Virus record (IMG/VR): IMGVR_UViG_3300036771_000052
Coordinates: 1 to 64,000 of that record
Strand: one strand, 5' to 3'
From: a virus
Length of the DNA: 64,000 nt
Numbering within the stretch: position 1 is the first letter of the stretch; every line of letters begins with the position of its first letter. The notes beneath the pieces are model-generated. The model did no database searches. It was not told where the DNA came from and saw only the letters and a list, made by a program, of their open reading frames with translations. A program made the position numbers and the translations under genes. Of this stretch, positions 1 through 64,000 are shown one piece after another.

Positions 1-322
1 ACGCGCGACCAACGATCACGCGCTTTTCGTTGTAGTCAGCTTCTACTAGCTTGATAAGCGTTGCGGACCACACCGAATCGGCCGCATGACCGTCCCAATA
101 CTGTGACAATCCCTCGCCGGATTTCTCGAACCGCTCGAAATTGTCCAGATCGTACGTCCACCCGCGGTAACGGAAAAACGTCGCGGATGCGGAACCCTCA
201 TCGATCGCCGACCAGTCGTAGTGGTCGTATTCCTTGCGTTCTTTCTCGGTCAGCTCCCACCCGTCGATTAAATCGCGGGGGACATGGTTAGTGCGGACGG
301 TAATACCGTCGATTTGCCTCAT
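1..322 (-). CDS. Small phage protein, cut by window edge
   Basis: Unrecognised. The ATG at 322 follows a GAGAGGATC ribosome-binding site and 107 codons are open to base 1, so the stop lies outside the window. The product is acidic and aromatic, with HYDWSAIDEG and FFRYRGWTYDLD in the middle. It is the most distal visible member of the leftward cluster of small single genes. No family can be named. Confidence 0.8.
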   Translation of the reverse strand, partial: MRQIDGITVRTNHVPRDLIDGWELTEKERKEYDHYDWSAIDEGSASATFFRYRGWTYDLDNFERFEKSGEGLSQYWDGHAADSVWSATLIKLVEADYNEKRVIVGRA

Positions 323-360
323 TGTTCGATCCTCTCGGTTTAGTCTGGATGTGTGCGGTT

Positions 361-567
361 CTAGATATTGGTGATCTGATAGAACCATTCATAGTCGGGG
401 TGAGCGTATACGCGACCATCTAGCACACTGTCGCGTAACGTCCACCCGCCGCGCATGCAACTCGTTTCAAAACGAGCATCAACTGAGCACCAACTCTCCC
501 GTACATAAGGCACCGACGAACGCGACGTTGCCTCCCATACGCGCACGAACACTCGCTTGGGTTCCAT
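361..567 (-). CDS. Small phage protein (68 aa)
   Basis: Unrecognised. The frame stays open to 639, but the ATG at 567 has GGAGGAG four bases upstream, which decides the start; the product begins MEPKRVFVRVWEATSRSS. It is a mixed, soluble-looking protein with no visible motif. It lies alone between two other leftward genes. Confidence 0.7.
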   Translation of the reverse strand: MEPKRVFVRVWEATSRSSVPYVRESWCSVDARFETSCMRGGWTLRDSVLDGRVYAHPDYEWFYQITNI

Positions 568-642
568 CTCTCCTCCAATGTGGGTGTATCTAATGCCGCC
601 ACTAATAAATGGGTTAGTGGCCACACAAGTCACACTCACAAG

Positions 643-1005
643 TCACTCATCCTCGTCTGACTCCCTATCGTCGGACCAATGAAGCCAGAACACAACACGA
701 CTGTCGCCACTGTCAGCGACCCAACACGACCAGTCTTTACCGTACCAAATATTGTGAGACCGCTCGATACTGAAGTCGTGGAGAATAGCGTCAACGGTTG
801 CGCGCATCGAACCGTAATCCTCGTCTGTCCAGTCTTCCTCGGCCATTGCGTCGTTAGCCTCATCGTTGCTATCGGCATACTCGCGCATGTCATTGGCGAG
901 CGCATCCGCGGCCTCATTCCACGTCGCGTACGCGGGTGTGTCGAATTCGGACAGTGTAGAGCGTGACCGTCCGAACATGTTGTGTCCGATAACCCAAGCA
1001 CCCAT
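643..1005 (-). CDS. Acidic small phage protein (120 aa)
   Basis: Unrecognised. The start at 1005 (MGAWVIGHNMFGRS) follows GAAAGGGAAACGACA; the longer frame to 1038 has no ribosome-binding site. The C-terminal half is rich in Trp, Asp and Glu (IWYGKDWSCWVADSGDSR) and ends DRESDEDE. Its leader carries the stem-loop at 1042-1073. Proteins this acidic are sometimes DNA mimics, but nothing here proves that. Confidence 0.75.
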   Translation of the reverse strand: MGAWVIGHNMFGRSRSTLSEFDTPAYATWNEAADALANDMREYADSNDEANDAMAEEDWTDEDYGSMRATVDAILHDFSIERSHNIWYGKDWSCWVADSGDSRVVFWLHWSDDRESDEDE

Positions 1006-1041
1006 TGTCGTTTCCCTTTCTCTGTTTTGTGTTTTCAACCC

Positions 1042-1073
1042 GAATTCCCCCGAAAAATTTTGCGGGGGAATTC
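1042..1073 (-). promoter_or_regulatory. Intergenic stem-loop, copy 1 of a repeated leader
   Basis: Perfect 11-bp stem GAATTCCCCCG/CGGGGGAATTC with an A/T-rich loop. On the minus strand it is flanked by TTGTGTGGTGAA upstream and TTGAAAACACA downstream, then the ribosome-binding site and start of the next gene. Copies 2 and 3 (2143-2178, 2547-2578) keep the layout while the stem sequence changes, so pairing is conserved. Either a terminator or attenuator, or an RNA processing site. Confidence 0.7.
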
Positions 1074-1091
1074 AGATTCACCACACAAAAC

Positions 1092-1421
1092 TTAGTCTTC
1101 CTGCCACTGCTCATCGGACCACAGAAAGAACTCACCCTCGAACCATCCGAATGAGAACCCTTCGGGTGCAACGTTGTCATTGAGCCACTGCTCAACATCA
1201 TCGGACGCATCGTTCAGCGTCCAGTATTCGTCGGTGGTCAACTCCTCACTGTTGGATGCTCCCATGCTGGCCAGATGCTTATCGGCGAGCGCGATAACCT
1301 CCGCGTCGGAATATCCCCACCATTCCGCGCGCTGAACCATATGAGCCACCCCGTATTGTCCCCAATGACCATCAACGTAGCATCCAGTGTCGTCCGCGGT
1401 GAGTTTTACGATTGTCATCAT
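1092..1421 (-). CDS. Small phage protein (109 aa)
   Basis: Unrecognised. Starts at one of two adjacent ATGs (1421 or 1418) after AGAGAGAGTC; the product begins MMTIVKLTADDTGCYVDG and ends in an aromatic, acidic tail (FSFGWFEGEFFLWSDEQW). It is soluble-looking with no catalytic motif. The residues upstream to 1493 have no ribosome-binding site and are excluded. Confidence 0.75.
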   Translation of the reverse strand: MMTIVKLTADDTGCYVDGHWGQYGVAHMVQRAEWWGYSDAEVIALADKHLASMGASNSEELTTDEYWTLNDASDDVEQWLNDNVAPEGFSFGWFEGEFFLWSDEQWQED

Positions 1422-1460
1422 GACTCTCTCTTTCTGTGTTGGTCGTTCGGTTACCGCTAA

Positions 1461-1482
1461 CCACTCACACAATGTTGAGTGG
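1461..1482 (-). terminator. Intergenic hairpin
   Basis: CCACTCA/TGAGTGG perfect 7-bp stem with an 8-base loop, placed between the genes at 1501-1686 and 1092-1421. There is no T tract, so termination is uncertain. Confidence 0.45.
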
Positions 1483-1500
1483 CCGCGGTACACCTAACGA

Positions 1501-1686
1501 TCAATCCCACTCACCCGCACCATCAAGTGCGGGAACATCTTGGATGCCAATCAGTTGGCATGTCTCGGCGACATAACCAAGATGTTCCAATTGGCGCGCC
1601 GCGGCGTAAGCTATCTCCGGTGAACGAAACGGACCCACTACCACCGATTCCGCCGCGAATGGACTGGTCCCGATTACTACGTCCAT
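1501..1686 (-). CDS. Small phage protein (61 aa)
   Basis: Unrecognised, with a beta-alpha pattern: MDVVIGTSPFAAES, then GPFRSPEIAYAAARQLEHLGY, which resembles the small alpha/beta folds of sporulation-related (SPOR-like) repeats, though too short to assign. AGAAAGG lies nine bases before the ATG. The start overlaps the end of the upstream gene by ten bases, so the two are probably co-translated. Confidence 0.7.
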   Translation of the reverse strand: MDVVIGTSPFAAESVVVGPFRSPEIAYAAARQLEHLGYVAETCQLIGIQDVPALDGAGEWD

Positions 1687-1910
1687 TCAAGTAAACCTTT
1701 CTCCCGTTGACACTCGTCACACCATTCTAGCGGGTGTGACAGCCACGATAACGCGGTCGAATATTTCTCATGCGAGATTATCCAGCCGTGTTCCTCGCAG
1801 ACTGTCTGCCAGCGACCAGCGTCGGTATCCATTCCCTCGGTGATACCGTCATAGAGGCCAACTAGATGACCGGTCTCACGGCAGCGACGCTGGATACGTA
1901 GGCCGCTCAT
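1677..1910 (-). CDS. Small phage protein with Cys pair (77 aa)
   Basis: Unrecognised. The product begins MSGLRIQRRCRETGHLVGL; the middle has VCEEHGWIISH and the end WCDECQREKGLLEW, so three Cys with nearby His could bind a metal. It starts two bases after the end of 1913-2113 and has only a weak ribosome-binding site, so translational coupling is likely. Confidence 0.72.
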   Translation of the reverse strand: MSGLRIQRRCRETGHLVGLYDGITEGMDTDAGRWQTVCEEHGWIISHEKYSTALSWLSHPLEWCDECQREKGLLEWT

Positions 1911-1912
1911 TT

Positions 1913-2113
1913 TTAGGTCATCCAGCCGTTGGCATAACCGACTTGCTGGACTGTGAGATAGTAACGTACTAGCGGATGCTCGTTGTACTGAGGATTGATA
2001 CCCTGGAATCCGTCACTGAACGTGAGTACGAACTCTGCGGGTATTGCGGCGTGCGCCGATTCCATTTCTCGCCGCCAATTTTGTTCGTGCGCAGAACTTT
2101 TGAATGCGACCAT
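1913..2113 (-). CDS. Small phage protein (66 aa)
   Basis: Unrecognised. The ATG at 2113 has GAGGAAAACA directly upstream and gives MVAFKSSAHEQNWRREME; the frame is open to 2158 without a ribosome-binding site. The predicted mix of helices and strands has no known motif. Its leader holds the second copy of the repeated stem-loop. Confidence 0.7.
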   Translation of the reverse strand: MVAFKSSAHEQNWRREMESAHAAIPAEFVLTFSDGFQGINPQYNEHPLVRYYLTVQQVGYANGWMT

Positions 2114-2142
2114 TGTTTTCCTCGTTTCTGTGTTTTCAATCC

Positions 2143-2178
2143 CTGATATCCCCCACAAAATTTTCGGGGGGATATCAG
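2143..2178 (-). promoter_or_regulatory. Intergenic stem-loop, copy 2 of a repeated leader
   Basis: Perfect 12-bp stem CTGATATCCCCC/GGGGGATATCAG. Minus-strand flanks match copy 1: TTTGTGTGTGGTGAA before and GGATTGAAAACACA after. Compared with copy 1 the distal stem changes from GAATTC to GATATC on both sides. Confidence 0.7.
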
Positions 2179-2199
2179 AGGTTCACCACACACAAACAG

Positions 2200-2520
2200 T
2201 CACCACACAAGCGCATGAGTAGTCGGTGAGCACTCCTCAATACGTACCGTCTCCGGTAGGTTGAAACCTTGGGACGCGGCATCCAACATTTCCGCGCCAG
2301 ACCAGCTCCACAAACGACCGTGCCACGTATCGGCGACGGTCACGTATACAGTGTTCACCGATTCGGTGAACACGGCAGATTTGAGTACGGCGATGTATTC
2401 GCGGAGAGAGTCCATATTAGACCAGTCGTACGGTCCGTTCGTCTCCTCCTGTTCCACCCGCTCAGCCTGACGTTCTTTAGCCTTGACGATGATCTGAGCG
2501 GCGATACTCGATACGTTCAC
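2200..2520 (-). CDS. Small phage protein (106 aa)
   Basis: Unrecognised. GTG start at 2520 after GGAGGAGAAAA, a strong ribosome-binding site. The N-terminal 30 residues look helical and charged (AAQIIVKAKERQAERVEQ), followed by a mixed segment with VTVADTWHGRLWSWSG. It sits alone between two copies of the repeated stem-loop. Confidence 0.78.
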   Translation of the reverse strand: MNVSSIAAQIIVKAKERQAERVEQEETNGPYDWSNMDSLREYIAVLKSAVFTESVNTVYVTVADTWHGRLWSWSGAEMLDAASQGFNLPETVRIEECSPTTHALVW

Positions 2521-2546
2521 TTTTCTCCTCCTTGTGTCGTCAAGTA

Positions 2547-2578
2547 CCTAGCCTCCAATTTTTTCGGGGGAGGCTAGG
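2547..2578 (-). promoter_or_regulatory. Intergenic stem-loop, copy 3 of a repeated leader
   Basis: Perfect 10-bp stem CCTAGCCTCC/GGAGGCTAGG. The minus strand again has TTTGTGTGGTGAA before it and GACGACACAAGGAGG after it. The loop keeps CCCCCGAAAAAATT as in the other copies, but the stem is a different sequence. Confidence 0.65.
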
Positions 2579-2600
2579 ACATTCACCACACAAACAGAAC

Positions 2601-2927
2601 TCACCGATACATACGGTGACCATACTGGCGGATAATTTCCGCCACGTCATCGTGTTCATTCACCACTAAACCCATAGCGTGAGACAGACTCTCTCGCGTG
2701 ATCTCCTCACCAGTCTCCCGCGCCAACAGGTAGGCCAACCGCCACGCTACCGGCGCGCAATCCTCGGAAGTGCTGCCGTAGCGCGAGAAACACCGTAGAT
2801 GACCGGCGCGGTTAGTGCCGTTGCATGTTTCACACTGGTCGGGTGCAACCGCGCGGCCACCATTCCAGTGGACACCGTGATCATCGGCGCATTGAGTGAG
2901 GTAGGCGATTCCTTCAGATTTACGCAT
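2601..2927 (-). CDS. Probable zinc-binding small phage protein (108 aa)
   Basis: Function unknown. The start at 2927 (MRKSEGIAYLTQCADDHG) follows AAAGAG. Cys and His recur in the N-terminal half: C-A-D-D-H-G-V-H, then CETCNGTNRAGHLRC, consistent with a small zinc site. The C-terminal half is helical (RLAYLLARETGEEITRESL). It is flanked by stem-loops on both sides. Confidence 0.72.
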   Translation of the reverse strand: MRKSEGIAYLTQCADDHGVHWNGGRAVAPDQCETCNGTNRAGHLRCFSRYGSTSEDCAPVAWRLAYLLARETGEEITRESLSHAMGLVVNEHDDVAEIIRQYGHRMYR

Positions 2928-2965
2928 GACATGCTCTTTTCTCTTCGTGTGTCTGGCACTCACTA

Positions 2966-2990
2966 GACGCTACCGACCAGCGGCAGCGTC
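2966..2990 (-). terminator. Intergenic hairpin
   Basis: GACGCT(A)CC/GG(C)AGCGTC stem with one mismatch, between the genes at 3000-3281 and 2601-2927. It has no T tract. Confidence 0.4.
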
Positions 2991-2999
2991 GTTTGCGCG

Positions 3000-3281
3000 T
3001 CAGATAACAGGTTTCAAATTAGCGGCAAGCGGATTCAACACAACCGTCAACACACACCAATGGTTCAGATCGGTGACCGGGTCGCGTAGTTTCGCCGAGA
3101 TGAGAAACGGATACGCGAATTCGTCATCCGCCAGCATGACATCGGCGAAGCTAGCCGCGGAACGAATGTTCGGGAACGCGATATCCCATTCACCCGTCAC
3201 GGTGTCGCCGTGGATCATTCCGCCATATCCCTGAACCATCTTCGGCAGCAGAGAAACGACAGTCTCATAGTCGGTCATCAT
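3000..3281 (-). CDS. Small phage protein (93 aa)
   Basis: Unrecognised. Starts at the first of two ATGs at 3281/3278 after GGAAGGATCGA; the product begins MMTDYETVVSLLPKMVQGYG. The C-terminal half has alternating hydrophobic strands (CVLTVVLNPLAANLKPVI). The frame continues to 3473 but without a ribosome-binding site and across the hairpin at 3326-3344. Confidence 0.7.
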   Translation of the reverse strand: MMTDYETVVSLLPKMVQGYGGMIHGDTVTGEWDIAFPNIRSAASFADVMLADDEFAYPFLISAKLRDPVTDLNHWCVLTVVLNPLAANLKPVI

Positions 3282-3325
3282 TCGATCCTTCCCATGGTTA
3301 CAGACAGTAACTTCGCCGGGTAAAA

Positions 3326-3344
3326 CTAGGAAAAAAATTCCTGG
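3326..3344. terminator. A/T-loop hairpin
   Basis: CTAGGAA/TTCCTGG with an all-A/T loop; on the minus strand the loop is a run of T. A compact terminator or attenuator between 3400-3741 and 3000-3281. Confidence 0.4.
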
Positions 3345-3399
3345 CGTACTGATAGCGCCAACACTCAAACCAGGTTTGAGCGCGACGCTAACGGTACGA

Positions 3400-3741
3400 T
3401 CACTCAATGATGCGCCACCACGACGCCAAACGATTACCCTGCACAGTCCACTCATTCCCGCGGAGCAAACCACACGTCACATGGTTGACACCCATAGCGT
3501 GAATTTTGTCCGCGTTCTCAACAGTACCGACAAACCAATAAACCGGACCGTACTCCGCGTACCGATCAACGCGTTCAACAACATGCCGTTCACCCAAGCG
3601 AATCAACATATCGTAGTTGAGAATCAAGTCACCCTCTCGTAGCTGTGACGTGTCCACCGATTCACCTTTACGAGTGTCGACACCCGCAGTCAATGCGCGT
3701 GTCTCTGCATACAACTTTTCGATGAACTGTTCATCCGTCAT
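3400..3741 (-). CDS. Small phage protein (113 aa)
   Basis: Unrecognised. The start at 3741 (MTDEQFIEKLYAETR) follows GAGAAAGACA. A central strand-rich part (REGDLILNYDMLIRLGERHV, then YGPVYWFVGTVENADK) suggests a compact beta fold. No catalytic motif is visible. Confidence 0.75.
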   Translation of the reverse strand: MTDEQFIEKLYAETRALTAGVDTRKGESVDTSQLREGDLILNYDMLIRLGERHVVERVDRYAEYGPVYWFVGTVENADKIHAMGVNHVTCGLLRGNEWTVQGNRLASWWRIIE

Positions 3742-3778
3742 TGTCTTTCTCTTTTCTCTCGGAAAAACCATTCGGCGA

Positions 3779-3797
3779 CCCACCCCTAACGGGTGGG
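3779..3797 (-). terminator. Intergenic hairpin
   Basis: CCCACCC/GGGTGGG perfect 7-bp stem with a 5-base loop between 3823-4365 and 3400-3741; not followed by a T tract. Confidence 0.45.
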
Positions 3798-3822
3798 CCA
3801 GCCTGACGACCATTCCGTGAGA

Positions 3823-4365
3823 CTAAACCTTACCGGCGCATACCGGACCAATACCGGCCGCAACACTATCACCGGCGTCTAAACGGCGACCACAAACCAC
3901 ACAATAACCGTGGACAGTGGACAGTTCTTGCGCACGCTCAGCAGACACCCTGTCCGTAGTGCGAAGGAACGGAACGACACCAAAATACTTGTATTTAGCG
4001 TCAATCACCGTACCCGCTTCAGTCAAACGAGTCGACCCGGTAGGCGTGAGAACCTTCCCGTACAAAAAACCAGACGTCTTAGACCGAACCACCTGATACA
4101 CCGAACCATCCCGTTCGTAGATACCGGGCTCGATAACCTCACTCCCGGGACTGACAGCCACGCTGACAGCCGTATCGGGGGTGGTCGGTACCTCAACCAC
4201 CGGACAGTCCAGCAAGACGCCTATCGCCTTACTGGCGTCCCTAGACGACATGTCCGTGATCCGCTGCTCAATCCACAAACGGACCGCAGGAGAAACCACC
4301 CTGCCATCGAGCAACGAACGAATAAACCGATCCTGCTTGACCGTGATCATCTTCACCGCATACAT
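3823..4365 (-). CDS. DUF6011-like zinc-motif phage protein (180 aa)
   Basis: The C-terminus YCVVCGRRLDAGDSVAAGIG followed by PVC matches the C-x2-C ... GIGP-x-C pattern of the DUF6011 domain, a small zinc-binding module that ends many actinophage early proteins. The N-terminus (MITVKQDRFIRSLLDGR, about residues 6-22) is a charged helix of the kind found before such modules. The middle (residues about 80-130) looks like a small beta domain. AGAAAGG seven bases before the ATG supports the start. Role unknown; nucleic-acid binding is a guess from the zinc module. Confidence 0.8.
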   Translation of the reverse strand: MYAVKMITVKQDRFIRSLLDGRVVSPAVRLWIEQRITDMSSRDASKAIGVLLDCPVVEVPTTPDTAVSVAVSPGSEVIEPGIYERDGSVYQVVRSKTSGFLYGKVLTPTGSTRLTEAGTVIDAKYKYFGVVPFLRTTDRVSAERAQELSTVHGYCVVCGRRLDAGDSVAAGIGPVCAGKV

Positions 4366-4449
4366 CGTATGACCTTTCTCTGACTGCCATCCGGTAAACC
4401 AGTCAACGCGCGCTCAACCAAACGAACGCGCGCTCACCTACCTACCGAA

Positions 4450-4689
4450 TCACTGGTAATACGGCATACCATCCGCACCCGACTCCGCACCAAACTGGTA
4501 AAAGTCATCCATAAACTGGGCGACCCCACCCGAATAATGCCGCCGAATACCATTAACCACCTGCCTATCAGACAACGACGCCAACACCTCATCATCCAGA
4601 TCATCCCACACACAATCACTAATCCAACCACGCATCTCAGCCAACAAATCAGCATCAAACGACATCGGCGGAGCAAACGGTGCAGTCAT
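4450..4689 (-). CDS. Small acidic phage protein (79 aa)
   Basis: Unrecognised, soluble and acidic (WISDCVWDDLDDEVLASLSD). GGAGAGAATGTC precedes the ATG. Downstream is a pair of direct repeats ACGCGCGCTC (around 4408-4437) that can pair with each other through GCGCGC. Confidence 0.72.
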   Translation of the reverse strand: MTAPFAPPMSFDADLLAEMRGWISDCVWDDLDDEVLASLSDRQVVNGIRRHYSGGVAQFMDDFYQFGAESGADGMPYYQ

Positions 4690-4948
4690 GACATTCTCTC
4701 CATTCTAGGAAACGACCGTGCGGGAAACGACGAAACATACATCCAAGTGTCTCGCACGCGCGTAGGCGTGCAGTGCTGTGACCTGCGGTTATGTGGTGAT
4801 CATGTGCGCTATTGGGTGTGCTGGTGATGCGCACGGATAGCTAATGCGCATAGGTTCGCGCACATGATCGTTTGGGTGCCACCTGCATAAACGTCGCACC
4901 TGACAGCGGTTGTTGATGTTGTGCGTATACGATCGTTGCCGCACATGA
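4690..4948. promoter_or_regulatory. Intergenic region with 12-bp inverted repeat
   Basis: No gene is seen. GATCATGTGCGC (4798-4809) and GCGCACATGATC (4858-4869) are perfect inverted repeats 48 bases apart, and GCACATGATC recurs near 4940. GCACGC/GCGTGC forms a hairpin at about 4755-4772. Probably control sites for the leftward gene at 4450-4689. Confidence 0.5.
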
Positions 4949-5194
4949 TCAAACGAGTTGCTGAAACATCGTGTGTGCGGTTAGTTCGTTGCTGCGCTGG
5001 ACTACGATGCGTGCGCATGCCGTAACTACGGCTTCCGAACCCCTGACAGCCGCGTAGAACGGTGTAGGGTCATCGGCGTCCCAATTGTCTAGGCACGCCG
5101 CATTGAGGGTGTCGCGCTGGATTAGCGCCTCAGCGAGGCGGGTGATTGCTTGCTCGCGGGATTGAGTGAGGAATGACTTTCTGGGGTCGAACAT
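4949..5194 (-). CDS. Small helical phage protein (81 aa)
   Basis: Unrecognised. The start at 5194 (MFDPRKSFLTQSREQAI) lies eight bases after AGAAAGGA; the ATG two codons earlier is too close to the ribosome-binding site. The product is almost all helix, with an RLAEALIQRDTLNAACLDNW segment. It is the first leftward gene below the GATC-rich region and is probably transcribed from within it. Confidence 0.72.
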   Translation of the reverse strand: MFDPRKSFLTQSREQAITRLAEALIQRDTLNAACLDNWDADDPTPFYAAVRGSEAVVTACARIVVQRSNELTAHTMFQQLV

Positions 5195-5960
5195 GATCAT
5201 CTTCCTTTCTGGGGTACATGACCGATGATCATGAGGGCCGAGGAAATGATCTCGGTTCATGATCATGATCATCAAACCTCAAATTCTTGATGATCTTGAT
5301 CTCGACTCCAACGAGTTTGCGGCTCAACACTGATCCTCGAAGATGATCTACGCTTTCTGGCTGGACCGGACTCTCAGCGGCGCAATCGCCGATGATCTTT
5401 ACACGGGACCTGCAACCGGTCCGACCTCTCCGGCTGCCGTTACCACGCGGGGTCGCGGGTTCCGACGATCCAAGATCATCTCCCGATGATCAAGGACCCA
5501 TTACTTGGGCGTAGATCAACTCCGTCAGTGCCTCGCGGCCTTTCTGGAGTCGCCGGTCCAAAAGGACCGTGAGGTTGATCTTGTGGATGACCTCCTTGAT
5601 CATCCGTAGGGGGGTGTGATGATCGCTCCCGCTCGCCCGCGGGACCCCGACCCCTTCGCCTCTTTGCTTCCCTCTTTCCGATCTACTACAAGACTACAGT
5701 GCCAGTGGTCGGATGTCAACGAAGACCACCCATTCGGCCTAGCGGGGTCCGTTTCCGCCGGTCAGAGGCTCTCAGTTGATCTCAGTTGATCACTCATGAT
5801 CTGAATTGATCGTTTGATGATCCATTAGAATTCTCAGTTGATCATCAGTTGATCACAAGTGGATCAATTCGGATCTTCAGTTGATCACTCGTGATCTTCA
5901 CCCAAACGGGTGACTGCGGTGAACGACGTTTCGTTAGCTAACGAAACGATCCCCCCTCAT
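5195..5960. promoter_or_regulatory. GATC-rich non-coding region with CAGTTGATC iterons
   Basis: No convincing gene in about 760 bases. By eye I count about 35 GATC between 4798 and 5965, many as TGATCA or ATGATC. CAGTTGATC occurs at 5773, 5783, 5835, 5846 and 5878. CGGTCC-AAAA-GGACCG makes a hairpin at 5554-5569. Such a cluster next to divergent genes suggests a replication origin or a repressor/partition-protein site; the sequence does not say which. Confidence 0.65.
5927..5948. promoter_or_regulatory. 22-bp perfect palindrome
   Basis: Each half is CGTTTCGTTAG / CTAACGAAACG with no spacer. It sits just right of the CAGTTGATC cluster, upstream of an AT-rich stretch (ATATATGATATAAC, about 5965-5980). 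It looks like the operator of a dimeric regulator. Confidence 0.6.
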
Positions 5961-5991
5961 GATCAGATATATGATATAACAGGGCAAGGGT

Positions 5992-6012
5992 TACGGATTG
6001 TCCGTATTTTTT
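5992..6012 (+). terminator. Compact intrinsic terminator
   Basis: TACGGA-TTG-TCCGTA followed by six T on the plus strand. With the promoter-like TATATGATATAAC just upstream, it would end a transcript of only tens of bases, or stop rightward transcription from the GATC-rich region before it runs antisense into the endonuclease genes. Confidence 0.55.
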
Positions 6013-6039
6013 GGTGTAGGCGTACGTTTCAAAATTTGT

Positions 6040-6615
6040 CTAGACGGCGTGTTTTTCGAGGTAGTTGGCGGCTTTTTCGAGTAGTTCTGGGTTGTCGTTG
6101 TAGTAGCCTAGCATGCTGTTGCAGTTGTTGCAGAGTAGTTCTCTGGTTTGGTTTGTGGTGTGGTCGTGGTCGACGGCTAGGCGTTTAATTTTCCCGTTGA
6201 GAGTCGCGGTTTCGGGTTGTTGGCAGATGGCGCAGAGGTTGTTTTGGTGTTCGGCCATCTGATTGTATTGTTGTTTGGATAGTCCTGTGCGTTTGGCGTG
6301 CTGTCGTAGTGGTGCGTGTTCGGGTCCGCAGTAGTTTTTGCGTCGGTCGGTGAGTGCTGTTCCGCATGAACATCGCTTGGGTGGTGTTGTTTTTTGGCTG
6401 GGTCGGTGTTCGGGTCGGCAGTAGGTTTTTGGTCGTCCTTCCTTGGTGTTGAGGGGGATGGTGGCGCCGCATCGGCACTTGGCTGGTTCAGCGGTTTGCG
6501 CTTGTTCCCAGAGTTGGGTGGCGCGTTGGCGGCTGATGTCGAGGCGTTTGGCGATGGTGCCGTAAGAGTCTCCTTGTTTACGCCACTTGAGGATTTGTCG
6601 TGAGCGTAGCGGCAG
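6040..6615 (-). CDS. Endonuclease VII-type protein with HTH, start unclear
   Basis: The C-terminus has the endonuclease VII/HNH pattern CAICQQ ... LAVDHDHTTNQTRELLCNNCN ... LGYYNDNPELLEKAANYLEK. Before it are two C-x-C-G zinc motifs and a helix-turn-helix (YGTIAKRLDISRQRATQLW). The frame is open to 6927, wholly overlapping the upstream endonuclease gene, and has no ATG, GTG or TTG near the start of the domain; 6615 (a CTG codon) is arbitrary. A +1 frameshift from 6578-6925 or a disabling indel would both explain this. Related enzymes are mobile homing-type nucleases. Confidence 0.65.
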   Translation of the reverse strand: MPLRSRQILKWRKQGDSYGTIAKRLDISRQRATQLWEQAQTAEPAKCRCGATIPLNTKEGRPKTYCRPEHRPSQKTTPPKRCSCGTALTDRRKNYCGPEHAPLRQHAKRTGLSKQQYNQMAEHQNNLCAICQQPETATLNGKIKRLAVDHDHTTNQTRELLCNNCNSMLGYYNDNPELLEKAANYLEKHAV

Positions 6616-6925
6616 TCGTGTGTTTTCTGAGGTAGCAGGCTGCTGCTCGGAGGGTGTTGGGGTTGTCTTTGGCGTATCCGAGTCCGCGGTTGCAGTTGCC
6701 GCATAGGAGGTCTCGGGTCTTGTTGGTTGTGTGGCAGTGGTCGATGTGGAGTCGACGACTGCCAGGGTTGGTCTTGCCGCAGATGGCGCAGAGATGCCTC
6801 TGTTTGGCCGCCATTTGGTCGTAGAGCTTCTGGCGAGCCTTGGCCGCTCTCTCACATTGGGGACAGGGTCGTTGAGGCTTAGCGGTCGCGTCAGGCCGTT
6901 TACATGTTTTGCAGGTGTATCGCAC
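6578..6925 (-). CDS. Endonuclease VII-type HNH nuclease
   Basis: A C-x2-C pair at the N-terminus (CKTCKRP, then CPQCERAAKARQKLYDQM) precedes the nuclease core: LCAICGK ... LHIDHCHTTNKTRDLLCGNCN ... LGYAKDNPNTLRAAACYL. This matches the endonuclease VII family; phage members act as free-standing homing nucleases or package-site nickases. GTG start at 6925 with no ribosome-binding site; TTGACA at about 6950-6955 suggests a near-leaderless transcript. The second gene at 6040 is a tandem paralogue. Confidence 0.75.
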   Translation of the reverse strand: MRYTCKTCKRPDATAKPQRPCPQCERAAKARQKLYDQMAAKQRHLCAICGKTNPGSRRLHIDHCHTTNKTRDLLCGNCNRGLGYAKDNPNTLRAAACYLRKHTTAATLTTNPQVA

Positions 6926-6951
6926 ACATCGTCAAGCTAATGTGTGTGCTG

Positions 6952-7398
6952 TCAAATTCTTTTATTGGGGTGGTTTTTTTTGGTGTGGAGTTTGCCGGCG
7001 CCTTCTTTGCGGTAGCAGCCGCAGGAGAATGTTTTGTGGTTTTTGAGGTTTTTGATGGTGACGTTGACTTGGTTTCCGCAGGTGCAGAGGCATTGGATGG
7101 TTCGGTCGTGGCCGGGTTGGGGTGTTCCGGTGACGGTGAGTCGTCCGAAGATGTCGCCGATTTCGGGGTCGCCGTCGCGTTGGGTGGTGGCTTTGGGTCG
7201 TTGTTTTGTCCAGCTGGCGGATTTGAGGATGTCGTCTCGTAGGCAGCCGCAGGATTGGGTTTGTCCGGATGTGAGGTGGTTGCGCCACACGGTTTTTATG
7301 GTTCCGCAGTCGCAGTAGACTTCTACTTTGTCGCCTTGTTGGTTGGGGTCGAGGACGGTGAGTCGTCCGTAGCGGGTGTTGAGGGTCCAGTTGGCCAT
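6952..7398 (-). CDS. Tandem zinc-motif DNA-binding protein, homing-endonuclease type
   Basis: Two copies of one module lie at about residues 8-55 and 85-135: YGRLTVLDP ... CDCG ... V-x4-HLTSGQTQSCGC, and FGRLTVTGT ... CTCG ... V-x4-NLKNHKTFSCGC. The GRLTV/C-x-C-G/SCGC pattern is common in phage homing nucleases and is taken to be a zinc-stabilised DNA-binding unit. No nuclease motif is present, so this may be a DNA-binding remnant or partner of the two endonuclease VII-type genes next to it. Confidence 0.7.
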   Translation of the reverse strand: MANWTLNTRYGRLTVLDPNQQGDKVEVYCDCGTIKTVWRNHLTSGQTQSCGCLRDDILKSASWTKQRPKATTQRDGDPEIGDIFGRLTVTGTPQPGHDRTIQCLCTCGNQVNVTIKNLKNHKTFSCGCYRKEGAGKLHTKKNHPNKRI

Positions 7399-7739
7399 CC
7401 CGAGAGTGTACCATGCTTGTCGTCGGATGTGGTGGCAGGGACCACCCCGAGAGAGGTGATGGTCCCTGCCGGTCTAGAAGACGGGGACAGGACACGCCTT
7501 CCGCGTACCTGGAGACCATCCTGGATCGTCACGGCACCCCGCCGCTCCTCGGGACCGCGTCTCCTGGTCCGGAACCCCCTCTAGGCGGTTCGTGGGGAAG
7601 CCTGCCACACCCTGTGAGCTGTGTCTATGGGTCAAATGTCGCCGATTTTAGGGTCCGTTCGGTCGTGTGTTAGTGTCTGCGGGTCTCCCGGGATGGCTCC
7701 GACTCAACGGTCCGGGGTGGGGAGGCGCGGAGCAGAGGG
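7399..7739. other. Non-coding gap with hairpins
   Basis: No gene is supported in 340 bases. GGCAGGGACCA (7434-7444) pairs with TGGTCCCTGCC (7460-7470), an 11-bp stem placed downstream of the leftward operon and upstream of the homing-type gene. Smaller hairpins (GGACC/GGTCC near 7551-7568; GAACC/GGTTC near 7570-7590) follow. Likely terminator(s) and a promoter for the nuclease genes. Confidence 0.5.
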
Positions 7740-8222
7740 TCAACCCTCTTGTCTTCCCCAACGTCCCGGGGGACGTCCCGAACAGTCACATTTGGTACAT
7801 CTGGGGTTGACGGGGGTTCCGTCGTCTCGCCATCTTCCGTCGCTGTGATCCACCAAAGAATGTCCACATGGGATCGGAGCGGGACACGCTAGACTTCCCG
7901 TGTAGCGGTCCTCCCGGCGGCGTTCCGCCTCATACACTCGTGGGGGGAGGGTTTGTTCGTCTACGTGGCGTTGAGCGGCTCTCAGAGCCATCTTTTTCCA
8001 TGGGTAGGGAGCTGTGGTGTATCCGCAGATGCAGTTGGCTTGCCATAGGGTTGCTTCGACGGTTTTCCCGTTGTATTTCGCGGGGAGTCGGATTTGGTAG
8101 GGTTCGCCGGGTTGATGTTTTTTCGTGGTGATTTCCCCGGGAAACCACTCTAGTTTACTTCTGTCTTCCCACCAGCGGCCCTGGCAGTCGTCGCATCCGC
8201 AGTTTTTCTCGTGATCTGTCAC
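7740..8222 (-). CDS. Cys-rich zinc-motif phage protein (160 aa)
   Basis: Function unknown. Three Cys clusters are visible: CGCDDC at residues 8-13, CICGYT near 65, and CPAPIPCGH ... CTKCDCSGRPPG at the C-terminus, suggesting two or three zinc sites. It is the last gene of the leftward 7740-13579 operon, 53 bases below the gene at 8276-8452. Confidence 0.72.
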   Translation of the reverse strand: MTDHEKNCGCDDCQGRWWEDRSKLEWFPGEITTKKHQPGEPYQIRLPAKYNGKTVEATLWQANCICGYTTAPYPWKKMALRAAQRHVDEQTLPPRVYEAERRREDRYTGSLACPAPIPCGHSLVDHSDGRWRDDGTPVNPRCTKCDCSGRPPGRWGRQEG

Positions 8223-8275
8223 TTCTGTTTACCCCTGTCCCAAAAATGGTAGTTGGCCACCGTCCCAGTCTCCGG

Positions 8276-8452
8276 TTAGCCGATCTCGACCGTCACATCA
8301 GAGTCGCCGTCTTCCGAGATCACCCACTCCACGCTCATCACCCGATACGTACTCTCCCCGGGAAGGGTGACATACTCCCCCACGGCCGGAACCTGCCGCA
8401 TGCGACAGAACCTAGAGACACCTTTGATGGGGATGATCTGTACACGAATCAT
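8276..8452 (-). CDS. Small beta protein (58 aa)
   Basis: Unrecognised. AAAGGAGAAGA before the ATG at 8452 decides the start. Strand-rich sequence (MIRVQIIPIKGV, then GEYVTLPGESTYRVMSVEWV) resembles small single-domain phage proteins of the kind found in actinophage early operons. Its start overlaps the upstream stop in ATGA. Confidence 0.72.
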   Translation of the reverse strand: MIRVQIIPIKGVSRFCRMRQVPAVGEYVTLPGESTYRVMSVEWVISEDGDSDVTVEIG

Positions 8453-8628
8453 TCTTCTCCTTTCGGACTTTTGAGGGTGGCGCAGCAAATGTAACGAATC
8501 CGGCGGCGCAGGAGGATACGTCGCCACCAGGGTCCCACAAGCGCTCGCGTAGCCACGTTCACGGCTTCCCACCAGGTTTCAGCATCCACATCGATCGTGA
8601 CCTGGTAGACCATTCGGTAGCGAGTCAT
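8449..8628 (-). CDS. Small basic protein (59 aa)
   Basis: Unrecognised. The start at 8628 (MTRYRMVYQVTIDVDAETWW) follows GGGGGAAGA. The first strand-helix unit is followed by a basic C-terminus (RRILLRRRIRYICC). Overlaps its neighbours by four bases on both sides, typical of coupled translation. Confidence 0.72.
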   Translation of the reverse strand: MTRYRMVYQVTIDVDAETWWEAVNVATRALVGPWWRRILLRRRIRYICCATLKSPKGEE

Positions 8629-8873
8629 TCTTCCCCCGGGAAAAACGCGCCGCACTTGCAACACTGATTGTCGTAGTCGGCACACCGGCAACACCATCCC
8701 TGGGGACACTTTTCTTCGGTCATCCAAGGTTCCCTGCGTACGATGCGGACGAGCTCGTCAAGTTCTTCGTCGCTCAAATGTTTCCCGGACCACCTCAGTT
8801 CTTGTCGTGTGATGCGTCGGCGTAGCGCTTTCTCTGATCGGTGACGCCAGTACCATCTGCGCAGCCAAGTCAT
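8625..8873 (-). CDS. Small zinc-motif protein (82 aa)
   Basis: Function unknown. AGGAGACAACG precedes the ATG at 8873. The N-terminal half is basic and helical (WLRRWYWRHRSEKALRRRI); the C-terminus CPQGWCCRCADYDNQCCKCG holds six or seven Cys that could bind two metals. Coupled by four-base overlaps to both neighbours. Confidence 0.75.
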   Translation of the reverse strand: MTWLRRWYWRHRSEKALRRRITRQELRWSGKHLSDEELDELVRIVRREPWMTEEKCPQGWCCRCADYDNQCCKCGAFFPGEE

Positions 8874-9097
8874 CGTTGTCTCCTGATCTCCCGGCGGATG
8901 CGCCTCAACCAGACGAGCAGCGGAACCCCGGTGACCGCAAAGCAGCCGGCGGCGATCAAAACAACGTTGGTCGCTAGGGAGCGGTCCGGGTAGGCATAGA
9001 TGCCGTAGACGACGACGGAGATGAAGCACAACGCTTGGCTGATCCACAACACGGTGAGCAGTAGCGCGGTGCCTTCCTCAGACTTCACGAGAGTCAC
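8870..9097 (-). CDS. Two-helix membrane protein (75 aa)
   Basis: Two hydrophobic segments, about residues 11-34 (LLLTVLWISQALCFISVVVY) and 44-63 (VVLIAAGCFAVTGVPLLVWL), then a basic tail RRIRREIRRQR, so both ends probably face the cytoplasm side. GTG start after AGAGGAAAAGA. Role unknown; expressed with early genes, so superinfection exclusion is possible but unproven. Confidence 0.72.
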   Translation of the reverse strand: MTLVKSEEGTALLLTVLWISQALCFISVVVYGIYAYPDRSLATNVVLIAAGCFAVTGVPLLVWLRRIRREIRRQR

Positions 9098-9308
9098 TCT
9101 TTTCCTCTCGTTTCTCCCAGAATCCCGGCGAGATTTCTTCGTAGTCTCCTTCCGTGACCCATTCTTCCGCGATCTCCTGAGACACCTGAAAATAGGTGAT
9201 CTTGTCGGTCCCGAACGGGTGGTACGGGGGTATCTTCACCGCGTCGTTGTCGACTTTCACGTACGCGTGGCAGCCGTCGACCAAAGCGATGTAGTGGCGT
9301 TGGGTCAT
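9078..9308 (-). CDS. Small phage protein (76 aa)
   Basis: Unrecognised; mixed strands and helices (HYIALVDGCHAYVKVDND, EIAEEWVTEGDYEEI). CCGGAGGAAGA precedes the ATG. Overlaps the gene below by 20 bases and the gene above by four. Confidence 0.75.
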   Translation of the reverse strand: MTQRHYIALVDGCHAYVKVDNDAVKIPPYHPFGTDKITYFQVSQEIAEEWVTEGDYEEISPGFWEKREEKSDSREV

Positions 9309-9463
9309 TCTTCCTCCGGTTCGTTGGGAGCTACCGCCGCCGCCACCGCGAGAACAGCGTGGACCAGCGCATGCGTGAGCGCCGTAGTGGGATGTCCGGG
9401 TTCCGCATCGAGCGCGACCTGGAGTAGTTCCTCCGCGAGCTTGTAGTGTTCCGGACCGTTCAC
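9305..9463 (-). CDS. Small Ala-rich helical protein (52 aa)
   Basis: GTG start at 9463 after AAAGG; stop shared with the next start as ATGA. The product MNGPEHYKLAEELLQVALDA continues with THALVHAVLAVAAAVAP, a pattern (AEELL-x2-A ... AHA-x-LA) often seen in very small actinophage proteins of unknown role. Confidence 0.68.
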   Translation of the reverse strand: MNGPEHYKLAEELLQVALDAEPGHPTTALTHALVHAVLAVAAAVAPNEPEEE

Positions 9464-9469
9464 CGAACC

Positions 9470-9655
9470 CTAACCTTTCTCGTCATGTTTCGCGTCGTCG
9501 ACCTGGGGTGTTGTCTCCGGGGGTGGCATGTCTCCACCGGCGGGTAAGCGGTGCCACGCAGTGTGGAGGGTGCGGTCTTTGACCAGTGCGCCGCATGTGT
9601 TGCAGCTATAGTGGAACGTGCCGAAGTTTTGCGCTTCCTCGTAGTCGTCGTTCAT
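9470..9655 (-). CDS. Small zinc-motif protein (61 aa)
   Basis: AGGAGAAAA before the ATG at 9655 sets the start, giving MNDDYEEAQNFGTFHYSCNT. A CNTCG ... TLHTAWH arrangement (C-x2-C then H-x3-H) looks like a classical C2H2 finger. The tail is Pro- and acid-rich. Could bind nucleic acid; no family assigned. Confidence 0.72.
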   Translation of the reverse strand: MNDDYEEAQNFGTFHYSCNTCGALVKDRTLHTAWHRLPAGGDMPPPETTPQVDDAKHDEKG

Positions 9656-9698
9656 TTTTCTCCTTCTTTTTCGCCGGGAGAACCATCGTTCTCCCGGT

Positions 9699-9848
9699 TC
9701 ATGACCGGCAGATAGGACAGTCGCAGCACACACAGTTGTCCTCCGGGTCACATAGACACGGACGTTTCTCGCCGGGAGAGTTCTCCTCTTTCAAGTCGGG
9801 ACGCTCCCTCCACCATCGAGCGAAGTCGTCGTCTTGCTCCCAAGTCAC
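9699..9848 (-). CDS. Cys-rich mini-protein (49 aa)
   Basis: The GTG at 9848 overlaps the upstream stop (GTGA) and the frame ends in TGA at 9699. The N-terminal 25 residues are acidic and aromatic (TWEQDDDFARWWRERPDL); the C-terminus is CLCDPEDNCVCCDCPIC, eight Cys in 17 residues, so a metal-binding knot is likely. No family recognised. Confidence 0.68.
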   Translation of the reverse strand: MTWEQDDDFARWWRERPDLKEENSPGEKRPCLCDPEDNCVCCDCPICRS

Positions 9849-10024
9849 TTCACGCTCACCTCAATCACGTGAAAGTCAGAGTCGGCACTCGCCAAATGCA
9901 TGCTGATGGTCCTGAACAACTGCTCCGGGTTTTTCGCCTCGATGTGAAGATCACAGTTCTGCTCCTGGCATTCGAGCATGTACTCGACTCCGTCTTCTTT
10001 CACCGAGTAGAACGACAGTTTCAT
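9845..10024 (-). CDS. Small phage protein (59 aa)
   Basis: Unrecognised; starts MKLSFYSVKEDGVEYML and has CQEQNCDLHIEAKNPEQLFR. The start shares ATGA with the stop of the gene above; its stop overlaps the GTG of the gene below. A compact strand-strand-helix fold is likely. Confidence 0.7.
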   Translation of the reverse strand: MKLSFYSVKEDGVEYMLECQEQNCDLHIEAKNPEQLFRTISMHLASADSDFHVIEVSVK

Positions 10025-10251
10025 TTCACCATCCGCCAACGTCCATCCCTCACTTCGAACAGAGTGAAACACTTCGGACACGTCCACGTGTCCGGCTTCG
10101 GGTTGAGTCCCCACGTCAGCTCGAACGGGTGACCACAGATTGGTTCACCTTTCTCTTTTTTGCCGGTGGAGAATGGGATGGGGAGTGCGGCCATCGCGTA
10201 GAAGCAGCCGGCGAGAACCACCAGAATCAACGCCAGTACGATGTCGATCAT
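10021..10251 (-). CDS. Membrane-anchored zinc-ribbon protein (76 aa)
   Basis: One membrane segment at residues 4-24 (IVLALILVVLAGCFYAMAAL) is followed by a cytoplasmic-type C-terminus with CGHPFELTW and CPKCFTLFEV, a two-knuckle zinc ribbon. GAGGAACCC before the ATG. Role unknown. Confidence 0.72.
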   Translation of the reverse strand: MIDIVLALILVVLAGCFYAMAALPIPFSTGKKEKGEPICGHPFELTWGLNPKPDTWTCPKCFTLFEVRDGRWRMVK

Positions 10252-10263
10252 GGGTTCCTCGGC

Positions 10264-10632
10264 TCACTCATCGGCCAGCCGTTCACGTAGCCGCGCGATC
10301 TTGTCCTTCAAGTCAACTTTCTCCTTCTGTAGATGATCAAGACGTAGATCAACGCCTTCGAGCTTCTCCTGAGCTTCCGCGAGCTCATCTTCGAGGTTCG
10401 GCAGATATCCGACGACCATGCTGTCGATCGACTCGCCGAGGACGCTGACGATTTTCGCGGCGTCGCCGAGCCGGATCGAACGTAAACCTGTCTCCATATT
10501 ACTGATTGCTGAGCAGTGGACGCCTAGTCGCGCGGCGAGCTCCGTCTGGGTGAGGCCGAGGCTTTCCCGGTGGTGGCGCATCCATCGGCCGAACATTTTT
10601 TCCGCCGGGGAGAGTTTGGGTTTGTTGCTCAT
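10264..10632 (-). CDS. XRE-family HTH regulator with coiled coil
   Basis: Residues about 14-70 are a Cro/CI-type helix-turn-helix (RESLGLTQTELAARLGVHCS, then MET-GLRSIRLGDAAKIVSVL). Residues about 78-120 are a heptad coiled coil (LEDELAEAQEKLEGVDLRL), so it probably dimerises. GGAGGAACTC gives a strong start. It lies inside the leftward operon rather than the immunity region, so it more likely tunes this operon than maintains lysogeny. Confidence 0.85.
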   Translation of the reverse strand: MSNKPKLSPAEKMFGRWMRHHRESLGLTQTELAARLGVHCSAISNMETGLRSIRLGDAAKIVSVLGESIDSMVVGYLPNLEDELAEAQEKLEGVDLRLDHLQKEKVDLKDKIARLRERLADE

Positions 10633-10841
10633 GAGTTCCTCCGGTGGTGTTCGGCTCTGATCTCGTCGAAGATCGCCAACGACCTCTTATACCCAGCGAC
10701 ATCCCCCAACTCTTTACACTCCGTAAGGGATTGTAGACAGACTCTGGCGGCTTCAGACAGTTCGTCGTCGGTCATGGGGACGAGTTTCTCCCGGATTTCC
10801 TGCATGGCGAGCTCTCGGAGTACCTCTTCGAGCCGGCTCAC
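10629..10841 (-). CDS. Small helical protein (70 aa)
   Basis: Unrecognised, all-helical and charged (MSRLEEVLRELAMQEIREKL ... CKELGDVAGYKRSLAIFDEI). GTG start overlapping the upstream TGA; stop overlapping the start of the XRE gene. It could be a partner of that regulator, from position only. Confidence 0.75.
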   Translation of the reverse strand: MSRLEEVLRELAMQEIREKLVPMTDDELSEAARVCLQSLTECKELGDVAGYKRSLAIFDEIRAEHHRRNS

Positions 10842-11284
10842 TGGTGTTTCGCTAGTAGTCGTTCGGCGTGTTCGATGAACGGCTCCAAATTCGGCGGGTC
10901 ATCAGATTTGATGATCCCCACCAGGATGCGTATCTCATCCAACGCCTCGTTCAGGCGCTCTCGGAGCGCTGCCTTCTCCTCGGTTTCTTTCTCTTCGTGA
11001 TACCGTTCGGCGATACGAATCAGGTCATTCTGAAGATGAATTCCCCGTGGCTCTTCCTCCATCTCGAAAACGCAAACCTCGGTCGCGTTGACCCGCATGT
11101 CATACCACATGTCGCCGACTCTCACGTGGAGGGTTTTGACGTATGAGGATTCCAGGTACTGCTCGTCGACGACTATCCCGGCGTCGCCGGCTGCCTTCAC
11201 CCACGCCTGAGTGGCGTCGTACCACCACTCGTAGTCGTTAGCGCCGTCGGGTGGGAGGGTCACGCGTACGTCGGTTGGGGTCAT
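10838..11284 (-). CDS. Coiled-coil phage protein (148 aa)
   Basis: Unrecognised. The ATG at 11284 lies seven bases after AGGAGA and shares ATGA with the stop above; the GTG two codons earlier is too close to the ribosome-binding site. The N-terminal 90 residues are mixed; residues about 95-145 are a long charged helix (RYHEEKETEEKAALRERLNE). Confidence 0.75.
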   Translation of the reverse strand: MTPTDVRVTLPPDGANDYEWWYDATQAWVKAAGDAGIVVDEQYLESSYVKTLHVRVGDMWYDMRVNATEVCVFEMEEEPRGIHLQNDLIRIAERYHEEKETEEKAALRERLNEALDEIRILVGIIKSDDPPNLEPFIEHAERLLAKHQ

Positions 11285-11592
11285 CTCCACTCTCCTGCCA
11301 TGAGGAACTCATGCTCCTCCGGGGTCAAAAAAGCATCCCCCATCGCTAGCCGCACCATCCCCCGAGTGGTGACACAGGTGGGTCCCTGCATGGCGTCCAC
11401 AAATTTCGCCAGGACGGACTCGACGGTGGGTTCGTTGGCCATGTCCACCAGTTCGACTCCTTGGTCTAGGGTCATGTGTCCGTTGTTGATGGCGGTGATG
11501 ATTTCCGGGTCGTCGTGAGCGATGATTTTCTCCGCTTTCGCTAGATTCCCCGGGGAAAGACTCAAGCTCGGAGTCTCAGGGTTGGTCATCAT
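11281..11592 (-). CDS. Phage protein with ParB-like helical segment (103 aa)
   Basis: GGAGAAGCAC precedes paired ATGs at 11592/11589. Residues about 15-50 (KAEKIIAHDDPEIITAINNG, then HMTLDQGVELV) resemble the short helical stretch found after the HTH in ParB/Spo0J-type proteins (A-I-x-N-G-x-M/L). The rest is unrecognised. The resemblance is weak and the protein lacks an HTH. Confidence 0.68.
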   Translation of the reverse strand: MMTNPETPSLSLSPGNLAKAEKIIAHDDPEIITAINNGHMTLDQGVELVDMANEPTVESVLAKFVDAMQGPTCVTTRGMVRLAMGDAFLTPEEHEFLMAGEWR

Positions 11593-11836
11593 GTGCTTCT
11601 CCGACGATATCCAGGAGCGCCGCAGCAAGCCGGCGCGCCTTCTCACGGGTGAGGTAGAACCCTTCGTTGCGGACTCCGCCGCGGCCGCCGAGGAATTCAA
11701 GATTCACCACCGCGAGCGCTATGTCGTCGTTGATGACGGCGGTCACTCCGATGGTTGCGGATTCGTCGCTCGGTCTGGTCGACTCGACCGGGATGCTGAC
11801 CGACGAAGTTGGATAGTCGAGTTTGAGTCCACTCAT
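11576..11836 (-). CDS. Small phage protein (86 aa)
   Basis: Unrecognised. AGGAACGAGG before the ATG; strand-rich N-terminal 60 residues (GVTAVINDDIALAVVNLEF) and a helix GFYLTREKARRLAAALLDIV at the end, a strand-then-helix layout common in small phage proteins of unknown role. Overlaps both neighbours. Confidence 0.75.
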   Translation of the reverse strand: MSGLKLDYPTSSVSIPVESTRPSDESATIGVTAVINDDIALAVVNLEFLGGRGGVRNEGFYLTREKARRLAAALLDIVGEAHDDQP

Positions 11837-12027
11837 CCTCGTTCCTTCATCTCGACCTGGTGTTGGTGTTGTTCGTCAAAGGTGGCGGGTCGCAGTATGT
11901 CACCTTCCAGTTTTGCGATGCCGTTGGTGATGAACAGAGCCGCCATGGCCAGCTCGTCGTCGGCGAGGAGCCGGTGGTCGACGGGGAGCCTGTTCCATAG
12001 TTCCGCCGCGAGAACATCCTCATCCAC
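11833..12027 (-). CDS. Small helical protein (64 aa)
   Basis: Unrecognised. GTG start at 12027 after AGGTGG; acidic helical product (DEDVLAAELWNRLPVDHRLL). Its start lies inside the end of the upstream gene and its stop overlaps the next start. Confidence 0.72.
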   Translation of the reverse strand: MDEDVLAAELWNRLPVDHRLLADDELAMAALFITNGIAKLEGDILRPATFDEQHQHQVEMKERG

Positions 12028-12322
12028 GCCGCCACCTCAGCAGGAAACTTTTCTCCTCTGCGGTGAGGTAGACGGCGCTCATGTTCTGCCGGAAGCCTCC
12101 TTGGTCGCTGAACTTTGCTGGTCCGCGGCGCGCCTCCCAGAATTTGATGAGAAGTTTCTCAGCCATATCCAAGTTGTCAAGGAATCGTTGACGCTCCGAC
12201 CCGGAGAAATACTCCGCAACAGCGTTTACATCCGTAACATCCGAAGCAGCCGTATCGTAGGTGTCGTCCATTAAGGCGTCGATCTCCTCATCCGTAGGTT
12301 CGGGGTCTTCCGGATTAGCCAT
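12020..12322 (-). CDS. Acidic phage protein (100 aa)
   Basis: Unrecognised. GAGAGGATGCATC precedes the ATG at 12322. The N-terminal third is very acidic (NPEDPEPTDEEIDALMDDTY); the end has LTAEEKSFLLRW, much like LTPEEHEFLMAG at the end of 11281-11592, which suggests the two are distant paralogues. First gene after the triple-hairpin barrier. Confidence 0.75.
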   Translation of the reverse strand: MANPEDPEPTDEEIDALMDDTYDTAASDVTDVNAVAEYFSGSERQRFLDNLDMAEKLLIKFWEARRGPAKFSDQGGFRQNMSAVYLTAEEKSFLLRWRRG

Positions 12323-12352
12323 GATGCATCCTCTCGGTGTACAGTGCAAAAC

Positions 12353-12587
12353 GGAGACCGGATCGCAATTCCCCCTGGGTCCGGTCTCCCCCGGATTCCG
12401 ACCACCTGGTCACGACGGTCCCTCCCTGTAGCGGGGACTGTTAAAGAATCCGACGAAGGCCGAACCGTATGCCGATGACGGTTCGGCCTTCACCATTGTG
12501 GTAGCCTTTCGCCGCCAACCGTCGAGAGCTTCTCCGGTTGGTCGAACGTCCCGGACCCACGCGGGCTGCCATGGTCCGGGACGTTCG
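12353..12587 (-). terminator. Three successive strong hairpins
   Basis: GGAGACCGGA/TCCGGTCTCC at 12353-12389; GAAGGCCGAACCGT/ACGGTTCGGCCTTC at 12455-12491; CGAACGTCCCGGAC/GTCCGGGACGTTCG at 12543-12587. The last directly follows the stop of 12588-12797. Stems are 10-14 bp and perfect, without clear T tracts. Together they should cut or attenuate the leftward transcript in two. No gene is supported between them. Confidence 0.65.
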
Positions 12588-12797
12588 TCATTTCCACTCC
12601 GCCAAACCCACATCTGTGAGCGCATCTGTCACAGTGGTCTTTGACGGAACACACGTCCCACACCACACCAGGAGTATCTGGGTGTGTTCGATGTCGATCC
12701 AGCCGCCGCGGTATTCCCGCTCTCGGTGGAACACCAACGTGTGATACAGCTGGCCGAGGGGGATGTCGTCTCCACACACCCCGCAGTGGTTACGCAT
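12588..12797 (-). CDS. Small zinc-motif protein (69 aa)
   Basis: Two Cys pairs, CGVCGDDIPLGQLYHTLVFH and CGTC, frame a 40-residue domain, like a two-knuckle zinc finger that clamps Cys/His. The start overlaps the stop of the gene above. Role unknown. Confidence 0.72.
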   Translation of the reverse strand: MRNHCGVCGDDIPLGQLYHTLVFHREREYRGGWIDIEHTQILLVWCGTCVPSKTTVTDALTDVGLAEWK

Positions 12798-13005
12798 CTT
12801 CGTAGGCGTAGGTGACGCGGTCTAACCCGTCGATGGCGTGTTCCATGTCTTCCATCCATCCGATGGGGTCGTCGGCGTCGTCTTTCCATGCGCGGGGTTG
12901 CCGGTCGAACTTTCGCCGCGCCGACGCTAACGCAATCTCGAAGTCGGCCATCAACGCCAACGCGCGGACGTTCAGTTTCGGATCGAGCTCGAACTTCGGT
13001 TCCAT
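12790..13005 (-). CDS. Small helical protein (71 aa)
   Basis: GAGAGGAATT precedes the ATG at 13005; the longer frame to 13242 lacks a ribosome-binding site and overlaps the lipoprotein gene. The product is helical (VRALALMADFEIALASARRK) with no known motif. Confidence 0.7.
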   Translation of the reverse strand: MEPKFELDPKLNVRALALMADFEIALASARRKFDRQPRAWKDDADDPIGWMEDMEHAIDGLDRVTYAYEDA

Positions 13006-13013
13006 AATTCCTC

Positions 13014-13286
13014 TCAGTACAGGATGGGTCCTACGAGGCTGCACACCGTTTTGACGAACTCGATGCTCCCGGTGAACGTCCCCGTCTGCTGGTAGGTGGT
13101 GACCTCCGTTATGAACTCCTGGGGTTGGGTGGTGCGTTCGATCCAGTCCAAAGCGCAGGCACAGTACCCCATCCCACCTTTCTGTTCGCAGCTGACGAGG
13201 AACGCGTTTTCGAAGTCGTACCCGTATAGGTAGCGACCGCATCCCGACACTAGCAACACCAGCAACAGGGGCATGAGGCGTCTCAT
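13014..13286 (-). CDS. Small lipoprotein (90 aa)
   Basis: MRRLMPLLLVLLVSGC is a short lipoprotein signal with lipobox LVSGC, so the mature protein should be anchored by Cys-16 on the outer face of the membrane. Five further Cys (CEQ ... CACALDW ... C) may form disulfides. The start shares ATGA with the gene above. Phage lipoproteins can block superinfection by the same receptor route; that role is only a possibility. Confidence 0.75.
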   Translation of the reverse strand: MRRLMPLLLVLLVSGCGRYLYGYDFENAFLVSCEQKGGMGYCACALDWIERTTQPQEFITEVTTYQQTGTFTGSIEFVKTVCSLVGPILY

Positions 13287-13579
13287 CGGTAGTCGTCCAG
13301 GTCTAGCTCTCCCTGGTACGGCCGGTGTTGATGCGGGTTGTGGTACGGCAGCTGGCGGTTCACCGGTCGTGCAGGCGCGGTTGTCGGAGCTGTGGGGGTT
13401 GCGAGGTTGCCTCTCAAGAAAATCCCGAGAGCCACCAACCCGGCGAACGTACCCCAAAAATCGCACCAGACCGCGACGCTTGGCACCCACACACACGTGC
13501 TGAACAGCGCGATGCTGGCGACGAAGCAGCTAAACGCGCAGAGAACCGTGACCGGTTCACGTCGACTGATGGACATCAT
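13283..13579 (-). CDS. Two-helix membrane protein (98 aa)
   Basis: Hydrophobic segments at about residues 10-32 (VLCAFSCFVASIALFSTCVW) and 37-55 (FWGTFAGLVALGIFL), then a Pro-rich soluble tail. GGAAGGGAAG precedes paired ATGs at 13579/13576. It is the first gene of the leftward operon and faces the late operon across a 99-base promoter region. Confidence 0.72.
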   Translation of the reverse strand: MMSISRREPVTVLCAFSCFVASIALFSTCVWVPSVAVWCDFWGTFAGLVALGIFLRGNLATPTAPTTAPARPVNRQLPYHNPHQHRPYQGELDLDDYR

Positions 13580-13678
13580 CTTCCCTTCCTCGGTGGGACA
13601 CATTTTCGCATCCACCGCAGGGTGGAGTCCAATGTTATAACTTTTCGCTATCTATCTATATGAATATATGGGGGTTCA
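13580..13678. promoter_or_regulatory. Divergent promoter region
   Basis: Separates the leftward operon from the rightward late genes. TCCACC-GCAG-GGTGGA (13611-13627) is an inverted repeat, and AT-rich GTTATAAC plus CTATCTATCTATATG could supply -10 elements in either direction. No clean -35 is seen. Confidence 0.45.
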
Positions 13679-16189
13679 ATGCGCGACGAGAACCCTGAGC
13701 TAGTCGAAGCCGGCCTTGACCAGCTGGAAATGCTGAAACGACTACAAGCCAGGAATGAAGCGCTCGAACGTCTAATCGCCACAAAAGTATCCGACAGACC
13801 ACGACCCTGGCACGATCTCGCTCGACCAGAACAGCTACCCCCGGAGGGTATCTGGAATATCTGGTTGATCTTGGCCGGGAGAGGGTTCGGGAAAGCGCTC
13901 TCTTTGGAGACGCCGATCTCAACACCTCAGGGTTGGTCTCTCATGGGGAAACTCGATGTCGGCGCCCAAGTCTTCGACGAGAACGGTCAAGTTTGTAATG
14001 TCACCGCCGTTCACGATATTTGGTCGGATGAATCCTACCGACTGACGTTCTCCGACGGCGCCACTCTGGACGCCTGCGCCGACCACAGATGGGTCACATG
14101 GACCCACGCGGACCGGAAAGCGTATTCACGTAACGGCGATGGATTCCCGACGGATTGGCCAAACTGGCGCTCCCCTACGGGATTGGGACCATGTGTCCGT
14201 ACTACCAGAGAGGTTGTTGACAGCCTCACTTATGGGAAGCGTGGTGACACAAACCATTCGATCCCCGTCGCTAGGACACTACAACTCCCTGAGGTCGACC
14301 TTCCTGTAGACCCGTACGTTTTCGGAGTCTGGCTTGGTGACGGTTCATCGGCCTCTGCAACCGTGACCATCGGTCGGGATGATGCGGCCGACATGATCCG
14401 GCTGCTTGAGGCATGCGGAGAGAAGGTCACTCCAACTGCTGATCCCATCTCCTACACGGTGGGGAGTCGACCGCTAGCGCGGGACTCGCACGGTCGTATG
14501 ACGGCCAACGGGAGTCTTCATTCGCGGTTGAAAGCTTTGAGTGTCCTGGACAACAAATTCGTACCTCAGGTGTATCGACGTTCCTCTGCTGCGCAAAGGT
14601 TGGCGCTGCTTCAAGGTTTGATGGACACCGACGGATGCATCAGCGCCGGGGGGTACGTTGAGTTCACCTCGATCAAATATGTCCTCGCTGAAGCCGTGAT
14701 GGAATTGGCGTGTTCTCTGGGACAGAAACCAAAGCTCAGCGAAGGACGCGCAACTCTCGACGGACGTGATTGCGGTCCGAAATACCGCGTCACATGGCGT
14801 CCCACGATCGACGTGTTCCGACTGCCACGTAAGAGCGGTCGTGTGAAACCGTTGGGTTCGCAGGGAATGCGGAATCTTCATCGGATGATCGTCGGAGCTG
14901 AATCTATCGCGGCGCAGCCGATGCGGTGCATCACTGTTGACTCGCCGAATCACATGTATCTCGCCGGAAGGCAGATGATCCCTACTCATAACACCCGGAC
15001 CGGCGCCGAGTGGATCGCCGAACAAGCCGTGCGGAACCCTGGAACTGAGTGGGCTATCGTCGCTCCCACTTGGCGTGACTGTCGAAAGGTTTGCATCGAA
15101 GGACCCTCAGGTTTATTGAAAGCGTTCCTTCCCGGGGAGCTTGAATCGATGAACGCATCCGATTTGACGGTGCGTTTAAATAATGGCAGTAGGATTTACG
15201 GCTACTCTTCCGACGGGTACGAAAGACTCAGAGGAAGCAACTTAGCCGGAGCCTGGGTTGACGAGGCCGCGGTGATGGACCGCGTCGATGACATGTTTTC
15301 CGAAGCGCTCATGCCGGCGTTGCGTATCGGCCAAAACCCGCGTGTGTTGATTACCACTACGCCACGTCCGATCGGCTTTTTGCGTGATCTCATCGGTAGG
15401 GATAATGATTCGGTCGCTATCACCCGCGGGAAAACGTGGGACAACGCCGCCAATCTCTCCAAAACAGCTCTCGACGAGCTCAAAGCTATCTATGCTGGGA
15501 CGAGGATCGGTCTCCAAGAACTCGAAGGTGAGCTGCTTGAGGACATTCAAGGCGCTTTGTGGAATCACGAGCTGATCGCTAAGACTCGTGTGCATGTGTT
15601 GCCGCCAATGTCCCGGATCGTTGTGGGTGTCGACCCTGCTGTGACTTCCGGTGAAAAGGCTGACTTCACGGGGATTGTGGTTGCCGGTAGGAGTCATGAT
15701 GGTCATTTGTACATTCTTGAGGATTGTACGATGAAAGGTACCCCGCAGGCGTGTATGGCGACCGCGGTGAACGCCTACCACAGGTGGCATGCCGACCGGA
15801 TTGTTGGTGAGGTCAACAATGGCGGGGATTACATCGAGACCGTGATCCGGTCGATTGATTCTAATGTTGCGTATAAGACTGTTCGCGCCACCAGGGGGAA
15901 GTTGGTTCGTGCTGAACCTATTTCTGCGTTGTGGGAGCAGGAACGCGGCCACATCTATAAGACTCTACCTAAGTTGGAGGATCAGATGTGTTTGTTCACA
16001 CCTGATTCTAAAGAGTCTCCGGATAATTTGGACGCGATGGTGTGGGCTGCTACTGAGTTGAATATGGGTGCGACGGCGGCGATTTGGTTGTCGGCGATGT
16101 CTAATTTGTGTAATTATTGTGAGACGCCGAATCCTAAAAGTTCCACGTCGTGCGTTGTTTGCCATGCGCCTTTGTTGGTAGCGGCATAG
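13679..16189 (+). CDS. Large terminase with in-frame intein and C-terminal zinc ribbon
   Basis: ATPase-nuclease motor that packages DNA through the portal. The precursor is 836 residues; removing the 366-residue intein (residues 73-438) leaves 470. The N-extein ends ILAGRGFGK and the C-extein begins TRTGAEWIAEQ, rebuilding the Walker A loop GRGFGKT. AGAWVDEAAVMD is the Walker B region. IVVGVDPAVTSGEKADFTGI begins the RNase H-like nuclease, with a late DNLDAMVWAATEL. An unusual C-terminal tail CNYCETPNPKSSTSCVVC is a zinc ribbon. GGGGG lies four bases before the ATG. First gene of the late operon; no small terminase is evident next to it. Confidence 0.93.
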   Translation: MRDENPELVEAGLDQLEMLKRLQARNEALERLIATKVSDRPRPWHDLARPEQLPPEGIWNIWLILAGRGFGKALSLETPISTPQGWSLMGKLDVGAQVFDENGQVCNVTAVHDIWSDESYRLTFSDGATLDACADHRWVTWTHADRKAYSRNGDGFPTDWPNWRSPTGLGPCVRTTREVVDSLTYGKRGDTNHSIPVARTLQLPEVDLPVDPYVFGVWLGDGSSASATVTIGRDDAADMIRLLEACGEKVTPTADPISYTVGSRPLARDSHGRMTANGSLHSRLKALSVLDNKFVPQVYRRSSAAQRLALLQGLMDTDGCISAGGYVEFTSIKYVLAEAVMELACSLGQKPKLSEGRATLDGRDCGPKYRVTWRPTIDVFRLPRKSGRVKPLGSQGMRNLHRMIVGAESIAAQPMRCITVDSPNHMYLAGRQMIPTHNTRTGAEWIAEQAVRNPGTEWAIVAPTWRDCRKVCIEGPSGLLKAFLPGELESMNASDLTVRLNNGSRIYGYSSDGYERLRGSNLAGAWVDEAAVMDRVDDMFSEALMPALRIGQNPRVLITTTPRPIGFLRDLIGRDNDSVAITRGKTWDNAANLSKTALDELKAIYAGTRIGLQELEGELLEDIQGALWNHELIAKTRVHVLPPMSRIVVGVDPAVTSGEKADFTGIVVAGRSHDGHLYILEDCTMKGTPQACMATAVNAYHRWHADRIVGEVNNGGDYIETVIRSIDSNVAYKTVRATRGKLVRAEPISALWEQERGHIYKTLPKLEDQMCLFTPDSKESPDNLDAMVWAATELNMGATAAIWLSAMSNLCNYCETPNPKSSTSCVVCHAPLLVAA
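13895..14992 (+). other. Class 3 intein with LAGLIDADG endonuclease in terminase P-loop
   Basis: A 366-residue protein insert between Lys and Thr of the Walker A loop. It begins ALSLETPIS, with Ala instead of the Cys/Ser nucleophile, and ends MIPTHN before extein Thr. Class 3 signature residues are in place: Trp two residues after the block B His (ACADHRW), Cys at block F position 4 (MRCITVDSPNHMYLAG) and Thr before the terminal His-Asn. FGVWLGDGSS and LLQGLMDTDGCIS are the two LAGLIDADG motifs, so the homing endonuclease looks intact. Class 3 inteins start splicing from the block F Cys. Confidence 0.88.
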
Positions 16190-16208
16190 TAGTTTTGAGG
16201 GTGGTTGT

Positions 16209-18164
16209 ATGCCTATTAGGCGTCCTACCCGGGTGACACCAAGGCCGACTCGGCTTGCGGGTTATCGCCGGGTCGTTCAGGAAGAAGTACAGAAAGAACT
16301 CGCTAAAGCGTTGGCTTTACCTCGGGGTGCGACTACGCAGGAGATCACTTCTGGGTATTTGGCGAGTTTGCAGATGAATGGGTCGCCACGTATTAGTGGT
16401 TCCGCGTCTTTGCCGCGAGACCCGAACAATATGTATCCGTTCGGTCCTGGGGAAAGCTTGTATCCGGCGCCGATCGCGCCGGTTATTCCTTCGACGGGTC
16501 GTCAACCTCCGCAGTTGCGGAACTACGAACCGTCGTGGAACCTTCAAACGACCACCACTCGCGCGGTGCCGTGGACTGTGTTACGGGACGCGGCGAACCA
16601 AGTTTCCATTATGCGAGCTTGTATCGATACGTGTATTTCTGCTATCACGGGGTTGGAGTGGTCGTTCGGTATCGATACAGCTAAGGCGCGTGCTTTGGCG
16701 AAACGAGCCGATACTTCCAGCCACGAAGTGATTTCTGATTTGCAGGATAAGTATGCGGATGATATTGATCGTCTGCATCAGTGGTGGATGAAACCGGACC
16801 GCATCAATCAATTAACTTTCGTCCAGTGGTTGACGATGTTGTTGGAGGATGAGTTGGTGTTGGATGCGGTTTCTTTGTATCCGCATTTCGCGTTGAGTGG
16901 CGACCTCCACTCTATCGAAATTATCGACTCCACCACTATCAAACCTCTTCTAGATATTCGTGGTGCGACACCGCAGCCACCATATCCTGCTTATCAGCAG
17001 ATCCGTTACGGCTTCCCTCGCGGGGAATATCAACAACCGACTCCTCCGGAGCTGGTGGATCACGAATTTGTGAGTGTGATCTACGGGAAACCCCCCCCGG
17101 ACACCTCTCCGACGGATCAGTTGATTTATAAGGTGCGGAATTGCCGAACGAGTTCTCCGTATGGATTTTCGAATGTTGAGCGGTCGTTGTCTGATGTGGA
17201 TTTGTGGTTGAAACGGTTCGACTGGTTGCGGTCAGAGTATTCGGCTGGTGTGACCCCGGAGATGATCGTGAAAGTTGATATGGCGATGACTCCGGAACAG
17301 CTCAGACAGTACGAGGCGATTTTCAACGACGATCTTTCGGGTAGGACCGCGGAAAGACACCGCGCACGGTTCCTACCGGCGGGTTTCGAACCGTCCTATC
17401 CGGCGGGTTTTGAGGCTAAGTTCCAATCCGACCTTGACCTTCACATTGTCAGGTTGATTTGCGCATCTTTCGATGTGTTGCCGACGTCGTTGGGGTTCAC
17501 CCCCAATCACGGTATGGGTGGGATGGGTGGTGCCGGTCACCAGCAGGGTGAGCAGGATTCCCAGTTGGCGCGGGGTACAAAACCTCGAACTAAGTGGCTG
17601 ATCGATGTGATCAACGAGATTTGCCAAAACTACCTCGGTATGCCACCTGAGGTCACTTTCCAATTCCACGGCATCGACGACGAGGACGAACAAAAGGAAG
17701 CCACTCTCCTTGAGGGGTATGTGAATAACGGTGGGATGGTGTTGAACGAGATGCGTGACCGGTTGAACCTGCCGCGTTATTCGATTGAGCAGGCTAACGA
17801 GCCGTTTATTGCTACTCCTACTGGTCCGGCGTTCTTTAATCCTAAGGTTCAGCCGGTGGGTATGCCGGGTAACCTTCCTTCGGCGGATCAAAATAAGCCA
17901 GGTCCAGCAGAACCAAGTAAACCGGCCGCGCCGTCATCTGCTTCCGTGGGGACGCGAGACCAGCAGGTTCAGAAGGTTTCCAAATCGGCTGAACAGAAAG
18001 CGTTCCTCTCTTGCGTCCAAGCTTCTGTGAAAACCGGGAAAGAGTGGTCTGGGTTCACTTTCAAAGCGTATTCGCCGGTGGTGGCGGAAGCAGCTAATAG
18101 GTTGGCGGCGGATGGGGATGTGGACGCCTGCAAAGTGCTGTTCACGTTAGATGATGAATTCTAA
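16209..18164 (+). CDS. Portal protein
   Basis: Forms the dodecameric channel at the capsid vertex to which the terminase docks. At 651 residues it is longer than the usual 450-550; a Pro/Gly-rich N-terminal 100 residues and a long C-terminal tail (residues about 560-651, with KPAAPSSASVG) account for this. The core has MRACIDTCISAITGLEWSFG, FVQWLTMLLEDELVLDAVSL and EQLRQYEAIFNDDLSGRTAE, typical of actinophage portals. GAGGGTGG precedes the ATG. Assigned from these segments and its place after the terminase. Confidence 0.88.
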   Translation: MPIRRPTRVTPRPTRLAGYRRVVQEEVQKELAKALALPRGATTQEITSGYLASLQMNGSPRISGSASLPRDPNNMYPFGPGESLYPAPIAPVIPSTGRQPPQLRNYEPSWNLQTTTTRAVPWTVLRDAANQVSIMRACIDTCISAITGLEWSFGIDTAKARALAKRADTSSHEVISDLQDKYADDIDRLHQWWMKPDRINQLTFVQWLTMLLEDELVLDAVSLYPHFALSGDLHSIEIIDSTTIKPLLDIRGATPQPPYPAYQQIRYGFPRGEYQQPTPPELVDHEFVSVIYGKPPPDTSPTDQLIYKVRNCRTSSPYGFSNVERSLSDVDLWLKRFDWLRSEYSAGVTPEMIVKVDMAMTPEQLRQYEAIFNDDLSGRTAERHRARFLPAGFEPSYPAGFEAKFQSDLDLHIVRLICASFDVLPTSLGFTPNHGMGGMGGAGHQQGEQDSQLARGTKPRTKWLIDVINEICQNYLGMPPEVTFQFHGIDDEDEQKEATLLEGYVNNGGMVLNEMRDRLNLPRYSIEQANEPFIATPTGPAFFNPKVQPVGMPGNLPSADQNKPGPAEPSKPAAPSSASVGTRDQQVQKVSKSAEQKAFLSCVQASVKTGKEWSGFTFKAYSPVVAEAANRLAADGDVDACKVLFTLDDEF

Positions 18165-18828
18165 CACGCGTGCGATGGTGGCGTTGGCGAAAGCTAAATC
18201 CGCCACCATGGCGCAACTCTTGAAAGTCGTTGATGAACAAGCTTCCCAAGCAGCCGTGTTGGCGGCGTTGACGGTGTGGTTCGGTTCCTCGGATGCGGTG
18301 CAGGCCGACCAGCTCCCACCGAGATTGATTTCGATGCTCATGCAGCTTGGGGTTTCTCGGAATGCGGCGGAACGTATCGGGTCGATGGCCACTGTGAAGT
18401 CTCTGTCGGGGAGAACTAAAGGCGGTTCACCTGCTCCCGAACGGGAGATGACGGTGGTTCGGCGGGTGGCGTCTGAGGAACCCCGGATGCGCGCCATGTA
18501 CGTGTTGGCGGCGGCGCGACGTTTGACCGCGGCGGAAGATTTCGATGCGGCGATGGACCGGGAAACCCTCTACCTGAAGATGCATGTCCAAGCGGGTCAA
18601 AACCGGCGTCGCGCCGCGAAAAAGGTCGACGACCTCGGCGACCACGTCCTGGTGTGGCGTACCGCCGGGGACAGCAAGGTGGAGGCGCGCTGCGCGGTGT
18701 TGGAAGGTCGTTTGTTCACGGCGGATAACCCGCCGGATGGGGAAATCCCCGGTGCGGTCCATCCGCACTGTAGATGTCACGCCGCGGTGTTCGGTAAGGG
18801 ACCTCTGTTGAACTTCGGGGTAATTTAA
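18151..18828 (+). CDS. MuF-like capsid morphogenesis protein
   Basis: The C-terminus GAVHPHCRCHAAVFG matches the HP-x-CRC motif of phage Mu F / SPP1 gp7-type minor head proteins, which bind the portal inside the head and may be ejected with DNA. The rest is helical and Ala-rich. It overlaps the portal stop by 14 bases; two adjacent ATGs at 18151/18154 lack a good ribosome-binding site, so translation is probably coupled. Confidence 0.75.
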   Translation: MMNSNTRAMVALAKAKSATMAQLLKVVDEQASQAAVLAALTVWFGSSDAVQADQLPPRLISMLMQLGVSRNAAERIGSMATVKSLSGRTKGGSPAPEREMTVVRRVASEEPRMRAMYVLAAARRLTAAEDFDAAMDRETLYLKMHVQAGQNRRRAAKKVDDLGDHVLVWRTAGDSKVEARCAVLEGRLFTADNPPDGEIPGAVHPHCRCHAAVFGKGPLLNFGVI

Positions 18829-18841
18829 AGGAAGTTTTATT

Positions 18842-20605
18842 GTGAAAATGACTTCGGTGTTCGCGCCGATCACAAAATCCGTCGAAAATGACGACGGAAC
18901 CATGTATGTGTACGGCAAAGCGACCGGTCCGGATTTGGATTTGGACTACCAGCGTTGCGACCCGGAATGGTTGGCGTCTGCCATGCCGGAGTGGTTCGGC
19001 GTGGGTGGCGCCGGGGGACCTTTCTCCACCGGGGGGAACATTCGGGAACAGCACGACTCGAAGAAAGCCGCCGGCCGCGCCGTCGAACATGACGTTCAAC
19101 CCGACGGCCACTATATTAAAGCACACATCATCGACCCTGTCGCGGTACTAAAAACCAAGCACGGGGTTTACACAGGTTTCTCCATTGGTATCGGCCAGCC
19201 GAGGGTTGAAAAGTCCACTTCGGCTCCTAACGGAATTGTGAAGGACGGAAAGATTTTCGAGGTTTCCCTCGTTGACCGTCCCGCGCTGCCTACGGCGACG
19301 TTCCGTATGTGTAAGCGCGCGATGCCGGGGATGGAAATTTCGGCGGGAGATTTCGACTCCCAAAGGATGTTGGTGAAGTGCGGCGACTTCATCGAGAAAT
19401 CTTCGGACGGGATTCCGGAGATGACGGTGAAGATCGGCGAGTCAATGTCGGAGGAGCAGAAAGCGAAATTCGATTCACTCTACGACTCCCCTGACCTGGC
19501 CGAAGCTGGGTTACTCCCACCGGCCGGGACCGGCGCCAAAGAATACAGTGAGACCACTCGGGACGAGGCGTTGGCGTTCGCCAAACTAGCGAAGGCCGCC
19601 GACATGCCACCGGAATACGACTCCGAACAAGTCGACATCGAAAACGCTCAAGAAGCCATCACTATCCTGTCCCAGCTGATCATTTCTGAAGCTTCGGAGA
19701 TGGCTGATAACCCGGCTGAAGATTGCGACATCAGCATCCTCCTTGACGCTGTGTCGTGTTTGAGGCATTTCATTTGCCGCGAACAGCAGCAGGCGATGGG
19801 TGCCGACAAGCAGCCGATCCCTATCTTGATGGCCGCTGACCCCGACCTTGTGAAGGGCAAATATTCGGCCGAGCAGCTACGCCAAATGCTGAAACAAGGG
19901 AAAGCGATGCGGAACCCTAACGGGGACCCATCGTACCCGATTGCGGATAAATCTGACCTGTCCAATGCCATCCGCGCCGTTGGTCGCGGTTCCGGCGACC
20001 ACAACTCCATTCGCGCTTATATTAAGCGCCGCGCGAAAGCATTAGGAGCTTCTGACATGATTCCAGATAACTGGAGCAGCGACGGCAGCAACAAAACCAC
20101 TGAACCGGACAACACCAAAGTTGACGAGGTTCAGAAGCCTGCCGACGAGGTTCTCAAAACTACCTCCGAGGAGAACTCCGTAACGAAGGAGACTCCGAAG
20201 GAAGACCCCACAGACACAGTCGACACTGTTGACAAGTCTGTGGAAGTCGGCTCCGAGGGTGAACCTTCGGATGTGTTGTTTAAAGCTTTCTCAGCCGCAT
20301 TGGAGGCCGACGACAGTCCACTGTTGAAGTCCTTCCAGGCGATCATTGAGAAGTCCACCGCTAAGACATCCGCGCAGCTCGGGGAGCTGGGAGAACGTCT
20401 TGGTCGGGTAGAGCAGATGGCAACCCCGGGGGGGCCGTCACTGCGTCGAACAGAGCAAGAGCGTGCTGTTGCGCGTCAACAGGATCTAGCTAGCGAATCA
20501 GCTAAGTATAAAGCGCTAGCGATCAACAGCGACGACCAACTTTTGCGCCAGGGTTATTTGGCGAAGGCCGCCATGTTGGACGCTGAAGTTAAGCGCCTCA
20601 GCTAA
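18842..20605 (+). CDS. HK97-type prohead protease fused to scaffold
   Basis: Residues about 1-160 are a U35-family capsid maturation protease: NIREQHDSKKAAGRAVEHD carries the catalytic His and IFEVSLVDRPALPTATFRM the catalytic Ser. Residues about 335-400 hold MRNPNGDPSYPIADKSDL and AIRAVGRGSGDHNSIRAYI, a segment that recurs in actinophage maturation proteins. The C-terminal 140 residues are a charged coiled coil (LGELGERLGRVEQ) and should act as the scaffold. GTG start after AGGAAG. A separate scaffold gene is absent, which fits the fusion. Confidence 0.85.
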   Translation: MKMTSVFAPITKSVENDDGTMYVYGKATGPDLDLDYQRCDPEWLASAMPEWFGVGGAGGPFSTGGNIREQHDSKKAAGRAVEHDVQPDGHYIKAHIIDPVAVLKTKHGVYTGFSIGIGQPRVEKSTSAPNGIVKDGKIFEVSLVDRPALPTATFRMCKRAMPGMEISAGDFDSQRMLVKCGDFIEKSSDGIPEMTVKIGESMSEEQKAKFDSLYDSPDLAEAGLLPPAGTGAKEYSETTRDEALAFAKLAKAADMPPEYDSEQVDIENAQEAITILSQLIISEASEMADNPAEDCDISILLDAVSCLRHFICREQQQAMGADKQPIPILMAADPDLVKGKYSAEQLRQMLKQGKAMRNPNGDPSYPIADKSDLSNAIRAVGRGSGDHNSIRAYIKRRAKALGASDMIPDNWSSDGSNKTTEPDNTKVDEVQKPADEVLKTTSEENSVTKETPKEDPTDTVDTVDKSVEVGSEGEPSDVLFKAFSAALEADDSPLLKSFQAIIEKSTAKTSAQLGELGERLGRVEQMATPGGPSLRRTEQERAVARQQDLASESAKYKALAINSDDQLLRQGYLAKAAMLDAEVKRLS

Positions 20606-20639
20606 ATCACTTTTTTAATTTACGGAAGGTTTAGGGTAG

Positions 20640-22334
20640 ATGGCTACGGATAAGAAACCGCCATCCCCGACTCAAATGTTCGGCGATTGTACCTCCCCAA
20701 TGGAGCTCGTCGAACGTTTCGAGTCGTATAAGTTTGAGCTAACGAAATCTCTCTCTTCACCGGTTCCGCTTCCTGGCGGTCCCGGTTTCGATGAAACAAA
20801 CACCGCTTCGGCTTTCCAGTCAGCTTTGAGCTCACCGGAAATCTCGAAGGCGCTTTCCCCAGAATTGGTTTCTTCGGTGCGTAACGCGCTGGCGGAATCA
20901 GCTTTGGGTAAAGAATGGACAGCTGGAACAGGTTCTAACGCCAACCCGGTTCCACAAGGTTTGGTTGCTTTCGATTTGGAAGCACCCGCGAAGCTTTTGG
21001 CACCTCGTCCGACGCCTTTGCGTAACCGTATCGCGCGTCGCCGCGGAATCGGTTTGGCACACCGCTTCAAGGTAATCTCCGGATTCACCGGTACCGGCAC
21101 TGGTGGTGTGGGTATTTTCCACCCAGGTATCACTGAAGGTGGTGTGAACTCCCAGGGAACTGGTTTCCAGCCTGGCGGTTCACCGTATCCAACATATTTG
21201 CGTGGTGCGGCGATCAGCTACGCTGGTTACGACCAGAGTGTGGCCTACAAGCAATTCGGCGTATCCGACGTTGTCAGCTGGGCCGCGCAGTTCTCCGGCC
21301 AAGGCTACGAGGACGTAAGGCAGCTATCCCAGTCCACACTTTTGTGGTCGTCAATGTTGCTAGAGGAGCGCATGCTTCTTGGTGGTCGTGGAACCGACTC
21401 CGGGTTCTCCGGGGCGATCGTTCCCACAGTCACTTTGACTGCGCGTGCCGCAGGGTCGGGTGAAGCCGCTATCACTGGTGGCGGCACCAACGTCTACGTT
21501 GAAGTTGTCGGCCACGGCATGTGGGGTACCGGTGCTCTAACAGGCGCTGTATCGGTGGCCACCGGTTCTGGTGTCATCGACGTGAACATCACGAACGCTA
21601 ACACAACAGCCGCGTTGTCATACGACATCTATGTGGGTACTGGGTCTTCCGCACCAGCCGCATCAGCGATGTATCTCGCTGCATCAGGTGTGACGGCAAG
21701 CAAGTTCACAATTCAGGGTGCGTTGCCATCGAGCGGTACTAACGCTTCGACAGCGCCTACTTCGGACACTTCAGCATATGCGACTGGGTACGACGGTATC
21801 CTTTCTTACTGCTGTGGTTCAAACTCTGGTTACGTGAACCACGTAAACGGTCCGTTGTCCACCACTAACCCGGGTAACGAGTTCAACGTTGCTTTCGCGG
21901 CTATTTACGACTCAGTCAAGGGTGACCCTGACGAAATCTTCGCAAACGGCCACGACCGTAAGCAGCTCTCCGACACCCTGAAGGCCGCGAACGGTAACTC
22001 CTACCGTATCAACCTTCAAAACTCGGGTGACGCACACAACGCGCAAATCGGAGCCCTCGTGACCGGGGTTCAAAATGAAGTTACTGGAAAAATGGTGGAC
22101 GTAACTGTTCACCCGTGGATGCCTCAGGGTGTCATGCCTATTGTGTCGTGGACTTTGCCGCTGCCTGATTCTAACGTTTCGGACGTGTGGGCGGTTTACA
22201 ATGTTCAGGATTACATGGGTATTCAGTGGCCTGTTCAGCAATTCTTGTACGAGTCATCCAGTTACTGGTACGGGACGTTCATTTGTTACGCGCCTGGGTG
22301 GAATGGTGCGGTGATGGGAATTACCCAGGTATAA
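20640..22334 (+). CDS. Major capsid protein (HK97 fold) with inserted domain
   Basis: Builds the icosahedral shell. The N-terminal about 100 residues resemble a scaffolding/delta region; the fold runs from FDLEAPAKLLAPRPTPLRNR to the C-terminal PVQQFLYESSSYWYGTFI. Residues about 260-380 (VTLTARAAGSGEAAITGGGT through TSKFTIQGALPSSG-like sequence) are Gly/Thr/Ser-rich beta sequence with an Ig-like pattern and look like an insertion that would decorate the capsid. Start ATG after GGAAGG. Followed by a strong hairpin, as usual for this gene. Confidence 0.9.
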   Translation: MATDKKPPSPTQMFGDCTSPMELVERFESYKFELTKSLSSPVPLPGGPGFDETNTASAFQSALSSPEISKALSPELVSSVRNALAESALGKEWTAGTGSNANPVPQGLVAFDLEAPAKLLAPRPTPLRNRIARRRGIGLAHRFKVISGFTGTGTGGVGIFHPGITEGGVNSQGTGFQPGGSPYPTYLRGAAISYAGYDQSVAYKQFGVSDVVSWAAQFSGQGYEDVRQLSQSTLLWSSMLLEERMLLGGRGTDSGFSGAIVPTVTLTARAAGSGEAAITGGGTNVYVEVVGHGMWGTGALTGAVSVATGSGVIDVNITNANTTAALSYDIYVGTGSSAPAASAMYLAASGVTASKFTIQGALPSSGTNASTAPTSDTSAYATGYDGILSYCCGSNSGYVNHVNGPLSTTNPGNEFNVAFAAIYDSVKGDPDEIFANGHDRKQLSDTLKAANGNSYRINLQNSGDAHNAQIGALVTGVQNEVTGKMVDVTVHPWMPQGVMPIVSWTLPLPDSNVSDVWAVYNVQDYMGIQWPVQQFLYESSSYWYGTFICYAPGWNGAVMGITQV

Positions 22335-22361
22335 CAATACCGGGTTTCTCTGAAGTCGTCT

Positions 22362-22398
22362 AGACAATGCCGCCGGCCACATGCCGGCGGCATTGTCT
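22362..22398 (+). terminator. 16-bp hairpin after major capsid gene
   Basis: AGACAATGCCGCCGGC pairs perfectly with GCCGGCGGCATTGTCT across a CACAT loop. There is no T tract, so it is more likely an attenuator or mRNA 3'-end stabiliser that lets the capsid gene be expressed above its downstream neighbours. Confidence 0.75.
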
Positions 22399-22418
22399 AC
22401 CATCGGAAGGTTTTATCT

Positions 22419-22643
22419 ATGTCCACACCTGTCGAGGCGCAACCTAAGCGTCGTCCACCACGTTCCCGCAGCTCAGAGGCCGTGACGGCCACTCCGGAGA
22501 TTGTTCCAGAAACAGTTCCTCGTATTCCCAACGATGAACGCGTCGGCCTTTCCGTCCCTGATCCTGGATGTACTGGGATCACGTTCGAGGACGGTAAATC
22601 GTATCGCGTGAAGAACGGGATGATCGTCGAGAGGGTGGCATAG
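22419..22643 (+). CDS. Small basic head-region protein (74 aa)
   Basis: Unrecognised. GGAAGGTTTTATCT precedes the ATG. A Pro/Arg-rich disordered N-terminus is followed by a short beta unit GITFEDGKSYRVKNGMIVER. Its place between capsid and connector genes suggests a capsid accessory or decoration role, by position only. Confidence 0.72.
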   Translation: MSTPVEAQPKRRPPRSRSSEAVTATPEIVPETVPRIPNDERVGLSVPDPGCTGITFEDGKSYRVKNGMIVERVA

Positions 22644-22879
22644 TGCCTCGTTTGTTGTCCCCTGACGATAAATGTCTTGAGGTCGACGTGAGAGGTCTCC
22701 GCTACCGCGGGAAGACAATCAACGTCACCGACCCGGTAGCGGTCAAACAACTCCGCGAGGCCGGCTATACCATGGCCGACACCGCCGGTGTTATCACACG
22801 TGGCGGGTTTGCGTGCGAGTGTGGTTTTCAATCTTATTTCCGGCTGTGTTCGAGATGTGGCTCGGAATGTAAACAATAG
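22643..22879 (+). CDS. Zinc-ribbon head-region protein (78 aa)
   Basis: GTG start overlapping the upstream TAG by one base. The C-terminus CECGFQSYFRLCSRCGSEC is a five-Cys zinc ribbon; the N-terminal half has VDVRGLRYRGKTINV and VKQLREAGYT. Function unknown; small ribbon proteins are common here in actinophage head operons. Confidence 0.75.
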   Translation: MPRLLSPDDKCLEVDVRGLRYRGKTINVTDPVAVKQLREAGYTMADTAGVITRGGFACECGFQSYFRLCSRCGSECKQ

Positions 22880-22888
22880 GAGGCAGAT

Positions 22889-23788
22889 ATGACTGCTCCT
22901 ACTCTTCCCCCTACGTCCACGATGGGGACACCAGTCGCTTATCTAACCTTGGCCGAGCTCGAACGTAATCCCATCTACCAGGAACTTAAACACCTCGTCC
23001 CCAACGAGTCGCCCGCCGATCGGGACGCCGAGCTGGAGAGGATTCTCGCCAGAATTTCGGCGATGATCAACGGTTTGTGTAACCAAAACTTGGCGGCCAC
23101 CACCGACCGAGAAATCGGACAAGTCGTTGTCTCCGACGAGGGAAATCTGGTCATCCACACCCGCGGCGACCCCATCATCGAAGTCGTGTCCGTCTCGGTC
23201 GGACCGAACGTGTACAACCTCACCCAAATCACAGATTTGTCCCACGTCATTGTAGAACCCTGGTCGATCACCATCCCACAAGCTTTGGCCGGATCATGGT
23301 TTTCCAGCGGGAACCTCCCCCTCGGGAGTTCGTGGCGGCCACGCTCAAAACTGTGGGCTGAGTGGACGTATGTGAACGGTTTCCCCATCTCCACCATCGC
23401 GGAGGATGTGAACGCTGGGGACACCACCATCACAGTGAAGGATGCAACGGGGATTATCCCCACATCTTCCTCGCCGGGTCTGATCCCGACATTGTTGACG
23501 ATCGAGGACGGTATCTACCTAGAACAAGTCGTCCCCACCGCGGTGAACGGGAATGTCCTAACTGTTCCTCCTTTGTCGTATGCGCATGAGTCTGGTGTGG
23601 GGATTCACAGCATGCCAGGAGACATCAAACAGGCAGCGTTGATTTTGATGTCCCGTATTCATGACACGTGGGCTTTGGCTATGGGCGCGATTTCTATGGA
23701 CGGGTCGGGTGCGCAAATGTCTGAGGGTAAACCTCGGTTTATGTGTGATCCGGCGTGGATTCTGAATCCGTACATTAGGAAAGTGTAG
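22889..23788 (+). CDS. Head-to-tail connector (adaptor)
   Basis: Residues about 25-70 form the helical part typical of gp6/gp15-type adaptors (AELERILARISAMINGLCNQ), and YVNGFPIS ... AGDTTITVKDATGIIP and KQAALILMSRIHDTWALAMG follow the usual layout of actinophage adaptors. AGGAGG precedes the ATG. It should bind beneath the portal ring. Assigned from layout and position. Confidence 0.75.
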   Translation: MTAPTLPPTSTMGTPVAYLTLAELERNPIYQELKHLVPNESPADRDAELERILARISAMINGLCNQNLAATTDREIGQVVVSDEGNLVIHTRGDPIIEVVSVSVGPNVYNLTQITDLSHVIVEPWSITIPQALAGSWFSSGNLPLGSSWRPRSKLWAEWTYVNGFPISTIAEDVNAGDTTITVKDATGIIPTSSSPGLIPTLLTIEDGIYLEQVVPTAVNGNVLTVPPLSYAHESGVGIHSMPGDIKQAALILMSRIHDTWALAMGAISMDGSGAQMSEGKPRFMCDPAWILNPYIRKV

Positions 23789-24195
23789 TGGGTAACTACA
23801 ACGACATCAGGTTCGCGCTGGGTAAAGCATTAAAATCTTTCCAACCGGATTTGAATGTGTACTACTACATGCCGCGGTCCGCTTCCCCGCCGGTGGCGAT
23901 CATCATGCCGTCACCGAACCAAACCATCAATTATATGGAAGCGCAAACATCCCGCTCAGCTAAATGGAACTTCATCGTCATGGTCACTGTCGGCTATGTG
24001 GACAGTGAGGCGGCGCAGCTCCGGGTCGGGGAGCTTATTTCTCCGGGGTCTGAGTTGTTGACTGTGTTGAATGGGAAGATCGGCACCGGGTATTCGCAGG
24101 TGACGTCGGGTTCGGTTCACGAGTTGATGTTGGGGAAACCCCCTAAAACGGCTCTGCATACGTGTGCGCGGCTTTCTTTGATTGTCCTCGCGTAA
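23788..24195 (+). CDS. Tail terminator / connector protein
   Basis: 135 residues beginning MGNYNDIRFALGKALKSFQP, with a strand-rich middle (WNFIVMVTVGYVDSEAAQLR) and a C-terminal beta strand, as in tail terminator proteins that cap the tail tube at the neck. GTG start overlapping the previous stop. Exact connector class is inferred from order between adaptor and major tail protein. Confidence 0.65.
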   Translation: MGNYNDIRFALGKALKSFQPDLNVYYYMPRSASPPVAIIMPSPNQTINYMEAQTSRSAKWNFIVMVTVGYVDSEAAQLRVGELISPGSELLTVLNGKIGTGYSQVTSGSVHELMLGKPPKTALHTCARLSLIVLA

Positions 24196-24208
24196 CTCTT
24201 TTTTGTTT

Positions 24209-24231
24209 CCCCACTCCTGGTGGGGTTTTTT
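24209..24231 (+). terminator. Intrinsic terminator before tail genes
   Basis: CCCCAC-TCCTG-GTGGGG followed by six T, a textbook rho-independent terminator between head-completion and tail genes; probably leaky, because no new promoter is obvious after it. Confidence 0.85.
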
Positions 24232-24254
24232 GTTGTCCCCAAAAAGGAAGTGGC

Positions 24255-24494
24255 ATGGCAGTAAAACAAATGGGTGACGGCTCCCGGAAAGTTTTGAGGG
24301 ATTTCCGCTACACCGACCCGCAATCAGGTGAGAGCACCAATTGGAAGGCCGGGGACTCTTACACGGGTCGTATGGATAACCCGTGGCTGCTGGACCCGAA
24401 TGGTCCGGACGGTGGGGGTCCACTCATCGAGTCTCCTGCGCCAGCTCCTACTCAACCAATTGTTTCGCTTAGCGATCCAAGCAAGGAGAAGTAA
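24255..24494 (+). CDS. Small protein before major tail gene (79 aa)
   Basis: Unrecognised. AAAAAGGAAGTGGC precedes the ATG at 24255, after the terminator. Begins MAVKQMGDGSRKVLRDFRY and has a Pro-rich tail (SPAPAPTQPIVSL). Possibly a neck or tail-tube accessory, from position only. Confidence 0.7.
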   Translation: MAVKQMGDGSRKVLRDFRYTDPQSGESTNWKAGDSYTGRMDNPWLLDPNGPDGGGPLIESPAPAPTQPIVSLSDPSKEK

Positions 24495-24497
24495 GTC

Positions 24498-25277
24498 ATG
24501 GCTATTGACCTGGCGCAGGTCACAACTTTTTATCCTGGATATCAGGCGCAATGGGGTATCGAACAATACCTATTCAGTGCTCAGGGTAACGATATTGAAC
24601 ACTCTAGGAAAGCTGACAAGATCGACGGGTCGGGTTTCGGCACTAGGGTAAAGAACAACCTCCCCGGCATGCAGGAAGGGACCTTAAAAATTAAGGGTCT
24701 CGCTGTCATGGACAAGGGGAAGTTGAACTGGCAGCTCAACCAATGGTTCGGGATCACGTCTCCCATCAATGCGTGGTATGCGCTTGAGGGGTTGAATGCG
24801 GGTGCGCCGATCACAATGCAGCCGTCGTCCATCATTGATGCTTCTATCTCCGCGAAGCTGAAAGACGCGGTCGACTTCAACTTGGAGTTGGACGCCCGCG
24901 GTGCATATAACGATGGTTTCATTTTGTTGTCCCCGGAAAATCTGCTAACGGGGGCTTCAGGAACCGGTGCGGCGGACTCAAACGTCGGGTTCGGCGGTCC
25001 AACCACAACTGGTGGTGTGGTTGAACTTCACGTGTGGGCGTTCGACGGGGGCACCAACCCTAGTGTCACGGTGACGGTTCAGCATTCACCGGATAACGCC
25101 ACGTGGACCACTCTTCAAGCGTTCCAAGCGCAATCCACTTTGGGTTCTCAAAGGATCACGCTGCCATCGACCACAACGATTAACCAATACGTCCAAGCCA
25201 CATGGACGACATCGGGTTCACCAACTGATGTTCAGGTGTTGTGTGCGTATGCGCGTGGTTTGAACTTGCTTGCATAA
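24498..25277 (+). CDS. Major tail protein
   Basis: Polymerises into the tail tube around the tape measure. The N-terminal 150 residues form the tube domain (KIDGSGFGTRVKNNLPGMQE, then EGTLKIKGLAVMDKGKLNWQ); residues about 165-259 are an Ig-like surface domain (VELHVWAFDGGTNPSVTVTV). ATG after AAGGAG. Size and place before the chaperone pair support the call. Confidence 0.85.
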   Translation: MAIDLAQVTTFYPGYQAQWGIEQYLFSAQGNDIEHSRKADKIDGSGFGTRVKNNLPGMQEGTLKIKGLAVMDKGKLNWQLNQWFGITSPINAWYALEGLNAGAPITMQPSSIIDASISAKLKDAVDFNLELDARGAYNDGFILLSPENLLTGASGTGAADSNVGFGGPTTTGGVVELHVWAFDGGTNPSVTVTVQHSPDNATWTTLQAFQAQSTLGSQRITLPSTTTINQYVQATWTTSGSPTDVQVLCAYARGLNLLA

Positions 25278-25294
25278 AGGAGTTTTTGACCGTC

Positions 25295-25540
25295 ATGACT
25301 CATCCTTCGTGGAATGATCCAGAGTGTTTCTTCGTCGGGGTTATCCCGAAGGAACAAACCCAGACGGTTGCGAGACGACTTGACCCTGAGGAGATCACGC
25401 ATACTGGGTGTCGGGTGATTAAACACCCGGATGCGTGCATCCTCTGCGTGGCAAATGACGATTGCAGAAAACTACCTATGCACGTTCATTGCCGCTGTAA
25501 AAGGGAGTTTTATTTTGAAAAAGAAATCCTCCCGGAGTAG
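25295..25540 (+). CDS. Cys/His-rich tail-region protein (81 aa)
   Basis: Unrecognised. MTHPSWNDPECFFVGVIPKE is followed by CRVIKHPDACILCVANDDCR and HVHCRCKREFYFE. The HVHCRC end recalls the HP-x-CRC tip of the MuF-like protein at 18151 and is probably a zinc knuckle. ATG at 25295 is 12 bases after AAAGGAG; a TTG at 25286 is closer. Unusual between major tail and chaperone genes. Confidence 0.65.
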   Translation: MTHPSWNDPECFFVGVIPKEQTQTVARRLDPEEITHTGCRVIKHPDACILCVANDDCRKLPMHVHCRCKREFYFEKEILPE

Positions 25541-25580
25541 GCGTACACCCGCGCCTATTCTCACTAGTCAGAAAGTACAC

Positions 25581-26012
25581 ATGTCTAACGCCGAAGAAGA
25601 AGTTGAGTTCGAACTTGTCACCTCCGCGCGGATGTTGGCTCCCCCTCCTCCGTTGCGGAAAGAACCTGTAACTTTGGAGGAGTGGAAAACCGTCAGCGGT
25701 AAAGCCGCAAGGTTCCTGGTGTGGGAGTTGACCGCCGCCGAGTTCTCCGCCTGTATCGAATCTGGGTGGACCTACAAAGATGGTGCGCGGAAAAAATATG
25801 ATGAAGAAGCCGCCGACATCCGCTTCCTGGCGTATGTGATCCGCGACCAACACGGACATAGGTTGTGGCCGAAAATTGAGGACGCTAAAGCTCAGTTGGG
25901 ACTGCTTGGTCGCGCCACCATCCAAACTTTGGTGGCGGCGGGTAACCGCATGAATTCCGCGAGGGAAGTGGCAAAAGCGGGAAACTCCGAAGAAACCCAG
26001 AGCGACTCCTAG
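25581..26012 (+). CDS. Tail assembly chaperone G
   Basis: Short product of the chaperone pair, which coats the tape measure while the tube assembles. Starts MSNAEEEVEFELVTSARML; an upstream in-frame TTG at 25515 has a better ribosome-binding site (AGGGAG, eight bases) and would add 22 basic residues. The ribosome meets the slippery site at 25979 near the end; those that do not shift stop at 26012. Confidence 0.8.
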   Translation: MSNAEEEVEFELVTSARMLAPPPPLRKEPVTLEEWKTVSGKAARFLVWELTAAEFSACIESGWTYKDGARKKYDEEAADIRFLAYVIRDQHGHRLWPKIEDAKAQLGLLGRATIQTLVAAGNRMNSAREVAKAGNSEETQSDS

Positions 26013-26305
26013 CATTAGACTTCGCGTTCGCTTTGGGTTTCCCCTCCGCCGAAAGTTTCTTGGGAGCAATCACTGTCCCGGACTGGTTGGAGTGGATGGA
26101 GTGGTACAACATCCGCGGTCCCATTGGCGGTCCCCGCCAGGACTATTACACCGCGTTTATCGCGCAGCAAGCAGCTGGACCGTTCCAGAAACCTGACCAC
26201 GGGAAGTTCGAAAACTTCATCATGCCGTGGCTACGTCCAGACGAAATCGATGTGTCCCAATTTATCCGGAATTGGATTGACACGCGGGGAACTAACGAGG
26301 AGTGA
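25581..26305 (+). CDS. Tail assembly chaperone G-T fusion (by -1 frameshift)
   Basis: Joined 25581-25985 and 25985-26305, about 241 residues. After the shift the protein reads through RNPERLLALDFAFALGFPSA into ITVPDWLEWMEWYNIRGPIG and ends DTRGTNEE. The T part has no ATG of its own (only a TTG at 26033), which supports frameshifting as its route of expression. It should bridge G-coated tape measure and tail-tube subunits. It abuts the tape measure gene by three bases. Confidence 0.85.
25979..25985 (+). promoter_or_regulatory. Programmed -1 frameshift site GGGAAAC
   Basis: Canonical slippery heptamer X-XXY-YYZ, in phase with the G frame (codons GGA AAC). A -1 slip joins the frame that is open from well upstream to 26305. 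The position, nine codons before the G stop and ahead of the second chaperone domain, matches tailed phages in general. Confidence 0.9.
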
Positions 26306-26308
26306 GTT

Positions 26309-29300
26309 GTGGCCGCCGAAAGCATCATGAACCTAGTTATGACTGGGGATTGTACCAGTTTGGTGGCCGCAACCCAGTCCGCGAAAAACGCCGCCGTCGA
26401 CCTCGGGAACACTGAGGCCAGGGTGTCGGTCACGATGCCTGGCGCGTCATCTGTGATGTCGCAGATGCGTGGTTTGCAGGCCGCGAAGGACGACCTCGGC
26501 GGCAGCGACATCAAATTCGCTGTTGCCGCGCCGGGGATGAATGAGGCGCGCGAAGACGTCCGCAACATGCAGAAAGACGTCGATTCCCTCGCGGCGTCCG
26601 TCAATAGTGTTTCCGATGTGGACGTTTCTGTCGGTGGGGGTGGCGCGCTTCGAACTATGGTGTCGGACCTCTCCAAAACCAGCACAAGTATGCGGTCTCT
26701 AGCGTCCACTTCGTCGGAGTCGATGCAAAGCATCCGGTCTGATGTGTCTAGTACGGCGCAGCAGGTGAATGCGATGACGGAGGCGAATGAGGCTAACGCT
26801 CGGTCATCGGTTTCGGTGGGTGCGTCCGCTCGTGCATCGTTCGGCCGGGTGGAAGGCGCGATCACCTCATCCGCATCCGCGGCGGACCGTCTCGGCGATT
26901 CTCTGAGTGGTGTAGATAACGGCGCGAGTTCTGTAGCTAAAACTGTTGGGGATGTCGACAACAGTGTCGGTTCGTTGGGGAAATCTGTTGCTGATCTCGG
27001 GGAGAGCGGAACACAGTCTCTTCAGAGTATCGGTGCCGCGGCGAGTAAGTCGGGCAGCGATTTCGGTTTCCACGGGAAAGCAGTTAACGATGCTGCTGAT
27101 GCTCAACGTGCGCTTACGGCGGATGCGCAACGGTCTGCTGGCGCTGTTTCCGAACTGACCCGCGAGACCGGTAACTATGGGAACAAGCTTGCGGAAGTTT
27201 CCGAGGCGCGAGGAGCGTTCGACGGCATCACCGCTGGCGGCAGCGGAATTCCCGTCATCACCGACCTCGGTACGAAGCCAGGTAAGGGTTACGGCGTCGG
27301 TCCTTCCGCCGGGTTACCGAAGAATATTCCCCCGATCACTTTGGCCGGGTCCACCACCCCAGCCGCTGGCGGTCCACCCCCACCGGGAACACCCCCAGTT
27401 GTTCCTCCAGTAGATAAAAAGCCACCAAAAGGTGGTGGTCCTTTCAAAGAGTTCGACAAGGCCGGTGGTGAAGCATTCGACGCGGCCGGTCAAGTCGGCT
27501 CACTCGGGATGATGGGTGCGTTCGTCGGCGGCCTCGGAGTGGCCGCAACCGCCGCTGTCGGACTCGGCTCCGTCTACGAGACGATGAAGCAAATGCCGGT
27601 GCCATGGTCGGAAGCAACCCAAGCCGTCGACCAGTTCAATCACGGTTTGAACCGCACCATCGCGCTGGGTGACATTTACGGCAACGCGGAAAGTATCGTT
27701 AAACCGGACGCCTTCAAAGCTCTCGGTGCGGCGATGGATAGCCTCGGTGCCGAGGTCGGTCACGTCGGTCTAGACAACATGAACACCGCCATTAGCACCG
27801 CCACGGATTTTGTGAATCAACTCGCACCAGCGTTGGACAGGTTGCAACCGGCGATCGCTCCCGCCATTAAGGGTTTGGGATCGTTGGGTGACGCGGTCGT
27901 ACAAGGCTTGTCTAGCCCCGGCGCTGTACAAGGTATCACCGCGTTGGGTAACACGCTGTCCGATCCGAAGGTTGAGCAGGGTATTGCGGGTTTGGTCTCC
28001 GGTGCTATTACTTCCGGTGGTGTCCTGGGTACTGTGTTGGGGAATGTTGCGGGTGCGATCGGTCCCGGTGGGGGTCCAGCTGGACAGTCCGCTATTGATG
28101 GCGCTATCGCTGGCGCCATGATGAGCGGCAAAGGACTCGTCAACAAGATGGTCGGTGCCGGTATCGGCGCTGTCTTGATGGGTGCCGGTGCGTATGAGCA
28201 GAGTCAAGGTATGGACCCTACTGCTGGGTTTTTCGGCGGAGGGTTGGGTGCGTTAGCTGCGTCGACGTTGAAGTACACCAAACCAGGTGTGTTGGATGAG
28301 AAGACCGGTGAGATCGGTGAAGGTGAGCGGGTGCCGATCAAGGGCGCCGGTCTCGGGGGTGCCATCCTCGGGGAGGGTATTTCTTTCGCCGGGGAAAAGC
28401 TTGAACAGGCGGGTTACCCCACTGCTGGCGGCATGTTGCAGGACACCGGGTATGGCGCGTCGATGGGATTGTTGCTTTCCGGTGGTGACCCGGTCGGCGC
28501 CGCTGTCGGCGGTGGTCTAGGCGCCGCTTATGGCGCGATGAATGCTCTCGCTGAGGCGCATCCGGCGGCGGCGCAGAAAGTTAAGGACACAGCCGGCGGG
28601 GTCATGCATGCGTTGAGCAGTCCGGTTGGCCAGGCGTTGTCCGCGGTCACCGGAATGCCGATTCTTGGTGGTTTGGCCGCCGCCGGAACTGGTATCGAGA
28701 AACTGTTCGGCGGCGGGGAGACCCCGGGAGGCGCGGGGTTGCCGATCCCGGATGTGGATCAGGGTGTGCTCCCGCCGGGTACTGGCGCAGCTTCTAAGAC
28801 GGTTGTTGGTCCGGGTGGAACGTTCGCGGGTTCCCGGGATTCCAGTGGAACAACTAGATTTCAGAATGTTATTAACACGCCGTATGGCGTGGGGGTCAGT
28901 GATTACACTTCGACGCCGGGTGGTCCGACTCAGACGCATTCGCGGATGCCAAGTGCGGATGGTGGCTGGTTGGATACCACTTCTGTTCAGGGTAGTCCTG
29001 GTGGTGGTGTGGGTACGACAACGTTCGGTGAGGACGCTTTCGGACACGCGATCGACCCGGGTTTTGTGTTCACACCGCCGGGTGGTGCCGCTCCACCACC
29101 CGCTGCTCCTCCTGCTCCGGCTGCTCCGCCACCTCCGCCGAAGGCTGCTCCTCCGCCGGTTCCGGTAACTCACGGCGCGCTCGTCGGTGGGGACAGTGGA
29201 AGATTCGCCGGGAACCAAGGCGGTGGTCTACAAGCGGCTGGTGAGGCGGCGAAACGCGCCGCCGAAAGGGAAACACCCGCCGGTGGGGGGTATTCGGCGC

Positions 29301-31078
29301 CGTTCCAGTCGATTCCGCAGTATATCCAGCAGGGACTCGGTTTGGATACTGCTACTCCGGCGGCGCAAACCTCGGCGGAGTTGTCCGGTGGTGTCGCTAG
29401 GACGACGCAAGATGCCGGTCCGGCAACGGGTCAAACACCACCCGGTGCCGGCGGGGGACCTCGTCCGGCGCCACCACAACCACCAGGCGGCGGGGGTAAA
29501 GCTTCTGATGGTTATGTCATTCCTCCTCCGCCGGTTATGTTGCAAACCACCCAGGGATTGAATGCGGCTCGCCATGAAGCGGCTATTGCGGCTGCGAAAA
29601 GCTCTCCGTCTCCGGCGTTCGGCGCCGCCGACTATGCCGGTCTTCATGCAACACCGAACGTTGTCACCCACGCGTTTGATCCTACTATTGCGTATCACGG
29701 CTTGGAAGCGGCGAAGACCGGTTATCACACGTTCGACACCACCACAGGTTTGGAGTTGAACCGTAAAACGCTTCAACCTCTTTCGCGTGCGGAGCTGAAC
29801 ACTCCGCTCGGTCCGAAAGCGCAGGCACCTACAGCACCGGGGACACCAACAACTGGTGCGGCGTTCGGGAAGGTTGTAGGGGATGTTACAAGTATTGCGA
29901 AGACGTCTACACCGACGTCGCCGTATTCCGTATTTGGACGTGCGTTACCAGCGGCACCAACACCGGCGACGGCGGCAGCTCCGATGGGTCCGGGTCGTGC
30001 GATGGCGTCGGCGCAGGATTTGGGTAGATACACCCAAGCGTTGAACGCTGTCACGAATACGGCGAGGACAACGACAACGGCGAATAATTCGTTGGCGAAG
30101 TCGATCCAAACGACCACACCGAAACAGCAACAACAAACACCGACACGAACTCCGGCGCAGCATCAGACGCAAAATAATGCGTTGGCGCAGTCGTTTTCGA
30201 ATGTTGGTCAGGCGGCGAATAAGTCGTCGGACAGCATGAACGGGTTGGGTAAAAACCTCGGGAAAACAACCCAAAGTATGGTGGCGATGCATGCCGCTGT
30301 GCCGGGGATGGCGTCTGTGTCTGGTGCTGTTGCGGGTGCGTCGGTGGCGGCGAATGCGGCGGCTACTTCGGGTATGGGTAAGGCTGGTGCGGCGGGTGGT
30401 GCCGCGTTGGCTTCGGGGATTGGTCATTCGACGGGTCAAGCTCACGCGGCTGGTGCGGCGGCGGCGAGTGCGGGTGCGGCTGGTGCGGCGGGTGCGTCGG
30501 GTTCGCATTCACCTTCGACGGTGATGATGCAGATCGGTGAGTGGATGGGTGAGGGTCTTGAGATTGGTTTGAGGGATTCTTCGTCGCAGGTCGCTTCGGC
30601 GGCGGGTCAGTTAATCCAATCGGCGGTGTCCGCCACCAATAGTGCTATTCAGGGTGTGTATAACCAAACGTTGTCGGGTGGGTTTGGTGCGGGGATTATC
30701 GCCGCATCGAATGGGGTGACCCCGATCGCGCAGGATTATGGTTTGATGATCGGCTACGCGTGGGCGCAGAACGTTGTGACTGGTGCGCAAACGGTGTTGC
30801 AATCTTCCGAGTTTACGGCGTTGACGGTGCCGAAGTTTGGTTCGGCGTTGGCGCAGTCCACGTTGGGTGGGGAAGGTTTGTTGCCGCCGGCTGGTTCTGG
30901 TGCGGAATACTATCAAACCACCTCTGGTAGTGCGGGGATGGTGTCGATGACACCCACCGTCACGATCGGTCAAATCACTGTGTCGGTTGGTGGTCAGCAA
31001 TTGCAGGGTCAGATCGATGGCCAGATCGACGCGAAAATGGTCACCCTGGCTAACTCGATCGGTCAACAACGCGGGTAA
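26309..31078 (+). CDS. Tape measure protein
   Basis: 1589 residues, the largest gene of the window; it sets tail length. At the usual rule of about 1.5 angstrom per residue the tail would be near 240 nm. The N-terminal 330 residues are helical repeats rich in Ser/Ala/Val; residues about 390-850 contain hydrophobic Gly/Ala-rich stretches of the membrane-inserting type; residues about 915-1010 are Pro-rich; the C-terminus is Ala-rich. No lytic domain is visible. GTG start with GAGGAG seven bases upstream. Confidence 0.9.
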   Translation: MAAESIMNLVMTGDCTSLVAATQSAKNAAVDLGNTEARVSVTMPGASSVMSQMRGLQAAKDDLGGSDIKFAVAAPGMNEAREDVRNMQKDVDSLAASVNSVSDVDVSVGGGGALRTMVSDLSKTSTSMRSLASTSSESMQSIRSDVSSTAQQVNAMTEANEANARSSVSVGASARASFGRVEGAITSSASAADRLGDSLSGVDNGASSVAKTVGDVDNSVGSLGKSVADLGESGTQSLQSIGAAASKSGSDFGFHGKAVNDAADAQRALTADAQRSAGAVSELTRETGNYGNKLAEVSEARGAFDGITAGGSGIPVITDLGTKPGKGYGVGPSAGLPKNIPPITLAGSTTPAAGGPPPPGTPPVVPPVDKKPPKGGGPFKEFDKAGGEAFDAAGQVGSLGMMGAFVGGLGVAATAAVGLGSVYETMKQMPVPWSEATQAVDQFNHGLNRTIALGDIYGNAESIVKPDAFKALGAAMDSLGAEVGHVGLDNMNTAISTATDFVNQLAPALDRLQPAIAPAIKGLGSLGDAVVQGLSSPGAVQGITALGNTLSDPKVEQGIAGLVSGAITSGGVLGTVLGNVAGAIGPGGGPAGQSAIDGAIAGAMMSGKGLVNKMVGAGIGAVLMGAGAYEQSQGMDPTAGFFGGGLGALAASTLKYTKPGVLDEKTGEIGEGERVPIKGAGLGGAILGEGISFAGEKLEQAGYPTAGGMLQDTGYGASMGLLLSGGDPVGAAVGGGLGAAYGAMNALAEAHPAAAQKVKDTAGGVMHALSSPVGQALSAVTGMPILGGLAAAGTGIEKLFGGGETPGGAGLPIPDVDQGVLPPGTGAASKTVVGPGGTFAGSRDSSGTTRFQNVINTPYGVGVSDYTSTPGGPTQTHSRMPSADGGWLDTTSVQGSPGGGVGTTTFGEDAFGHAIDPGFVFTPPGGAAPPPAAPPAPAAPPPPPKAAPPPVPVTHGALVGGDSGRFAGNQGGGLQAAGEAAKRAAERETPAGGGYSAPFQSIPQYIQQGLGLDTATPAAQTSAELSGGVARTTQDAGPATGQTPPGAGGGPRPAPPQPPGGGGKASDGYVIPPPPVMLQTTQGLNAARHEAAIAAAKSSPSPAFGAADYAGLHATPNVVTHAFDPTIAYHGLEAAKTGYHTFDTTTGLELNRKTLQPLSRAELNTPLGPKAQAPTAPGTPTTGAAFGKVVGDVTSIAKTSTPTSPYSVFGRALPAAPTPATAAAPMGPGRAMASAQDLGRYTQALNAVTNTARTTTTANNSLAKSIQTTTPKQQQQTPTRTPAQHQTQNNALAQSFSNVGQAANKSSDSMNGLGKNLGKTTQSMVAMHAAVPGMASVSGAVAGASVAANAAATSGMGKAGAAGGAALASGIGHSTGQAHAAGAAAASAGAAGAAGASGSHSPSTVMMQIGEWMGEGLEIGLRDSSSQVASAAGQLIQSAVSATNSAIQGVYNQTLSGGFGAGIIAASNGVTPIAQDYGLMIGYAWAQNVVTGAQTVLQSSEFTALTVPKFGSALAQSTLGGEGLLPPAGSGAEYYQTTSGSAGMVSMTPTVTIGQITVSVGGQQLQGQIDGQIDAKMVTLANSIGQQRG

Positions 31079-31082
31079 ATAG

Positions 31083-31116
31083 TCGGCCGACCCCAATAGA
31101 AGATGGGGTCGGCCGA
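31083..31116 (+). terminator. 13-bp hairpin after tape measure gene
   Basis: TCGGCCGACCCCA/TGGGGTCGGCCGA with an 8-base loop; no T tract. Likely attenuator or mRNA end between the tape measure and minor tail genes. Confidence 0.7.
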
Positions 31117-31150
31117 TCCTAAATTACTTATTCCTAAATAGGGGGGATCT

Positions 31151-32809
31151 GTGACGTCTCTCACTACTGTCACTTACCAGCCAACATCTTCCCCCCAATT
31201 GGGTAATTGGACTGTGACCGGCGCATCCTCGGGGTGGCAGGCTGTGTCCAGCGGCACCAACACAGAATACGTCCAACTCGCTGCGGGTATTTGCCGTCTG
31301 GCGTCGCAAGTCATCCAATTCGGATTCCCCACCCCTTCAATCCCCACCGGTGCGCAAGTGTATTCGGTGGGGATTCGCCGCACCGTCCAATGCTGTGTAC
31401 CGCCACCGATCCCGTTGTGTTTCCACTGGTTCGAGTGTTTAAGCGGAACAGTTGTTGTCGCCGGTCAATCCCCCGCGCCAGCCACAACGTTCTTCTCCTC
31501 TCCGTTACCTACAAACACTGTGACCGGTGTGTGGGTGACAGAAACTGTGTACACCTCGACGACGGCGCCGGACGGTTCAGCCTGGAATGTGGCGACGAAT
31601 CTATTGTCGGGGAACTTCGCCTACGAGATGGGTCGCGGCGACAGCTCCAACGTACCCATTTTGGTGTCCGAAGTGTATTTGGACGTCACCTACCAATCAG
31701 AATCGTCGGTCACCGTCACCGGACCAACAGGGACAGTGACAACTACTCAGCCGACGATTACGTGGACATACTTTTCAGCGGACAGCCAACCCCAACAAGG
31801 CTATCAGGTTGCAGTGTACACCTACGCGCAAACCACAGCGCTAGGTTTTGTCCCGTTCACCACCACACCCATCGACGGCACCAACGGATTCGTCCTCGGC
31901 GAAACCCTGCAATGGACAATGAATATCGACCTCACCAACGGTCAATACGTTGCGTACGTCCAGGCAGAGTCCCAGTGGGCCGGTCCGGGTAGTTTCCTCT
32001 CAGCTATTGGATCAACTACTTGGACTCGTTCGGTGTCGTCACCGCCAGCGAACGCGGTGTTCTCGTCCTGTGTATTCGATGCGGTGAATAATCGTGTCGC
32101 GTTGACGTTCGCGCCGGGTGGGACCTCACCGGCTACTGTCGCGTTCACTGTTTATGCCAGTCGTGACGGCGGTTTGAGTTGGACTCCTATCCCGAGTTTG
32201 ACGTATGTGCCGGCGCAAGGCATGAGCTCGATCACCAAATACGATTACGTGGCGCCGTTGAACACCACGTCACAGTATTACGTGTTGGCTTACGGCGGTT
32301 CCCCGCTAGCCGCGGCGGCGGCTCCATCGACGACTTTGTCGGTAACACCGGTCGGGGATCAGCCGTGGTTGAAAGACCCGTCGAACCCGATTTTGAACAC
32401 GGTGCTTCCAATTGCCGCGCCGAAACAAAGCGAAGACGGAATCAAAATCACCAAACGTCGCATGATGGGAACGTTCCAGCTACTCGGCGGCGCCGGCACC
32501 CAAGTATTACCGTTCATCGTTTCGGGACCAAATTACGGCGACGAATACACATTCGAGCTGATCTTCATCGAAAACGATCCGAATACACCAATGACGCTGT
32601 GGGCGCCAGTCGACGAACTCGACCGGTCGGGAAACACATTGTTGTTGCAGCTACCGGATGGGACCCAACTGTGGGTCGTGACCGGTCCCGGCGCCACCAG
32701 CCAGGACACCCAGGAAATGTACAACTCCGTTTCCGGTGACCCAACAGTCACATTCTGGCGTCGCCGCAAACTAACCATGACCCAGGTCGGACCACCCGAC
32801 TTCTATTAA
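31151..32809 (+). CDS. Minor tail protein (distal tail type)
   Basis: 552 residues; beta-rich, with two fibronectin-III-like stretches at about 180-400 (VTVTGPTGTVTTTQPTITWT; VAFTVYASRDGGLSWTPIPS). The C-terminal third (KRRMMGTFQLLGGAGTQVLP) resembles minor tail proteins that follow tape measure genes in actinophages and build the tail tip hub. GTG start after GGGGGG. Confidence 0.78.
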   Translation: MTSLTTVTYQPTSSPQLGNWTVTGASSGWQAVSSGTNTEYVQLAAGICRLASQVIQFGFPTPSIPTGAQVYSVGIRRTVQCCVPPPIPLCFHWFECLSGTVVVAGQSPAPATTFFSSPLPTNTVTGVWVTETVYTSTTAPDGSAWNVATNLLSGNFAYEMGRGDSSNVPILVSEVYLDVTYQSESSVTVTGPTGTVTTTQPTITWTYFSADSQPQQGYQVAVYTYAQTTALGFVPFTTTPIDGTNGFVLGETLQWTMNIDLTNGQYVAYVQAESQWAGPGSFLSAIGSTTWTRSVSSPPANAVFSSCVFDAVNNRVALTFAPGGTSPATVAFTVYASRDGGLSWTPIPSLTYVPAQGMSSITKYDYVAPLNTTSQYYVLAYGGSPLAAAAAPSTTLSVTPVGDQPWLKDPSNPILNTVLPIAAPKQSEDGIKITKRRMMGTFQLLGGAGTQVLPFIVSGPNYGDEYTFELIFIENDPNTPMTLWAPVDELDRSGNTLLLQLPDGTQLWVVTGPGATSQDTQEMYNSVSGDPTVTFWRRRKLTMTQVGPPDFY

Positions 32810-32818
32810 GGACACCCG

Positions 32819-33205
32819 GTGCAGGGATTCTCCAACGCATTCGCCGCGACAGTCCAAAACAATCATACAGCTGTTGTTGTCGTCCAAGCCGTCCAAAACG
32901 GGAAAGTCGTCGCCACCCTCCCGGTGCATGCCGGGTCGGTGACCGCCGACCGCACAGCCGCGCAATTACGAACATTCCAATTCGAGCTGGTGGACACGGA
33001 CGGCACCCTCACCCCCACCGGGATGACTTCACTATTGGCTCCTTTCGGTACGCGCGTGCAGTTGTTCCGGGGGGTTCGCATTAAGAACGTCGAAACAATC
33101 AGCGCGATCTACGGCGTGACGAATTCGTGGACGCCTCAAACCCCGACGGGGGAAATGAATGGCGTGAAGGTCGACGGCAACGGCGATCTCGCGCTCGGTC
33201 CGTAG
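32819..33205 (+). CDS. N-terminal part of DUF5047-type minor tail protein
   Basis: Begins MQGFSNAFAATVQNNHTAVV and has LPVHAGSVTADRTAAQLRTF and PFGTRVQLFRGVRIKNVE, the usual opening of DUF5047 minor tail proteins in actinophages. In intact relatives the next segment is a ELVPLGVF-like stretch; here the frame ends after 128 residues with fibre-like sequence (GEMNGVKVDGNGDLALGP). The matching remainder appears in 35656-37281. GTG start after AAGGACACCCG. Confidence 0.7.
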   Translation: MQGFSNAFAATVQNNHTAVVVVQAVQNGKVVATLPVHAGSVTADRTAAQLRTFQFELVDTDGTLTPTGMTSLLAPFGTRVQLFRGVRIKNVETISAIYGVTNSWTPQTPTGEMNGVKVDGNGDLALGP

Positions 33206-33218
33206 GAGATTTTAGTTA

Positions 33219-33710
33219 ATGACCGCATATGCAGCCTATGGCACTGTCACCGGTTCATCGGGGCAGGTCAGCGTGGAACTGTTCGTTGCACCTGGCACGT
33301 ATGAGATTCGGGTGCCGTCGATCCACTTGGACTATGACGTGTTTCAGGCAAACTCGGCTGTTGTTAGCGCCACAGTTGGCTATTACACCGGCGGGATGTC
33401 TGGCGGATCGACAGTGCCGGTTGCCACTATGCGCCAAGGCGCGCCAGCCACAACGGCCACCGCAAAAACAGGTGCGACAGGGTCTGGGACTCAGTTCATT
33501 ATCGGCACGTTCGGTGCCGGCACTACTGTTCCACCCACTCCGCCGCTTACCGATTATGCACTGGACGACGGCTCCTTCATTTTCGAACCACCTTTCGATT
33601 GGATTCTTTCGCCAGGGACCGCCGTTTTTGTGAATATTAGCTCCTTCGGCTCAACAACGCTCGACGTCGTTATTTTCTATGAAGAGCTGCGGCTCTCTTG
33701 GCATTACTAA
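33219..33710 (+). CDS. Beta-rich tail-associated protein (163 aa)
   Basis: Unrecognised, all-beta by eye (VSVELFVAPGTYEIRVPSIH; YALDDGSFIFEPPFDW) and low in charge, like decoration or fibre domains. GTAGGAG ten bases before the ATG. First gene of the four-gene block between the two parts of the split minor tail gene. Confidence 0.72.
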   Translation: MTAYAAYGTVTGSSGQVSVELFVAPGTYEIRVPSIHLDYDVFQANSAVVSATVGYYTGGMSGGSTVPVATMRQGAPATTATAKTGATGSGTQFIIGTFGAGTTVPPTPPLTDYALDDGSFIFEPPFDWILSPGTAVFVNISSFGSTTLDVVIFYEELRLSWHY

Positions 33711-33719
33711 GGACCGCAG

Positions 33720-34175
33720 ATGGCTAACTTTGTTTTTGACTATGCAATGGGTCGCTGGGTGGGACTGTACGGGCTCCCGTTGGGCAGCGACACCATCACT
33801 GTTGTTCTCGTCCAATCCACCGGTTTGCCATCCGATTCCACGTTGGCGGGTTACCAATACCTCAGTCAGGTGTGGTCCGGCGGCGGCATTGAGGCGACGT
33901 TCACTAACTATTCGCGGCAGACCATCACCAGCTCGGGTATCACGATCGGGGTCAACACCGGCACCGGGACAGCCACGGTGAGTGTGCCGAGCCAAGTGTG
34001 GAACGCCGCTGGTGGCGCGACCAATAACACGTTGGGCGCGTTGCTCACTTGTTACCAGCCGACGTCGATCAGTGCGGATTCCAGTATTCAGTTGTTGACG
34101 AAACATAATTTTGCGGCGACGACGACGGGTGGGAATCTGACTGCTGTCATCACGTCTGTCGGGACTGTGACGTAA
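33720..34175 (+). CDS. Beta-rich tail-associated protein (151 aa)
   Basis: Unrecognised. Begins MANFVFDYAMGRWVGLYGLP and has QVWNAAGGATNNTLGALLTC. The pattern (short structural protein made of beta strands, few charges) fits a surface-exposed tail or capsid decoration protein. Overlaps the next start as TAATG. Confidence 0.72.
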   Translation: MANFVFDYAMGRWVGLYGLPLGSDTITVVLVQSTGLPSDSTLAGYQYLSQVWSGGGIEATFTNYSRQTITSSGITIGVNTGTGTATVSVPSQVWNAAGGATNNTLGALLTCYQPTSISADSSIQLLTKHNFAATTTGGNLTAVITSVGTVT

Positions 34176-34954
34176 TGCCGGCAACTCTCCAGTTCTTTGA
34201 CATGACTGCGTCGGTCACTCCACCCAAAGGTCATTTGGAGCCATTGGTGATCACGTTGGGTCCGAACTGGCAGCCTAACGATATCCGGTTGTTCATCGCT
34301 TCCGGGTCGGCGTCTGAGACCGCGCCAGGCGGGACTGTCTCGGTTGAGATGCCGATGCTGACGGACCCGCCGCCTGCTTTCACCGCGGCATACAGTCTCA
34401 ATCCCGGCAACGAGACACACGGTGTGTATTACCGCCGGCTTGTGGCTGGGGATGACGACCAGTTTGTGGACTGGGTGAAACCGCCGAACTGGATGCATTA
34501 CATGACCGCGTTTCTCACGGTGCGGGGAGTGGACCCGGGCACTAACCCCACGGCGGGGTCATTGTCGGCTGGGTTCCCTGGCCGTATCAGCTACATCACC
34601 GCCGATTCCACGGACAGCACCACGGTCAGTTCGATCACGGTGCCGCATGCGGGGACGATGGTTTTCGCCATCGGGAATGTTGCCGCGCCGTCGTCCACAC
34701 CGTGGCCGAACTGGGCGGTGGCTATGGGTGTTCCGTCGGGTTGGACACCGCTGGTCGCCACTCCGAATAGCGGGAACACCTATTACCAGTACGACACGAA
34801 TCCGTGTTTCGAGGTAGTGGCGAATTCGTATAGCGCGGCCGGGTCGACCGGGAGCGTGGTGTTCCCGACTGGTCAAGGGTCTCCTGCGTTTGCGGGTTTG
34901 TATGTGTTTCTGACTCCGGCACCTGATGTGTCGGTGACGGTGGGAGCTGCGTAG
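34175..34954 (+). CDS. Beta-sandwich tail-associated protein (259 aa)
   Basis: Unrecognised. Begins MPATLQFFDMTASVTPPKGH; an all-beta domain continues with VTLG, GTMVFAIGNVAAPSS and FAGLYVFLTPAPDVSVTV, reminiscent of Ig/lectin-like sandwich domains of phage adhesins. Part of the inserted block. Confidence 0.7.
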   Translation: MPATLQFFDMTASVTPPKGHLEPLVITLGPNWQPNDIRLFIASGSASETAPGGTVSVEMPMLTDPPPAFTAAYSLNPGNETHGVYYRRLVAGDDDQFVDWVKPPNWMHYMTAFLTVRGVDPGTNPTAGSLSAGFPGRISYITADSTDSTTVSSITVPHAGTMVFAIGNVAAPSSTPWPNWAVAMGVPSGWTPLVATPNSGNTYYQYDTNPCFEVVANSYSAAGSTGSVVFPTGQGSPAFAGLYVFLTPAPDVSVTVGAA

Positions 34955-34976
34955 CTTCGGAGAGAAAGCATGAGGA

Positions 34977-35600
34977 ATGACAGTACCTGAGAACGGTGTC
35001 CTGGTGGTACGGAACTTCGTGTTACCGCCGGAGGTGGCGTTGCTTGTTTCCATACTTGACGCCGCCGACGAACCTACCGAACTTAAGTCGGGAGAAGATC
35101 GCCAAATCCTCTTTAAGAGAGGCGTGCGCCGCACAGAGATCGAAGTGTCGGAAAAGATGTCCGCGCTATTGGAACCCGCTGTTGTCAAGCAGGTTTTAGC
35201 TATCCGGGACCGGGTTGCCGCGGCTATGTGCGAGGTTTTCGAGGTTCAGGGGCACAGCAACGATTTCAGTGCGCTGGTGGAGATGCGCGAGGGCGATTCT
35301 CATCGGCTCCACGCGGACGCCGAGAGGCTCACCCCGAAGGGGTGGCAGCCGAACCATTGTCCCTGGCGCAGCCTTTCCGCTCTCCTCTATCTCAACACCC
35401 AAGGTGTCGACTTCGAAGGCGGCCAGCTGAGCCTTCCCGGGGTTGGGCTGACTCTCTCCCCTGAGGTCGGGATGTTGGTGGCGTTCACCGCTGGCCGCCG
35501 CCACCAACATGAGGTGTGGACGATCACGGCTGGTAAGCGCCGGACGATGCCGGTCTGGCTACGAGATGATCATTGGGTACCCGGCGCGCCCACTGAATAG
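34977..35600 (+). CDS. 2-oxoglutarate/Fe(II)-dependent oxygenase
   Basis: Prolyl-4-hydroxylase-like dioxygenase fold: metal ligands His-112 and Asp-114 in RLHADAERL, distal His-178 (HQHEV) and a basic residue about ten later (GKRRTMPVW) for 2-oxoglutarate; FEGGQLSLPGVG is the conserved G-G-x-L strand and MLVAF the strand before the distal His. 207 residues is a full single domain. It should hydroxylate a protein side chain or another substrate. Its position among tail fibre genes, and the Pro/Gly-rich fibre proteins nearby, suggest a virion protein as substrate, which is inference. Confidence 0.83.
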   Translation: MTVPENGVLVVRNFVLPPEVALLVSILDAADEPTELKSGEDRQILFKRGVRRTEIEVSEKMSALLEPAVVKQVLAIRDRVAAAMCEVFEVQGHSNDFSALVEMREGDSHRLHADAERLTPKGWQPNHCPWRSLSALLYLNTQGVDFEGGQLSLPGVGLTLSPEVGMLVAFTAGRRHQHEVWTITAGKRRTMPVWLRDDHWVPGAPTE

Positions 35601-35655
35601 TCCCTCGTTGAGCACCCGAATCGGGGTTTCAGGGGTTTAGAAATCGGGGTTTTTC

Positions 35656-37281
35656 ATGGCTGAAATAGATGCCGCAACTACGATCACCCCGAATGTGTCC
35701 ACCGCGGTTACTTACGCGATTTCGCCGGCGTTTGAGGTGGACAGTTCGGGTCCGGTGTTTAATCCGTTGTTGGGGTATTGGCAGTCTGATCCGTTGGTGT
35801 TGCCGGGGAATCCGGTGACGGGGTCGGTGGTGCGGTGGACCGCGAATGTCCCTGTAGGTACGGGTCTTGTGGTGCAGACGAGTATCAATAATGGTGTGTC
35901 GTGGGATTTGGCCACGAATGACCAGTCTGTGCCGCGGCTGCTGAATGGTGATACCACTACGCAGTCGGTGTTGGCGAAGATCACGATGACGAGAGCCACG
36001 AGTCCGTCGTTGTTCCCGAGTCCGTCGTTGTTCCCGAGTCCGTCTTTGTATCCAAGTGGTTCGCCGCCGTCGGTGTCCTACTTCGAATTAGATGTGTCGG
36101 TCGACGCCAGCGTTGACGAGCTGGTCCCGATCGGTGTGGGGATGATTGATGATGTCACCACCCACGCTACAGCCGGTACGTCCGGTTCCGGTTCAACCAC
36201 GAATGTTTCCACCTCTACCAGCGTGGTCAGCCAGGGTGGTGGCCAGTTCGGCGGCGGAGTCGCAATTAAGGTTCATGCTAACGATTTGAGTTACGCGATC
36301 AAAAGGAACGTGTGGCAACAACCATATACGGTTCCTAGTGGATTGTTGTACACCGACGCTATTAAGGCGATGGTGGAGGATCGTTTGCCGTCGCAGACCG
36401 CTTTCAATCTGTCGACCACAACAGCGACTACTCCTCTGTTGGTTTATGGCGCGTCGCAGGGTGGTGATCCGTGGCAGGACATTATGGAGTTGGCGGCGGC
36501 TATCGGGTTCGAAGTGTTTTTCGACGCCACCGGAGTGTGTGTGGTGCGGCCAATTCCCGATCCGGGTATCGGCGACCCGGTGTGGGCTTTTGACGAGAAT
36601 CTTGTTCCGCTGGTAGCGGAGGCGGAATTTGATTTGAGCTCGGAGCAAACATTCAATGACATTGTCGTTGTTGGCCAGTCGACTTCGTCGGCTAATCCTT
36701 TTTCCGGGGAGGCATTTGATAATGACCCAAACTCTCCGACATATATTTTGGGTCCGTATGGTCGGGTCACGCAGCGGGTTAATTCGTCTCTGATCACCTC
36801 ACAGTATCAGGCGCAGGCGATGGCGTATTCCGCTTTGTATGCGTCGCTCGGCGCGGCTAATACGGTGACTTTGACGACTGTTCCGATGCCGGCGTTGGAG
36901 CCGGGGGACATCATCTTCATTGTGTGTTCGGATGTGAAAGCGAACGGCACCTATATGATTAACCATTTGGAAATGCCGCTTTCCCCCGCTGATCCAGCTA
37001 TTTACACGTGTTTCCGCCAGTCTACGAGTGGGACGTTGGGGTTGGCCGGTGCGTTCGGCGTCACCGATGGTGTCACGATTAGTGGTTCCGCGGTGATCAC
37101 GTCCGAGTCCGCGGGCTTCACTTCGGGTGATATTGGTGCGTCGGTTTATGGGGTGGGGATTCCTGTGAATGCGACGATCATTTCGATCACCGATCCCGAT
37201 ACCGCGGTGATGTCGGCGAACGCGACCGCTTCGAACACTGATGTGTATTTGGTTGTGAGTGTCGGTTCCGGCACTCTCTAG
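35656..37281 (+). CDS. C-terminal part of DUF5047-type minor tail protein
   Basis: Residues about 155-470 read like the body of the DUF5047-type tail protein: DELVPIGVGMIDDV, then VAIKVHANDLSYAIKRNVWQ, TDAIKAMVEDRLPSQ, WQDIMELAAAIGFEVFFDA and VTQRVNSSLITSQYQAQAMA. The first 150 residues are a different, probably recruited beta domain, joined by three copies of SPSL(F/Y)P (about 36000-36055). With 32819-33205 it would make one usual minor tail protein. The last 80 residues are Ser/Thr-rich. Confidence 0.75.
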   Translation: MAEIDAATTITPNVSTAVTYAISPAFEVDSSGPVFNPLLGYWQSDPLVLPGNPVTGSVVRWTANVPVGTGLVVQTSINNGVSWDLATNDQSVPRLLNGDTTTQSVLAKITMTRATSPSLFPSPSLFPSPSLYPSGSPPSVSYFELDVSVDASVDELVPIGVGMIDDVTTHATAGTSGSGSTTNVSTSTSVVSQGGGQFGGGVAIKVHANDLSYAIKRNVWQQPYTVPSGLLYTDAIKAMVEDRLPSQTAFNLSTTTATTPLLVYGASQGGDPWQDIMELAAAIGFEVFFDATGVCVVRPIPDPGIGDPVWAFDENLVPLVAEAEFDLSSEQTFNDIVVVGQSTSSANPFSGEAFDNDPNSPTYILGPYGRVTQRVNSSLITSQYQAQAMAYSALYASLGAANTVTLTTVPMPALEPGDIIFIVCSDVKANGTYMINHLEMPLSPADPAIYTCFRQSTSGTLGLAGAFGVTDGVTISGSAVITSESAGFTSGDIGASVYGVGIPVNATIISITDPDTAVMSANATASNTDVYLVVSVGSGTL

Positions 37282-37289
37282 GAGATGTT

Positions 37290-37607
37290 ATGGCTACAGG
37301 TTCGGCTATTGCTCGCGCGGCGCGCGCCATCAAGAACGCGAATACCACAAATACGGCGTGGATGACACGCTCCGGTGTTTTAACAGTCCACATGGGGACA
37401 TTGACCAGGGTTGACCCTTTCAACGGGGTGGCGGATTTTCAGTTCCCTGATCCGTCTGTGCCGATTGTGCAGTCGGTGAGCTACCTCCAGCCGTACAGTT
37501 CGACGAACACTCCATCGGTGGGGGATGTTGTTATTGCTCACCAGTTCGGTAACGGTTTCATGATTATGGGTCAGCATATTGTTTTGAACGGTTTGGTGAG
37601 CATGTGA
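37290..37607 (+). CDS. Small minor tail protein (105 aa)
   Basis: Begins MATGSAIARAARAIKNANTT and has VDPFNGVADFQFPDPSVPIV and FGNGFMIMGQHIV, a pattern repeated in small proteins that follow the DUF5047-type tail gene in actinophages. Exact role unknown. Its stop is followed directly by the next GTG. Confidence 0.7.
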   Translation: MATGSAIARAARAIKNANTTNTAWMTRSGVLTVHMGTLTRVDPFNGVADFQFPDPSVPIVQSVSYLQPYSSTNTPSVGDVVIAHQFGNGFMIMGQHIVLNGLVSM

Positions 37608-37996
37608 CATCACCTCAGGGTCTGACCACGTTGGTGTATCCGTTGTGTATCCCGCAGGGAGCGGATTGGCCTGGTATCGATTTCCCGATTATTGGTCCGG
37701 ATGGTTCGCCGTACGATTTGACGGGGTGTTCGGCGTTGGGTCAGATTCGGTCTTCCCCCGGGTCGGATCAGTTGTATTTCACGTGGTCCACATCCCCTAC
37801 CACGGGTCAAGGTTTGATCACCTTATCGGCTAGCGTTCTGAATATCAGGGTATTGGCGGCTGAGTCGTCTTTGTGGACGTTCGAGTATGGCGCCTACGAC
37901 ATTCTATTAACTAACCCTGCCGCTCCTACGGGTTTTCAGGAATCCCGGGTTGTGATGGGTAAAGTCATTGTTTCTCAAGAGGTAACGGTTCTATGA
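37604..37996 (+). CDS. Minor tail / baseplate-type protein (130 aa)
   Basis: GTG start overlapping the upstream TGA. IIGPDGSPYDLTGCSALGQI followed by LYFTWST and YDILLTNPAAPTG resembles the short beta domain at the N-terminus of many phage receptor-binding or baseplate proteins. Unassigned beyond that. Confidence 0.68.
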   Translation: MTSPQGLTTLVYPLCIPQGADWPGIDFPIIGPDGSPYDLTGCSALGQIRSSPGSDQLYFTWSTSPTTGQGLITLSASVLNIRVLAAESSLWTFEYGAYDILLTNPAAPTGFQESRVVMGKVIVSQEVTVL

Positions 37997-38169
37997 GCGA
38001 AGTTCGTGTTCCCCGTAAATGCATCTATTGCAAGGTTGAAGACACTGAGCCTAAGCATGAAAATATTTTGCCGGGGTTTGTGTCTGTGTATGCGCATAAG
38101 GGTTGTTGCGCGGATGTCACCAATTGTGAGTTGTGCGGTCCTGAGGTCCTGGAAGGGGTTAATCAGTGA
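37993..38169 (+). CDS. Cys-rich mini-protein in tail operon (58 aa)
   Basis: ATG at 37993 overlaps the upstream stop as ATGA and its TGA overlaps the next GTG. KCIYCKVED ... HKGCCADVTNCELCG has two C-x2-C knuckles and a CC pair, so a zinc-binding fold is likely. Small size and cysteines are unusual among the extracellular tail proteins. Confidence 0.7.
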   Translation: MSEVRVPRKCIYCKVEDTEPKHENILPGFVSVYAHKGCCADVTNCELCGPEVLEGVNQ

Positions 38170-38567
38170 GTAATATCGTTACCGTTGAGGCTAACAACAT
38201 TTTGGGTTCGAGTGTCGCCGGGAGCTCTTACACCGCTCCGACAACGCCGGTGAATTTGGCGTTGATCACCACTACCACTCCTTCGACCGCTACCGCGGCT
38301 GGTAGCGAGGTGTCGGGTGGGTCGTATGCGCGTATGTCCACTGCGGGTATTTGGGGGTCGGCGTCTAGCGGGTCGATCACTAATTCGGCGGGGTCGGTGA
38401 GTTTCACCAGCATGCCATCTTGCACCATCGGCGGTATCGAGTTGTGGGATTCCGCAGGTACTCCTATTCGACGTTGGTTCGGAACTTTAACCGGCGGCAG
38501 CAAAACTGTGAACAGCGGCGACACCGTCACATTCGCCACATCGAGCATCTCCATCAGCTTGTCCTAA
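38166..38567 (+). CDS. Tail fibre-like structural protein (133 aa)
   Basis: SYTAPTTPVNLALITTTTPS, EVSGGSYARMSTAGIWGSAS and a C-terminal VNSGDTVTFATSSISISLS follow a pattern widespread in phage virion proteins (A-L-x-T-x2-P, E-V-x-G-x2-Y-A-R). Probably an external fibre or decoration subunit. GTG start. Confidence 0.72.
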   Translation: MSNIVTVEANNILGSSVAGSSYTAPTTPVNLALITTTTPSTATAAGSEVSGGSYARMSTAGIWGSASSGSITNSAGSVSFTSMPSCTIGGIELWDSAGTPIRRWFGTLTGGSKTVNSGDTVTFATSSISISLS

Positions 38568-38617
38568 AAGTCTAGGCCGGGTATCCGGTCATCTAATCGG
38601 TGGAGGGATGACCGGGT

Positions 38618-41518
38618 ATGGCTATCGCGTTCGTTTCCGTCGGCGCCGTCCCCACTAGCGGCAGCTTCGGCGCCGGTTCCGTTTCTTGTCCGTATCCTGC
38701 TAGTATTGTTGCTGGGGATATTCTGATCCTGTTCGCCGGGATGACTGGTGGCAGCGGAACATGGAACACCCCGTCGGGTTGGACGCTTCAACAAAAAAAT
38801 AACAACATTCTGTCCGATCTTGGTGTGGTGTGTTTCACCAAGGTCGCGTCGGGTAGCGAAACCGGCTCGTTAGTTGTTGGTAACGGTGGCACGGCTGGTG
38901 TTGAGCATGTGTGTATGCTGCTGTATAGCGGCCAAAACTCCACAACACCTATCGGTAACACCGCGCTCGCGGTCAGTACATCCACGAGTACCACATCTCC
39001 CACCCAGGGAACTGTTACACCTGGCGCCAGTGATGTGGTGGTCCGCTGTTACATGGTGGGACAAGTAACAGGTTCCACTACGGGTACGGTCACGTTCCCG
39101 ACCGGAACAACTTGGACATCGCGTCTCAACTTCTTCACAAAAACCTCCAGCCACGTAAACGTCGGCACTATCGTTGTCGATAAAACAGCTGGTACAGACA
39201 CCGAAACAGTTACGGCTAACTCGGCTGGCGCGTGGGGTGTCATCGACGTTGTTATCCAGTCGAGCCTCACAGTGTGGAACGCGGCGGCTTCTTTGGCCGC
39301 TACCGCCGGATTGTCCGCGAACGCGCATGACACACAACACCCGGCGGCGGCGTTCTCAGCGCATGGTGCGTTAGCCGCTACAGCGACGGATCACATTCCG
39401 GCTACAGCGTCGTTGTCGACGCATGCTGGATTGTCGGCTGCCGCGACCGACACTGTTTTCGGCGCTGTTTCGATGTCGGCGACAGCTGGGTTGTTGGCCA
39501 GTTCCGTTTCGCAGTTCGCGGGGTCGGCGTCGTTGTCCGCGTCGGCTTCGTTGTCGACGACAGCCAAAGACATCATTCCTGCTGCCGGGACGCTAGCGGC
39601 TAATGGTTCTTTGTCGGCGACACTAGAGGTTGTTGTCCCCGCCGCGGCGTCACTATCGGCGACTGCGGGGTTAATTTCAGCCGCCACGGTAACCGAGCTC
39701 CCACATGTGGCTCTGTCCACTACGGGGTCGCTATCGGCGACGCCGCGGGCGACCGTCCTACCATCGGCGGCGTTAACAGCCTCTACAGGTCTGTCGTCGT
39801 CGTCTATCGACGCCAGTCACGGAGTGGTCGCGGCTTCGGCTGTGACTGGGTTGTCGGCCGCCGCGAAGATCACCGAATTCCCAGCCGTCTCCTTCACCGC
39901 ATCAGGGTCTTTGACCGCCGCGGTACACGACGCCATCTACCCGATGGTGTCGCTGTCGGCGAACGCAATTATGTCCGTCCCGGCGGAAGACACCACCCTC
40001 CCCGATTCGACATTCACCGCCGCGGCTGGTCTGTCCGTCCTGGCGCATGTCACCGTGTTGGGTTCGGCGCATCTGTCCGCGACAGCGGGACTTACCGCTA
40101 GCGCTCACGCAAGTGTTGTGTCCGCAACAACGCTGTCGGCGACCACAACACTGTCGGCTTCACCTGTCGATACTGTTTCAGCGGCTGTTGTTTTGGCCGC
40201 GCATGGCGGGTTAACGGCGCAACCCACCGACCTCATCCACACGTCAGTAGCGTTCACCGTTTCCGCTGGGTTGACGGCGCACGCGGTTGACATTGTTTAT
40301 GCGGCGGCATCGTTGGCCGCCGCCGGAGGGTTCAGCTCCACCCCAACGGATTTGGCCACAGTTGGTCTGTCCGCTGTTGCTCATTTGTCCGCTGTTGCAG
40401 TCGACACTATCCACGCGGCTGTTTCCTTCACCGCAACAGGGTTGTTGACCGCGACCGGATTCGCCACCGTTCACGGCTTGTGCGCGATGGCCGCCGCAGC
40501 TACTGCGCATGCGTCTTGTCTTGTCAGAACACTCCCAACAGTCGGCTTAACCGCACACGCAGTATTGACGTCTTCCGCAAGGGACGTCACCTTCCCCGCA
40601 GTGGGGTTGTCGACGGCTGCGTCTTTGTTGGCGACGGCTGTTGATGTTGTTCGTCCGCATGTGGCGTTGTCGGCTTCGGCGAGTTTGTTGGCGTCAGCCA
40701 CCGATTCCGTCGGCGGCGCCGTCCACCTAGCGTCAACCGCAACACTCACCGCTAACGCGGTTTCCACTGTTCGACCCGCAACTGTTCTGTCGGCGACCGC
40801 GAACCTCACAGATCGAGCGGTCGACACCACCCGTCCAACTGTGGGGTTGACTGCGTCTGCCGGTTTAGCGGCGACCGCGGAACTCGCTCTCCCCGTCCAT
40901 GCTGTTCTTACCGCATCGGCTGGTTTGGCAACTGTCGCGGTGGATCACATCCTGCCGACGGCTACATTGCTGGCCACCGCCGGGTTGATCGCACACCCAA
41001 TTGTTCGGGTGTTCCCGGCGGTGTTTCTCGCCGCGGCCTCATCTTTTGCTGTTGGGATGGATGTTTCGGTCCCGGCGGCTGTGGTGGCCGCCGCGACCGC
41101 CGCATTGGATGTGACCGCGACACTCGAAGCGGTCAACAGCATCCACATGGCGGCGGGTACTTCATTCACCGCCGAAATGCGGGTGATCGCGGTAGCCGGC
41201 GCCACACTCGCCGCTCAAACCAACATCACCGCGAACCCGCAACTGGATCATTACCCAGTTGCGGTGTTGGGTGCGTTCGCTGCGTTAACCGCAACAGGTC
41301 ATATCCGGTTGTGGGAAGCGTTCTGCAATACACCGCATGTGGTGGCGGGGGTTATCGCGGCGCAGGCAATCGCATTGGCCGTTGTCCGAGCCGCATACGG
41401 CAACCCGGTTGGTGTGACAACCGCCGAGAACGGAACCCCGGTGATACCGGTTCGCGCAGCCACCGGGGTTCCATTGGCTGCCACGGATTCCGGTTCGCCA
41501 TCTCGCGTAGTGCATTAG
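38618..41518 (+). CDS. Fibre-like protein with about 34 repeats of 20 residues
   Basis: 966 residues. Residues 1-220 form a beta domain (GDILILFAGMTGGSGTWNTP; CYMVGQVTG). From residue 224 to about 900 the sequence is an array of 20-residue repeats, consensus (V/A)xLSATAGLSAxAxDTxxPA, then a 65-residue tail (NTPHVVAGVIAAQAIALAVV). Alternating small and hydrophobic residues suggest a beta-solenoid or triple beta-spiral shaft. GGAGGG lies ten bases before the ATG. It is probably a long tail fibre; no adhesin domain is recognised. Confidence 0.75.
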   Translation: MAIAFVSVGAVPTSGSFGAGSVSCPYPASIVAGDILILFAGMTGGSGTWNTPSGWTLQQKNNNILSDLGVVCFTKVASGSETGSLVVGNGGTAGVEHVCMLLYSGQNSTTPIGNTALAVSTSTSTTSPTQGTVTPGASDVVVRCYMVGQVTGSTTGTVTFPTGTTWTSRLNFFTKTSSHVNVGTIVVDKTAGTDTETVTANSAGAWGVIDVVIQSSLTVWNAAASLAATAGLSANAHDTQHPAAAFSAHGALAATATDHIPATASLSTHAGLSAAATDTVFGAVSMSATAGLLASSVSQFAGSASLSASASLSTTAKDIIPAAGTLAANGSLSATLEVVVPAAASLSATAGLISAATVTELPHVALSTTGSLSATPRATVLPSAALTASTGLSSSSIDASHGVVAASAVTGLSAAAKITEFPAVSFTASGSLTAAVHDAIYPMVSLSANAIMSVPAEDTTLPDSTFTAAAGLSVLAHVTVLGSAHLSATAGLTASAHASVVSATTLSATTTLSASPVDTVSAAVVLAAHGGLTAQPTDLIHTSVAFTVSAGLTAHAVDIVYAAASLAAAGGFSSTPTDLATVGLSAVAHLSAVAVDTIHAAVSFTATGLLTATGFATVHGLCAMAAAATAHASCLVRTLPTVGLTAHAVLTSSARDVTFPAVGLSTAASLLATAVDVVRPHVALSASASLLASATDSVGGAVHLASTATLTANAVSTVRPATVLSATANLTDRAVDTTRPTVGLTASAGLAATAELALPVHAVLTASAGLATVAVDHILPTATLLATAGLIAHPIVRVFPAVFLAAASSFAVGMDVSVPAAVVAAATAALDVTATLEAVNSIHMAAGTSFTAEMRVIAVAGATLAAQTNITANPQLDHYPVAVLGAFAALTATGHIRLWEAFCNTPHVVAGVIAAQAIALAVVRAAYGNPVGVTTAENGTPVIPVRAATGVPLAATDSGSPSRVVH
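39287..41320 (+). repeat. 60-bp-period coding repeat (about 34 units)
   Basis: Encodes the 20-residue repeats. Units differ at the DNA level but keep the protein period nearly perfectly; one unit is 18 residues. Codon choice varies between units (GTG/GTC, TCG/TCC), which may limit recombination between them. Confidence 0.75.
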
Positions 41519-41527
41519 GAGCTATTT

Positions 41528-42673
41528 GTGTCATACCCAACTGACCCGGTACCGAATTGGCAGGACTCTCCGTCTGCGGCGACACCGCTCGATGCCGCTA
41601 ATTTGAATGAAGACAGCACCGCAATCCAGCAGTTGCAAACGTATGTGACGACGTTGCAGCCGCAGATTCCGTTCACGGGTGTTCAAACAGCTAGTACTGT
41701 CACCGCCACGGCGAACACGTATGTGTTGGTGTCGACTGCATCGAATGCGGTGACGGTGAGTATGCCGGTTGCGCCGCCGAACTTCACTATCGTTGGTATT
41801 AAGATGGTCGCGCAGGCCGGTACTAATATGGTGACCGCGCAGCTGGGTGGGTCGGACCATTTTGATACTGCAACTGGTTCGACGACCGCGACGTTGAAGT
41901 TGCTCGGCGCGGCTGGGATTTGGCAGTACAGCTCGTCCACCGCTGTGTGGGTGCGTATCTCGGATGATTTGCCGTTAGGCCAGCTGGATTTGCGGTATGT
42001 GAACTCGGTGACCGCCGCGGATTCGTCGATCACGGTCGCCGGAACAACGGTCGCTCCGACGGTGAAAGTCGCGCAAGCTAACTTGACGCTCGCCGAATCA
42101 CAGATCACCGGTCTCGTCGCTAACCTGAATCAAACTAATCAGGGTGGTGGTGTGTGGGGTTCAAACACGTACGGCAACCAGATGTCTAACATCGGGATCG
42201 ACGACGCCACCGGCACCTACCTTATGGTTACCGCGTCTAGAACATTGTTGATGCTGATCGGTCTAGCGCCGGCCGCGACGTATTCCACATTCAAACTGTA
42301 TGTCACCAATGCTGCGGCGTCGAGTACCTTGACCGCTGCGTTGTACAGTTCTAGCACGCTCACGAACACGTCGTGGTCTCGTCTCGGTTCCGGGAACATC
42401 ACCCCGGTCATCACAGCAAACGGGTTGGTGTCGACAGCTATCTCGTTCACCCTCGCTTCCCCCGCATATGTGGTGGCGGAAATGGTTCTGACGACTGCCA
42501 CCAACTTCCCCACCTTCGCGGCGTCCGCTTCGGGTACGGCGGGTTTGTTGAATCCATCTTCGGGGTGTCCGGTGGCGGCCAACTTGAACGCGTCGTCCGC
42601 GCCCGCGGCAACTTTGAACCCGACGACTGGTTTCACAAATATGGCTCAGAAGGTTTGGTGCGCGCTCGCTTAA
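41528..42673 (+). CDS. Tail fibre / receptor-binding candidate (381 aa)
   Basis: Starts MSYPTDPVPNWQDSPSAATP (LDAANLN follows), the common opening of fibre proteins that attach to the baseplate. ITVAGTTVAPTVKVAQANLT then ITGLVANLNQTNQGG is a trimerising stretch; residues about 215-381 form a beta domain (GVWGSNTYGNQMSNIGIDDA). GTG start after AGGAG. The C-terminal domain may bind receptor. Confidence 0.75.
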   Translation: MSYPTDPVPNWQDSPSAATPLDAANLNEDSTAIQQLQTYVTTLQPQIPFTGVQTASTVTATANTYVLVSTASNAVTVSMPVAPPNFTIVGIKMVAQAGTNMVTAQLGGSDHFDTATGSTTATLKLLGAAGIWQYSSSTAVWVRISDDLPLGQLDLRYVNSVTAADSSITVAGTTVAPTVKVAQANLTLAESQITGLVANLNQTNQGGGVWGSNTYGNQMSNIGIDDATGTYLMVTASRTLLMLIGLAPAATYSTFKLYVTNAAASSTLTAALYSSSTLTNTSWSRLGSGNITPVITANGLVSTAISFTLASPAYVVAEMVLTTATNFPTFAASASGTAGLLNPSSGCPVAANLNASSAPAATLNPTTGFTNMAQKVWCALA

Positions 42674-42712
42674 CCATTATTTCAATCTATTCGAATTTTT
42701 GCTAGGACGGCG

Positions 42713-43519
42713 ATGAGTCTCCCCGAGAATGTGAATGTCGTCCGGGTCCGCGGCTACTGGCTCGACCAATCAGGTCAAGGTACGACACGTTCAATTAACT
42801 TCCAGCCTCTGCCATGCGACCTGGTCACCGACAGCGGCGCGTTCGCCTACATTTCCACCACAAACACCAGAATCGTACCCGACCCAACAACCGGGTACTT
42901 CTACGCCGATTTGATCGCCACGAACGACCCGGACTTGACCCCGTTCACATGGAAAGTGACATTACAGGGTCAGCCGCCGTTCACCATCGAAGTCGACTAC
43001 CAATCACCAACCGTTGACGTCGGTGACGGTGTGATGATGCAGGCGGTGTGGCTAGTGGACGCCGCCACCACAACAGTCCCACAACCAATTAGTTCTTATT
43101 ACACCAAAACACAAACAGACGCCGCGATCGCCACCGCTATCGACGGAATAACCCTAGGCGCAGCCACCTCACTCACGACAACCGCCGTCGCGGCTGCCGC
43201 ATTGTCGGGACACCAAATCGTCACCCCCGCCGCAAACGGGACCGTGAACTACGCCGACAACACTTCGACACCCTCGGGTGCGCCACTGTGGATGACCACC
43301 GCAGCCGTAACACAAGGCACCAGCGCAACCGTCCTCACCGCCGGACCGTGGACCGAACCGTCATGGACGTGGACACCCGGACCGATCTACCTCGGCGCCG
43401 CCGGCGTAATCACCCAGACCGTCCCGACAGCGCCAGCGTTCCTGGCTCAGATCGGCTATGCCACCACCCCCACGTCGATTGTGCTCGACCGGTGGCCATC
43501 AATCATCCTCGCCTCATAA
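42713..43519 (+). CDS. Tail fibre protein with spike-type N-terminal domain
   Basis: Residues about 8-110 (VVRVRGYWLDQSGQGTTRSI, then GYFYADLIATNDPDLTPFTW) match the baseplate-binding beta domain at the start of many actinophage fibre proteins (D-x-x-G-x-F, A-T-x-D-P-D). SYYTKTQTDAAIATAIDG starts a coiled stem, then a Trp-rich tip (PWTEPSWTWTPGPIY). Confidence 0.75.
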   Translation: MSLPENVNVVRVRGYWLDQSGQGTTRSINFQPLPCDLVTDSGAFAYISTTNTRIVPDPTTGYFYADLIATNDPDLTPFTWKVTLQGQPPFTIEVDYQSPTVDVGDGVMMQAVWLVDAATTTVPQPISSYYTKTQTDAAIATAIDGITLGAATSLTTTAVAAAALSGHQIVTPAANGTVNYADNTSTPSGAPLWMTTAAVTQGTSATVLTAGPWTEPSWTWTPGPIYLGAAGVITQTVPTAPAFLAQIGYATTPTSIVLDRWPSIILAS

Positions 43520-43531
43520 GGGAGAGCTTTC

Positions 43532-44044
43532 ATGGCTGGAAACAAATACCTCTCGAATAACGCCGGCACGATCACAGAAGTGCACGGGACTCAGGTGTCG
43601 GCTGGTGGCGCGAACGCCAACCAGATTCCCGCGTTGAACGCGAGCGGTGTGTTCGACACCTCGCTGCTACCTACCGGAATTGGCGCAGATACCGCTCAGA
43701 TCGTCGCTAGCGAAGCTCTCTCGGCTGGTGCGTTCGTGAACGTGTGGAACAACAGCAGCGCGTTCAATGTCCGCAACGCCGACGGTTCAACCTCCGGCAA
43801 GGAGGCACACGGGTTCGTCTTGGCCGCAGTCAGTTCAAGTGGTACCGCCACGGTTTATTTCGCCGGCACCAACAACGCTGTTACCGGTGTCACTGCGGGT
43901 GTGCAGTACCTGTCGTCGTCCGCGGTGGGGGGGTTTAGCTCCACCGCGCCGTCGGGTTCGGGTCAGACTGTGCAACGTCTCGGCGTTGGTACCACTTCCA
44001 CGGCGATTGATTTCAATCGGCAAACCCCGATCGTTCTCGCATGA
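43532..44044 (+). CDS. Fibre or decoration protein (170 aa)
   Basis: MAGNKYLSNNAGTITEVHGT, NANQIPALNASGVFDTSLLP and SSGKEAHGFVLAAVSSSGTA-like sequence (with a short variation) are typical of small phage structural proteins used as fibre tips or capsid decorations. Overlaps the next start as ATGA. Confidence 0.7.
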   Translation: MAGNKYLSNNAGTITEVHGTQVSAGGANANQIPALNASGVFDTSLLPTGIGADTAQIVASEALSAGAFVNVWNNSSAFNVRNADGSTSGKEAHGFVLAAVSSSGTATVYFAGTNNAVTGVTAGVQYLSSSAVGGFSSTAPSGSGQTVQRLGVGTTSTAIDFNRQTPIVLA

Positions 44045-45258
44045 CGACGCGTCGGCCACTGTATCTCAACGCTGGCCAGATACAGCAAATCGTTGATGGC
44101 GACACGCTGCCGAGCGGGATCACAACAAATTTATCGCCAGCTCTAACCCCCACCGCAACGAAGACATCCGCGTATACGGCTGTTGCGGGTGATCTAGTGG
44201 TGTGCAATACCGCTAGCGGCGGATTCACCGTCACTATGCCGGCGGCTGCGGCCGGGACAGTGATCGCGGTTCGAAAGGACGATACCAGCGCTAACACGGT
44301 CACGATCTCCCCTAATGGTGGTGACGTGTTCGGTGCCGTTAACACGGTTAGTTCTCTGACGTTGGATGTGGCTCGTCAGGTTGTCACGTTGGTGGGGGTG
44401 TCGGGGGGATGGATTCTTTCCGGCGGAATTCCGACCCCGCGGACTTTGCCAGATGTGCAGATTTTCACCAGCAGCGGGACCTGGACTAAGCCACCGGGTG
44501 CTACAACGACCAATGTCATCATAGTTCCCCCCGGTGGCGGCGGCGGTTCCGGACCTCGGCTCGCTTCCGGTACCGCCAGTTCGGGCGGCGCGAGCGGCGG
44601 CTGCGGCGGATGGACGATAGGAACATTCCGAACCGCCGATCTCGGCGCTACCGAATCAGTCACAGTCGGCGCAGCAGGCACCGGTGGTGCCGCTGTCACT
44701 GCTGACAGCACCAACGGCAATGCGGGAGGCAGCGGGGGCACCTGCCTGTTTGGCACCCCGACCAAGATGCGCGCCAGCGGCGGCTCCGGCGGTGGCGGCG
44801 GTGGTACTACAACCTCCGTAGCTGGTGGTGTCACTTCAGGCGCCTTTCTTCTGGGCGGCAACGGCGCTACATGCACGGCTGGCGGTGTCGGCGCCAACGG
44901 CGTAGCCGTCAACTCTGGCGCGACGAGTGGGGGCGCCGGCGGCGGCATTACTTCTGGCGGTACTGCGCAGGCCGGAGGAACGGCCGGGTTCGCGCTCCAG
45001 ATCGGACAAGCCGGTGGCGCCGGTGGTGGTGCTGGTGGCGGCACTGGTGTCGCTGGGGCTGGCACCGTGACGAACTGTCCCTGCGGCGGCGCTGGTGGTG
45101 GTGGTGGTGGTGCCAACACCGCTGGTGCGGGCGGCGCAGGTGGTGCGGGTGGCATCTACGGCTCCGGCGGTGGCGGCGGCGGTGCGTCGCTGAATGGAAG
45201 CAACTCCGGCGCGGGCGGTAACGGCGCTGCCGGCATCTGCATCGTCTTCAGCAATTAG
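44041..45258 (+). CDS. Tail fibre with Gly-rich adhesin domain
   Basis: Residues about 1-140 are a beta domain (VVCNTASGGFTVTMPAAAAG; DDTSANTVTISPNGGD). VQIFTSSGTWTKPPGATTTN starts a Gly-rich adhesin domain that runs to the end, with GGGGG blocks and loops in between, like polyglycine sandwich tips of phage adhesins. At 405 residues it is a complete short fibre. Likely receptor contact. Four Cys in the Gly-rich part are unusual. Confidence 0.78.
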   Translation: MTTRRPLYLNAGQIQQIVDGDTLPSGITTNLSPALTPTATKTSAYTAVAGDLVVCNTASGGFTVTMPAAAAGTVIAVRKDDTSANTVTISPNGGDVFGAVNTVSSLTLDVARQVVTLVGVSGGWILSGGIPTPRTLPDVQIFTSSGTWTKPPGATTTNVIIVPPGGGGGSGPRLASGTASSGGASGGCGGWTIGTFRTADLGATESVTVGAAGTGGAAVTADSTNGNAGGSGGTCLFGTPTKMRASGGSGGGGGGTTTSVAGGVTSGAFLLGGNGATCTAGGVGANGVAVNSGATSGGAGGGITSGGTAQAGGTAGFALQIGQAGGAGGGAGGGTGVAGAGTVTNCPCGGAGGGGGGANTAGAGGAGGAGGIYGSGGGGGGASLNGSNSGAGGNGAAGICIVFSN

Positions 45259-45269
45259 TGGGGTAAATC

Positions 45270-45620
45270 GTGGCTGTTTATGTACTTGTATCTACCGATC
45301 CAACGAATCTCGTCATTGTTGAGGGACCGATTGTGTGGGACGGCCAAACCCCCTATCAGTTGCCGCCGAATACTCAGGCGATGTTGGCGTCGACCGCGTT
45401 GGCGGCTGGTTACACCTATCCGCCACCGGATGTCGGCACCGCAAACATGCTCGCGTTGCAGCAGAAGGCGTTGAACGCGTTGACGTCCAACGCAACGTAT
45501 TTGGGTATTGGCAGTCCTACGACCGCTCAGGCGGTTGCGCAGGTGGCGAGTTTGACTCGGCAGGTTAATGCGTTGATTCGGTTGCAGGTGGGTGTGTTGG
45601 ATTCGACGTCTGGGACGTGA
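45270..45620 (+). CDS. Small fibre-associated protein (116 aa)
   Basis: GTG start. MAVYVLVSTDPTNLVIVEGP is followed by LPPNTQAMLASTALAAGY and a helical end AQVASLTRQVNALIRLQVG. Small proteins of this make-up end actinophage tail operons; possibly a fibre chaperone or connector. Unassigned. Confidence 0.7.
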   Translation: MAVYVLVSTDPTNLVIVEGPIVWDGQTPYQLPPNTQAMLASTALAAGYTYPPPDVGTANMLALQQKALNALTSNATYLGIGSPTTAQAVAQVASLTRQVNALIRLQVGVLDSTSGT

Positions 45621-45650
45621 TCTCCGGCTGAGTTTTTTCGGAGGGAGTCA

Positions 45651-46049
45651 ATGCCGAATCGACCTGAGTTGACCTCCAGTCGAATGTGGTATGCCGGGTT
45701 GTGGCGCATCGTATTAGGCGCCATCGATTCTCTCTACGGCGGCATCATCCTCTCCGGAGCACACGCGAACAGCGCCTACCAGCAAATCCTTGAACGGGTG
45801 TGTCCGCTGCAACTTTTCGCGGCGGTCTTGGTGATTGTTGGGTCGCTCCTCATTTCCCGAACTTTGAAGTGGGGTGGGGTGATGGGTGCGGCGGTGTGGA
45901 TGTCTTTCGGGATGGCGTCTTTGGTGACGGTGTTCCAACATACTGCGGAGTCTGATACGGGTCCGGTGTTGCTGATTGGGTTCGCCATTCTCCATTTGTT
46001 GATCACTTATGGCGCTGCTGCTGGTTTGGCGGCGAAGAAAAAAGAGTAA
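45651..46049 (+). CDS. Four-helix membrane protein (132 aa)
   Basis: Four hydrophobic segments at about residues 14-34, 52-68, 75-95 and 104-126, with KKKE at the end. Located between tail fibres and the lysis region, so a holin is possible, but the segments also suit a transport-type membrane protein. GGAGGG precedes the ATG. Confidence 0.72.
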   Translation: MPNRPELTSSRMWYAGLWRIVLGAIDSLYGGIILSGAHANSAYQQILERVCPLQLFAAVLVIVGSLLISRTLKWGGVMGAAVWMSFGMASLVTVFQHTAESDTGPVLLIGFAILHLLITYGAAAGLAAKKKE

Positions 46050-46058
46050 GGGACGCTG

Positions 46059-46424
46059 GTGCCACCTGGAATCAATATCCCAACCAGTGGACCGCTCGCA
46101 TGGATCGTTGTTGTCACGTCGCTCCTTATCGCGTTCGCTCCGCTGATTGTAGCTCATTTCAAAAAACCTGATGCTCATGTTGTGTTGCCGGTGACGGCGG
46201 CGCAACCACAGCTCGACGCGGGTAATGCGTTACTCGCAACCCTGGTGGCTAATTTGGAGAAGCGGACGTCGGCGGCGGAGGACCGAGCCAACGACTATAT
46301 TGGGATAAATAATGAGCTGCGGGAACGTTTAGCTCGCGCGGAGTCTGAGATCGCCGCGTTGAAGAGTGAGATTGCTGTGTTGACCGCTCGTCTTATGGAG
46401 CGAGGAAGGCGTCGGGATGAGTGA
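46059..46424 (+). CDS. Membrane-anchored coiled-coil protein (121 aa)
   Basis: One membrane segment at residues 13-33 (LAWIVVVTSLLIAFAPLIVA) and a charged coiled coil at about 60-115 (NELRERLARAESEIAALKSE). GTG start. Resembles small membrane/coiled-coil proteins near lysis genes that may help disrupt the envelope; role unproven. Confidence 0.7.
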   Translation: MPPGINIPTSGPLAWIVVVTSLLIAFAPLIVAHFKKPDAHVVLPVTAAQPQLDAGNALLATLVANLEKRTSAAEDRANDYIGINNELRERLARAESEIAALKSEIAVLTARLMERGRRRDE

Positions 46425-46947
46425 CGCTAAGGAACCGCTGGAGCTTCACGAGGATTCCCCACCTGCTGATGTCGCCGCGAAAATCGGTGAGCTTTACGCC
46501 GAGGTTGTTCAGAAGATGGTGGAGGAAGCTCCGGCGGTTGCGAAGTTGGAGGCGAAGATTGAGGCCACCAGGATTGTTCGGCGTTGGTATTTGATGGCGG
46601 TGTTGGCGGCGGCGATCGTGTCTCTCACAGTGTCGGCGATGGCGTTGAATATTATTTTGTCTACGCGTACTCAGCAGGCGGCGTGGCATGCCGTTTTCGA
46701 GGCGCGGCAGCAAAACTTCACCAGCGATAAGCAGAAGTTGGCGATGTTGAATGACACGTTGAAAGCGGAGGGGAAAGCGCAGGTCCCGGAGCCGCAAACC
46801 CCTCTGGATGCCACCGCGGCTGTGTCGTTGGCTACTGTGTTGTTGCGGAATGGTCCGGTGTGTCCGGACGCCTCGACGGTGCAGAAGGTTACTTATTCGA
46901 GTGGGGTCACGGGTTGGGGTTGTGTGAACGTACCCCCGAAGCGTTAG
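46417..46947 (+). CDS. Single-pass membrane protein (176 aa)
   Basis: An N-terminal helical part (residues 1-55), a membrane segment at about 58-80 (MAVLAAAIVSLTVSAMALNI) and an outer domain with a coiled coil and two Cys (GPVCPDAS, WGCVNV). Overlaps the previous gene by eight bases; the two could form a complex. Confidence 0.7.
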   Translation: MSDAKEPLELHEDSPPADVAAKIGELYAEVVQKMVEEAPAVAKLEAKIEATRIVRRWYLMAVLAAAIVSLTVSAMALNIILSTRTQQAAWHAVFEARQQNFTSDKQKLAMLNDTLKAEGKAQVPEPQTPLDATAAVSLATVLLRNGPVCPDASTVQKVTYSSGVTGWGCVNVPPKR

Positions 46948-47006
46948 AAGCGTTATATAGTTTTGGTGACGAGAAATTCTCGGTCCCCGATAGGAAGGTT
47001 CCACAA

Positions 47007-47192
47007 ATGCGGCTTCTGGTCGCGGCGGTTCTGGCCGTCGGTGCTCTCGGCGTCGGCGCCGGCAGCGCAACAGCGCATGATTTCCACCGTCATCACCATC
47101 ATTTGGGGTGGCGGCTTGGTGAGGTTGTGCATCATCCGTTCCACCTGTTCCATCCGGATCATCCGGGATTTCATCATGGAGGACATCACTAA
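47007..47192 (+). CDS. Secreted His-rich peptide (61 aa)
   Basis: AGGAAGG before the ATG at 47007. MRLLVAAVLAVGALGVGAGS then ATA is a signal peptide with an Ala-x-Ala site. The mature about 38 residues contain 15 His (HDFHRHHHH; VVHHPFHLFH; HHGGHH), so it should bind Zn, Ni or Cu outside the cell. Its stop overlaps the next ATG as TAATG, coupling it to the secreted protein. No known family. Confidence 0.7.
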   Translation: MRLLVAAVLAVGALGVGAGSATAHDFHRHHHHLGWRLGEVVHHPFHLFHPDHPGFHHGGHH

Positions 47193-48094
47193 TGCGTAAG
47201 GTTTTGTTCGCCGTCCTCGCCATCGTGGTGAGTTTCGGCTTGTCTACGGGTGCGGCGTTCGCGTCGACACCAACCCAAGGCGTCGACTGTTCTACTGGTC
47301 AGAGCGGCCTGGTGAATTTGGGTACAACAACGTGTACTAACACGTCAACCGCTACTGGTTTGACTGGTTTGTTGCCGTCGGTAACTAATCTGTTGGGGGT
47401 TCGCCATCGGCCACGCTGGCCATATCCTGGGTTGCCAGCAGGTTTCCCGTCGTTGTATGACGGGAATCTTCTTCCGCTGTCCGAGCTGGGTTTGACTGGT
47501 GTAAACCAGGATCTAGACGTCTGCGCTTACGGCAATTACAACGCGCTCGACCAGTACGGTCTGAGGACGTATGGCGGTCGTTGGCGTGGTGTCGAGTCAC
47601 GTTGGTTCGCGGTTCAACGCGCTGAGCGCATGGCGGCGTTGCGCGCCGCGGCTGGCTGTGGGAGTACCGCGGTGATTCCGTGGCAGCTCCGTGGGAACGA
47701 ACTGAACCTCGGCTACTACGGCGGTTCCGGTTTCTACAATGTGTGCGAGTCGCCAACGTTCGACGGTTTCCAAGGTGTGTTGCGTCCACGTCTGCGTGGC
47801 GCTTGGCCAGGTTTCGAACGCCACTATTTGGGTGGTTCCCGTGAGGCGTGGCTGAATTCGTTCCGTCAGCTTCATGAGCAGGCGGGTTGTAGTCCGTCGG
47901 TGGTGGTGGTTCCCGGCGCCACCTACGAGCAGCCGCTCATTGAGCAGCCGCAGGTGATCGAACAGCCACAGGTTATCCAGCAGTCGGCTCCGTGTGGGTG
48001 TGCTCCCGTTAGCGCTCCGCCGGTTGTTCAACCTGAGGGTGTTCCGGGTGCGGGGAATTCTGGTTTGGCTCCGGATGCGGTGAGGGTTAACTAA
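47192..48094 (+). CDS. Secreted protein (300 aa), unknown
   Basis: MRKVLFAVLAIVVSFGLSTG then AAFAST is a signal peptide. The mature part has Cys at CSTGQSG, CTNTS, DVCAYGNY, GCGST, NVCES and GCSPS, enough for three disulfides, then a Glu-Gln-Pro tail (EQPQVIEQPQVIQQ) and CGCAP. No sorting signal (LPxTG-type plus membrane helix) is seen at the C-terminus. Directly upstream of the sortase gene, one base apart. Confidence 0.75.
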   Translation: MRKVLFAVLAIVVSFGLSTGAAFASTPTQGVDCSTGQSGLVNLGTTTCTNTSTATGLTGLLPSVTNLLGVRHRPRWPYPGLPAGFPSLYDGNLLPLSELGLTGVNQDLDVCAYGNYNALDQYGLRTYGGRWRGVESRWFAVQRAERMAALRAAAGCGSTAVIPWQLRGNELNLGYYGGSGFYNVCESPTFDGFQGVLRPRLRGAWPGFERHYLGGSREAWLNSFRQLHEQAGCSPSVVVVPGATYEQPLIEQPQVIEQPQVIQQSAPCGCAPVSAPPVVQPEGVPGAGNSGLAPDAVRVN

Positions 48095-48670
48095 ATGCTG
48101 CGGGTCCTTCTTTCGGGACTCGCCGCGCTGGTCGGGGTGTCGATGACGTGGTGCGACCCCCCGGCCTCCCTCGCCGATATGAGTGTGTATCCGACGGGGA
48201 TTCACATCCCCGCTATCGGTGTTGATGGGAATCAACTTATCCCGTTGGGTTTAGCGAAGGACCGCACACTTCAAACCCCACCGTTGTCCACACCACAGAT
48301 TGGTGGCTGGTACACGGGAGCATCAGTCCCGGGTGATCCGGGAACTGCGATAATCATTTCCCACGTGGACGGGGACGGGAAGAAGGGTTTGTTTTACGAT
48401 CTTTCCCGGGTTCAGGTGGGGGACGAGATTTCGGTTGACCGGTCTGATGGTCATATGGCTGTTTTCACGGTCACTAAGGTGGGGTTGTTTTGCAAGGAGA
48501 GAGCCGCGTGTCCCCGGGGGAAGAAAGTTTTTCCTTCCGCGGAGTTTTACTCCACGCAGTCTGAACCGCAACTTCATTTGGAAACTTGTGGTGGCAGGTT
48601 TGATGCGAAAGACAAAAACTATTTGGACGCGTTCGTGGTGTTCTCGACATTGACTGCGAGTTTCGGATGA
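48095..48670 (+). CDS. Class E/F-like sortase
   Basis: Signal or membrane anchor at residues 1-20; the sortase barrel follows: IHIPAIGVDGNQLIPLGL, GGWYTGASVPGDPGTAIIIS, then catalytic His-90 in SHVDG and Cys-165 in LHLETCGGRFD. Sortases join cell-wall or pilin proteins by transpeptidation. The Arg expected after the Cys is not evident at its usual place (NYLDAFVVF). Encoded in a phage late operon between a secreted protein and the lysin, which is unusual; whether it modifies virion, phage-secreted or host proteins is unknown. Confidence 0.82.
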   Translation: MLRVLLSGLAALVGVSMTWCDPPASLADMSVYPTGIHIPAIGVDGNQLIPLGLAKDRTLQTPPLSTPQIGGWYTGASVPGDPGTAIIISHVDGDGKKGLFYDLSRVQVGDEISVDRSDGHMAVFTVTKVGLFCKERAACPRGKKVFPSAEFYSTQSEPQLHLETCGGRFDAKDKNYLDAFVVFSTLTASFG

Positions 48671-49668
48671 TCTTCGATGAGTTGTGGCAGGAGATGCTGT
48701 CCCGGAGGGACCCTCAACACACCACTGAGTTCCTTGCTTCTCCTGGCTTGTATGGGATTGACACTTCGTCGTGGCAGGGGACGGTTCAGTGGTCGGCGGT
48801 CGCGGCGTCGGGTCACCAGCTGGTTTATGTGAAGGCTTCTGAGGGTGCGGGTTTGAGTTACCCGACGTTGGATGCGCAATATCGGGGAGCTGTGGCTGCG
48901 GGGATGAGTGTGGGGTTGTACCACTTCGCCAACCCCGCTTTGACCCCTGAGGCGAACGCTGACGCGTTCTCCACGCAAATCAACAGGTTGGGCGCCACGG
49001 TCAATCATTTGCCGCCAGCGCTCGACCTAGAGATTGGTTCTGGTGACTTGTCGGGGTGGTGTCAAGCGTTCATCGCTCGGCTTCGGCAGCAGATCAACTG
49101 GCAACCTGTGTGTGTCTATTCCGATGCGTCGTTCTTCAAAAACCAGATCGGCGAAGAATGGATGGACGACGATATTGTTTTGTGGATCGCATCATTCAAC
49201 AACAACCCCGGCCACCCGTCGTACATGTCTCCTCGGGTGGCGATCCATCAGTATTCCCAATCCGGGAATGTTCCTGGTGTGGCGGGTGATGTTGACTTGG
49301 ACTTTGCGATCTGGCCGCTCAACCAGCTTATCGGAGATGACGACTTGACCCCGCAAGAATCGCAGATGCTCACCGACATCCACCAAATGCTCCCCGTGAT
49401 CACCTGGCTATACGGCCAATTCGCCGGCCTCGGACCAGACGGCACACCCGCACCATTCCCCGACGTCCCAGGATGGGAAACCCTCCCCGGGGGAACAAAC
49501 CAACACTTGTCATTCCTGGACTACGCTCGACAAGCCAACGTACAGCTAGCCGGGTTGACACAGTCGGTACAAAACATTATTTCCACCTCTGGTGGGACGG
49601 TGGATGCGAAGGGTTTGGCAGATCAGATCGTCGCCGAATTTGTGAACAAAATCCACAACAATGTGTAA
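48667..49668 (+). CDS. Endolysin, GH25 muramidase
   Basis: Residues about 27-225 are a GH25 lysozyme domain: YGIDTSSWQGTVQW, LVYVKASEGAGLSYP, GLYHFANP, the catalytic ALDLEIGSGD and VAIHQYSQSGNVPGVAGDVD. It cuts the glycan strands of peptidoglycan. The C-terminal 100 residues may be a wall-binding part. No signal peptide, so it should need a holin. Overlaps the sortase stop as ATGA. Confidence 0.9.
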   Translation: MIFDELWQEMLSRRDPQHTTEFLASPGLYGIDTSSWQGTVQWSAVAASGHQLVYVKASEGAGLSYPTLDAQYRGAVAAGMSVGLYHFANPALTPEANADAFSTQINRLGATVNHLPPALDLEIGSGDLSGWCQAFIARLRQQINWQPVCVYSDASFFKNQIGEEWMDDDIVLWIASFNNNPGHPSYMSPRVAIHQYSQSGNVPGVAGDVDLDFAIWPLNQLIGDDDLTPQESQMLTDIHQMLPVITWLYGQFAGLGPDGTPAPFPDVPGWETLPGGTNQHLSFLDYARQANVQLAGLTQSVQNIISTSGGTVDAKGLADQIVAEFVNKIHNNV

Positions 49669-49942
49669 CCACATCCCTGAGGGGATGTGGGCCAGGATTT
49701 GGACATGGTTCCTCTCCGCCACGTTGGGGACTTTCGTCGCGGTGGAAACCGTCGCGTTAACCCTCGAAGGTTCCCCCGCCACCCTCTCCGCCTACATCCG
49801 AACAGTGGCGGGATCGGACCCACGCTGCCATCACGTCCACGCCGGACGCCTAGCGCTGCTGGTGATCTTCGGGTGGGCTACCGCTCATTTGGGTTGGGGT
49901 CTGTTCGGGTACGACCCGCATCATCGGAGGAACAGATGCTGA
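49661..49942 (+). CDS. Two-helix membrane protein, holin candidate (93 aa)
   Basis: Starts within the lysin stop region (ATGTGTAA). Hydrophobic segments at about 10-33 (ARIWTWFLSATLGTFVAVET) and 63-82 (ALLVIFGWATAHLGWGLFG), with HHRRNRC at the end. Size, two membrane passes and place after the lysin suit a holin or antiholin. Confidence 0.7.
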   Translation: MCNHIPEGMWARIWTWFLSATLGTFVAVETVALTLEGSPATLSAYIRTVAGSDPRCHHVHAGRLALLVIFGWATAHLGWGLFGYDPHHRRNRC

Positions 49943-50331
49943 AAAAAATTTGGTCCGCTCTCTCGCGTGCGGTGACCCGTAACCCGGTGGTGATCTCGGG
50001 GGGGTTCGCGGCGCTGTTGCAGTTTGTGTCCACCCAGATTGTTCCGTTGACAGTGGACCAGCAGGGAACGCTCAACGCCGCCGTGGTGGCGTTGTTGGGG
50101 TTCATCGCCGCCGCCGCGGTGTCAGAGGAGAAAGCTGTTCCCGCGATCGCCGGACTCGTCCAAGCCGTCCTGGCTGTGGTCCTGGCGTTTGATGTTCACA
50201 TGTCTACGCAGTGGCAGACGGCGGTGATGGCGTTTGTTACGACGGGTGTGGCGATGTTTGTTCATACTCAGGTGACCGCTAGGGGTGGTCCGCCGAGGGG
50301 TCGACACGAGGTTAATTGGATGCGTGGGTAA
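49936..50331 (+). CDS. Four-helix membrane protein, holin candidate (131 aa)
   Basis: GGAGGAACAG before the ATG at 49936; the longer frame is a shadow. Hydrophobic segments VVISGGFAALLQFVST, AAVVALLGFIAAAAV, AIAGLVQAVLAVVLAF and AVMAFVTTGVAMFVHT, then a basic tail. This multi-pass layout recalls holin-like proteins that follow the lysin in many actinophages. Last gene of the late operon. Confidence 0.72.
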   Translation: MLKKIWSALSRAVTRNPVVISGGFAALLQFVSTQIVPLTVDQQGTLNAAVVALLGFIAAAAVSEEKAVPAIAGLVQAVLAVVLAFDVHMSTQWQTAVMAFVTTGVAMFVHTQVTARGGPPRGRHEVNWMRG

Positions 50332-50342
50332 CCATCCTGAAT

Positions 50343-50435
50343 GCCTGGTCGAAACCCCTCGAATTCGGGACGAAGGGTTTCCCAGGCGGGAACCCCCGGC
50401 GCCTAGAAGCCTTATGGCTCGACGCCGGGGGTTCC
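50343..50435. terminator. Double hairpin between convergent operons
   Basis: First stem: GCCTGG-tc-GAAACCC (50343-50357) with GGGTTTC-CCAGGC (50375-50387). Second stem: GGAACCCCCGGCG (50389-50401) with CGCCGGGGGTTCC (50423-50435), whose loop itself holds AGCC-TTAT-GGCT. They separate the rightward late operon from the leftward gene at 50446, so the pair should stop both polymerases. Confidence 0.8.
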
Positions 50436-50445
50436 ATTAAAATTT

Positions 50446-50694
50446 CTACTTACATTGGGTGATGGTGCCGGGGAACCCGAACCATCCGAAGACGATTGCG
50501 ATGGCGCTCCCGCAGGTTGCGGTCCCCACCCCGGATGAACCGGAACTTCCCGAAGACCCGGAAGAACCCCCGGAGCTTCCTCCCTTGCCTCCGGCTCCGC
50601 CGGGACTGGATGCCGCGGATGCGAGTCCGGGTGTGGCGGTGAGTGCGAGTGTGGCGATGACGGTGGCGATTAACGCGCGGGTGCTGCGCTTCAT
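50446..50694 (-). CDS. Secreted Gly/Ser-rich protein (82 aa)
   Basis: MKRSTRALIATVIATLALTA then TPGLASAA is a signal peptide. The mature part is a GGSSGSSGSSG-type linker, then a hydrophobic Cys-flanked end (CGSAIAIVFGWFGFPGTITQ, C). GAGGAGGAAAGCA precedes the ATG. Small secreted peptide of unknown role. Confidence 0.75.
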   Translation of the reverse strand: MKRSTRALIATVIATLALTATPGLASAASSPGGAGGKGGSSGGSSGSSGSSGSSGVGTATCGSAIAIVFGWFGFPGTITQCK

Positions 50695-50777
50695 TGCTTT
50701 CCTCCTCAGTGGTGTGGCGTCTCAATGGTATCGGCCTTCGCCACAGCTCCCGGTGTGCCATTCGGGTGAGTGAGGGT

Positions 50778-50783
50778 ATTATA
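50778..50783 (-). promoter_or_regulatory. Consensus -10 element TATAAT
   Basis: TATAAT on the minus strand (within ACGTTATAATACCC) 84 bases before the ATG of the secreted Gly/Ser-rich gene. No convincing -35 at 17 bases; an activator or extended element may be needed. Confidence 0.45.
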
Positions 50784-50789
50784 ACGTGG

Positions 50790-50933
50790 TCACTCGTCCT
50801 CTTCTCCCTCGCCTTGATCTTCCGTCTCATCTGTCTCTTGCTTTTTCTTCCACCATGCCAACGCGGCCACCGCAGCCAACACCGCAGCAATCGTTGTTTT
50901 AATTCGAGCGTTCACCTTGTGGTTTCCCTTCAT
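50790..50933 (-). CDS. Single-pass mini membrane protein (47 aa)
   Basis: ATG at 50933 after GGAAGGGTGAGG. MKGNHKVNARIKTTIAAVLA continues AVAALAWWKKK, one membrane helix with a positive start, then an acidic tail (QETDETEDQGEGEEDE). Too short to name; likely a small membrane effector. Confidence 0.68.
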   Translation of the reverse strand: MKGNHKVNARIKTTIAAVLAAVAALAWWKKKQETDETEDQGEGEEDE

Positions 50934-50939
50934 GCGCGC

Positions 50940-51108
50940 CTCACCCTTCCGGGGTGGGGCGCTCTTTTTTTGTGCCTAAGAGCGGCCTCAGCGAGTGGCC
51001 AACATCAACATACCGTGTGGCCAAGATCAGATGGCCACCGGGGGTTGGCCGCTATAACGCGACCGTGGCCACCCCACGATGGCCACGGTCATGTGATAGC
51101 GGCCAACA
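50940..51108. promoter_or_regulatory. TGGCCA cluster with 27-bp imperfect inverted repeat
   Basis: No gene is seen. TTGGCCGCTAT-n5-GACCGTGGCCA (51045-51071) faces its complement (51080-51106) across 8 bases; only the central 5 bases fail to pair. (T)GGCC(A) half-sites also occur at about 50998, 51019, 51033 and near 51122. It lies between two leftward genes and looks like an operator cluster, or a strong cruciform/terminator. Confidence 0.6.
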
Positions 51109-51333
51109 CTACCTTGACACGATGGCCACCCTATCCCCCACATAAACCTTCATGGCCACCTGTTCCGGCCGCATCCCACCACCCATCGCATCTGCGATCG
51201 CAACCTTGGCCGCCTCCTCAACCTCATCCCATAGCTTGGTCTGTGTCACCAGGTCCAACACCGGGACCCGGATCATCCACCAGCCGTCTTCCTCGAACGC
51301 CTCGACCTTGAAGTGGATGAACGGCTCGGTCAT
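51109..51333 (-). CDS. HicB-like protein (74 aa)
   Basis: The start at 51333 follows AGGAGCACGT. FHFK-like opening (FIHFKVEAFEEDGWWMIRVP) then LDLVTQTKLWDEVEEAAKVA is the partial RNase H-like fold of HicB antitoxins (V-x-x-x-EEDG-W-x-I-x-V-P, T-Q). No HicA toxin lies next to it, so it may be a solitary anti-host or anti-toxin protein. Confidence 0.75.
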   Translation of the reverse strand: MTEPFIHFKVEAFEEDGWWMIRVPVLDLVTQTKLWDEVEEAAKVAIADAMGGGMRPEQVAMKVYVGDRVAIVSR

Positions 51334-51352
51334 ACGTGCTCCTGAAGAGAGG

Positions 51353-51385
51353 GACCCCCCGCCACGTATCCTGTGACGGGGGGTC
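51353..51385 (-). terminator. Hairpin upstream of HicB-like gene
   Basis: GACCCCCCG/CGGGGGGTC with inner CAC/GTG. On the minus strand it follows the tRNA-like pair and precedes the HicB-like gene by 20 bases, so it may end the RNA transcript or act as a leader structure. Confidence 0.6.
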
Positions 51386-51488
51386 ATATTTGGACTCGGC
51401 AGCGAGTCGATTTAACATGCGGTGCTGCCATTCCGATGTAACTGCGGAGAATCGCCACCACTGTTCACAACAGGTCAGCATGTAATGT

Positions 51489-51559
51489 CAGCGCGTGTTG
51501 CCATTGCACCACGGGACCATGTGGAGGTCCCGCCGGGGGTCGAACCCGGAATCTCGCTT
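51489..51559 (-). tRNA. Permuted tRNA-like gene 2 (3' half before 5' half)
   Basis: Read on the minus strand: AAGCG-AGATT, T-arm CCGGG-TTCGACC-CCCGG, acceptor 3' strand CGGGACC, T, CCA, three bases (CAT), then acceptor 5' strand GGTCCCG, TG, D-arm GTGCAATGGCAACAC, G and CGCTG. The acceptor strands pair 7/7 and the variable loop is 5 bases. CGCT pairs with AGCG of the upstream half as an anticodon stem, and GACAT/ATGTC and CCTGTTGT/ACGACAGG extend it. The anticodon cannot be assigned. No 5' half lies upstream and no matching 3' half downstream. Confidence 0.68.
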
Positions 51560-51640
51560 AGACATAGCCTGTCGTACTCAGATGCGGCGGATGCAGTTGT
51601 CGAGAATCTTAGAGCGTTCCTGAAGAATCTCGGGTTCCTC

Positions 51641-51748
51641 GCCTGCGTCTCTACCAGTTGGACTACCATGGCTTGTGAAGTGTTTCTTTGAGTTCCATCA
51701 CGAGTGATGGAGTGCCACGGGTAGGTCTCGAACCTACACTGTACAGAC
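51641..51748 (-). tRNA. Permuted tRNA-like gene 1 (3' half before 5' half)
   Basis: Read on the minus strand: GTCTG, T-arm GTAGG-TTCGAGA-CCTAC, acceptor 3' strand CCGTGGC and A; then about 41 bases with a CCATCA-CTCG-TGATGG hairpin; then acceptor 5' strand GCCATGG, TA, D-arm GTCCAACTGGTAGAGAC, G and CAGGC. Acceptor strands pair 7/7 (one G-U) and CAGGC pairs with GTCTG (one G-U). Upstream, AGACTCGGTACTGC/GCAGTACCGAGTCT (51745-51805) is a perfect 14-bp hairpin that competes with the anticodon stem. No CCA is encoded after the discriminator. Confidence 0.68.
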
Positions 51749-51814
51749 TCGGTACTGCTTTTTCTGGAGGATTTTCATCTTGCGCTCTTGCGCAGTACCG
51801 AGTCTAACACAGTC

Positions 51815-52570
51815 CTAGCCGAAAATGTAGTTCAGAACCTTCTCACCGATCACCTGTTCGGGTGATTCGATGCGCTTCGCTTCCTCCTTCGCCGCATGGA
51901 CAGCGTTCTTCAGCTTCGTGATACGAGTGAGAATCTGCTCCCGCTCCGAAACAGGCATCGCACCGCTGAACTTCACCCGAGTCCATTTGCCTTCAACGAC
52001 GACTTCCTGGATGGTGACGAACTGTCCGGGTTGTTTATCCGTCGGCTGGAACACGGTGACCACTTTCGGCTGTTGCGTCTGCCGCAAAGTAACCACCGGC
52101 TTCGACTTGTACACCCCCCGGCCGGAATCCTCCAACGTCCACTCGGTAGACGCCGAAAGCGTGGGGATGCGGGTGGCGAACGCTCGCAAATCGTCGAGCC
52201 TCTTATCCAGCCACAACAGATACGGCACCGGCGCGGCCTTGATGAGAGTCACCTCACCCACCACCACATCAGCCTGCGCTTTACCTGATGAGTTGGTGAA
52301 ATCTCTAGCCGCGGTGACGTCGAACAGTTCCGCCAACTGCTCCCTGGTGGCGTCGATCATCTCCTTCACTGTGGACTGGACTCGTTGTTCCTCAGGTACG
52401 AGTTCGAGTCCACCTTCCGCCGCCGGGGTGTACTCGCCGCGCATACCTTCCATCAATGCGGTCGGCTTGTCCAGCGCGTGATACCTTTCGGTCAAGCTCC
52501 GCATAACGGTTTTGCGGAGCTCACCTTCCTTCCCGACGATCGCGCCGAGAGTTTTCGGTTTCCCTGCCAT
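51815..52570 (-). CDS. Conserved phage protein, DUF7873-like (251 aa)
   Basis: MAGKPKTLGAIVGKEGELRK, SLTERYHALDKPTALMEGMR, AAPVPYLLWLDKRLDDLRAF and SEREQILTRITKLKNAVHAA match a protein common in actinophage genomes (as I recall it, DUF7873). It is soluble and alpha/beta; no enzymatic motif is known. AAGGAACACAG precedes the ATG. Its stop lies ten bases from the permuted tRNA-like pair. Confidence 0.72.
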   Translation of the reverse strand: MAGKPKTLGAIVGKEGELRKTVMRSLTERYHALDKPTALMEGMRGEYTPAAEGGLELVPEEQRVQSTVKEMIDATREQLAELFDVTAARDFTNSSGKAQADVVVGEVTLIKAAPVPYLLWLDKRLDDLRAFATRIPTLSASTEWTLEDSGRGVYKSKPVVTLRQTQQPKVVTVFQPTDKQPGQFVTIQEVVVEGKWTRVKFSGAMPVSEREQILTRITKLKNAVHAAKEEAKRIESPEQVIGEKVLNYIFG

Positions 52571-52651
52571 CTGTGTTCCTTAATCTTGATCTTGAAGGGG
52601 GGGTCGGCGGCGGCAGCAGGACTAAGCTCGCCGGATCAACGGGAACGGGTC

Positions 52652-52939
52652 ATGGCCAGCCTTTACCCCCGAAGGAATAGCGGAAAAGGAGGTTTTGACG
52701 TCCGCCGCCGAAGTCTTGGTACCTACACAGCACACATGTACGATGCATACATGGGTGAAGACATGTCACACCTCGACGGTTACCCGGAGGTGTTTGTCCG
52801 CGCGCTCGAACAATGCCTAAACGTCCAAGCGGGACTAGATGCGGTGCTTAACGCCGCGAAAACACATACAACCGATCATGCATCCCCGACCACTGAGGAA
52901 TCTCCACACCCGCAACCTCCTCAAACAGAGGTTCCTTAG
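52652..52939 (+). CDS. Possible rightward small gene (95 aa)
   Basis: Opposes the leftward genes, in the 277-base gap 52571-52847, and its end overlaps the methyltransferase gene antisense by 92 bases. MASLYPRRNSGKGGFDVRRR then MSHLDGYPEVFVRALEQCLN has protein-like composition and G/C third positions, but no proper ribosome-binding site. Unproven. Confidence 0.4.
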   Translation: MASLYPRRNSGKGGFDVRRRSLGTYTAHMYDAYMGEDMSHLDGYPEVFVRALEQCLNVQAGLDAVLNAAKTHTTDHASPTTEESPHPQPPQTEVP

Positions 52940-53531
52940 GACAATCACACGCTCCATCATGCCAACACGCGCCGGTCCCTAACAGAACATGCATCTTCGG
53001 ATCACCAGTACACCCCATACAACCTTCGCCAACATAAATGATCGTGTCACCGTCATACAGCTCCACCGTTTCATGTGGCCAATCCGCGTAGTGTTCCGGC
53101 CAACACATAAACAGTGTTCGTTCTCCCTTCCCCACCACATTGGTATGGTCGCCGGTGATGACTTCGGTGAAGGTTTCCTCGCGGAGGGTCCAGTCGGAGC
53201 CGGGTGGCGGGTTGATGTCATACGCCACCACATCCAACCCCCGCTCTCGGAGAAGAGAGGTCCAGTAGCCGGCTCCGGCGCCGATCTCGATCAAACCATT
53301 CGGGGAGTACTTGATGATCGTGTCCAAAGCTTCATCGTTGGGGATGGCCCACGACCATTGTTTCCGCATGCTCTGATAGTTGGCTTCCCCTTTAGACACG
53401 CATTCGTAACAGTATTCCTCGGGTGCTTTGAGGAGTCGTGTCATGACGGGGATGTGTTCCTTCTGATGCTCAAACATTTCTTGATAAGCATCGAGGTACG
53501 GATTCTTGGTTGCTACCGCTGTGTCAGTCAT
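52848..53531 (-). CDS. SAM-dependent methyltransferase-like protein
   Basis: Rossmann motif I LIEIGAGAGYWTSLLRERGL is followed by DVVAYDINPP (acidic residue after strand 2). The later part has YDGDTIIYVGEGCMGCTGDP and a Cys/His-rich patch (CWHDGACDCP). No DNA-methylase catalytic motif (DPPY or PC) is seen, so the substrate may be a small molecule or protein. Shares ATGA with the gene above. Confidence 0.8.
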   Translation of the reverse strand: MTDTAVATKNPYLDAYQEMFEHQKEHIPVMTRLLKAPEEYCYECVSKGEANYQSMRKQWSWAIPNDEALDTIIKYSPNGLIEIGAGAGYWTSLLRERGLDVVAYDINPPPGSDWTLREETFTEVITGDHTNVVGKGERTLFMCWPEHYADWPHETVELYDGDTIIYVGEGCMGCTGDPKMHVLLGTGACWHDGACDCPKEPLFEEVAGVEIPQWSGMHDRLYVFSRR

Positions 53532-54385
53532 TCCTCACCTGTGTAGTGGACGACTTGGATCGCGCCGACTGTGTTGTTGAGGGTCAGCGTGGTGTATTTC
53601 CCGGCGGAAAAAATGTACAAAACGTTATGGCCAGTGTGGTCACCAGTATTATCGAACACAAGATTGCAACCCTGGGGGACAATAATATCTAGAGCGTCTT
53701 CGTTGTAGAGGGGACGCAGCCGCAGATAAGAATATTTAGGGGTCCAGTAGTTTCGGGGTTTCCCGGGGTCCCTTCGGGAGGGAACCCCCCCGCTGTGAAG
53801 GAACCCTTGGAACCAACGATGGTATTCGGCTTCGGTTGCGGGTCGGAGCTGTTCCAACACGTACGCTTTGTCGCGTATGGCGGTTTCTTCCCGTACTGCT
53901 TCTAACTCTAGTTTGGCGCGTTCTTTAGCTTCTTGTTCTGTTTTCTCTTTGGCGTCATGAGCTAGACGAAGCTGTTCTCTTTGTTCTCTGTTCCACCGTT
54001 CCCTCTCTTCCGCTCTCTTAACGGACCGCTGTTGGTCTTCCCACCTGCGTATCCATTCTTGTTCGAAATTCCACCGTTTGTTCTTCTCCATGTGAACAAC
54101 GAACATGGTAGCCGCGGCGGTGAAGAGTACCCAGATGAGGAGCGCCCACCACGCGAAGCCGTTGATCACCACACCGGGAATGCAAGCCAGGAACGTTGGT
54201 GATACCACCAAAGCTCCTCGACGTATCGTCGCGGTTTTTGATAGTCGCGGCGGCCACACCACCGGCGGCGGAACAGGTTTTGCTTCTTCTATCCCGGCGA
54301 GACGGTTCCACCGTTCTAGATCCTTTTTGTCATCGTCGGTCAGAAATTTCCGCGGGTCGTCCTCTCTGTACCCCAGCTCCGCCAT
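53528..54385 (-). CDS. Membrane and coiled-coil protein (285 aa)
   Basis: Two hydrophobic segments at about 58-73 (LVVSPTFLACIPGVVI) and 76-97 (FAWWALLIWVLFTAAATMFV), then a long charged coiled coil at about 100-175 (EERERWNREQREQLRLAHDA) and a C-terminal beta domain (LRLRPLYNEDALDIIVPQGC). It resembles membrane-linked scaffolds but no family is recognised. Confidence 0.75.
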   Translation of the reverse strand: MAELGYREDDPRKFLTDDDKKDLERWNRLAGIEEAKPVPPPVVWPPRLSKTATIRRGALVVSPTFLACIPGVVINGFAWWALLIWVLFTAAATMFVVHMEKNKRWNFEQEWIRRWEDQQRSVKRAEERERWNREQREQLRLAHDAKEKTEQEAKERAKLELEAVREETAIRDKAYVLEQLRPATEAEYHRWFQGFLHSGGVPSRRDPGKPRNYWTPKYSYLRLRPLYNEDALDIIVPQGCNLVFDNTGDHTGHNVLYIFSAGKYTTLTLNNTVGAIQVVHYTGEE

Positions 54386-54386
54386 T

Positions 54387-54620
54387 TCATTTGCCTTTAC
54401 AACTCGGGTCCTGCGGGATCACCTTCAGACCACCATTATCCCATCCGCCGTTAGGGACACTGTAGAGACGGTTTCCATGGTCGCATGCCGTGGTTACGTT
54501 CTCCATGCCGGGGAGCGCGTTCGGGTTCAACTGAATGTACTTCGGTGTGTATGTGGCGTCGCAGCCGACGAGACAAAGCGTCACCAACACACCCATGGCA
54601 AGAATGAAAACATTCATCAT
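54387..54620 (-). CDS. Small lipoprotein (77 aa)
   Basis: MMNVFILAMGVLVTLCLVGC is a lipoprotein signal with lipobox CLVGC. The mature part is polar with two more Cys. The start at 54620 or 54617 is chosen by the signal; GTG at 54638 is an alternative. Followed by the membrane/coiled-coil gene, with which it may work at the envelope. Confidence 0.72.
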   Translation of the reverse strand: MMNVFILAMGVLVTLCLVGCDATYTPKYIQLNPNALPGMENVTTACDHGNRLYSVPNGGWDNGGLKVIPQDPSCKGK

Positions 54621-54931
54621 CCGTCTGGCCACTTCCACTCACCGAGAGGTATCTGAGCGGCTTTCTCACACGCCTCCGACAAACTCCACGCACGAACGGT
54701 TATCTGAAACGGGTCGGACACTTCGCTAGAGTCCTGTGACGGTTCTCCGGGTACTCTCGCGTAGCTCGCTTGGAGCGTCACGGAGAAGTGGAATTGATGT
54801 CCATCCTCCGGACTCTCGTTCTGGTCTTCTAAAGCTTGGCGTTCCGCGGTGACGCGGGGAAGTCGGCGATCGACAGGACCGGCGCGACGCCGCAACTCCT
54901 GAATCGCGCGAACCTTCTCCTTATCACTCAT
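54617..54931 (-). CDS. Small phage protein (104 aa)
   Basis: Unrecognised. A charged N-terminal helix (MSDKEKVRAIQELRRRAG) precedes a beta part FHFSVTLQASYARVPGEPSQ and a helix SLSEACEKAAQIPLGEW. Overlaps neighbours by four bases on each side. Confidence 0.75.
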   Translation of the reverse strand: MSDKEKVRAIQELRRRAGPVDRRLPRVTAERQALEDQNESPEDGHQFHFSVTLQASYARVPGEPSQDSSEVSDPFQITVRAWSLSEACEKAAQIPLGEWKWPDG

Positions 54932-55203
54932 GACTTGGCCGCTACCTCTTCATCGTGAATTTCTTGAGCTATAGACAAGACTGTCTTCGCGCAGGTCGCT
55001 TGGACTTCTTCCGGCATCTCCGCAAAATGATCCGCAGCGATGAATTCTTTAATCACGTACGTAGTCCAGCTTGGATAGTCGAGTGCCTCCCAAGCGCGAC
55101 CTCGATACGCCTTCCTCATCTGTTCTTTCATGAGACCAAGTGAGTTTTGGATATGCTCCACTCTGGCTAGTGCTAGCGCTTCTTTGTACCTGTCACTTGA
55201 CAT
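54928..55203 (-). CDS. Small helical protein (91 aa)
   Basis: MSSDRYKEALALARVEHIQN at 55203 is the likely start (GGGAG upstream), overlapping the gene above by 11 bases; the frame continues to 55299 without support. All-helical: TTYVIKEFIAADHFAEMPEE, QATCAKTVLSIAQEIHDEEV. Function unknown. Confidence 0.72.
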   Translation of the reverse strand: MSSDRYKEALALARVEHIQNSLGLMKEQMRKAYRGRAWEALDYPSWTTYVIKEFIAADHFAEMPEEVQATCAKTVLSIAQEIHDEEVAAKS

Positions 55204-55399
55204 GACCGAGCAGTCTCCCGAGTTCCTCGTTTGGACATATTTCGCCGGGGTCCAAAACAAAACTGTGTTCCTGACAGTTACCATGATGATCGAATGCACA
55301 CGGATTGGGATCGTAGAAGAGCTCTATAAACTCCGAGGGGACGGTGATGTACGCTGTACCAGCAGTGCTGTGTGTCTTGATCGTGATGTGGTCAGGCAT
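55193..55399 (-). CDS. Small phage protein (68 aa)
   Basis: Unrecognised; MPDHITIKTHSTAGTAYITV with two Cys (PCAFDHHGNCQEHSF) and a Cys near ICPNEELGR, possibly a zinc site. Start overlaps the stop of 55392-55751 by eight bases. Confidence 0.72.
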   Translation of the reverse strand: MPDHITIKTHSTAGTAYITVPSEFIELFYDPNPCAFDHHGNCQEHSFVLDPGEICPNEELGRLLGHVK

Positions 55400-55751
55400 C
55401 CCGCGCGTCCCTCCTCGCTTTCATTCGCAAACCATCCTCTACTGTGAATCCATTCACTGTCACATTCGGCGCGTACCTCTTAGCGATCTCAATTGCCTCA
55501 TCAAGCGTGAACTGTCGAGCTTCCCGCCACGACGGTGACCGCGACCACGGCTTAGCTTCTAGACACCACTTGCCGTGACGGTCAAGCGTATCCGAGGGAT
55601 TGAAACCGTCGGTGACGGAGTACCAGTCCGCTCCGTCACGGTGGCCTCGGAATTCCACGTAGATGGTGAAATGGAAATCTCCGGGAACACAAGACACCGC
55701 TACCCGCATGACCCGAACTGTCGGTTCAGGTATCTCCACTTCGGATGTCAT
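55392..55751 (-). CDS. Small beta protein, full-length paralogue (119 aa)
   Basis: GGAAAGCTAAAG sets the start at 55751: MTSEVEIPEPTVRVMRVAVS then CVPGDFHFTIYVEFRGHRDG. The first 40 residues are about 75 percent identical by eye to the small gene at 56456-56581. The C-terminal part has FTLDEAIEIAKRYAPNVTVN. Role unknown. Confidence 0.75.
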   Translation of the reverse strand: MTSEVEIPEPTVRVMRVAVSCVPGDFHFTIYVEFRGHRDGADWYSVTDGFNPSDTLDRHGKWCLEAKPWSRSPSWREARQFTLDEAIEIAKRYAPNVTVNGFTVEDGLRMKARRDARDA

Positions 55752-55872
55752 CTTTAGCTTTCCGTCTCTCCCGGCGATTTGTTCGACGTTTAGCTTTCCT
55801 ACCACTGCGGATCACCGCGACAGCGTCGGAATGTTTGGAGAACAGAGCCGCTAATTCTTGTATCCAGTTCAT
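55726..55872 (-). CDS. Small basic protein (48 aa)
   Basis: Starts at 55872 in an ATGA overlap with the gene above, MNWIQELAALFSKHSDAVAV, and ends in a very basic stretch (GRKAKRRTNRRERRKAKDD) that could bind nucleic acid. GGAAAACGCCGC lies upstream. Confidence 0.68.
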   Translation of the reverse strand: MNWIQELAALFSKHSDAVAVIRSGRKAKRRTNRRERRKAKDDIRSGDT

Positions 55873-56153
55873 GCGGCGTTTTCCAGCGCCGCTCGACAGA
55901 GCTCGGGGGTGTGGGTTTGTGTCGTCACATGCCACCCACGCTTACCGTTCTGCATCCCGGGGGAAATCATCTCAACCTCATCGAGACAATATTGATATTG
56001 TTCATCGATGAGACCCACAACTTTCGTCCCACACCGGTCACACGGTCCATAGGGTTGGACCACGGTCCCGGAGGAGCCGTCTACTTGTTCCACGGTGCGC
56101 CCGGCGGCGAAGAACGCTTTTACGGACGCTTCGAACAGTTCCTTGTCATCCAT
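55869..56153 (-). CDS. Small zinc-motif protein (94 aa)
   Basis: MDDKELFEASVKAFFAAGRT, then CDRCGTKVVG (C-x2-C) and a distal Cys and His pair (WHVTTQTHTPELC). Unrecognised. Coupled to both neighbours. Confidence 0.72.
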   Translation of the reverse strand: MDDKELFEASVKAFFAAGRTVEQVDGSSGTVVQPYGPCDRCGTKVVGLIDEQYQYCLDEVEMISPGMQNGKRGWHVTTQTHTPELCRAALENAA

Positions 56154-56463
56154 GAGGTGTCTCTTCTTTGGTCACTGTTATCGGAATCTTTCTGTCGAAA
56201 GCGAGGAGATCGTCCACCGCTTGACACACCGATCGCAGGTATGTGACGAACTCTTGTAAGTTGACGTGGAGACGTTCGTTCTCTACACGCATCCGAGTGA
56301 CTTTCTCAACGATCTGATCCACACCGTATGGTGCGGGTACTCCAGCGGCGGTTGCGATCTTAACTTGCGCTTCACCCATGCGTTCGTTGGCGTCTACGAG
56401 GTTCGTGACGAACTCGTTGTCGTTGTGAGGTTGTTGCTTCCAATCTGCGACTGGACTAGTCAT
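56146..56463 (-). CDS. Helical phage protein (105 aa)
   Basis: The start at 56463 (MTSPVADWKQQPHNDNEFVT) follows GGAAGG; the frame upstream overlaps another gene. ERMGEAQVKIATAAG and KVTRMRVENERLHVNLQEFV suggest a coiled coil. Function unknown. Confidence 0.72.
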   Translation of the reverse strand: MTSPVADWKQQPHNDNEFVTNLVDANERMGEAQVKIATAAGVPAPYGVDQIVEKVTRMRVENERLHVNLQEFVTYLRSVCQAVDDLLAFDRKIPITVTKEETPHG

Positions 56464-56581
56464 GCGGCCACACCTTCCGCAAATTACCCCGGTACGCCAC
56501 GTACAGGGTGAAATGGTATTCCCCGGGGATACAGGACACCGCAACTCGCATCGTCCGAACGGTCGGTTCAGGTATCTCCAC
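56456..56581 (-). CDS. Truncated paralogue of 55392-55751 (41 aa)
   Basis: GTG start at 56581 after GGGAG (seven bases). VEIPEPTVRTMRVAVSCIPG then EYHFTLYVAYRGN matches the start of the paralogue, then ends LRKVWPHD. Overlaps the upstream gene by 14 bases and the downstream start by eight. Probably a duplication that lost its second half; it may still be translated. Confidence 0.65.
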   Translation of the reverse strand: MEIPEPTVRTMRVAVSCIPGEYHFTLYVAYRGNLRKVWPHD

Positions 56582-56882
56582 AGTCCGACTCCCGAACTTC
56601 TTCCCATCTCGATCGAAGGAGCCGAGCTCCCTCTGATTTCAACCGGTCATACAGCGCGACCGCTTCCACCTCGTGGTTGCAACGCCACACCTTCCCATCA
56701 TGAAGTACCCCCCAAATGGGGGGACCGTCCTCGTCTATCTCATGCATTTCCACGACAGCTTTGAGGTCATCAGCGCAGCCGTAGAACGCTTTCTGCGACA
56801 AGCCGGTAGTCCGTCTCCCGTACTTGTACCAATTCTGGTAGGTTTCGCGGAGATGCTCGATCAGCGGTATCGACTCAGCCAC
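56568..56882 (-). CDS. Small phage protein (104 aa)
   Basis: GTG start at 56882 with GGGGAG seven bases before; VAESIPLIEHLRETYQNWYK, CADDLKAVVEMHEIDEDGPP and HEVEAVALYDRLKSEGARLL. Mixed alpha/beta with no known motif. Confidence 0.7.
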   Translation of the reverse strand: MAESIPLIEHLRETYQNWYKYGRRTTGLSQKAFYGCADDLKAVVEMHEIDEDGPPIWGVLHDGKVWRCNHEVEAVALYDRLKSEGARLLRSRWEEVRESDCGDT

Positions 56883-57486
56883 TGTGTGGCTCCCCGACGA
56901 CGGGTTTCGACACCCCAAGGTCCGCCGCCAATATCCTCACCAGACGTTCCGTCAGCTCCGGCTGATCAAACCCCGCGTCCCGGAGAATGGTCAGCGCGGT
57001 ACGTGTCGCGCGCCACAGAGGATCACTATCGTCGTACTCCGGGAACGCCACCGCCGGGGGGTCATGCGCTGTCACATGGTTAATAAGGTCAGTCGACCAA
57101 CCCTCCTCGTCTTCTTTGTGGAAGTGGCCGTGACCTTGCCAAAAGTATTGGTACTCCCCCGGAATCTCCCACTTATGGTCACAGGCGCTGCACTTGTACA
57201 CCGCGACATGCCGGCTTCCACACACGAGACAGTCAAGGTCGTCGCATCGATCCGGAGTCCGTGTGGCTTCGCCGCGGATACGGATATTTCCCCCGGCGAA
57301 AGCGATACGGCGCGGCTCCCGCGGATCGTGAAGATACACCGCATCCTCCGGCAGCGTGGACAACTCGGAATCCATGTCGGCGCCAGTGTCGAACAGTTTC
57401 ACCGTGTCGTAGCATCCACCATAACGGTGCGCGACGATCCACGCTTCCGCGCTCTCCGACCACCAAATCGGCGGCATCCTCGTCAT
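56875..57486 (-). CDS. Zinc-ribbon phage protein (203 aa)
   Basis: The start at 57486 shares ATGA with the gene above. Residues about 90-115 contain CDDLDCLVCGSRHVAVYKCS and ACDHKWEIP, a four-Cys zinc ribbon. A C-terminal helical part has TALTILRDAGFDQPELTERL. Unrecognised overall. Confidence 0.75.
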   Translation of the reverse strand: MTRMPPIWWSESAEAWIVAHRYGGCYDTVKLFDTGADMDSELSTLPEDAVYLHDPREPRRIAFAGGNIRIRGEATRTPDRCDDLDCLVCGSRHVAVYKCSACDHKWEIPGEYQYFWQGHGHFHKEDEEGWSTDLINHVTAHDPPAVAFPEYDDSDPLWRATRTALTILRDAGFDQPELTERLVRILAADLGVSKPVVGEPHSG

Positions 57487-57782
57487 CCCAACTCCATTAC
57501 GCCAGAGACCATGAGCCTCAGGTAGCTGTCGTCCGATATCCCACTGGACCGTATCCGGCAACCCGGCCGCCACACGATCCCGTTCGGAACAATCACGTCC
57601 CACAGATGTTTACCATCGTGGAACCCTAAGTAGCGGCAATCGACCGGTATAACAGTGTTATCTTCAAGTATGAGACGGACGTTCTTCGGTGGCTCAGGGA
57701 GAGAGGTCAGTTCTTCAATGTCTGCGGCACCGGTCAGCATCTTGCGGATACGCGTAAATATTAGCGACCCAGCTCCCCGCAT
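57483..57782 (-). CDS. Small phage protein (99 aa)
   Basis: AGGAGAGTC precedes the ATG. MRGAGSLIFTRIRKMLTGAA, then a beta part PPKNVRLILEDNTVIPVDCR and GKHLWDVIVPNGIVWRP. Unrecognised. Its N-terminal 23 codons overlap the end of the upstream gene. Confidence 0.72.
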   Translation of the reverse strand: MRGAGSLIFTRIRKMLTGAADIEELTSLPEPPKNVRLILEDNTVIPVDCRYLGFHDGKHLWDVIVPNGIVWRPGCRIRSSGISDDSYLRLMVSGVMELG

Positions 57783-58179
57783 GACTCTCCTTAAACAACA
57801 CCAAATGTCCGATCGGGATGAAGCTGTATGGTCTTCCTGTCATGAACTCCCAGCTGATATCGATGGTCCGCCGAAGATCGTCAGCGTTCTTCCAACCCCG
57901 AATGTGGAAGAACTTCTCCGGGTCCGACGTCGACACCAGACATGCGGCAGTCTCCGTCATCACCCAAAGCAGAGCCTCCCGCGGATCGGTACACGCTTCA
58001 CCGCGCGCTACCCGATCCGCGATCTCCTCACCGACGAACTGGTTTTCCTTCAATGTCAACTTTCGGTCCCACCGGGTCAGATGCCAGTGGGTGATCCCCA
58101 AGCTTCGCCACACCTCGCTGTCGCGGAGCGTGGGGATGTACTCCTCCGGGACTGTCAACAACTCACTGAAGTCGGTCAC
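57715..58179 (-). CDS. Phage protein (154 aa)
   Basis: Unrecognised. MTDFSELLTVPEEYIPTLRD, LTLKENQFVGEEIADRVARG and a hydrophobic C-terminal patch FIPIGHLVLFKESHAGSWVA. Overlaps the next gene by 68 bases, an unusually long overlap for this operon, in a different frame. Confidence 0.72.
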   Translation of the reverse strand: MTDFSELLTVPEEYIPTLRDSEVWRSLGITHWHLTRWDRKLTLKENQFVGEEIADRVARGEACTDPREALLWVMTETAACLVSTSDPEKFFHIRGWKNADDLRRTIDISWEFMTGRPYSFIPIGHLVLFKESHAGSWVANIYAYPQDADRCRRH

Positions 58180-58415
58180 CCTGCTTGCTCGACCCGCTCC
58201 ATCTCAACCGAACTACCACCTGGCGGCTCTTCGGTGTGAAGCCGAACCAGCTCCCGTAGGAACAGTTTCCCTATCCAGCGGACGTGGCTGAGCTTTCGGC
58301 TGTCGTGTCCTCCCGCTCGCGCCTCGATGGCGCGTACGGCGATGTCCAGCTTGGTGTTGTATTCGTGTACGTCGTCGACCAGCTGGTGACCCAGTCTGGT
58401 GAGCTCCTCGTCCAT
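58176..58415 (-). CDS. First gene of leftward early operon (79 aa)
   Basis: GGAGAGGAACCTG precedes the ATG. Helical product (MDEELTRLGHQLVDDVHEYN, then KLDIAVRAIEARAG). Promoter with TTGACA is 50 bases upstream, so it is the first gene transcribed from the repressed leftward promoter. Function unknown. Confidence 0.75.
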   Translation of the reverse strand: MDEELTRLGHQLVDDVHEYNTKLDIAVRAIEARAGGHDSRKLSHVRWIGKLFLRELVRLHTEEPPGGSSVEMERVEQAG

Positions 58416-58442
58416 CAGGTTCCTCTCCCCGTTGTGTTGGCG

Positions 58443-58494
58443 ACGCTACTCCCGGGTGGCAAAACCTGTCAACTCAGGGGTGGCATCTTTTGCC
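58443..58494 (-). promoter_or_regulatory. Leftward early promoter with operator
   Basis: On the minus strand TTGACA (58472-58467), 18-base spacer, TAGCGT (58448-58443). GGCAAAA (58458-58464) and TTTTGCC (58488-58494) flank the -35 as an inverted repeat. The element TGCCACCCCTGAGTTGACA matches the rightward promoter at 61317 in 17 of 19 bases. Confidence 0.68.
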
Positions 58495-58840
58495 GATTCC
58501 CGCCAACGGTGCCACCTGGCCGACGCCGACCCAAAGGGTCGAGGGTACTCGAACCAGAACAAGATCAAAGATGCGTAGGGGAGCGTGATCCTCAGCAGTC
58601 CTATGTGGACTGCGGTCTGTCCTTAGTGGACGGCTTCGGGACGTGTAGGGGACGCGGCAGGGTGAGAACTAGCGGGAACTGGAGGGAACCTCGTTGATCC
58701 TTATTAAGATGTATAGATGCAGGTGAAGGCCATGATCAGTGTCCGGAGACGCTGGCCACAGCCTTCCCCATTTTCCCAGTTTCCACTTGTTGAAGAAGTA
58801 CCCACATCTCAGAGAAAACTATCTCTGACCTGCGACGATG
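58495..58840. other. Non-coding region next to integrase, possible attP
   Basis: No gene is seen. CGACCC-AAA-GGGTCG makes a hairpin near 58525-58540. On the minus strand GGTTCGAGTACCC (about 58543-58555) resembles a tRNA T-arm, which would be expected if attP overlaps the 3' end of a host tRNA gene. CAGAGA-AAACTA-TCTCTG (about 58813-58830) is a hairpin at the end of the integrase transcript. Confidence 0.35.
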
Positions 58841-60007
58841 TTATCGTGAAGATCGCTCGGGACGCGTCAGGGACGCGCCAGCGCGAGCGAAAGCAGCGTC
58901 AACCGCATCCCGAATCCGATACTCCTGACCGGGACGCCGGTGGCCGTAGGTCTTCGCCACCAACGTCGCGTCCTTGTGACCCAAGTACTCAGCCACCGTC
59001 ACCATGTCGATCCCGGCATCCAACAACACCGACGCGTAGTAATGCCGAAGATCATGCGGGGTGGCATCAGCGGGGAACGCCGAGTCCCGCTCATGCAACT
59101 TCAACACGGCGGGATGGAACACCCGATGGTGATATATCTCCCGCGCGTAAGGACGTCCCGTGCTGGCGTGGAACAGCAACCCCTCCCAGCCGGGCCGACT
59201 TCCCGGGGGGAACGTGGCGATATGGGTGGACAGCTCCTCCGCCACCCTCTCCGGCAGCGGGATGGTCCGCTTGCTGTATCTGGTCTTCAGCTTCACCAGC
59301 TCGCCGGTGTCCGGATCGGACTGGCGTCGGATGCGGACCTCGCGGCGGAGGAAGTCAACGTTGTCCAGACACAGTCCGAGCGCTTCCCCGACGCGCAGAC
59401 CGAGGCCGGCTTGAACCACCAAGATGCCTCGATACCGAGGCCGGACGAAATCGATCAGCGACTCCACCTGATCATCTTCGAGGGGGACGACACGTTCGTC
59501 TTCGATCTCCGGGAGATCGATCGACGCGAACGGGTCGTCTTCCAACAGGTGGTCGGCGATGGCGGCGCGGATCGCGCTACGGACCATCCCGGCGATGATC
59601 CGTATCGTTGACGGCGCCAACCGTTCCCGCCGGCTTTTCAGCCACATCTTGGCGTCGGACACCCGGAGTCGGTTCAGCTGGCAGTTCCCGAACGGTGTCC
59701 CCTCAACATGGTTTCTGATGTCGCGTTCGAAGCGGTCGGCGGTCCGCTTGCCGTGGATTTGCATCTTGGACCAGTGGCGCATCCATTCGATGACGGTGGT
59801 TTTGTCGGCGTGGTCCACCCATCGGCCGCGGAGCATGCTGGACTCGATCTCGATGCGGCGTTTCTCGGCGTCACCCTTCTTGGTGAAGCTACCGCCGTCC
59901 TTCTCCCGGCTGTCTTTGCGGTATTTGACTTGCCAGCGCATGCCGGTGTCGCAGCGGTCGGTGGGGCTACCGTCTTTGTTATACCAGCGGTCTTTGACGT
60001 ATGCCAT
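58841..60007 (-). CDS. int: Tyrosine integrase
   Basis: Catalyses attP-attB recombination. Residues about 55-150 form the SAM-like core-binding domain (KTTVIEWMRHWSKMQIHGKR) and the C-terminal 220 the catalytic domain: GLGLRVGEALGLCLDNV (Arg I), HDLRHYYASVLLDAG (H-x-x-R), LGHKDATLVAKTYGHR (His and Tyr nucleophile). An N-terminal AP2-like arm-binding part precedes. AGAGGA sets the start at 60007. Divergent from the excisionase across 25 bases, so one control region serves both. Confidence 0.93.
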   Translation of the reverse strand: MAYVKDRWYNKDGSPTDRCDTGMRWQVKYRKDSREKDGGSFTKKGDAEKRRIEIESSMLRGRWVDHADKTTVIEWMRHWSKMQIHGKRTADRFERDIRNHVEGTPFGNCQLNRLRVSDAKMWLKSRRERLAPSTIRIIAGMVRSAIRAAIADHLLEDDPFASIDLPEIEDERVVPLEDDQVESLIDFVRPRYRGILVVQAGLGLRVGEALGLCLDNVDFLRREVRIRRQSDPDTGELVKLKTRYSKRTIPLPERVAEELSTHIATFPPGSRPGWEGLLFHASTGRPYAREIYHHRVFHPAVLKLHERDSAFPADATPHDLRHYYASVLLDAGIDMVTVAEYLGHKDATLVAKTYGHRRPGQEYRIRDAVDAAFARAGASLTRPERSSR

Positions 60008-60032
60008 CGGTGTCCTCTCATACACTGGGTGG

Positions 60033-60215
60033 ATGGGTGAGTCTGTGGAGACCTGGCTGACGCCGGTTCAGGTCGCCGAGGAGTTTCAGTTGTCGGTGAA
60101 GACGTTGGCTAATCAGCGGTGTCGGGGTGAGGGTTTTCCGTTTGTGCGCCTCCCTGGTGGTCGTATCCGGTACTCGCGGTCCGCGATTTCCAAGTATTTG
60201 GCTTCACGGCGGTGA
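60033..60215 (+). CDS. xis: Excisionase-like HTH protein (60 aa)
   Basis: WLTPVQVAEEFQLSVKTLAN then RLPGGRIRYSRSAISKYLAS is the winged helix of MerR/AlpA-type excisionases (HTH_17). It should bend DNA at attL/attR and steer the integrase to excision. ATG at 60033; no strong ribosome-binding site, so perhaps leaderless. Confidence 0.8.
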   Translation: MGESVETWLTPVQVAEEFQLSVKTLANQRCRGEGFPFVRLPGGRIRYSRSAISKYLASRR

Positions 60216-60240
60216 TGTGAGACCCACCGGCTACGTGGGT

Positions 60241-60588
60241 CTATTCGTGAGGGTCGACTAACTTTCCGTTGGAGGCGATGAGCCAGGGTCGCCGGGTAGG
60301 GTCGAGGCCGTCGAATTCTGAGTCGAAGACGAGGCTGCCGACGATCCGGTCGAGCGCTCGTCGCTGCTCAGAGAGGCTGTACCAGGTCGGTAGACGAACG
60401 GTTCCAGTGTTGCGATTGATGCAAAAGTCCTCACCTCGGACCAGCGTTTCGTCTGCGACAAAACGGACGTGGAACCGCTGACTGATGGTCAGACACTTCC
60501 CAAGAAATGCGGTCCCCGGGAAGGGGTAGAACTTCTGCAAAGCCTGTACCCCGGACCCTGCCGGTGAAGCTTCCTCCGCGCTTGTCAT
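60241..60588 (-). CDS. Unknown protein in immunity region (115 aa)
   Basis: GGAGGAACACACG precedes the ATG. FHVRFVADETLVRGEDFCIN and LIASNGKLVDPHE suggest a mixed fold; no HExxH or HTH is present, so it is not the usual ImmA partner of a repressor. May assist lysogeny, by place only. Confidence 0.7.
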   Translation of the reverse strand: MTSAEEASPAGSGVQALQKFYPFPGTAFLGKCLTISQRFHVRFVADETLVRGEDFCINRNTGTVRLPTWYSLSEQRRALDRIVGSLVFDSEFDGLDPTRRPWLIASNGKLVDPHE

Positions 60589-60699
60589 CGTGTGTTCCTC
60601 CCTGCTTGATGGGATTCTTTTCGATGTTCGGCGAAGAAGTTAACGTCGATCATGTGAGAAACACAATCCGGGGTCAGTTTTGAGCGTTGATTAGGCCGT

Positions 60700-61188
60700 T
60701 CAGTCGACGCCGTTCACTCGTTTGGGTTGGTCGGGTTCGGTCCGTCGGCGCATGGTAGAGACGATAGGTGTGGCGTCTGAGTCGTGGTGTGTGTGGAGAG
60801 GTTTCTGAGGTTGATTGATCACATTCGGTACACCCTCAACCGTGACTTGAGGGTTGAGGGTTCCGTTGGACCACCGACGAGACACCTCCGCGTTGGCCGC
60901 ACTCGCCTCAGCGAGCGCTCGACTCTGCCGCAGCAGCAACGTCGAAGCCGACATCTCCTCCCACGCCTGATGCTCCTTCACCGGGAGCAGCTGCTCGTCC
61001 AGGTTGAGCCGCTCCCGAATCTCCAGGAACCGGGTCACCGGAATCTTGCCTTGCTCCCACTTAGCCCACGACGTACGGCCGATGCCGAACATCTCACCCA
61101 TGTCGTCCTGATTGAGTCCAAGTCGTAGACGCGCCTCTCGTAGGCGCTGTCCCAGCAGCCGTGCAGGCTGTCCCAGCAGCGAGGTCAT
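60700..61188 (-). CDS. Cro/CI-type repressor, probable immunity repressor
   Basis: MTSLLGQPARLLGQRLREAR then LRLGLNQDDMGEMFGIGRTS is an XRE helix-turn-helix; the C-terminal 90 residues are low in structure with no LexA-like protease, so it should act without cleavage. ATAGGTGG precedes the ATG at 61188 (a start at 61224 is possible). It faces the rightward promoter at 61317 and probably binds the shared 19-bp element there and at 58443. Confidence 0.78.
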   Translation of the reverse strand: MTSLLGQPARLLGQRLREARLRLGLNQDDMGEMFGIGRTSWAKWEQGKIPVTRFLEIRERLNLDEQLLPVKEHQAWEEMSASTLLLRQSRALAEASAANAEVSRRWSNGTLNPQVTVEGVPNVINQPQKPLHTHHDSDATPIVSTMRRRTEPDQPKRVNGVD

Positions 61189-61316
61189 GCCACCTATCAT
61201 CTCTGTAGACCACTGGGAAAGCAAGCATCAACACGACCAAACTGCCACCGTGATCCACTCTTGACCTGCGGTTTTACCGATCATCGGCGTCGCTTGCTAC
61301 CTAGAACGGAAAAATA

Positions 61317-61359
61317 TGCCGCCTCTGAGTTGACATGTCGGCGCGAAGCCGTCTAGTGT
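61317..61359 (+). promoter_or_regulatory. Rightward promoter of hairpin array
   Basis: TGCCGCCTCTGAGTTGACA, with TTGACA at 61330-61335, 18-base spacer and TAGTGT at 61354-61359. Both the upstream 19-bp element and the 18-base spacing equal those of the leftward early promoter, so one regulator should control both. Confidence 0.68.
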
Positions 61360-61367
61360 TCGAGTTA

Positions 61368-61405
61368 CGAGGTGATCGACGACCCCGAATCGGAGGATCA
61401 CCTCG
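61368..61405 (+). repeat. Hairpin at start of array transcript
   Basis: CGAGGTGATC/GATCACCTCG perfect 10-bp stem, 18-base loop. It lacks the conserved core of the array units and begins about nine bases after the -10 element, so it may cap the 5' end of the transcript. Confidence 0.6.
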
Positions 61406-61470
61406 AAGACTTGGGAGGCGGAAGTCAAACTCAGGTGGCCACACAGAGGCTGAGGTGTTGCGCCAAGCAA

Positions 61471-61829
61471 AGGCCGACCATGATGCGGAAGTAAGCCTTT
61501 CAGCCGCGAGTCGGACCTGCTTTTGCCTCCTTCATGAGGAGGTGGGACCCGGAGTTGGCGAGGTCCCGGGTCCCACCTCCAACAACTCAATCTCCCCGCC
61601 GACCAACAAAAAAGCGATACCCATCTTGGTACCGTCGGCGGGGTCCTAACCAGCCAGCCGGGACCATGGGAAACACGATAGCCAGACAGTGTTTGTCCTG
61701 GCTGGCTCCTAATCTTCCCCGCCGACCAGGTGTTGCGCGGTAACCACAGAGACTGCGTCGGCGGGGTCTTAAGCAGCGGCAACGACCAGGTCTTCGTCGA
61801 CACCCATATGCCTAACGTCGTTTGTCGCT
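61471..61829 (+). repeat. Hairpin array, block 1 (5 units)
   Basis: Units at 61471-61518, 61594-61643, 61653-61706, 61717-61766 and 61775-61829. The core is GAC-CA-N10-GNNNNCCA-N10-GTC on an 8-13-bp helix whose sequence differs (CCCCGCCGAC/GTCGGCGGGG; GCCAGCCGGGAC/GTCCTGGCTGGC). N10 pairs: ACAAAAAAGC+TCTTGGTACC, TGGGAAACAC+GACAGTGTTT, GGTGTTGCGC+CAGAGACTGC, GGTCTTCGTC+TATGCCTAAC. The first unit has CCT and an 11-base second box. TCCTAA-type linkers separate units. Another plain 15-bp hairpin lies at 61538-61580. The fourth linker leads into the ribosome-binding site of gene 61852. Confidence 0.88.
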
Positions 61830-61851
61830 CCGATCAAAGAGGAGAAACGCA

Positions 61852-62415
61852 ATGCCAGGTTTCGATCTACGCGCTCTCGTCAAAGACATCTGTGACAGCT
61901 CGGCGCTGACCAACGATGATGAGCTGACGAAGGAAGTGTTGTCTCAGATCGCGCCGGCCGACGAGCATGCGGCGTTGGAGCAGTCGTTGCCGGCATTCAT
62001 GCAGCGTTTTCTGTCACGGGACCATCGTCCGCTGGCGGCGCCACAGTCAACCCCCGCCAGCCAAGGTGGTACTGATGACCAACCAGGCTCCGCTGGCGGG
62101 GGTCCTCAGCCATTCCGTTCACCGAAAGTCGAAGGCGTCCGTTCCTGGTATCAGGAGTGGAAGAGCCAGTGTGACGGCGCTCGGGTGAACGTTGGCCGGA
62201 ACGAACGCAAGTTCTTCGGGGATTGTACGTTGGAGGATTTGGCGTATATTTCTCAGCATCGGCGTAAGTTGGCGGCGGCGAATCTTGATGCCGCTGACTA
62301 TGTTGATCGGGTTGCTGAGTTGATGCAGAAGCATGGTGTGAAGCTTGCGCGGCAGTTGCCGGAGGATGCGGTTCGCCAGTTGGCTGGCGGTAAGTTGGCT
62401 GGCGGTGCGCAGTGA
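61852..62415 (+). CDS. Array-associated protein A (187 aa)
   Basis: AGAGGAGAAACGCA sets the start at 61852. MPGFDLRALVKDICDSSALT; residues about 65-85 are translated from a hairpin unit; the C-terminal half is helical (VRSWYQEWKSQCDGARVNVG, then LEDLAYISQHRRKLAAANLD). It carries no enzymatic motif. Overlaps the next gene as GTGA. The protein family is not recognised; co-transcription with the array suggests it binds or processes it. Confidence 0.75.
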   Translation: MPGFDLRALVKDICDSSALTNDDELTKEVLSQIAPADEHAALEQSLPAFMQRFLSRDHRPLAAPQSTPASQGGTDDQPGSAGGGPQPFRSPKVEGVRSWYQEWKSQCDGARVNVGRNERKFFGDCTLEDLAYISQHRRKLAAANLDAADYVDRVAELMQKHGVKLARQLPEDAVRQLAGGKLAGGAQ

Positions 62416-62979
62416 CTTCGACGCTCCCAAGGCAGGTCCATCATGACCATGATCTTGCCGGCACCCATAAAGGCGGCGTCGTGGTGGACCCCCAAACAGC
62501 CAGCCAGGACCAAACACCCGGCGATTCCCATACGCGTGGCGTCTTGGCTGGCACTGAGCTCCCCGTCGACCATGGCAAGGTCGACACCCATAACGCGCAT
62601 GTCGGCGGGGTCCTAGACAGTGGCAACGATCAAACTAGATGCGACGACTACGACGGTCCCGTCGTTGCTGCTTCAGATTCCCCGACGACCATCCCGATCC
62701 CGTCCTCCATAGATGGCACGTCGCCGGGGTCTCAATCTACCGTCGACCATACTGAGTGTGATTCCCACCTCGGAACTGTCGACGGTGTGAACGGAACACC
62801 AGGCCAGGCCACGAGAGGAATGAGGTCCAACGATGCCTCGTTTGGTTTGGTGTTCCGTGAATCAGACTCCCCGGCGACCAGCCAGCAGGCGTCATCCATG
62901 GTGAATCCGTCGCCGGGGTCCCAAAACAGCGCCACCGACCATGCCACAACCGAGAACCACGGCCGCCATGTCGGTGGCG
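62051..62979 (+). repeat. Hairpin array, block 2 (10 units inside two genes)
   Basis: Units at 62051-62102, 62435-62490, 62499-62552, 62561-62610, 62619-62672, 62680-62729, 62739-62786, 62791-62858, 62869-62918 and 62930-62979. All ten keep the 10/8/10 spacing of the core. Some stems need G-U pairs, as in GGTCCATCATGAC/GTCGTGGTGGACC, which suggests selection on RNA pairing. The first unit lies in gene 61852, the others in gene 62412. Here the linkers avoid in-frame stops (TCCTCAG, TCTCAAT) where intergenic units have TAA. Confidence 0.88.
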
Positions 62980-63788
62980 TGTTAGACGATCAGTCAGATT
63001 CAGTTACGTCGAAGCGGTCGCTGAATCTGACTGATCCCCTCCTCAGCCTCGCTGCGGACATTGTTGACGACTTGGAAAAGGTTCGCGTAGCTAACGAGAA
63101 CCGACTACGGCAACTCACCCGCAGCGAAGGAGACAAGGACGGTCAGAACCGCGGTTGGGGGTTGGACCTCGACCATCCGGATGTGGCGAGACTCGCCGGA
63201 CTCGTCGACCTGTTGATCGCGGCGGAGAAACAGGCGATTAAGAACCTCGAAATCCACATGAAGCAACACCCGCTGGGTCCGTGGGTGAAGCTAGCGAAGG
63301 GAGTCGGGGAGAAACAAGCGGCTCGACTGCTGGCGGCGATCGGTGACCCGTATTGGAATGAGCTGAAGAATCGGCCGCGGCGAGTAGCGGAGCTCCGATC
63401 GTACTGTGGGTATGGGGATGCGGAGAAGCAGGTGCGCCGTAAGGGTGTGAAGGCGAATTGGTCGGCGGATGCGAAGAAACGCGCATATCTGGTGGCTACG
63501 TCGATCATCAAAGCGGGTGGTCCGTATCGTGAGGTGTATGACCAGGCTCGCGCGAAATATGACGGCGCGGTCCATACGTCGGAGTGTCGGCGGTGTGGTC
63601 CGGCGGGGAAGCCTGCTCTTCCGGGGTCTCCGTTGTCTGCTGGTCATCAGCATGCTCGTGGTTTGCGAGCTATTTGTAAGGCTGTGTTGAAGGATTTGTG
63701 GTTTGAGGCTCGTAGCCTTCATGGTGTCCCCGACGATCAACGGTATCACGATAACCATCAAGCGATCGTCGTCGGGGACTCTAGTTAA
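62412..63788 (+). CDS. Array-associated protein B with IS110-type C-terminal domain
   Basis: 458 residues. GTG start overlapping the stop of protein A; internal starts such as 62899 are possible. Residues about 1-200 are encoded by hairpin units and are low-complexity with repeats (DHGKVDTHNAHVGGVLD). Residues about 210-290 are helical (DIVDDLEKVRVANENRLRQL), then GVGEKQAARLLAAIGDPYWN and VAELRSYCGYGDAEKQVRRK resemble the HhH-containing Transposase_20 domain of IS110-family recombinases; ARGLRAICKAVLKDLWFEAR closes it. The DEDD/RuvC-like catalytic half is absent. It probably binds nucleic acid, perhaps the hairpins. Confidence 0.75.
   Translation: MTSTLPRQVHHDHDLAGTHKGGVVVDPQTASQDQTPGDSHTRGVLAGTELPVDHGKVDTHNAHVGGVLDSGNDQTRCDDYDGPVVAASDSPTTIPIPSSIDGTSPGSQSTVDHTECDSHLGTVDGVNGTPGQATRGMRSNDASFGLVFRESDSPATSQQASSMVNPSPGSQNSATDHATTENHGRHVGGVLDDQSDSVTSKRSLNLTDPLLSLAADIVDDLEKVRVANENRLRQLTRSEGDKDGQNRGWGLDLDHPDVARLAGLVDLLIAAEKQAIKNLEIHMKQHPLGPWVKLAKGVGEKQAARLLAAIGDPYWNELKNRPRRVAELRSYCGYGDAEKQVRRKGVKANWSADAKKRAYLVATSIIKAGGPYREVYDQARAKYDGAVHTSECRRCGPAGKPALPGSPLSAGHQHARGLRAICKAVLKDLWFEARSLHGVPDDQRYHDNHQAIVVGDSS
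62988..63036 (+). repeat. 16-bp perfect inverted repeat inside protein B gene
   Basis: GATCAGTCAGATTCAG pairs with CTGAATCTGACTGATC over a 17-base loop. It directly follows the last unit of block 2, lacks the core motifs, and marks the junction between the hairpin-encoded N-terminus and the conserved C-terminal domain. Confidence 0.7.
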
Positions 63789-64000
63789 TTGACATCCCCG
63801 GCGACCAGAGTATGCGCGATAACCAATTCGTTTTCGTCGCCGGGGTCCTAATCTCCTCCACCGGTTATGCCGAATCCGGTCTCCAATAGATCCAGCGCCG
63901 GTGGAGACCTAAGCAGTTCCGGAAGTCAGGATATCTGCGTTACCCATGTGGCATCCGCTTCCGGGACCTCTAACTTCAAGGATGCTGACTTGACCAGCGA
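63726..64000 (+). repeat. Hairpin array, block 3, continues beyond window
   Basis: Units at 63726-63779 (over the end of gene B), 63796-63845, 63856-63906 and 63916-63967, and the start of another from about 63974 to the window end. Box pairs: ACGGTATCAC+TCAAGCGATC, GAGTATGCGC+ATTCGTTTTC, GGATATCTGC+TGTGGCATCC; one unit has a longer second box. Linkers again hold TAA (TCCTAATCT, ACCTAAGCA, TCTAACTTC). No gene is seen here. Confidence 0.85.

What the first reader, a model, noticed from the sequence alone, without database searches (positions are those of the whole stretch)
48095..48670. Sortase encoded in a phage late operon
A complete sortase barrel with His-90 and Cys-165 lies between a secreted protein and the lysin. 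Sortases are host enzymes as a rule. Possible roles are change of the host surface late in infection or in lysogens, or joining of a phage-secreted protein to the wall. The expected Arg is not at its usual position and no LPxTG-type partner is seen, so activity is uncertain.
Basis: partly seen in the sequence, partly recalled or inferred. Interest (0 to 1): 0.75.

Follow-up and report, generated by a model that had tools for sequence, protein, structure and literature searches.

The report
Phage wall-anchoring enzyme with dedicated partner
This virus of (probably) an actinobacterium carries its own sortase, the kind of enzyme bacteria use to fasten proteins onto their cell wall, next to the gene for a secreted protein whose conserved tail looks like the enzyme's target; the same two-gene unit recurs in dozens of uncultured phages and appears undescribed, although its activity is untested.

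Summary
Confirmed. ORF 48095-48670 encodes an intact class F sortase (NCBIfam class F 8.5e-42; AlphaFold pLDDT 90; PDB Z about 16, sortases only) with His90 and Cys165, translationally coupled to a secreted-protein gene and the GH25 lysin. It is a long-standing phage gene: three large relatives of this phage (106-122 kb) carry the same pair beside the lysin, even where the lysin is a different enzyme; dN/dS is about 0.16-0.21 (dS near saturation); the sortase falls in an all-phage clade. Across 37 further IMG/VR contigs plus a 100-kb phage, the gene before the sortase encodes a signal-peptide protein ending in VPxG[G/A]xxTGGG (chosen blind to the motif, 21 of 32 match against 27 of 758 other genes). 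Bacterial class F partners carry the same core (NCBIfam 'GVDTG sorting domain') followed by a membrane helix and basic tail; most phage partners lack both. The window's tail (PEGVPGAGNSGLAPD) is a lineage-conserved variant with Ala for Thr, and its sortase has His for the near-invariant Arg at Cys-4. Best reading: late wall-anchoring of a phage protein; activity and role unproven. No such gene in 50,697 GenBank phages, PHROGs or BFVD.

The parts
48095..48670 (+). class F sortase, 191 aa; N-terminal hydrophobic segment then sortase barrel (about residues 33-191)
48362..48364 (+). His90, invariant (catalytic His)
48587..48589 (+). Cys165, invariant (catalytic Cys, in LETCGG)
48575..48577 (+). 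His161 in place of the near-invariant class F Arg at Cys-4; shared with sister phages G443, G444, G446
48497..48523 (+). 9-residue insert in the region before beta7 (between K134 and F146), shared with G443 and G444 only; Cys133 and Cys139 flank or lie in it in the window and G443
47192..48094 (+). probable sortase substrate, 300 aa: signal peptide, two similar alpha/beta repeats (about 85-160 and 165-233), disordered Pro/Gln-rich stalk, C-terminal tail
48032..48076 (+). putative sorting tail P281-EGVPGAG-NSGLAPD295 of the substrate, conserved in sister phages
47007..47192 (+). small His-rich secreted protein; homologue in G443
46417..46947 (+). membrane protein; homologue in sister phage G444, and its C-terminal segment resembles genes just upstream of the pair in L118, L123, L127, L140
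48667..49668 (+). GH25 endolysin, start codon overlaps the sortase stop
49687..50331 (+). holin (phrog_9752)
50936..50962 (+). strong intrinsic-terminator-like hairpin (12-bp stem, T-run), the only strong candidate after the pair; probable operon end

Best explanation
The gene is a phage-lineage class F sortase that works as a two-gene unit with the secreted protein encoded just upstream (47192-48094). Both are exported late in infection from the lysis operon. The membrane-bound sortase recognises the substrate's C-terminal tail (family core VPxG[G/A]xxT-G; here PEGVPGA-G), forms a thioacyl intermediate through Cys165 assisted by His90, cuts before the Gly and passes the protein to an amine acceptor, most likely the peptide of lipid II/peptidoglycan. 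The result would be a phage-encoded protein covalently displayed on the host wall on a Pro/Gln-rich stalk. Unlike classical sorting signals, most phage substrates have no membrane helix or basic tail after the motif, so soluble exported protein must be captured directly. Shown here: enzyme family, fold, operon, partner conservation, tail motif and its statistics. Inferred: catalysis, the cut site, the acceptor, timing, and the biological purpose. The purpose is most likely to alter or mask the infected cell's surface shortly before lysis, so that receptors or debris do not take up further or progeny virions.
For: Sortase fold and catalytic residues. Translational coupling with partner and lysin, one strong terminator at the operon end. 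Pair conserved in three large sister phages next to the lysin slot, even where the lysin differs; in the two nearest, sortase 52-53% and substrate 41-43% identical. The C-terminus is among the best conserved parts of the substrate. dN/dS about 0.16-0.21. Tail motif on the upstream partner in 21 of 32 phage loci against 27/758 other genes, p 2e-20. Same core plus membrane helix beside bacterial class F sortases, matching NCBIfam NF058571 'GVDTG sorting domain' over cut-off in L095. Wall-protein-like architecture of the substrate.
Against: The window substrate has Ala, not Thr, before the scissile Gly (as do G444, L115, L120; G443, G446, L129 have Thr). The near-invariant Arg at Cys-4 is His. 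No experimental activity. The motif p-values are not corrected for relatedness. TM-less signals are not, to my knowledge, known to be used by sortases.
Confidence: 0.6

Rival explanations
1. Lysogenic conversion: the phage is temperate, and the pair is expressed in lysogens to change the host surface (superinfection exclusion, adhesion), not during lysis.
For: Tyrosine integrase at 58841-60025. Several sortase-bearing contigs appear to come from isolate genomes (inferred from IMG identifiers). Bacterial homologues are ordinary chromosomal genes.
Against: The pair is translationally coupled to the lysin, with no promoter of its own found (sigma-70 consensus only). In L126 it lies between terminase and portal, i.e. 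among late genes.
Confidence: 0.25
2. The enzyme has lost or changed transpeptidase chemistry: with His in place of Arg at Cys-4 and a new loop it acts as a processing protease (cuts the partner tail and releases it), or as a binding protein.
For: His161 and the insert are lineage-specific. The T to A change in the partner tail occurs in the same lineage. Phage partners lack a membrane helix.
Against: Cys165, His90, Thr164 and Tyr176 are retained under purifying selection. The Thr form of the tail persists in G443 with the same His.
Confidence: 0.2
3. Recently captured host sortase gene with no phage function.
For: Class F sortases are common in actinobacteria, several per genome.
Against: All-phage clade, conservation in sister phages, GC like the phage (0.55 against 0.57 window), low dN/dS.
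Confidence: 0.03
4. The partner is joined to the virion or to another phage protein rather than to the host wall.
For: The acceptor is unknown. The partner gene sits near structural genes.
Against: Both proteins have export signals, and virions assemble in the cytoplasm.
Confidence: 0.05

Closest known systems
Class F sortases (NCBIfam NF033748; first studied in Cutibacterium/Propionibacterium acnes)
   Same: Sequence family, fold, His and Cys, Arg at Cys-4 in most relatives
   Different: Phage-encoded; below the family's curated score; His at Cys-4; lineage-specific insert; coupled to a lysin gene; dedicated TM-less partner. C. acnes SrtF is reported to use LPXTG (PMC13257024)
NCBIfam NF058571 GVDTG_CTERM sorting domain proteins
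   Same: PxGGVxTG core beside class F sortases; matched over cut-off by L095
   Different: The known domain includes a membrane helix and basic tail; most phage partners end 1-9 residues after TG, and the window tail has A-G
Bacterial class F sortase neighbours in Actinoplanes (AMIS_11010, AMIS_36440; PMC13251363)
   Same: Adjacent secreted protein, suggested by the authors as possible substrate without a classical motif
   Different: Those have a C-terminal membrane segment and basic stretch; the quadruple class F deletion gave no phenotype
Class A sortase / LPXTG anchoring
   Same: Same fold and Cys/His chemistry (inferred)
   Different: beta8 Arg not conserved; no LPXTG; no membrane helix in the partner
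Phage late surface-masking proteins such as T5 Llp (from memory, not tested)
   Same: Proposed purpose: block receptors late in infection
   Different: Llp is a lipoprotein; here covalent wall anchoring is proposed

Membership tests
Sortase superfamily (PF04203) | Significant match to the sortase profile and sortase beta-barrel fold | tested here: met
   PF04203 6.8e-15, over cut-off; PDB matches sortases only at the top, Z 16.4
Sortase superfamily (PF04203) | Catalytic His and Cys in place | tested here: met
   H90 and C165 invariant in 38 sequences
Sortase superfamily (PF04203) | Active-site Arg | tested here: inconclusive
   No conserved Arg on beta8 in the class F sequences aligned. Arg at Cys-4 in 81 of 89 rows, His in the window. 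R116 is invariant within the lineage, but no coordinates were available to measure distances
Class F sortase (NF033748) | Best match to class F rather than to other classes | tested here: met
   class F 8.5e-42, class E 1.8e-5
Class F sortase (NF033748) | Score over the curated cut-off (166 bits) | tested here: not met
   142.4 bits. Sister phages score 131-158, so this is a divergent class F-like branch
Class F sortase (NF033748) | Transpeptidase activity | not testable with these tools
   needs enzymology
GVDTG sorting-domain protein (NF058571), for the partner | PxGGVxTG core | tested here: inconclusive
   Phage partners at large carry it. The window has PEGVPGAG and does not match the profile
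GVDTG sorting-domain protein (NF058571), for the partner | Membrane helix and basic tail after the core | tested here: not met
   Window tail ends 12 residues after AG with no hydrophobic stretch
Prophage moron / lysogenic conversion gene | Own promoter and terminator, not in a late operon | tested here: not met
   Abutting/overlapping start and stop codons with partner and lysin; no convincing promoter before the pair, sigma-70 type only

The most novel reading that the evidence does not exclude
A phage-borne protein-anchoring system, widespread in uncultured actinophages and undescribed in the sources searched: a dedicated class F sortase and a dedicated soluble substrate with a membrane-helix-free C-terminal sorting tag, tied to the lysis cassette or head genes. 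It would covalently coat the host cell wall late in infection, and would show that sortase substrates need no membrane retention.
Probability: 0.5. Interest if true: 0.85.

Novelty: new variant of a known kind. Interest (0 to 1): 0.76.

Why it matters
Sortases are regarded as cellular enzymes. None was found in 50,697 annotated phage genomes, in PHROGs, or by fold in the viral structure library, although the same query finds bacterial plasmid sortases. A recurrent phage sortase/substrate pair would be a new way for phages to rebuild the host surface. It gives class F sortases, whose physiological role is unknown, a testable substrate motif, and it challenges the rule that a sorting signal needs a membrane helix. 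A TM-less tag with its own enzyme could also be useful for protein ligation.

Tried and rejected
Single-protein scans of IMG/VR with the sortase and with the secreted protein found nothing; only alignment-based scanning worked. 40 contigs sharing the capsid gene had no sortase, but those I checked were fragments that do not reach the lysis region, so this was not used as absence. The prophage relative in G221 has no sortase on its contig. The whole 97.9-kb record was searched for classical sorting signals (LPxTG-like with membrane helix and basic tail): none convincing. The 966-aa repeat protein 38618-41518 ends ...VIPVRAATG..., but it has no real signal peptide and is probably chance. Recent host remnant rejected. 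An initial reading of the window tail as VPGAGNSG was replaced by PEGVPGAG after sister sequences were found. PDB fold search with the substrate model gave nothing (low-confidence model). Literature searches for phage sortases found no report; one paper mentions sortase domains among metagenomic lysin predictions as probable noise (PMC13237592).

Full report
WHAT IS THERE. The window is the first 64 kb of a 97,861-base IMG/VR virus record. ORF 48095-48670 (+) is an intact 191-aa sortase: PF04203 6.8e-15; NCBIfam class F 8.5e-42 against class E 1.8e-5, but 142 bits against a cut-off of 166. An AlphaFold model on 22 sequences has mean pLDDT 90. Its best PDB matches are sortases only, VIA Z up to 16.4. 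It is the only sortase domain in the record. Composition is that of the phage (GC 0.55 against 0.57).

OPERON. Gene order is 45651, 46059, 46417 (membrane or coiled proteins), a small His-rich secreted protein (about 47007-47192), a signal-peptide protein (47192-48094), the sortase (48095-48670), a GH25 lysin (48667-49668) and a holin. TAATG, TAAATG and ATGA junctions couple them translationally. The only strong terminator-like hairpin after the pair is at 50936-50962. The phage also has a tyrosine integrase, so it is probably temperate.

NOT A HOST REMNANT. A scan with the tail gene 35656-37281 found close relatives. The three long ones (106, 120 and 122 kb) all carry a class F sortase; the three without are 23-40 kb fragments. 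In all three the sortase follows a signal-peptide protein and lies beside the lysin gene, although in two of them the lysin is not GH25-like. Window sortase identity to G443 and G444 is 52-53%, dN/dS about 0.16-0.21, with dS near saturation. In a tree of 38 phage and 51 bacterial sortases the window lies in a three-phage clade (99) inside a seven-phage clade (90).

THE PARTNER. An alignment-based scan of IMG/VR found 37 more contigs with class F sortases, besides L081. Phage hallmarks were verified next to the pair in several: terminase and portal in L126 and L137, endolysin in L140, holin in L120. L115, L120 and L129 share structural genes with the window (mostly 37-50% identical). Not every contig was verified, and a few (L124, L133-135, L138, L139, L145, L148) could be other elements. 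The gene just upstream encodes a signal-peptide protein ending in a conserved tail, e.g. VPVGGVETGGGPAA (L117), IPSGGVNTGGGPA (L127), VPVGGVATGDGSSL (L119). With the upstream gene chosen without looking at the tail, 21 of 32 match P-x(3,6)-TG in the last 25 residues, against 27 of 758 other genes (p 2e-20) and 4 of 68 signal-peptide-like others (p 4e-10). These p-values ignore relatedness. Five of the 32 proteins in A3 have an Excalibur domain.

BACTERIAL COUNTERPARTS. In 30 class F loci drawn from 60 actinobacterial genomes, 14 have an adjacent secreted protein with the same core followed by a membrane helix and basic tail, and 2 have a tail without helix. In non-redundant phage loci 22 lack the helix and 3 have it (Fisher p 2e-6, uncorrected; doubtful antisense or distant hits left out by hand). 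NCBIfam calls this the GVDTG sorting domain, matched over cut-off by the partner in L095. So the core is a curated class F-associated sorting signal, and loss of the helix is the phage-typical form. It also occurs in a few bacterial loci (L091, L094, L100).

THE WINDOW'S OWN VERSION. The partner proteins of G443 and G444 are only 41-43% identical to the window's, but the three tails align without gaps: QPEGVPGAGNSGLAPDAVRVN, VPEGPPNTGDSGLAPDARWVD, VPQYAPSAGDSGLAPDTVRVN. The window has Ala before the Gly. The partner model is low confidence (52.7) but shows two similar domains and a disordered stalk before the tail, the layout expected of a wall protein.

ACTIVE SITE. Across 38 sequences H90, K134, T164, C165 and Y176 are invariant. 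No Arg is conserved after the Cys where class A has its catalytic Arg. Instead Arg at Cys-4 occurs in 81 of 89 sequences; window, G443, G444 and G446 have His. By analogy with SaSrtA Thr180 (from memory) this position lines the substrate groove. The change is therefore lineage-fixed and may go with the altered tail, rather than showing decay. No coordinates were available to test this.

NOVELTY. tblastn against 50,697 GenBank phages finds nothing with the window, L081 or a bacterial class F query, while the same window query finds 36 plasmid records. PHROGs: no hit. BFVD: no fold match at E<=1e-3. No paper describing phage sortases was found, with the limit that only open-licence papers are held.

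MECHANISM AND LIMITS. Shown: family, fold, operon, conserved pair, tail motif. Inferred: catalysis, cut site, acceptor (peptidoglycan), late timing, purpose. For purpose I favour masking or altering the surface of the infected cell shortly before lysis (about 0.35), then lysogenic conversion (about 0.25). Wall stabilisation against premature lysis is a further possibility.

Noticed in passing
58841-60025 (-): Tyrosine integrase (PF00589, 1e-19): the phage is probably temperate.
   Followed up: partly
62412-63788 (+): Strong match (9e-100) to PHROG 4285 'transposase' but no Pfam hit.
   Followed up: no
47007-47192 (+): Tiny secreted His-rich protein (HDFHRHHHH...) just before the substrate gene; homologue in sister phage G443. 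Possible metal binder.
   Followed up: no
38618-41518 (+): 966-aa protein made of many short AxLSAxAxLxAxA-type repeats, ending VIPVRAATGVPLAATDSG; relatives in L120, L115, L129, L184 and L196.
   Followed up: no
G000 79920-81689 (L083:15920-17686): LAGLIDADG endonuclease-like domain inside a 589-aa protein; possible intein or homing insertion.
   Followed up: no
G000 73527-74450 (L083:9527-10447): Polynucleotide kinase/phosphatase (PNKP-like), an end-healing enzyme; homologue in the prophage-like contig G221:C29.
   Followed up: no
L117, L118, L119, L121, L126 and others, sortase N-termini: Many phage class F sortases (and some bacterial ones) carry a lipobox (LxGC), i.e. look like lipoproteins; the window's is degenerate (MTWC).
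   Followed up: partly
L126:7312-8486: The secreted protein/sortase pair sits between terminase and portal genes, with no lysis gene recognised nearby.
   Followed up: partly
L091, L094, L100 (actinobacterial chromosomes, two of them Pseudonocardiaceae): Bacterial class F pairs with helix-less tails (IPRGGVDTGG...) that group with phage sortases in the tree; possibly domesticated phage genes or the source of the phage form.
   Followed up: partly
L081:11483-13450: Ferric-reductase/FAD-NAD oxidoreductase-like gene (judged by eye) in a 100-kb phage contig between lysin and the sortase unit.
   Followed up: no

What the first reader, a model, noticed from the sequence alone, without database searches (positions are those of the whole stretch)
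51464..51600. Extended complementary ends of permuted tRNA-like gene 2
Seen: outward from the anticodon stem, the 5'-half side continues GACAT, CCTGTTGT, GTGGTGG and the 3'-half side CCGCCGC, ACGACAGG, ATGTC, pairing in that order. The transcript ends would thus form a long interrupted helix, like halves of an excised insert. CCTG-TTGTGAA-CAG within it would even make a His-type anticodon loop. Which bases end up in the mature RNA is unresolved.
Basis: partly seen in the sequence, partly recalled or inferred. Interest (0 to 1): 0.7.

Follow-up and report, generated by a model that had tools for sequence, protein, structure and literature searches.

The report
Phage RNA with two tRNA mimics
The paired ends seen here are the base of one arm of a conserved non-coding RNA that carries two inside-out copies of the tRNA shape and travels with one uncharacterised protein, in phages and in many bacteria; it looks like an undescribed RNA-protein machine.

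Summary
The helices are real. They close the second of two circularly permuted tRNA-like domains in an RNA of about 450 nt just downstream of a DUF7873 gene (PF25283, unknown function). The pair recurs in phages of Gordonia, Rhodococcus, Arthrobacter and cyanobacteria, in more diverged form in Rhizobium, Klebsiella and Vibrio phages, and in Streptomyces, Nocardia, Ktedonobacter and other bacteria. In 41 sequences without the window, 29 of 31 pairs show compensatory double changes, including the finding's two outer helices. The model built from them finds 51446-51596 (minus), full length, 76.8 bits. Of 150 Streptomycetaceae genomes, 91 carry the RNA; all 91 carry DUF7873; 58 carry neither. In five Chloroflexia genomes RNA and gene co-occur unlinked. 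It works most like the Y RNA YrlA but scores far below that family's cut-off, has two domains and another protein. ATGTC/GACAT and the His-type loop are not conserved; nothing supports an excised insert. Rfam 15 gave no match. That DUF7873 binds the closing helices and the tRNA mimics recruit a tRNA-handling factor is inferred.

The parts
51815..52570 (-). DUF7873 protein (251 aa), likely partner of the RNA
   Evidence: Pfam PF25283, 221.6 bits against cut-off 27; co-occurs with the RNA
51353..51805 (-). whole conserved non-coding RNA, approximate ends
   Evidence: comparison with relatives; ends inferred from the stop codon of DUF7873 and the 3' hairpin
51782..51793 (-). GCGC-AAGA-GCGC, conserved 5' element of domain 1
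   Evidence: same kind of element in G003 and in Herpetosiphon L210
51745..51805 (-). alternative hairpin 51792-51805 / 51745-51758, 14 pairs here and 12 in G003 with different letters; would compete with the domain 1 stem
   Evidence: seen in two sequences only
51721..51737 (-). T-arm of tRNA-like domain 1
51666..51720 (-). domain 1 acceptor stem 51714-51720 / 51666-51672 with 41-nt cap
   Evidence: covaries with G003
51647..51663 (-). domain 1 D-arm
51593..51615 (-). conserved GCUC(U/C)A stretch of the domain 1 3' arm
   Evidence: alignment A4
51446..51596 (-). domain 2 (the finding): full-length match to model R1
   Evidence: 76.8 bits, E 1.4e-20, window not in training set
51584..51589 (-). 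outer helix, 5' strand CGCCGC, pairs with 51453-51458
   Evidence: helix 1 of A3: 6 of 6 pairs with double changes
51453..51458 (-). outer helix, 3' strand GTGGCG
51568..51574 (-). inner closing helix, 5' strand CGACAGG, pairs with 51468-51474
   Evidence: helix 2 of A3: 9 of 9 pairs with double changes
51468..51474 (-). inner closing helix, 3' strand CCTGTTG
51576..51583 (-). internal loop, 5' side (consensus AUCGAC; diverged here)
51459..51466 (-). internal loop, 3' side (consensus CUUAAACG(U)G; here GAACAGTG)
51533..51549 (-). T-arm of domain 2
51512..51532 (-). domain 2 acceptor stem CGGGACC/GGTCCCG capped by T-CCA-CAT (51519-51525)
51495..51509 (-). D-arm of domain 2
51441..51597 (-). third, outermost helix ACTGC 51593-51597 / GCAGT 51441-51445
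51353..51385 (-). 3' hairpin, 13 pairs, loop AGGATAC
   Evidence: equivalent hairpin with a GGAUA-like loop in most relatives

Best explanation
The finding is the closing stem of domain 2 of a conserved non-coding RNA that is the partner of the DUF7873 protein. Shown: two permuted tRNA-like domains in one RNA, covarying closing helices, linkage to and co-occurrence with DUF7873. Inferred: the long interrupted helices, with their conserved internal loop (AUCGAC / CUUAAACGUG), are the docking site and scaffold for DUF7873, and the two tRNA-like domains capture a factor that recognises tRNA elbows or acceptor ends, as YrlA tethers PNPase to the Ro60 homologue. In phages the RNP often sits in tRNA gene arrays and probably serves tRNA or RNA quality control, or shields tRNA from host nucleases. 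Which factor is captured is not known.
For: Window 51446-51596 matches the held-out model over its whole length (76.8 bits). 31 pairs: 94.9% of cells paired, 29 with double changes, covariation score 0.703 against 0.229 +/- 0.013 shuffled (0 of 500) and at most 0.146 when slid. 163 of 177 DUF7873 loci have at least one permuted tRNA-like domain within 750 nt downstream (95 have two or more), against 3 of 177 upstream and 4 of 177 antisense. 91 of 150 Streptomycetaceae genomes carry the RNA and these same 91 carry DUF7873. In 5 of 41 Chloroflexia genomes the pair co-occurs unlinked. Two-sequence conservation in the window's own lineage. YrlA precedent: passages of PMC8394870.
Against: No data on expression, binding or processing. 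The internal loop is diverged in the window and G003. The DUF7873 model (mean pLDDT 94) has no convincing relative of known fold, so RNA binding is not shown by homology. 1 of 41 Chloroflexia genomes has DUF7873 without the RNA at the threshold used. Six DUF7873 loci that were negative in the script scan also have no R1 match nearby: L061, L062, L122, L128, L132, L152; for L122 the RNA is elsewhere in the genome. Domain 1 arms are supported less strongly than domain 2.
Confidence: 0.6

Rival explanations
1. The RNA is a bacterial Y RNA of the YrlA family, partner of a Ro60 (Rsr) protein.
For: Same topology: permuted D, T and acceptor arms on a long basal stem (for YrlA); RF02553 is the best tRNA-like Rfam hit to the finding, 25.1 bits aligned over 1-114.
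Against: Far below the gathering score of 69; two domains; no family over gathering for this RNA in 20 DUF7873 loci; genome G000 has no TROVE match (record incomplete); in Nonomuraea G006 a separate YrlA-like pair (best 43.8 bits) sits beside a real Ro60 gene, about 10 kb from the DUF7873 pair.
Confidence: 0.1
2. They are true permuted tRNA genes whose halves are joined in the anticodon loop to give decoding tRNAs.
For: CCA is enriched exactly at positions 74-76 (65 of 178 domains against 30 of 1446 other cap offsets), with A73 mostly in domain 1 and U73 mostly in domain 2.
Against: No conserved anticodon loop or U33: in the window and G003 positions 32-33 read GA and TG (domain 1) and AC and AC (domain 2) (own numbering); the stem continues into long covarying helices; caps are often loops of about 7 nt.
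Confidence: 0.06
3. A cis-acting 3' UTR element that controls DUF7873 mRNA.
For: It usually follows the stop codon directly.
Against: In 5 Chloroflexia genomes it lies on another contig or 0.12-1.8 Mb from the gene and is still full length at about 104 bits; in the Microcoleus phage a HEARO element and an IscB-like gene lie between gene and RNA.
Confidence: 0.1
4. A self-splicing or permuted intron-exon arrangement.
For: Complementary transcript ends.
Against: No group I, group II or other ribozyme family at gathering threshold in the window or in the relaxed scan of the region.
Confidence: 0.02
5. Decoy for tRNA-cleaving nucleases (anti-defence RNA in phages).
For: Several phage copies lie in tRNA arrays; a competitive-inhibitor role is proposed for YrlA in PMC7790460 (passage seen).
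Against: Also common in bacterial chromosomes, mostly one copy each; the anticodon loop, the usual target, is absent.
Confidence: 0.12

Closest known systems
YrlA, bacterial Y RNA with Ro60/Rsr (RF02553)
   Same: Circularly permuted tRNA-like domain of D, T and acceptor arms closed by a long interrupted stem from the RNA ends; gene beside its protein partner.
   Different: Two domains in one RNA; different protein family; different internal loop; 25.1 bits against 69 needed; found beside, not instead of, YrlA-like RNAs.
Two-piece (circularly permuted) tmRNA
   Same: Permuted order with a segment between the acceptor 3' end and the 5' end (general knowledge; mentioned in PMC10085705, passage).
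   Different: No tmRNA match in the region, complete D-arms, two domains, no reading frame identified.
Permuted tRNA genes of red algae and archaea
   Same: 3' half, CCA and short spacer, 5' half.
   Different: No conserved anticodon loop; long covarying helices instead of splice sites. Family recalled; only a mention seen, in PMC10085705.

Membership tests
YrlA (RF02553) | covariance score at or above gathering (69 bits) | tested here: not met
   25.1 bits; no YrlA over gathering in 20 related loci
YrlA (RF02553) | permuted tRNA-like domain with D, T and acceptor arms | tested here: met
YrlA (RF02553) | one tRNA-like domain, 90-150 nt (PMC8394870) | tested here: not met
   two domains in about 450 nt
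YrlA (RF02553) | Ro60/Rsr partner gene | tested here: inconclusive
   no TROVE match in G000, but the record is incomplete
YrlA (RF02553) | binds PNPase | not testable with these tools
   needs biochemistry
permuted tRNA gene | 7-nt anticodon loop with U33 after joining | tested here: not met
   no U33 on the 5' half in the window or G003 for either domain; read from sequence
permuted tRNA gene | tRNA 3' end signature N73-CCA | tested here: met
   TCCA in domain 2 of the window; position-specific enrichment in relatives; not in domain 1 of the window
group I intron and other Rfam ribozymes | match to the covariance model | tested here: not met
   0 matches at gathering in the window; none in the relaxed scan
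DUF7873 (PF25283) | score over curated cut-off 27 bits | tested here: met
   221.6 bits over residues 8-250
DUF7873-linked double tRNA-like RNA (this report) | domain 2 model R1, full length, window not in training | tested here: met
   76.8 bits

The most novel reading that the evidence does not exclude
A new class of ribonucleoprotein, shared by phages and many bacterial phyla, whose RNA holds two decoder-less tRNAs: RNase P and the CCA machinery open each acceptor cap, so that the RNA carries two real, possibly aminoacylated acceptor ends (A73 on domain 1, U73 on domain 2) on a DUF7873 scaffold, and takes part in translation, ribosome rescue or tRNA maintenance.
Probability: 0.2. Interest if true: 0.92.

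Novelty: new variant of a known kind. Interest (0 to 1): 0.8.

Why it matters
It gives a Pfam domain of unknown function a likely RNA partner, adds an RNA family that Rfam 15 did not match, and shows that double tRNA mimicry is widespread in Streptomycetaceae (91 of 150 genomes sampled) and in unrelated phages. Because gene and RNA co-occur even when unlinked, the role of tRNA-mimicking RNAs becomes testable in easily grown Streptomyces and in sequenced Gordonia, Rhodococcus and Arthrobacter phages.

Tried and rejected
Sequence search of the 1.2-kb region against annotated phages gave nothing; the flanking protein was what opened the case. A search of viral contigs with that protein alone found no relative. 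A scan of viral contigs with a conserved 20-base pattern gave 9 stretches, of which only L024 (G003) is the RNA; the other 8 show no permuted tRNA-like unit by eye in the 250 bases printed on either side and look like chance matches. A coding explanation for the third-position-like differences upstream of domain 1 was dropped: by eye no continuous frame is kept. The first placing of the third-helix test missed the helix and was negative; re-placed, it was positive (5.87 against 5.06 +/- 0.15, 0 of 300); both are told. RNAalifold on domain 1 found only the tRNA-like arms (12 of 16 pairs with double changes); its closing arms are periodic CUGA/CUCA repeats that can slip, and the duplex test there is positive but modest (-20.0 against -18.5 +/- 0.44, against a control of -16.3 versus -15.9 +/- 0.41). 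Fold searches of the DUF7873 model gave no convincing match: Foldseek best E 5.5e-3 with TM below 0.2; VIA-align best Z 6.0 at rmsd 12.6; Ro60/TROVE chains were not among the rows, which excludes nothing. NCBIfam and PADLOC: no match. Partial R1 matches elsewhere (L206-L214) are tandem ordinary tRNAs or YrlA-like RNAs or were not resolved, so R1 scores up to about 50 bits are not specific. No sigma-70-like promoter was found at 51250-52700. Papers: 'DUF7873' 0 papers; other searches for a prior description showed none in the listings; the library is open-access only. Chen 2014 on YrlA was not held. Of papers I saw only search listings and the passages.

Full report
WHAT WAS CHECKED. The stretch 51440-51602 folds with these helices at -63.6 kcal/mol, z -2.7, 1 of 200 shuffles as good. 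ARAGORN finds no tRNA in the window and Rfam no family over its gathering score. A relaxed Rfam scan gives YrlA, the bacterial Y RNA, at 25.1 bits over exactly this place (gathering 69).

THE WINDOW'S OWN LINEAGE. The window is part of a 97,861-base virus record. A portal-protein search found a relative, G003, 120,119 bases, 73% identical in that protein. It has the same two permuted tRNA-like units in the same order. Acceptor stems, T-arms and the outer helices are kept, several by paired changes, for example GGTCCCG/CGGGACC to ACCCCCG/CGGGGGT and CGCCGC/GTGGCG to CGCTGC/GCAGCG.

THE LINKED PROTEIN. The gene just upstream (51815-52570, minus) is DUF7873, PF25283, 221.6 bits. Relatives lie in 73 of 50,697 phage records and 4 of 72,556 plasmid records; in 242 confirmed loci of viral contigs, best 80 kept; and in at least 481 loci of bacterial genomes, best 80 kept. 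In Rhodococcus phage NiceHouse, Gordonia phages Phendrix and Ziko and Arthrobacter phage Mimi it lies in or beside tRNA genes and is followed by roughly 400-600 bases, mostly unannotated, that hold two permuted tRNA-like units (in Ziko the script found one and the other is read by eye). A script scan of 177 DUF7873 loci found at least one such unit within 750 nt downstream in 163 and two or more in 95; 3 of 177 upstream stretches and 4 of 177 antisense stretches gave any. Some loci are near-duplicates, some end before 600 nt downstream, and some upstream control stretches are short. In the Rhizobium, Klebsiella and Vibrio phages looked at (L201-L205, L036) one or two units were found, with R1 scores of only 20-41 bits.

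STRUCTURE. Of 96 loci with two units 110-230 nt apart, 60 with short caps and complete sequence were reduced to 41. In the domain 2 alignment, RNAalifold gives 31 pairs, 29 with double changes. Counted against controls: 94.9% of 1263 cells paired, covariation 0.703 against 0.229 +/- 0.013 in shuffles (0 of 500) and 0.12-0.15 when slid. The two outer helices, which are the finding, have double changes in 6 of 6 and 9 of 9 pairs. A third helix outside them is supported. Between the two outer helices lies a conserved internal loop, AUCGAC against CUUAAACG(U)G, read from alignment A3; it is diverged in the window. In most of the 41 loci a hairpin with a GGAUA-like loop follows; the window has it at 51353-51385 with loop AGGATAC.

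HELD-OUT TEST. Model R1, built from those 41 sequences without the window or G003, matches the window at 51446-51596, minus, 76.8 bits, positions 1-150, and G003 at 81.7 bits. Ordinary tandem tRNAs reach about 30 bits in the phage's own array and 49.5 bits in one Streptomyces, so only strong full-length matches are counted in the genome tests.

CO-OCCURRENCE. Ten genomes chosen because they carry DUF7873 all carry a full-length R1 match (10 of 10; two of the ten, L140 and L166, had supplied training sequences). In 150 genomes of the family of Streptomyces G005, DUF7873 is in 92 and R1 at E 1e-14 in 91; the 91 are all among the 92. The one left over, G031, has only a 64-residue fragment of the domain. 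G138 has two of each; G144 has two DUF7873 and one RNA. In 41 genomes of the class of Herpetosiphon G009, DUF7873 is in 6 and the RNA (E 1e-11) in 5 of those 6, and in no other. In these five, gene and RNA are on different contigs (3), 0.12 Mb apart (1) or 1.8 Mb apart (1). Linkage alone therefore does not explain the association.

tRNA-LIKE ENDS. In a reduced set of 42 viral and 47 bacterial or plasmid loci (from the 96), CCA stands at positions 74-76 in 21, 19, 15 and 10 domains (viral domain 1 and 2, bacterial domain 1 and 2), against 3 of 338, 18 of 617, 6 of 276 and 3 of 215 at other cap offsets. N73 is A in 71 of 89 domain 1, and in domain 2 U in 61 and G in 24 of 89. Either RNase P-type recognition or real acceptor ends would explain this; the sequences cannot tell which. 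Common descent from tRNA genes alone seems less likely, because the stems have changed almost freely while these positions have not (inference).

PROTEIN. AlphaFold2 on the window protein with 51 relatives gives mean pLDDT 94.2. No solved structure matches convincingly by fold or sequence.

COMPARISON. YrlA has one permuted tRNA-like domain on a basal stem that binds Rsr; the domain binds PNPase and is modified by DusA and TruB (PMC8394870, passages). Jumbo phages can carry TROVE proteins, which in cells work with a tRNA-like partner (PMC7824862, passage). In Nonomuraea G006 a YrlA-like pair (43.8 and 31.3 bits) lies next to a Ro60 gene (vWA_Ro60 138 bits, TROVE 82.5 bits), about 10 kb from the DUF7873 pair. 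The two systems are thus distinct and can be neighbours. The DUF7873 RNA works like a Y RNA in architecture but is not filed as one: the family score and the single-domain feature are not met.

MECHANISM. Shown: a conserved RNA, its pairing, and its link to DUF7873. Inferred: that DUF7873 binds it through the closing helices and that the tRNA-like domains recruit a tRNA-handling factor. The domain 1 arms may slip between registers; in the window's lineage an alternative hairpin (14 pairs; 12 in G003 with other letters) could compete with them. Two sequences are too few to claim a switch.

Noticed in passing
L035 3441-3650, 3675-4952, 5070-5428: In a Microcoleus phage a HEARO RNA (129 bits) and an RRXRR-HNH (IscB-like) gene lie between DUF7873 and its RNA, which is found about 2 kb further on (35.8 bits): a mobile element seems to have inserted between the two.
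   Followed up: partly
L208 321-1985 and 2074-2336 (Nonomuraea G006): A Ro60 gene with two YrlA-like RNAs about 10 kb from the DUF7873 pair.
   Followed up: partly
L209, minus strand: An Anaerolineales genome with four permuted tRNA-like units in one 4.5-kb stretch; Rfam gave no match over gathering; part of the stretch is masked.
   Followed up: no
L163 3584-4342: A Thg1 (tRNA-His guanylyltransferase) gene near the DUF7873 RNA in an Anaerolineales genome.
   Followed up: no
L030 563-1091: Gordonia phage Phendrix carries a tmRNA match (89 bits) in the same tRNA array.
   Followed up: no
window 51044-51107: A long near-perfect inverted repeat between genes, which drew spurious microRNA-precursor matches in the relaxed Rfam scan.
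   Followed up: no
window record 96.8-97.86 kb (L006): Ordinary tRNA array at the end of the record (ARAGORN: Met, Met, Pro, Asn), about 45 kb from the permuted units.
   Followed up: partly
window 52848-53531, minus: Neighbouring gene with a weak methyltransferase match (PF13489, 23.9 bits, below cut-off; phrog_19090).
   Followed up: no
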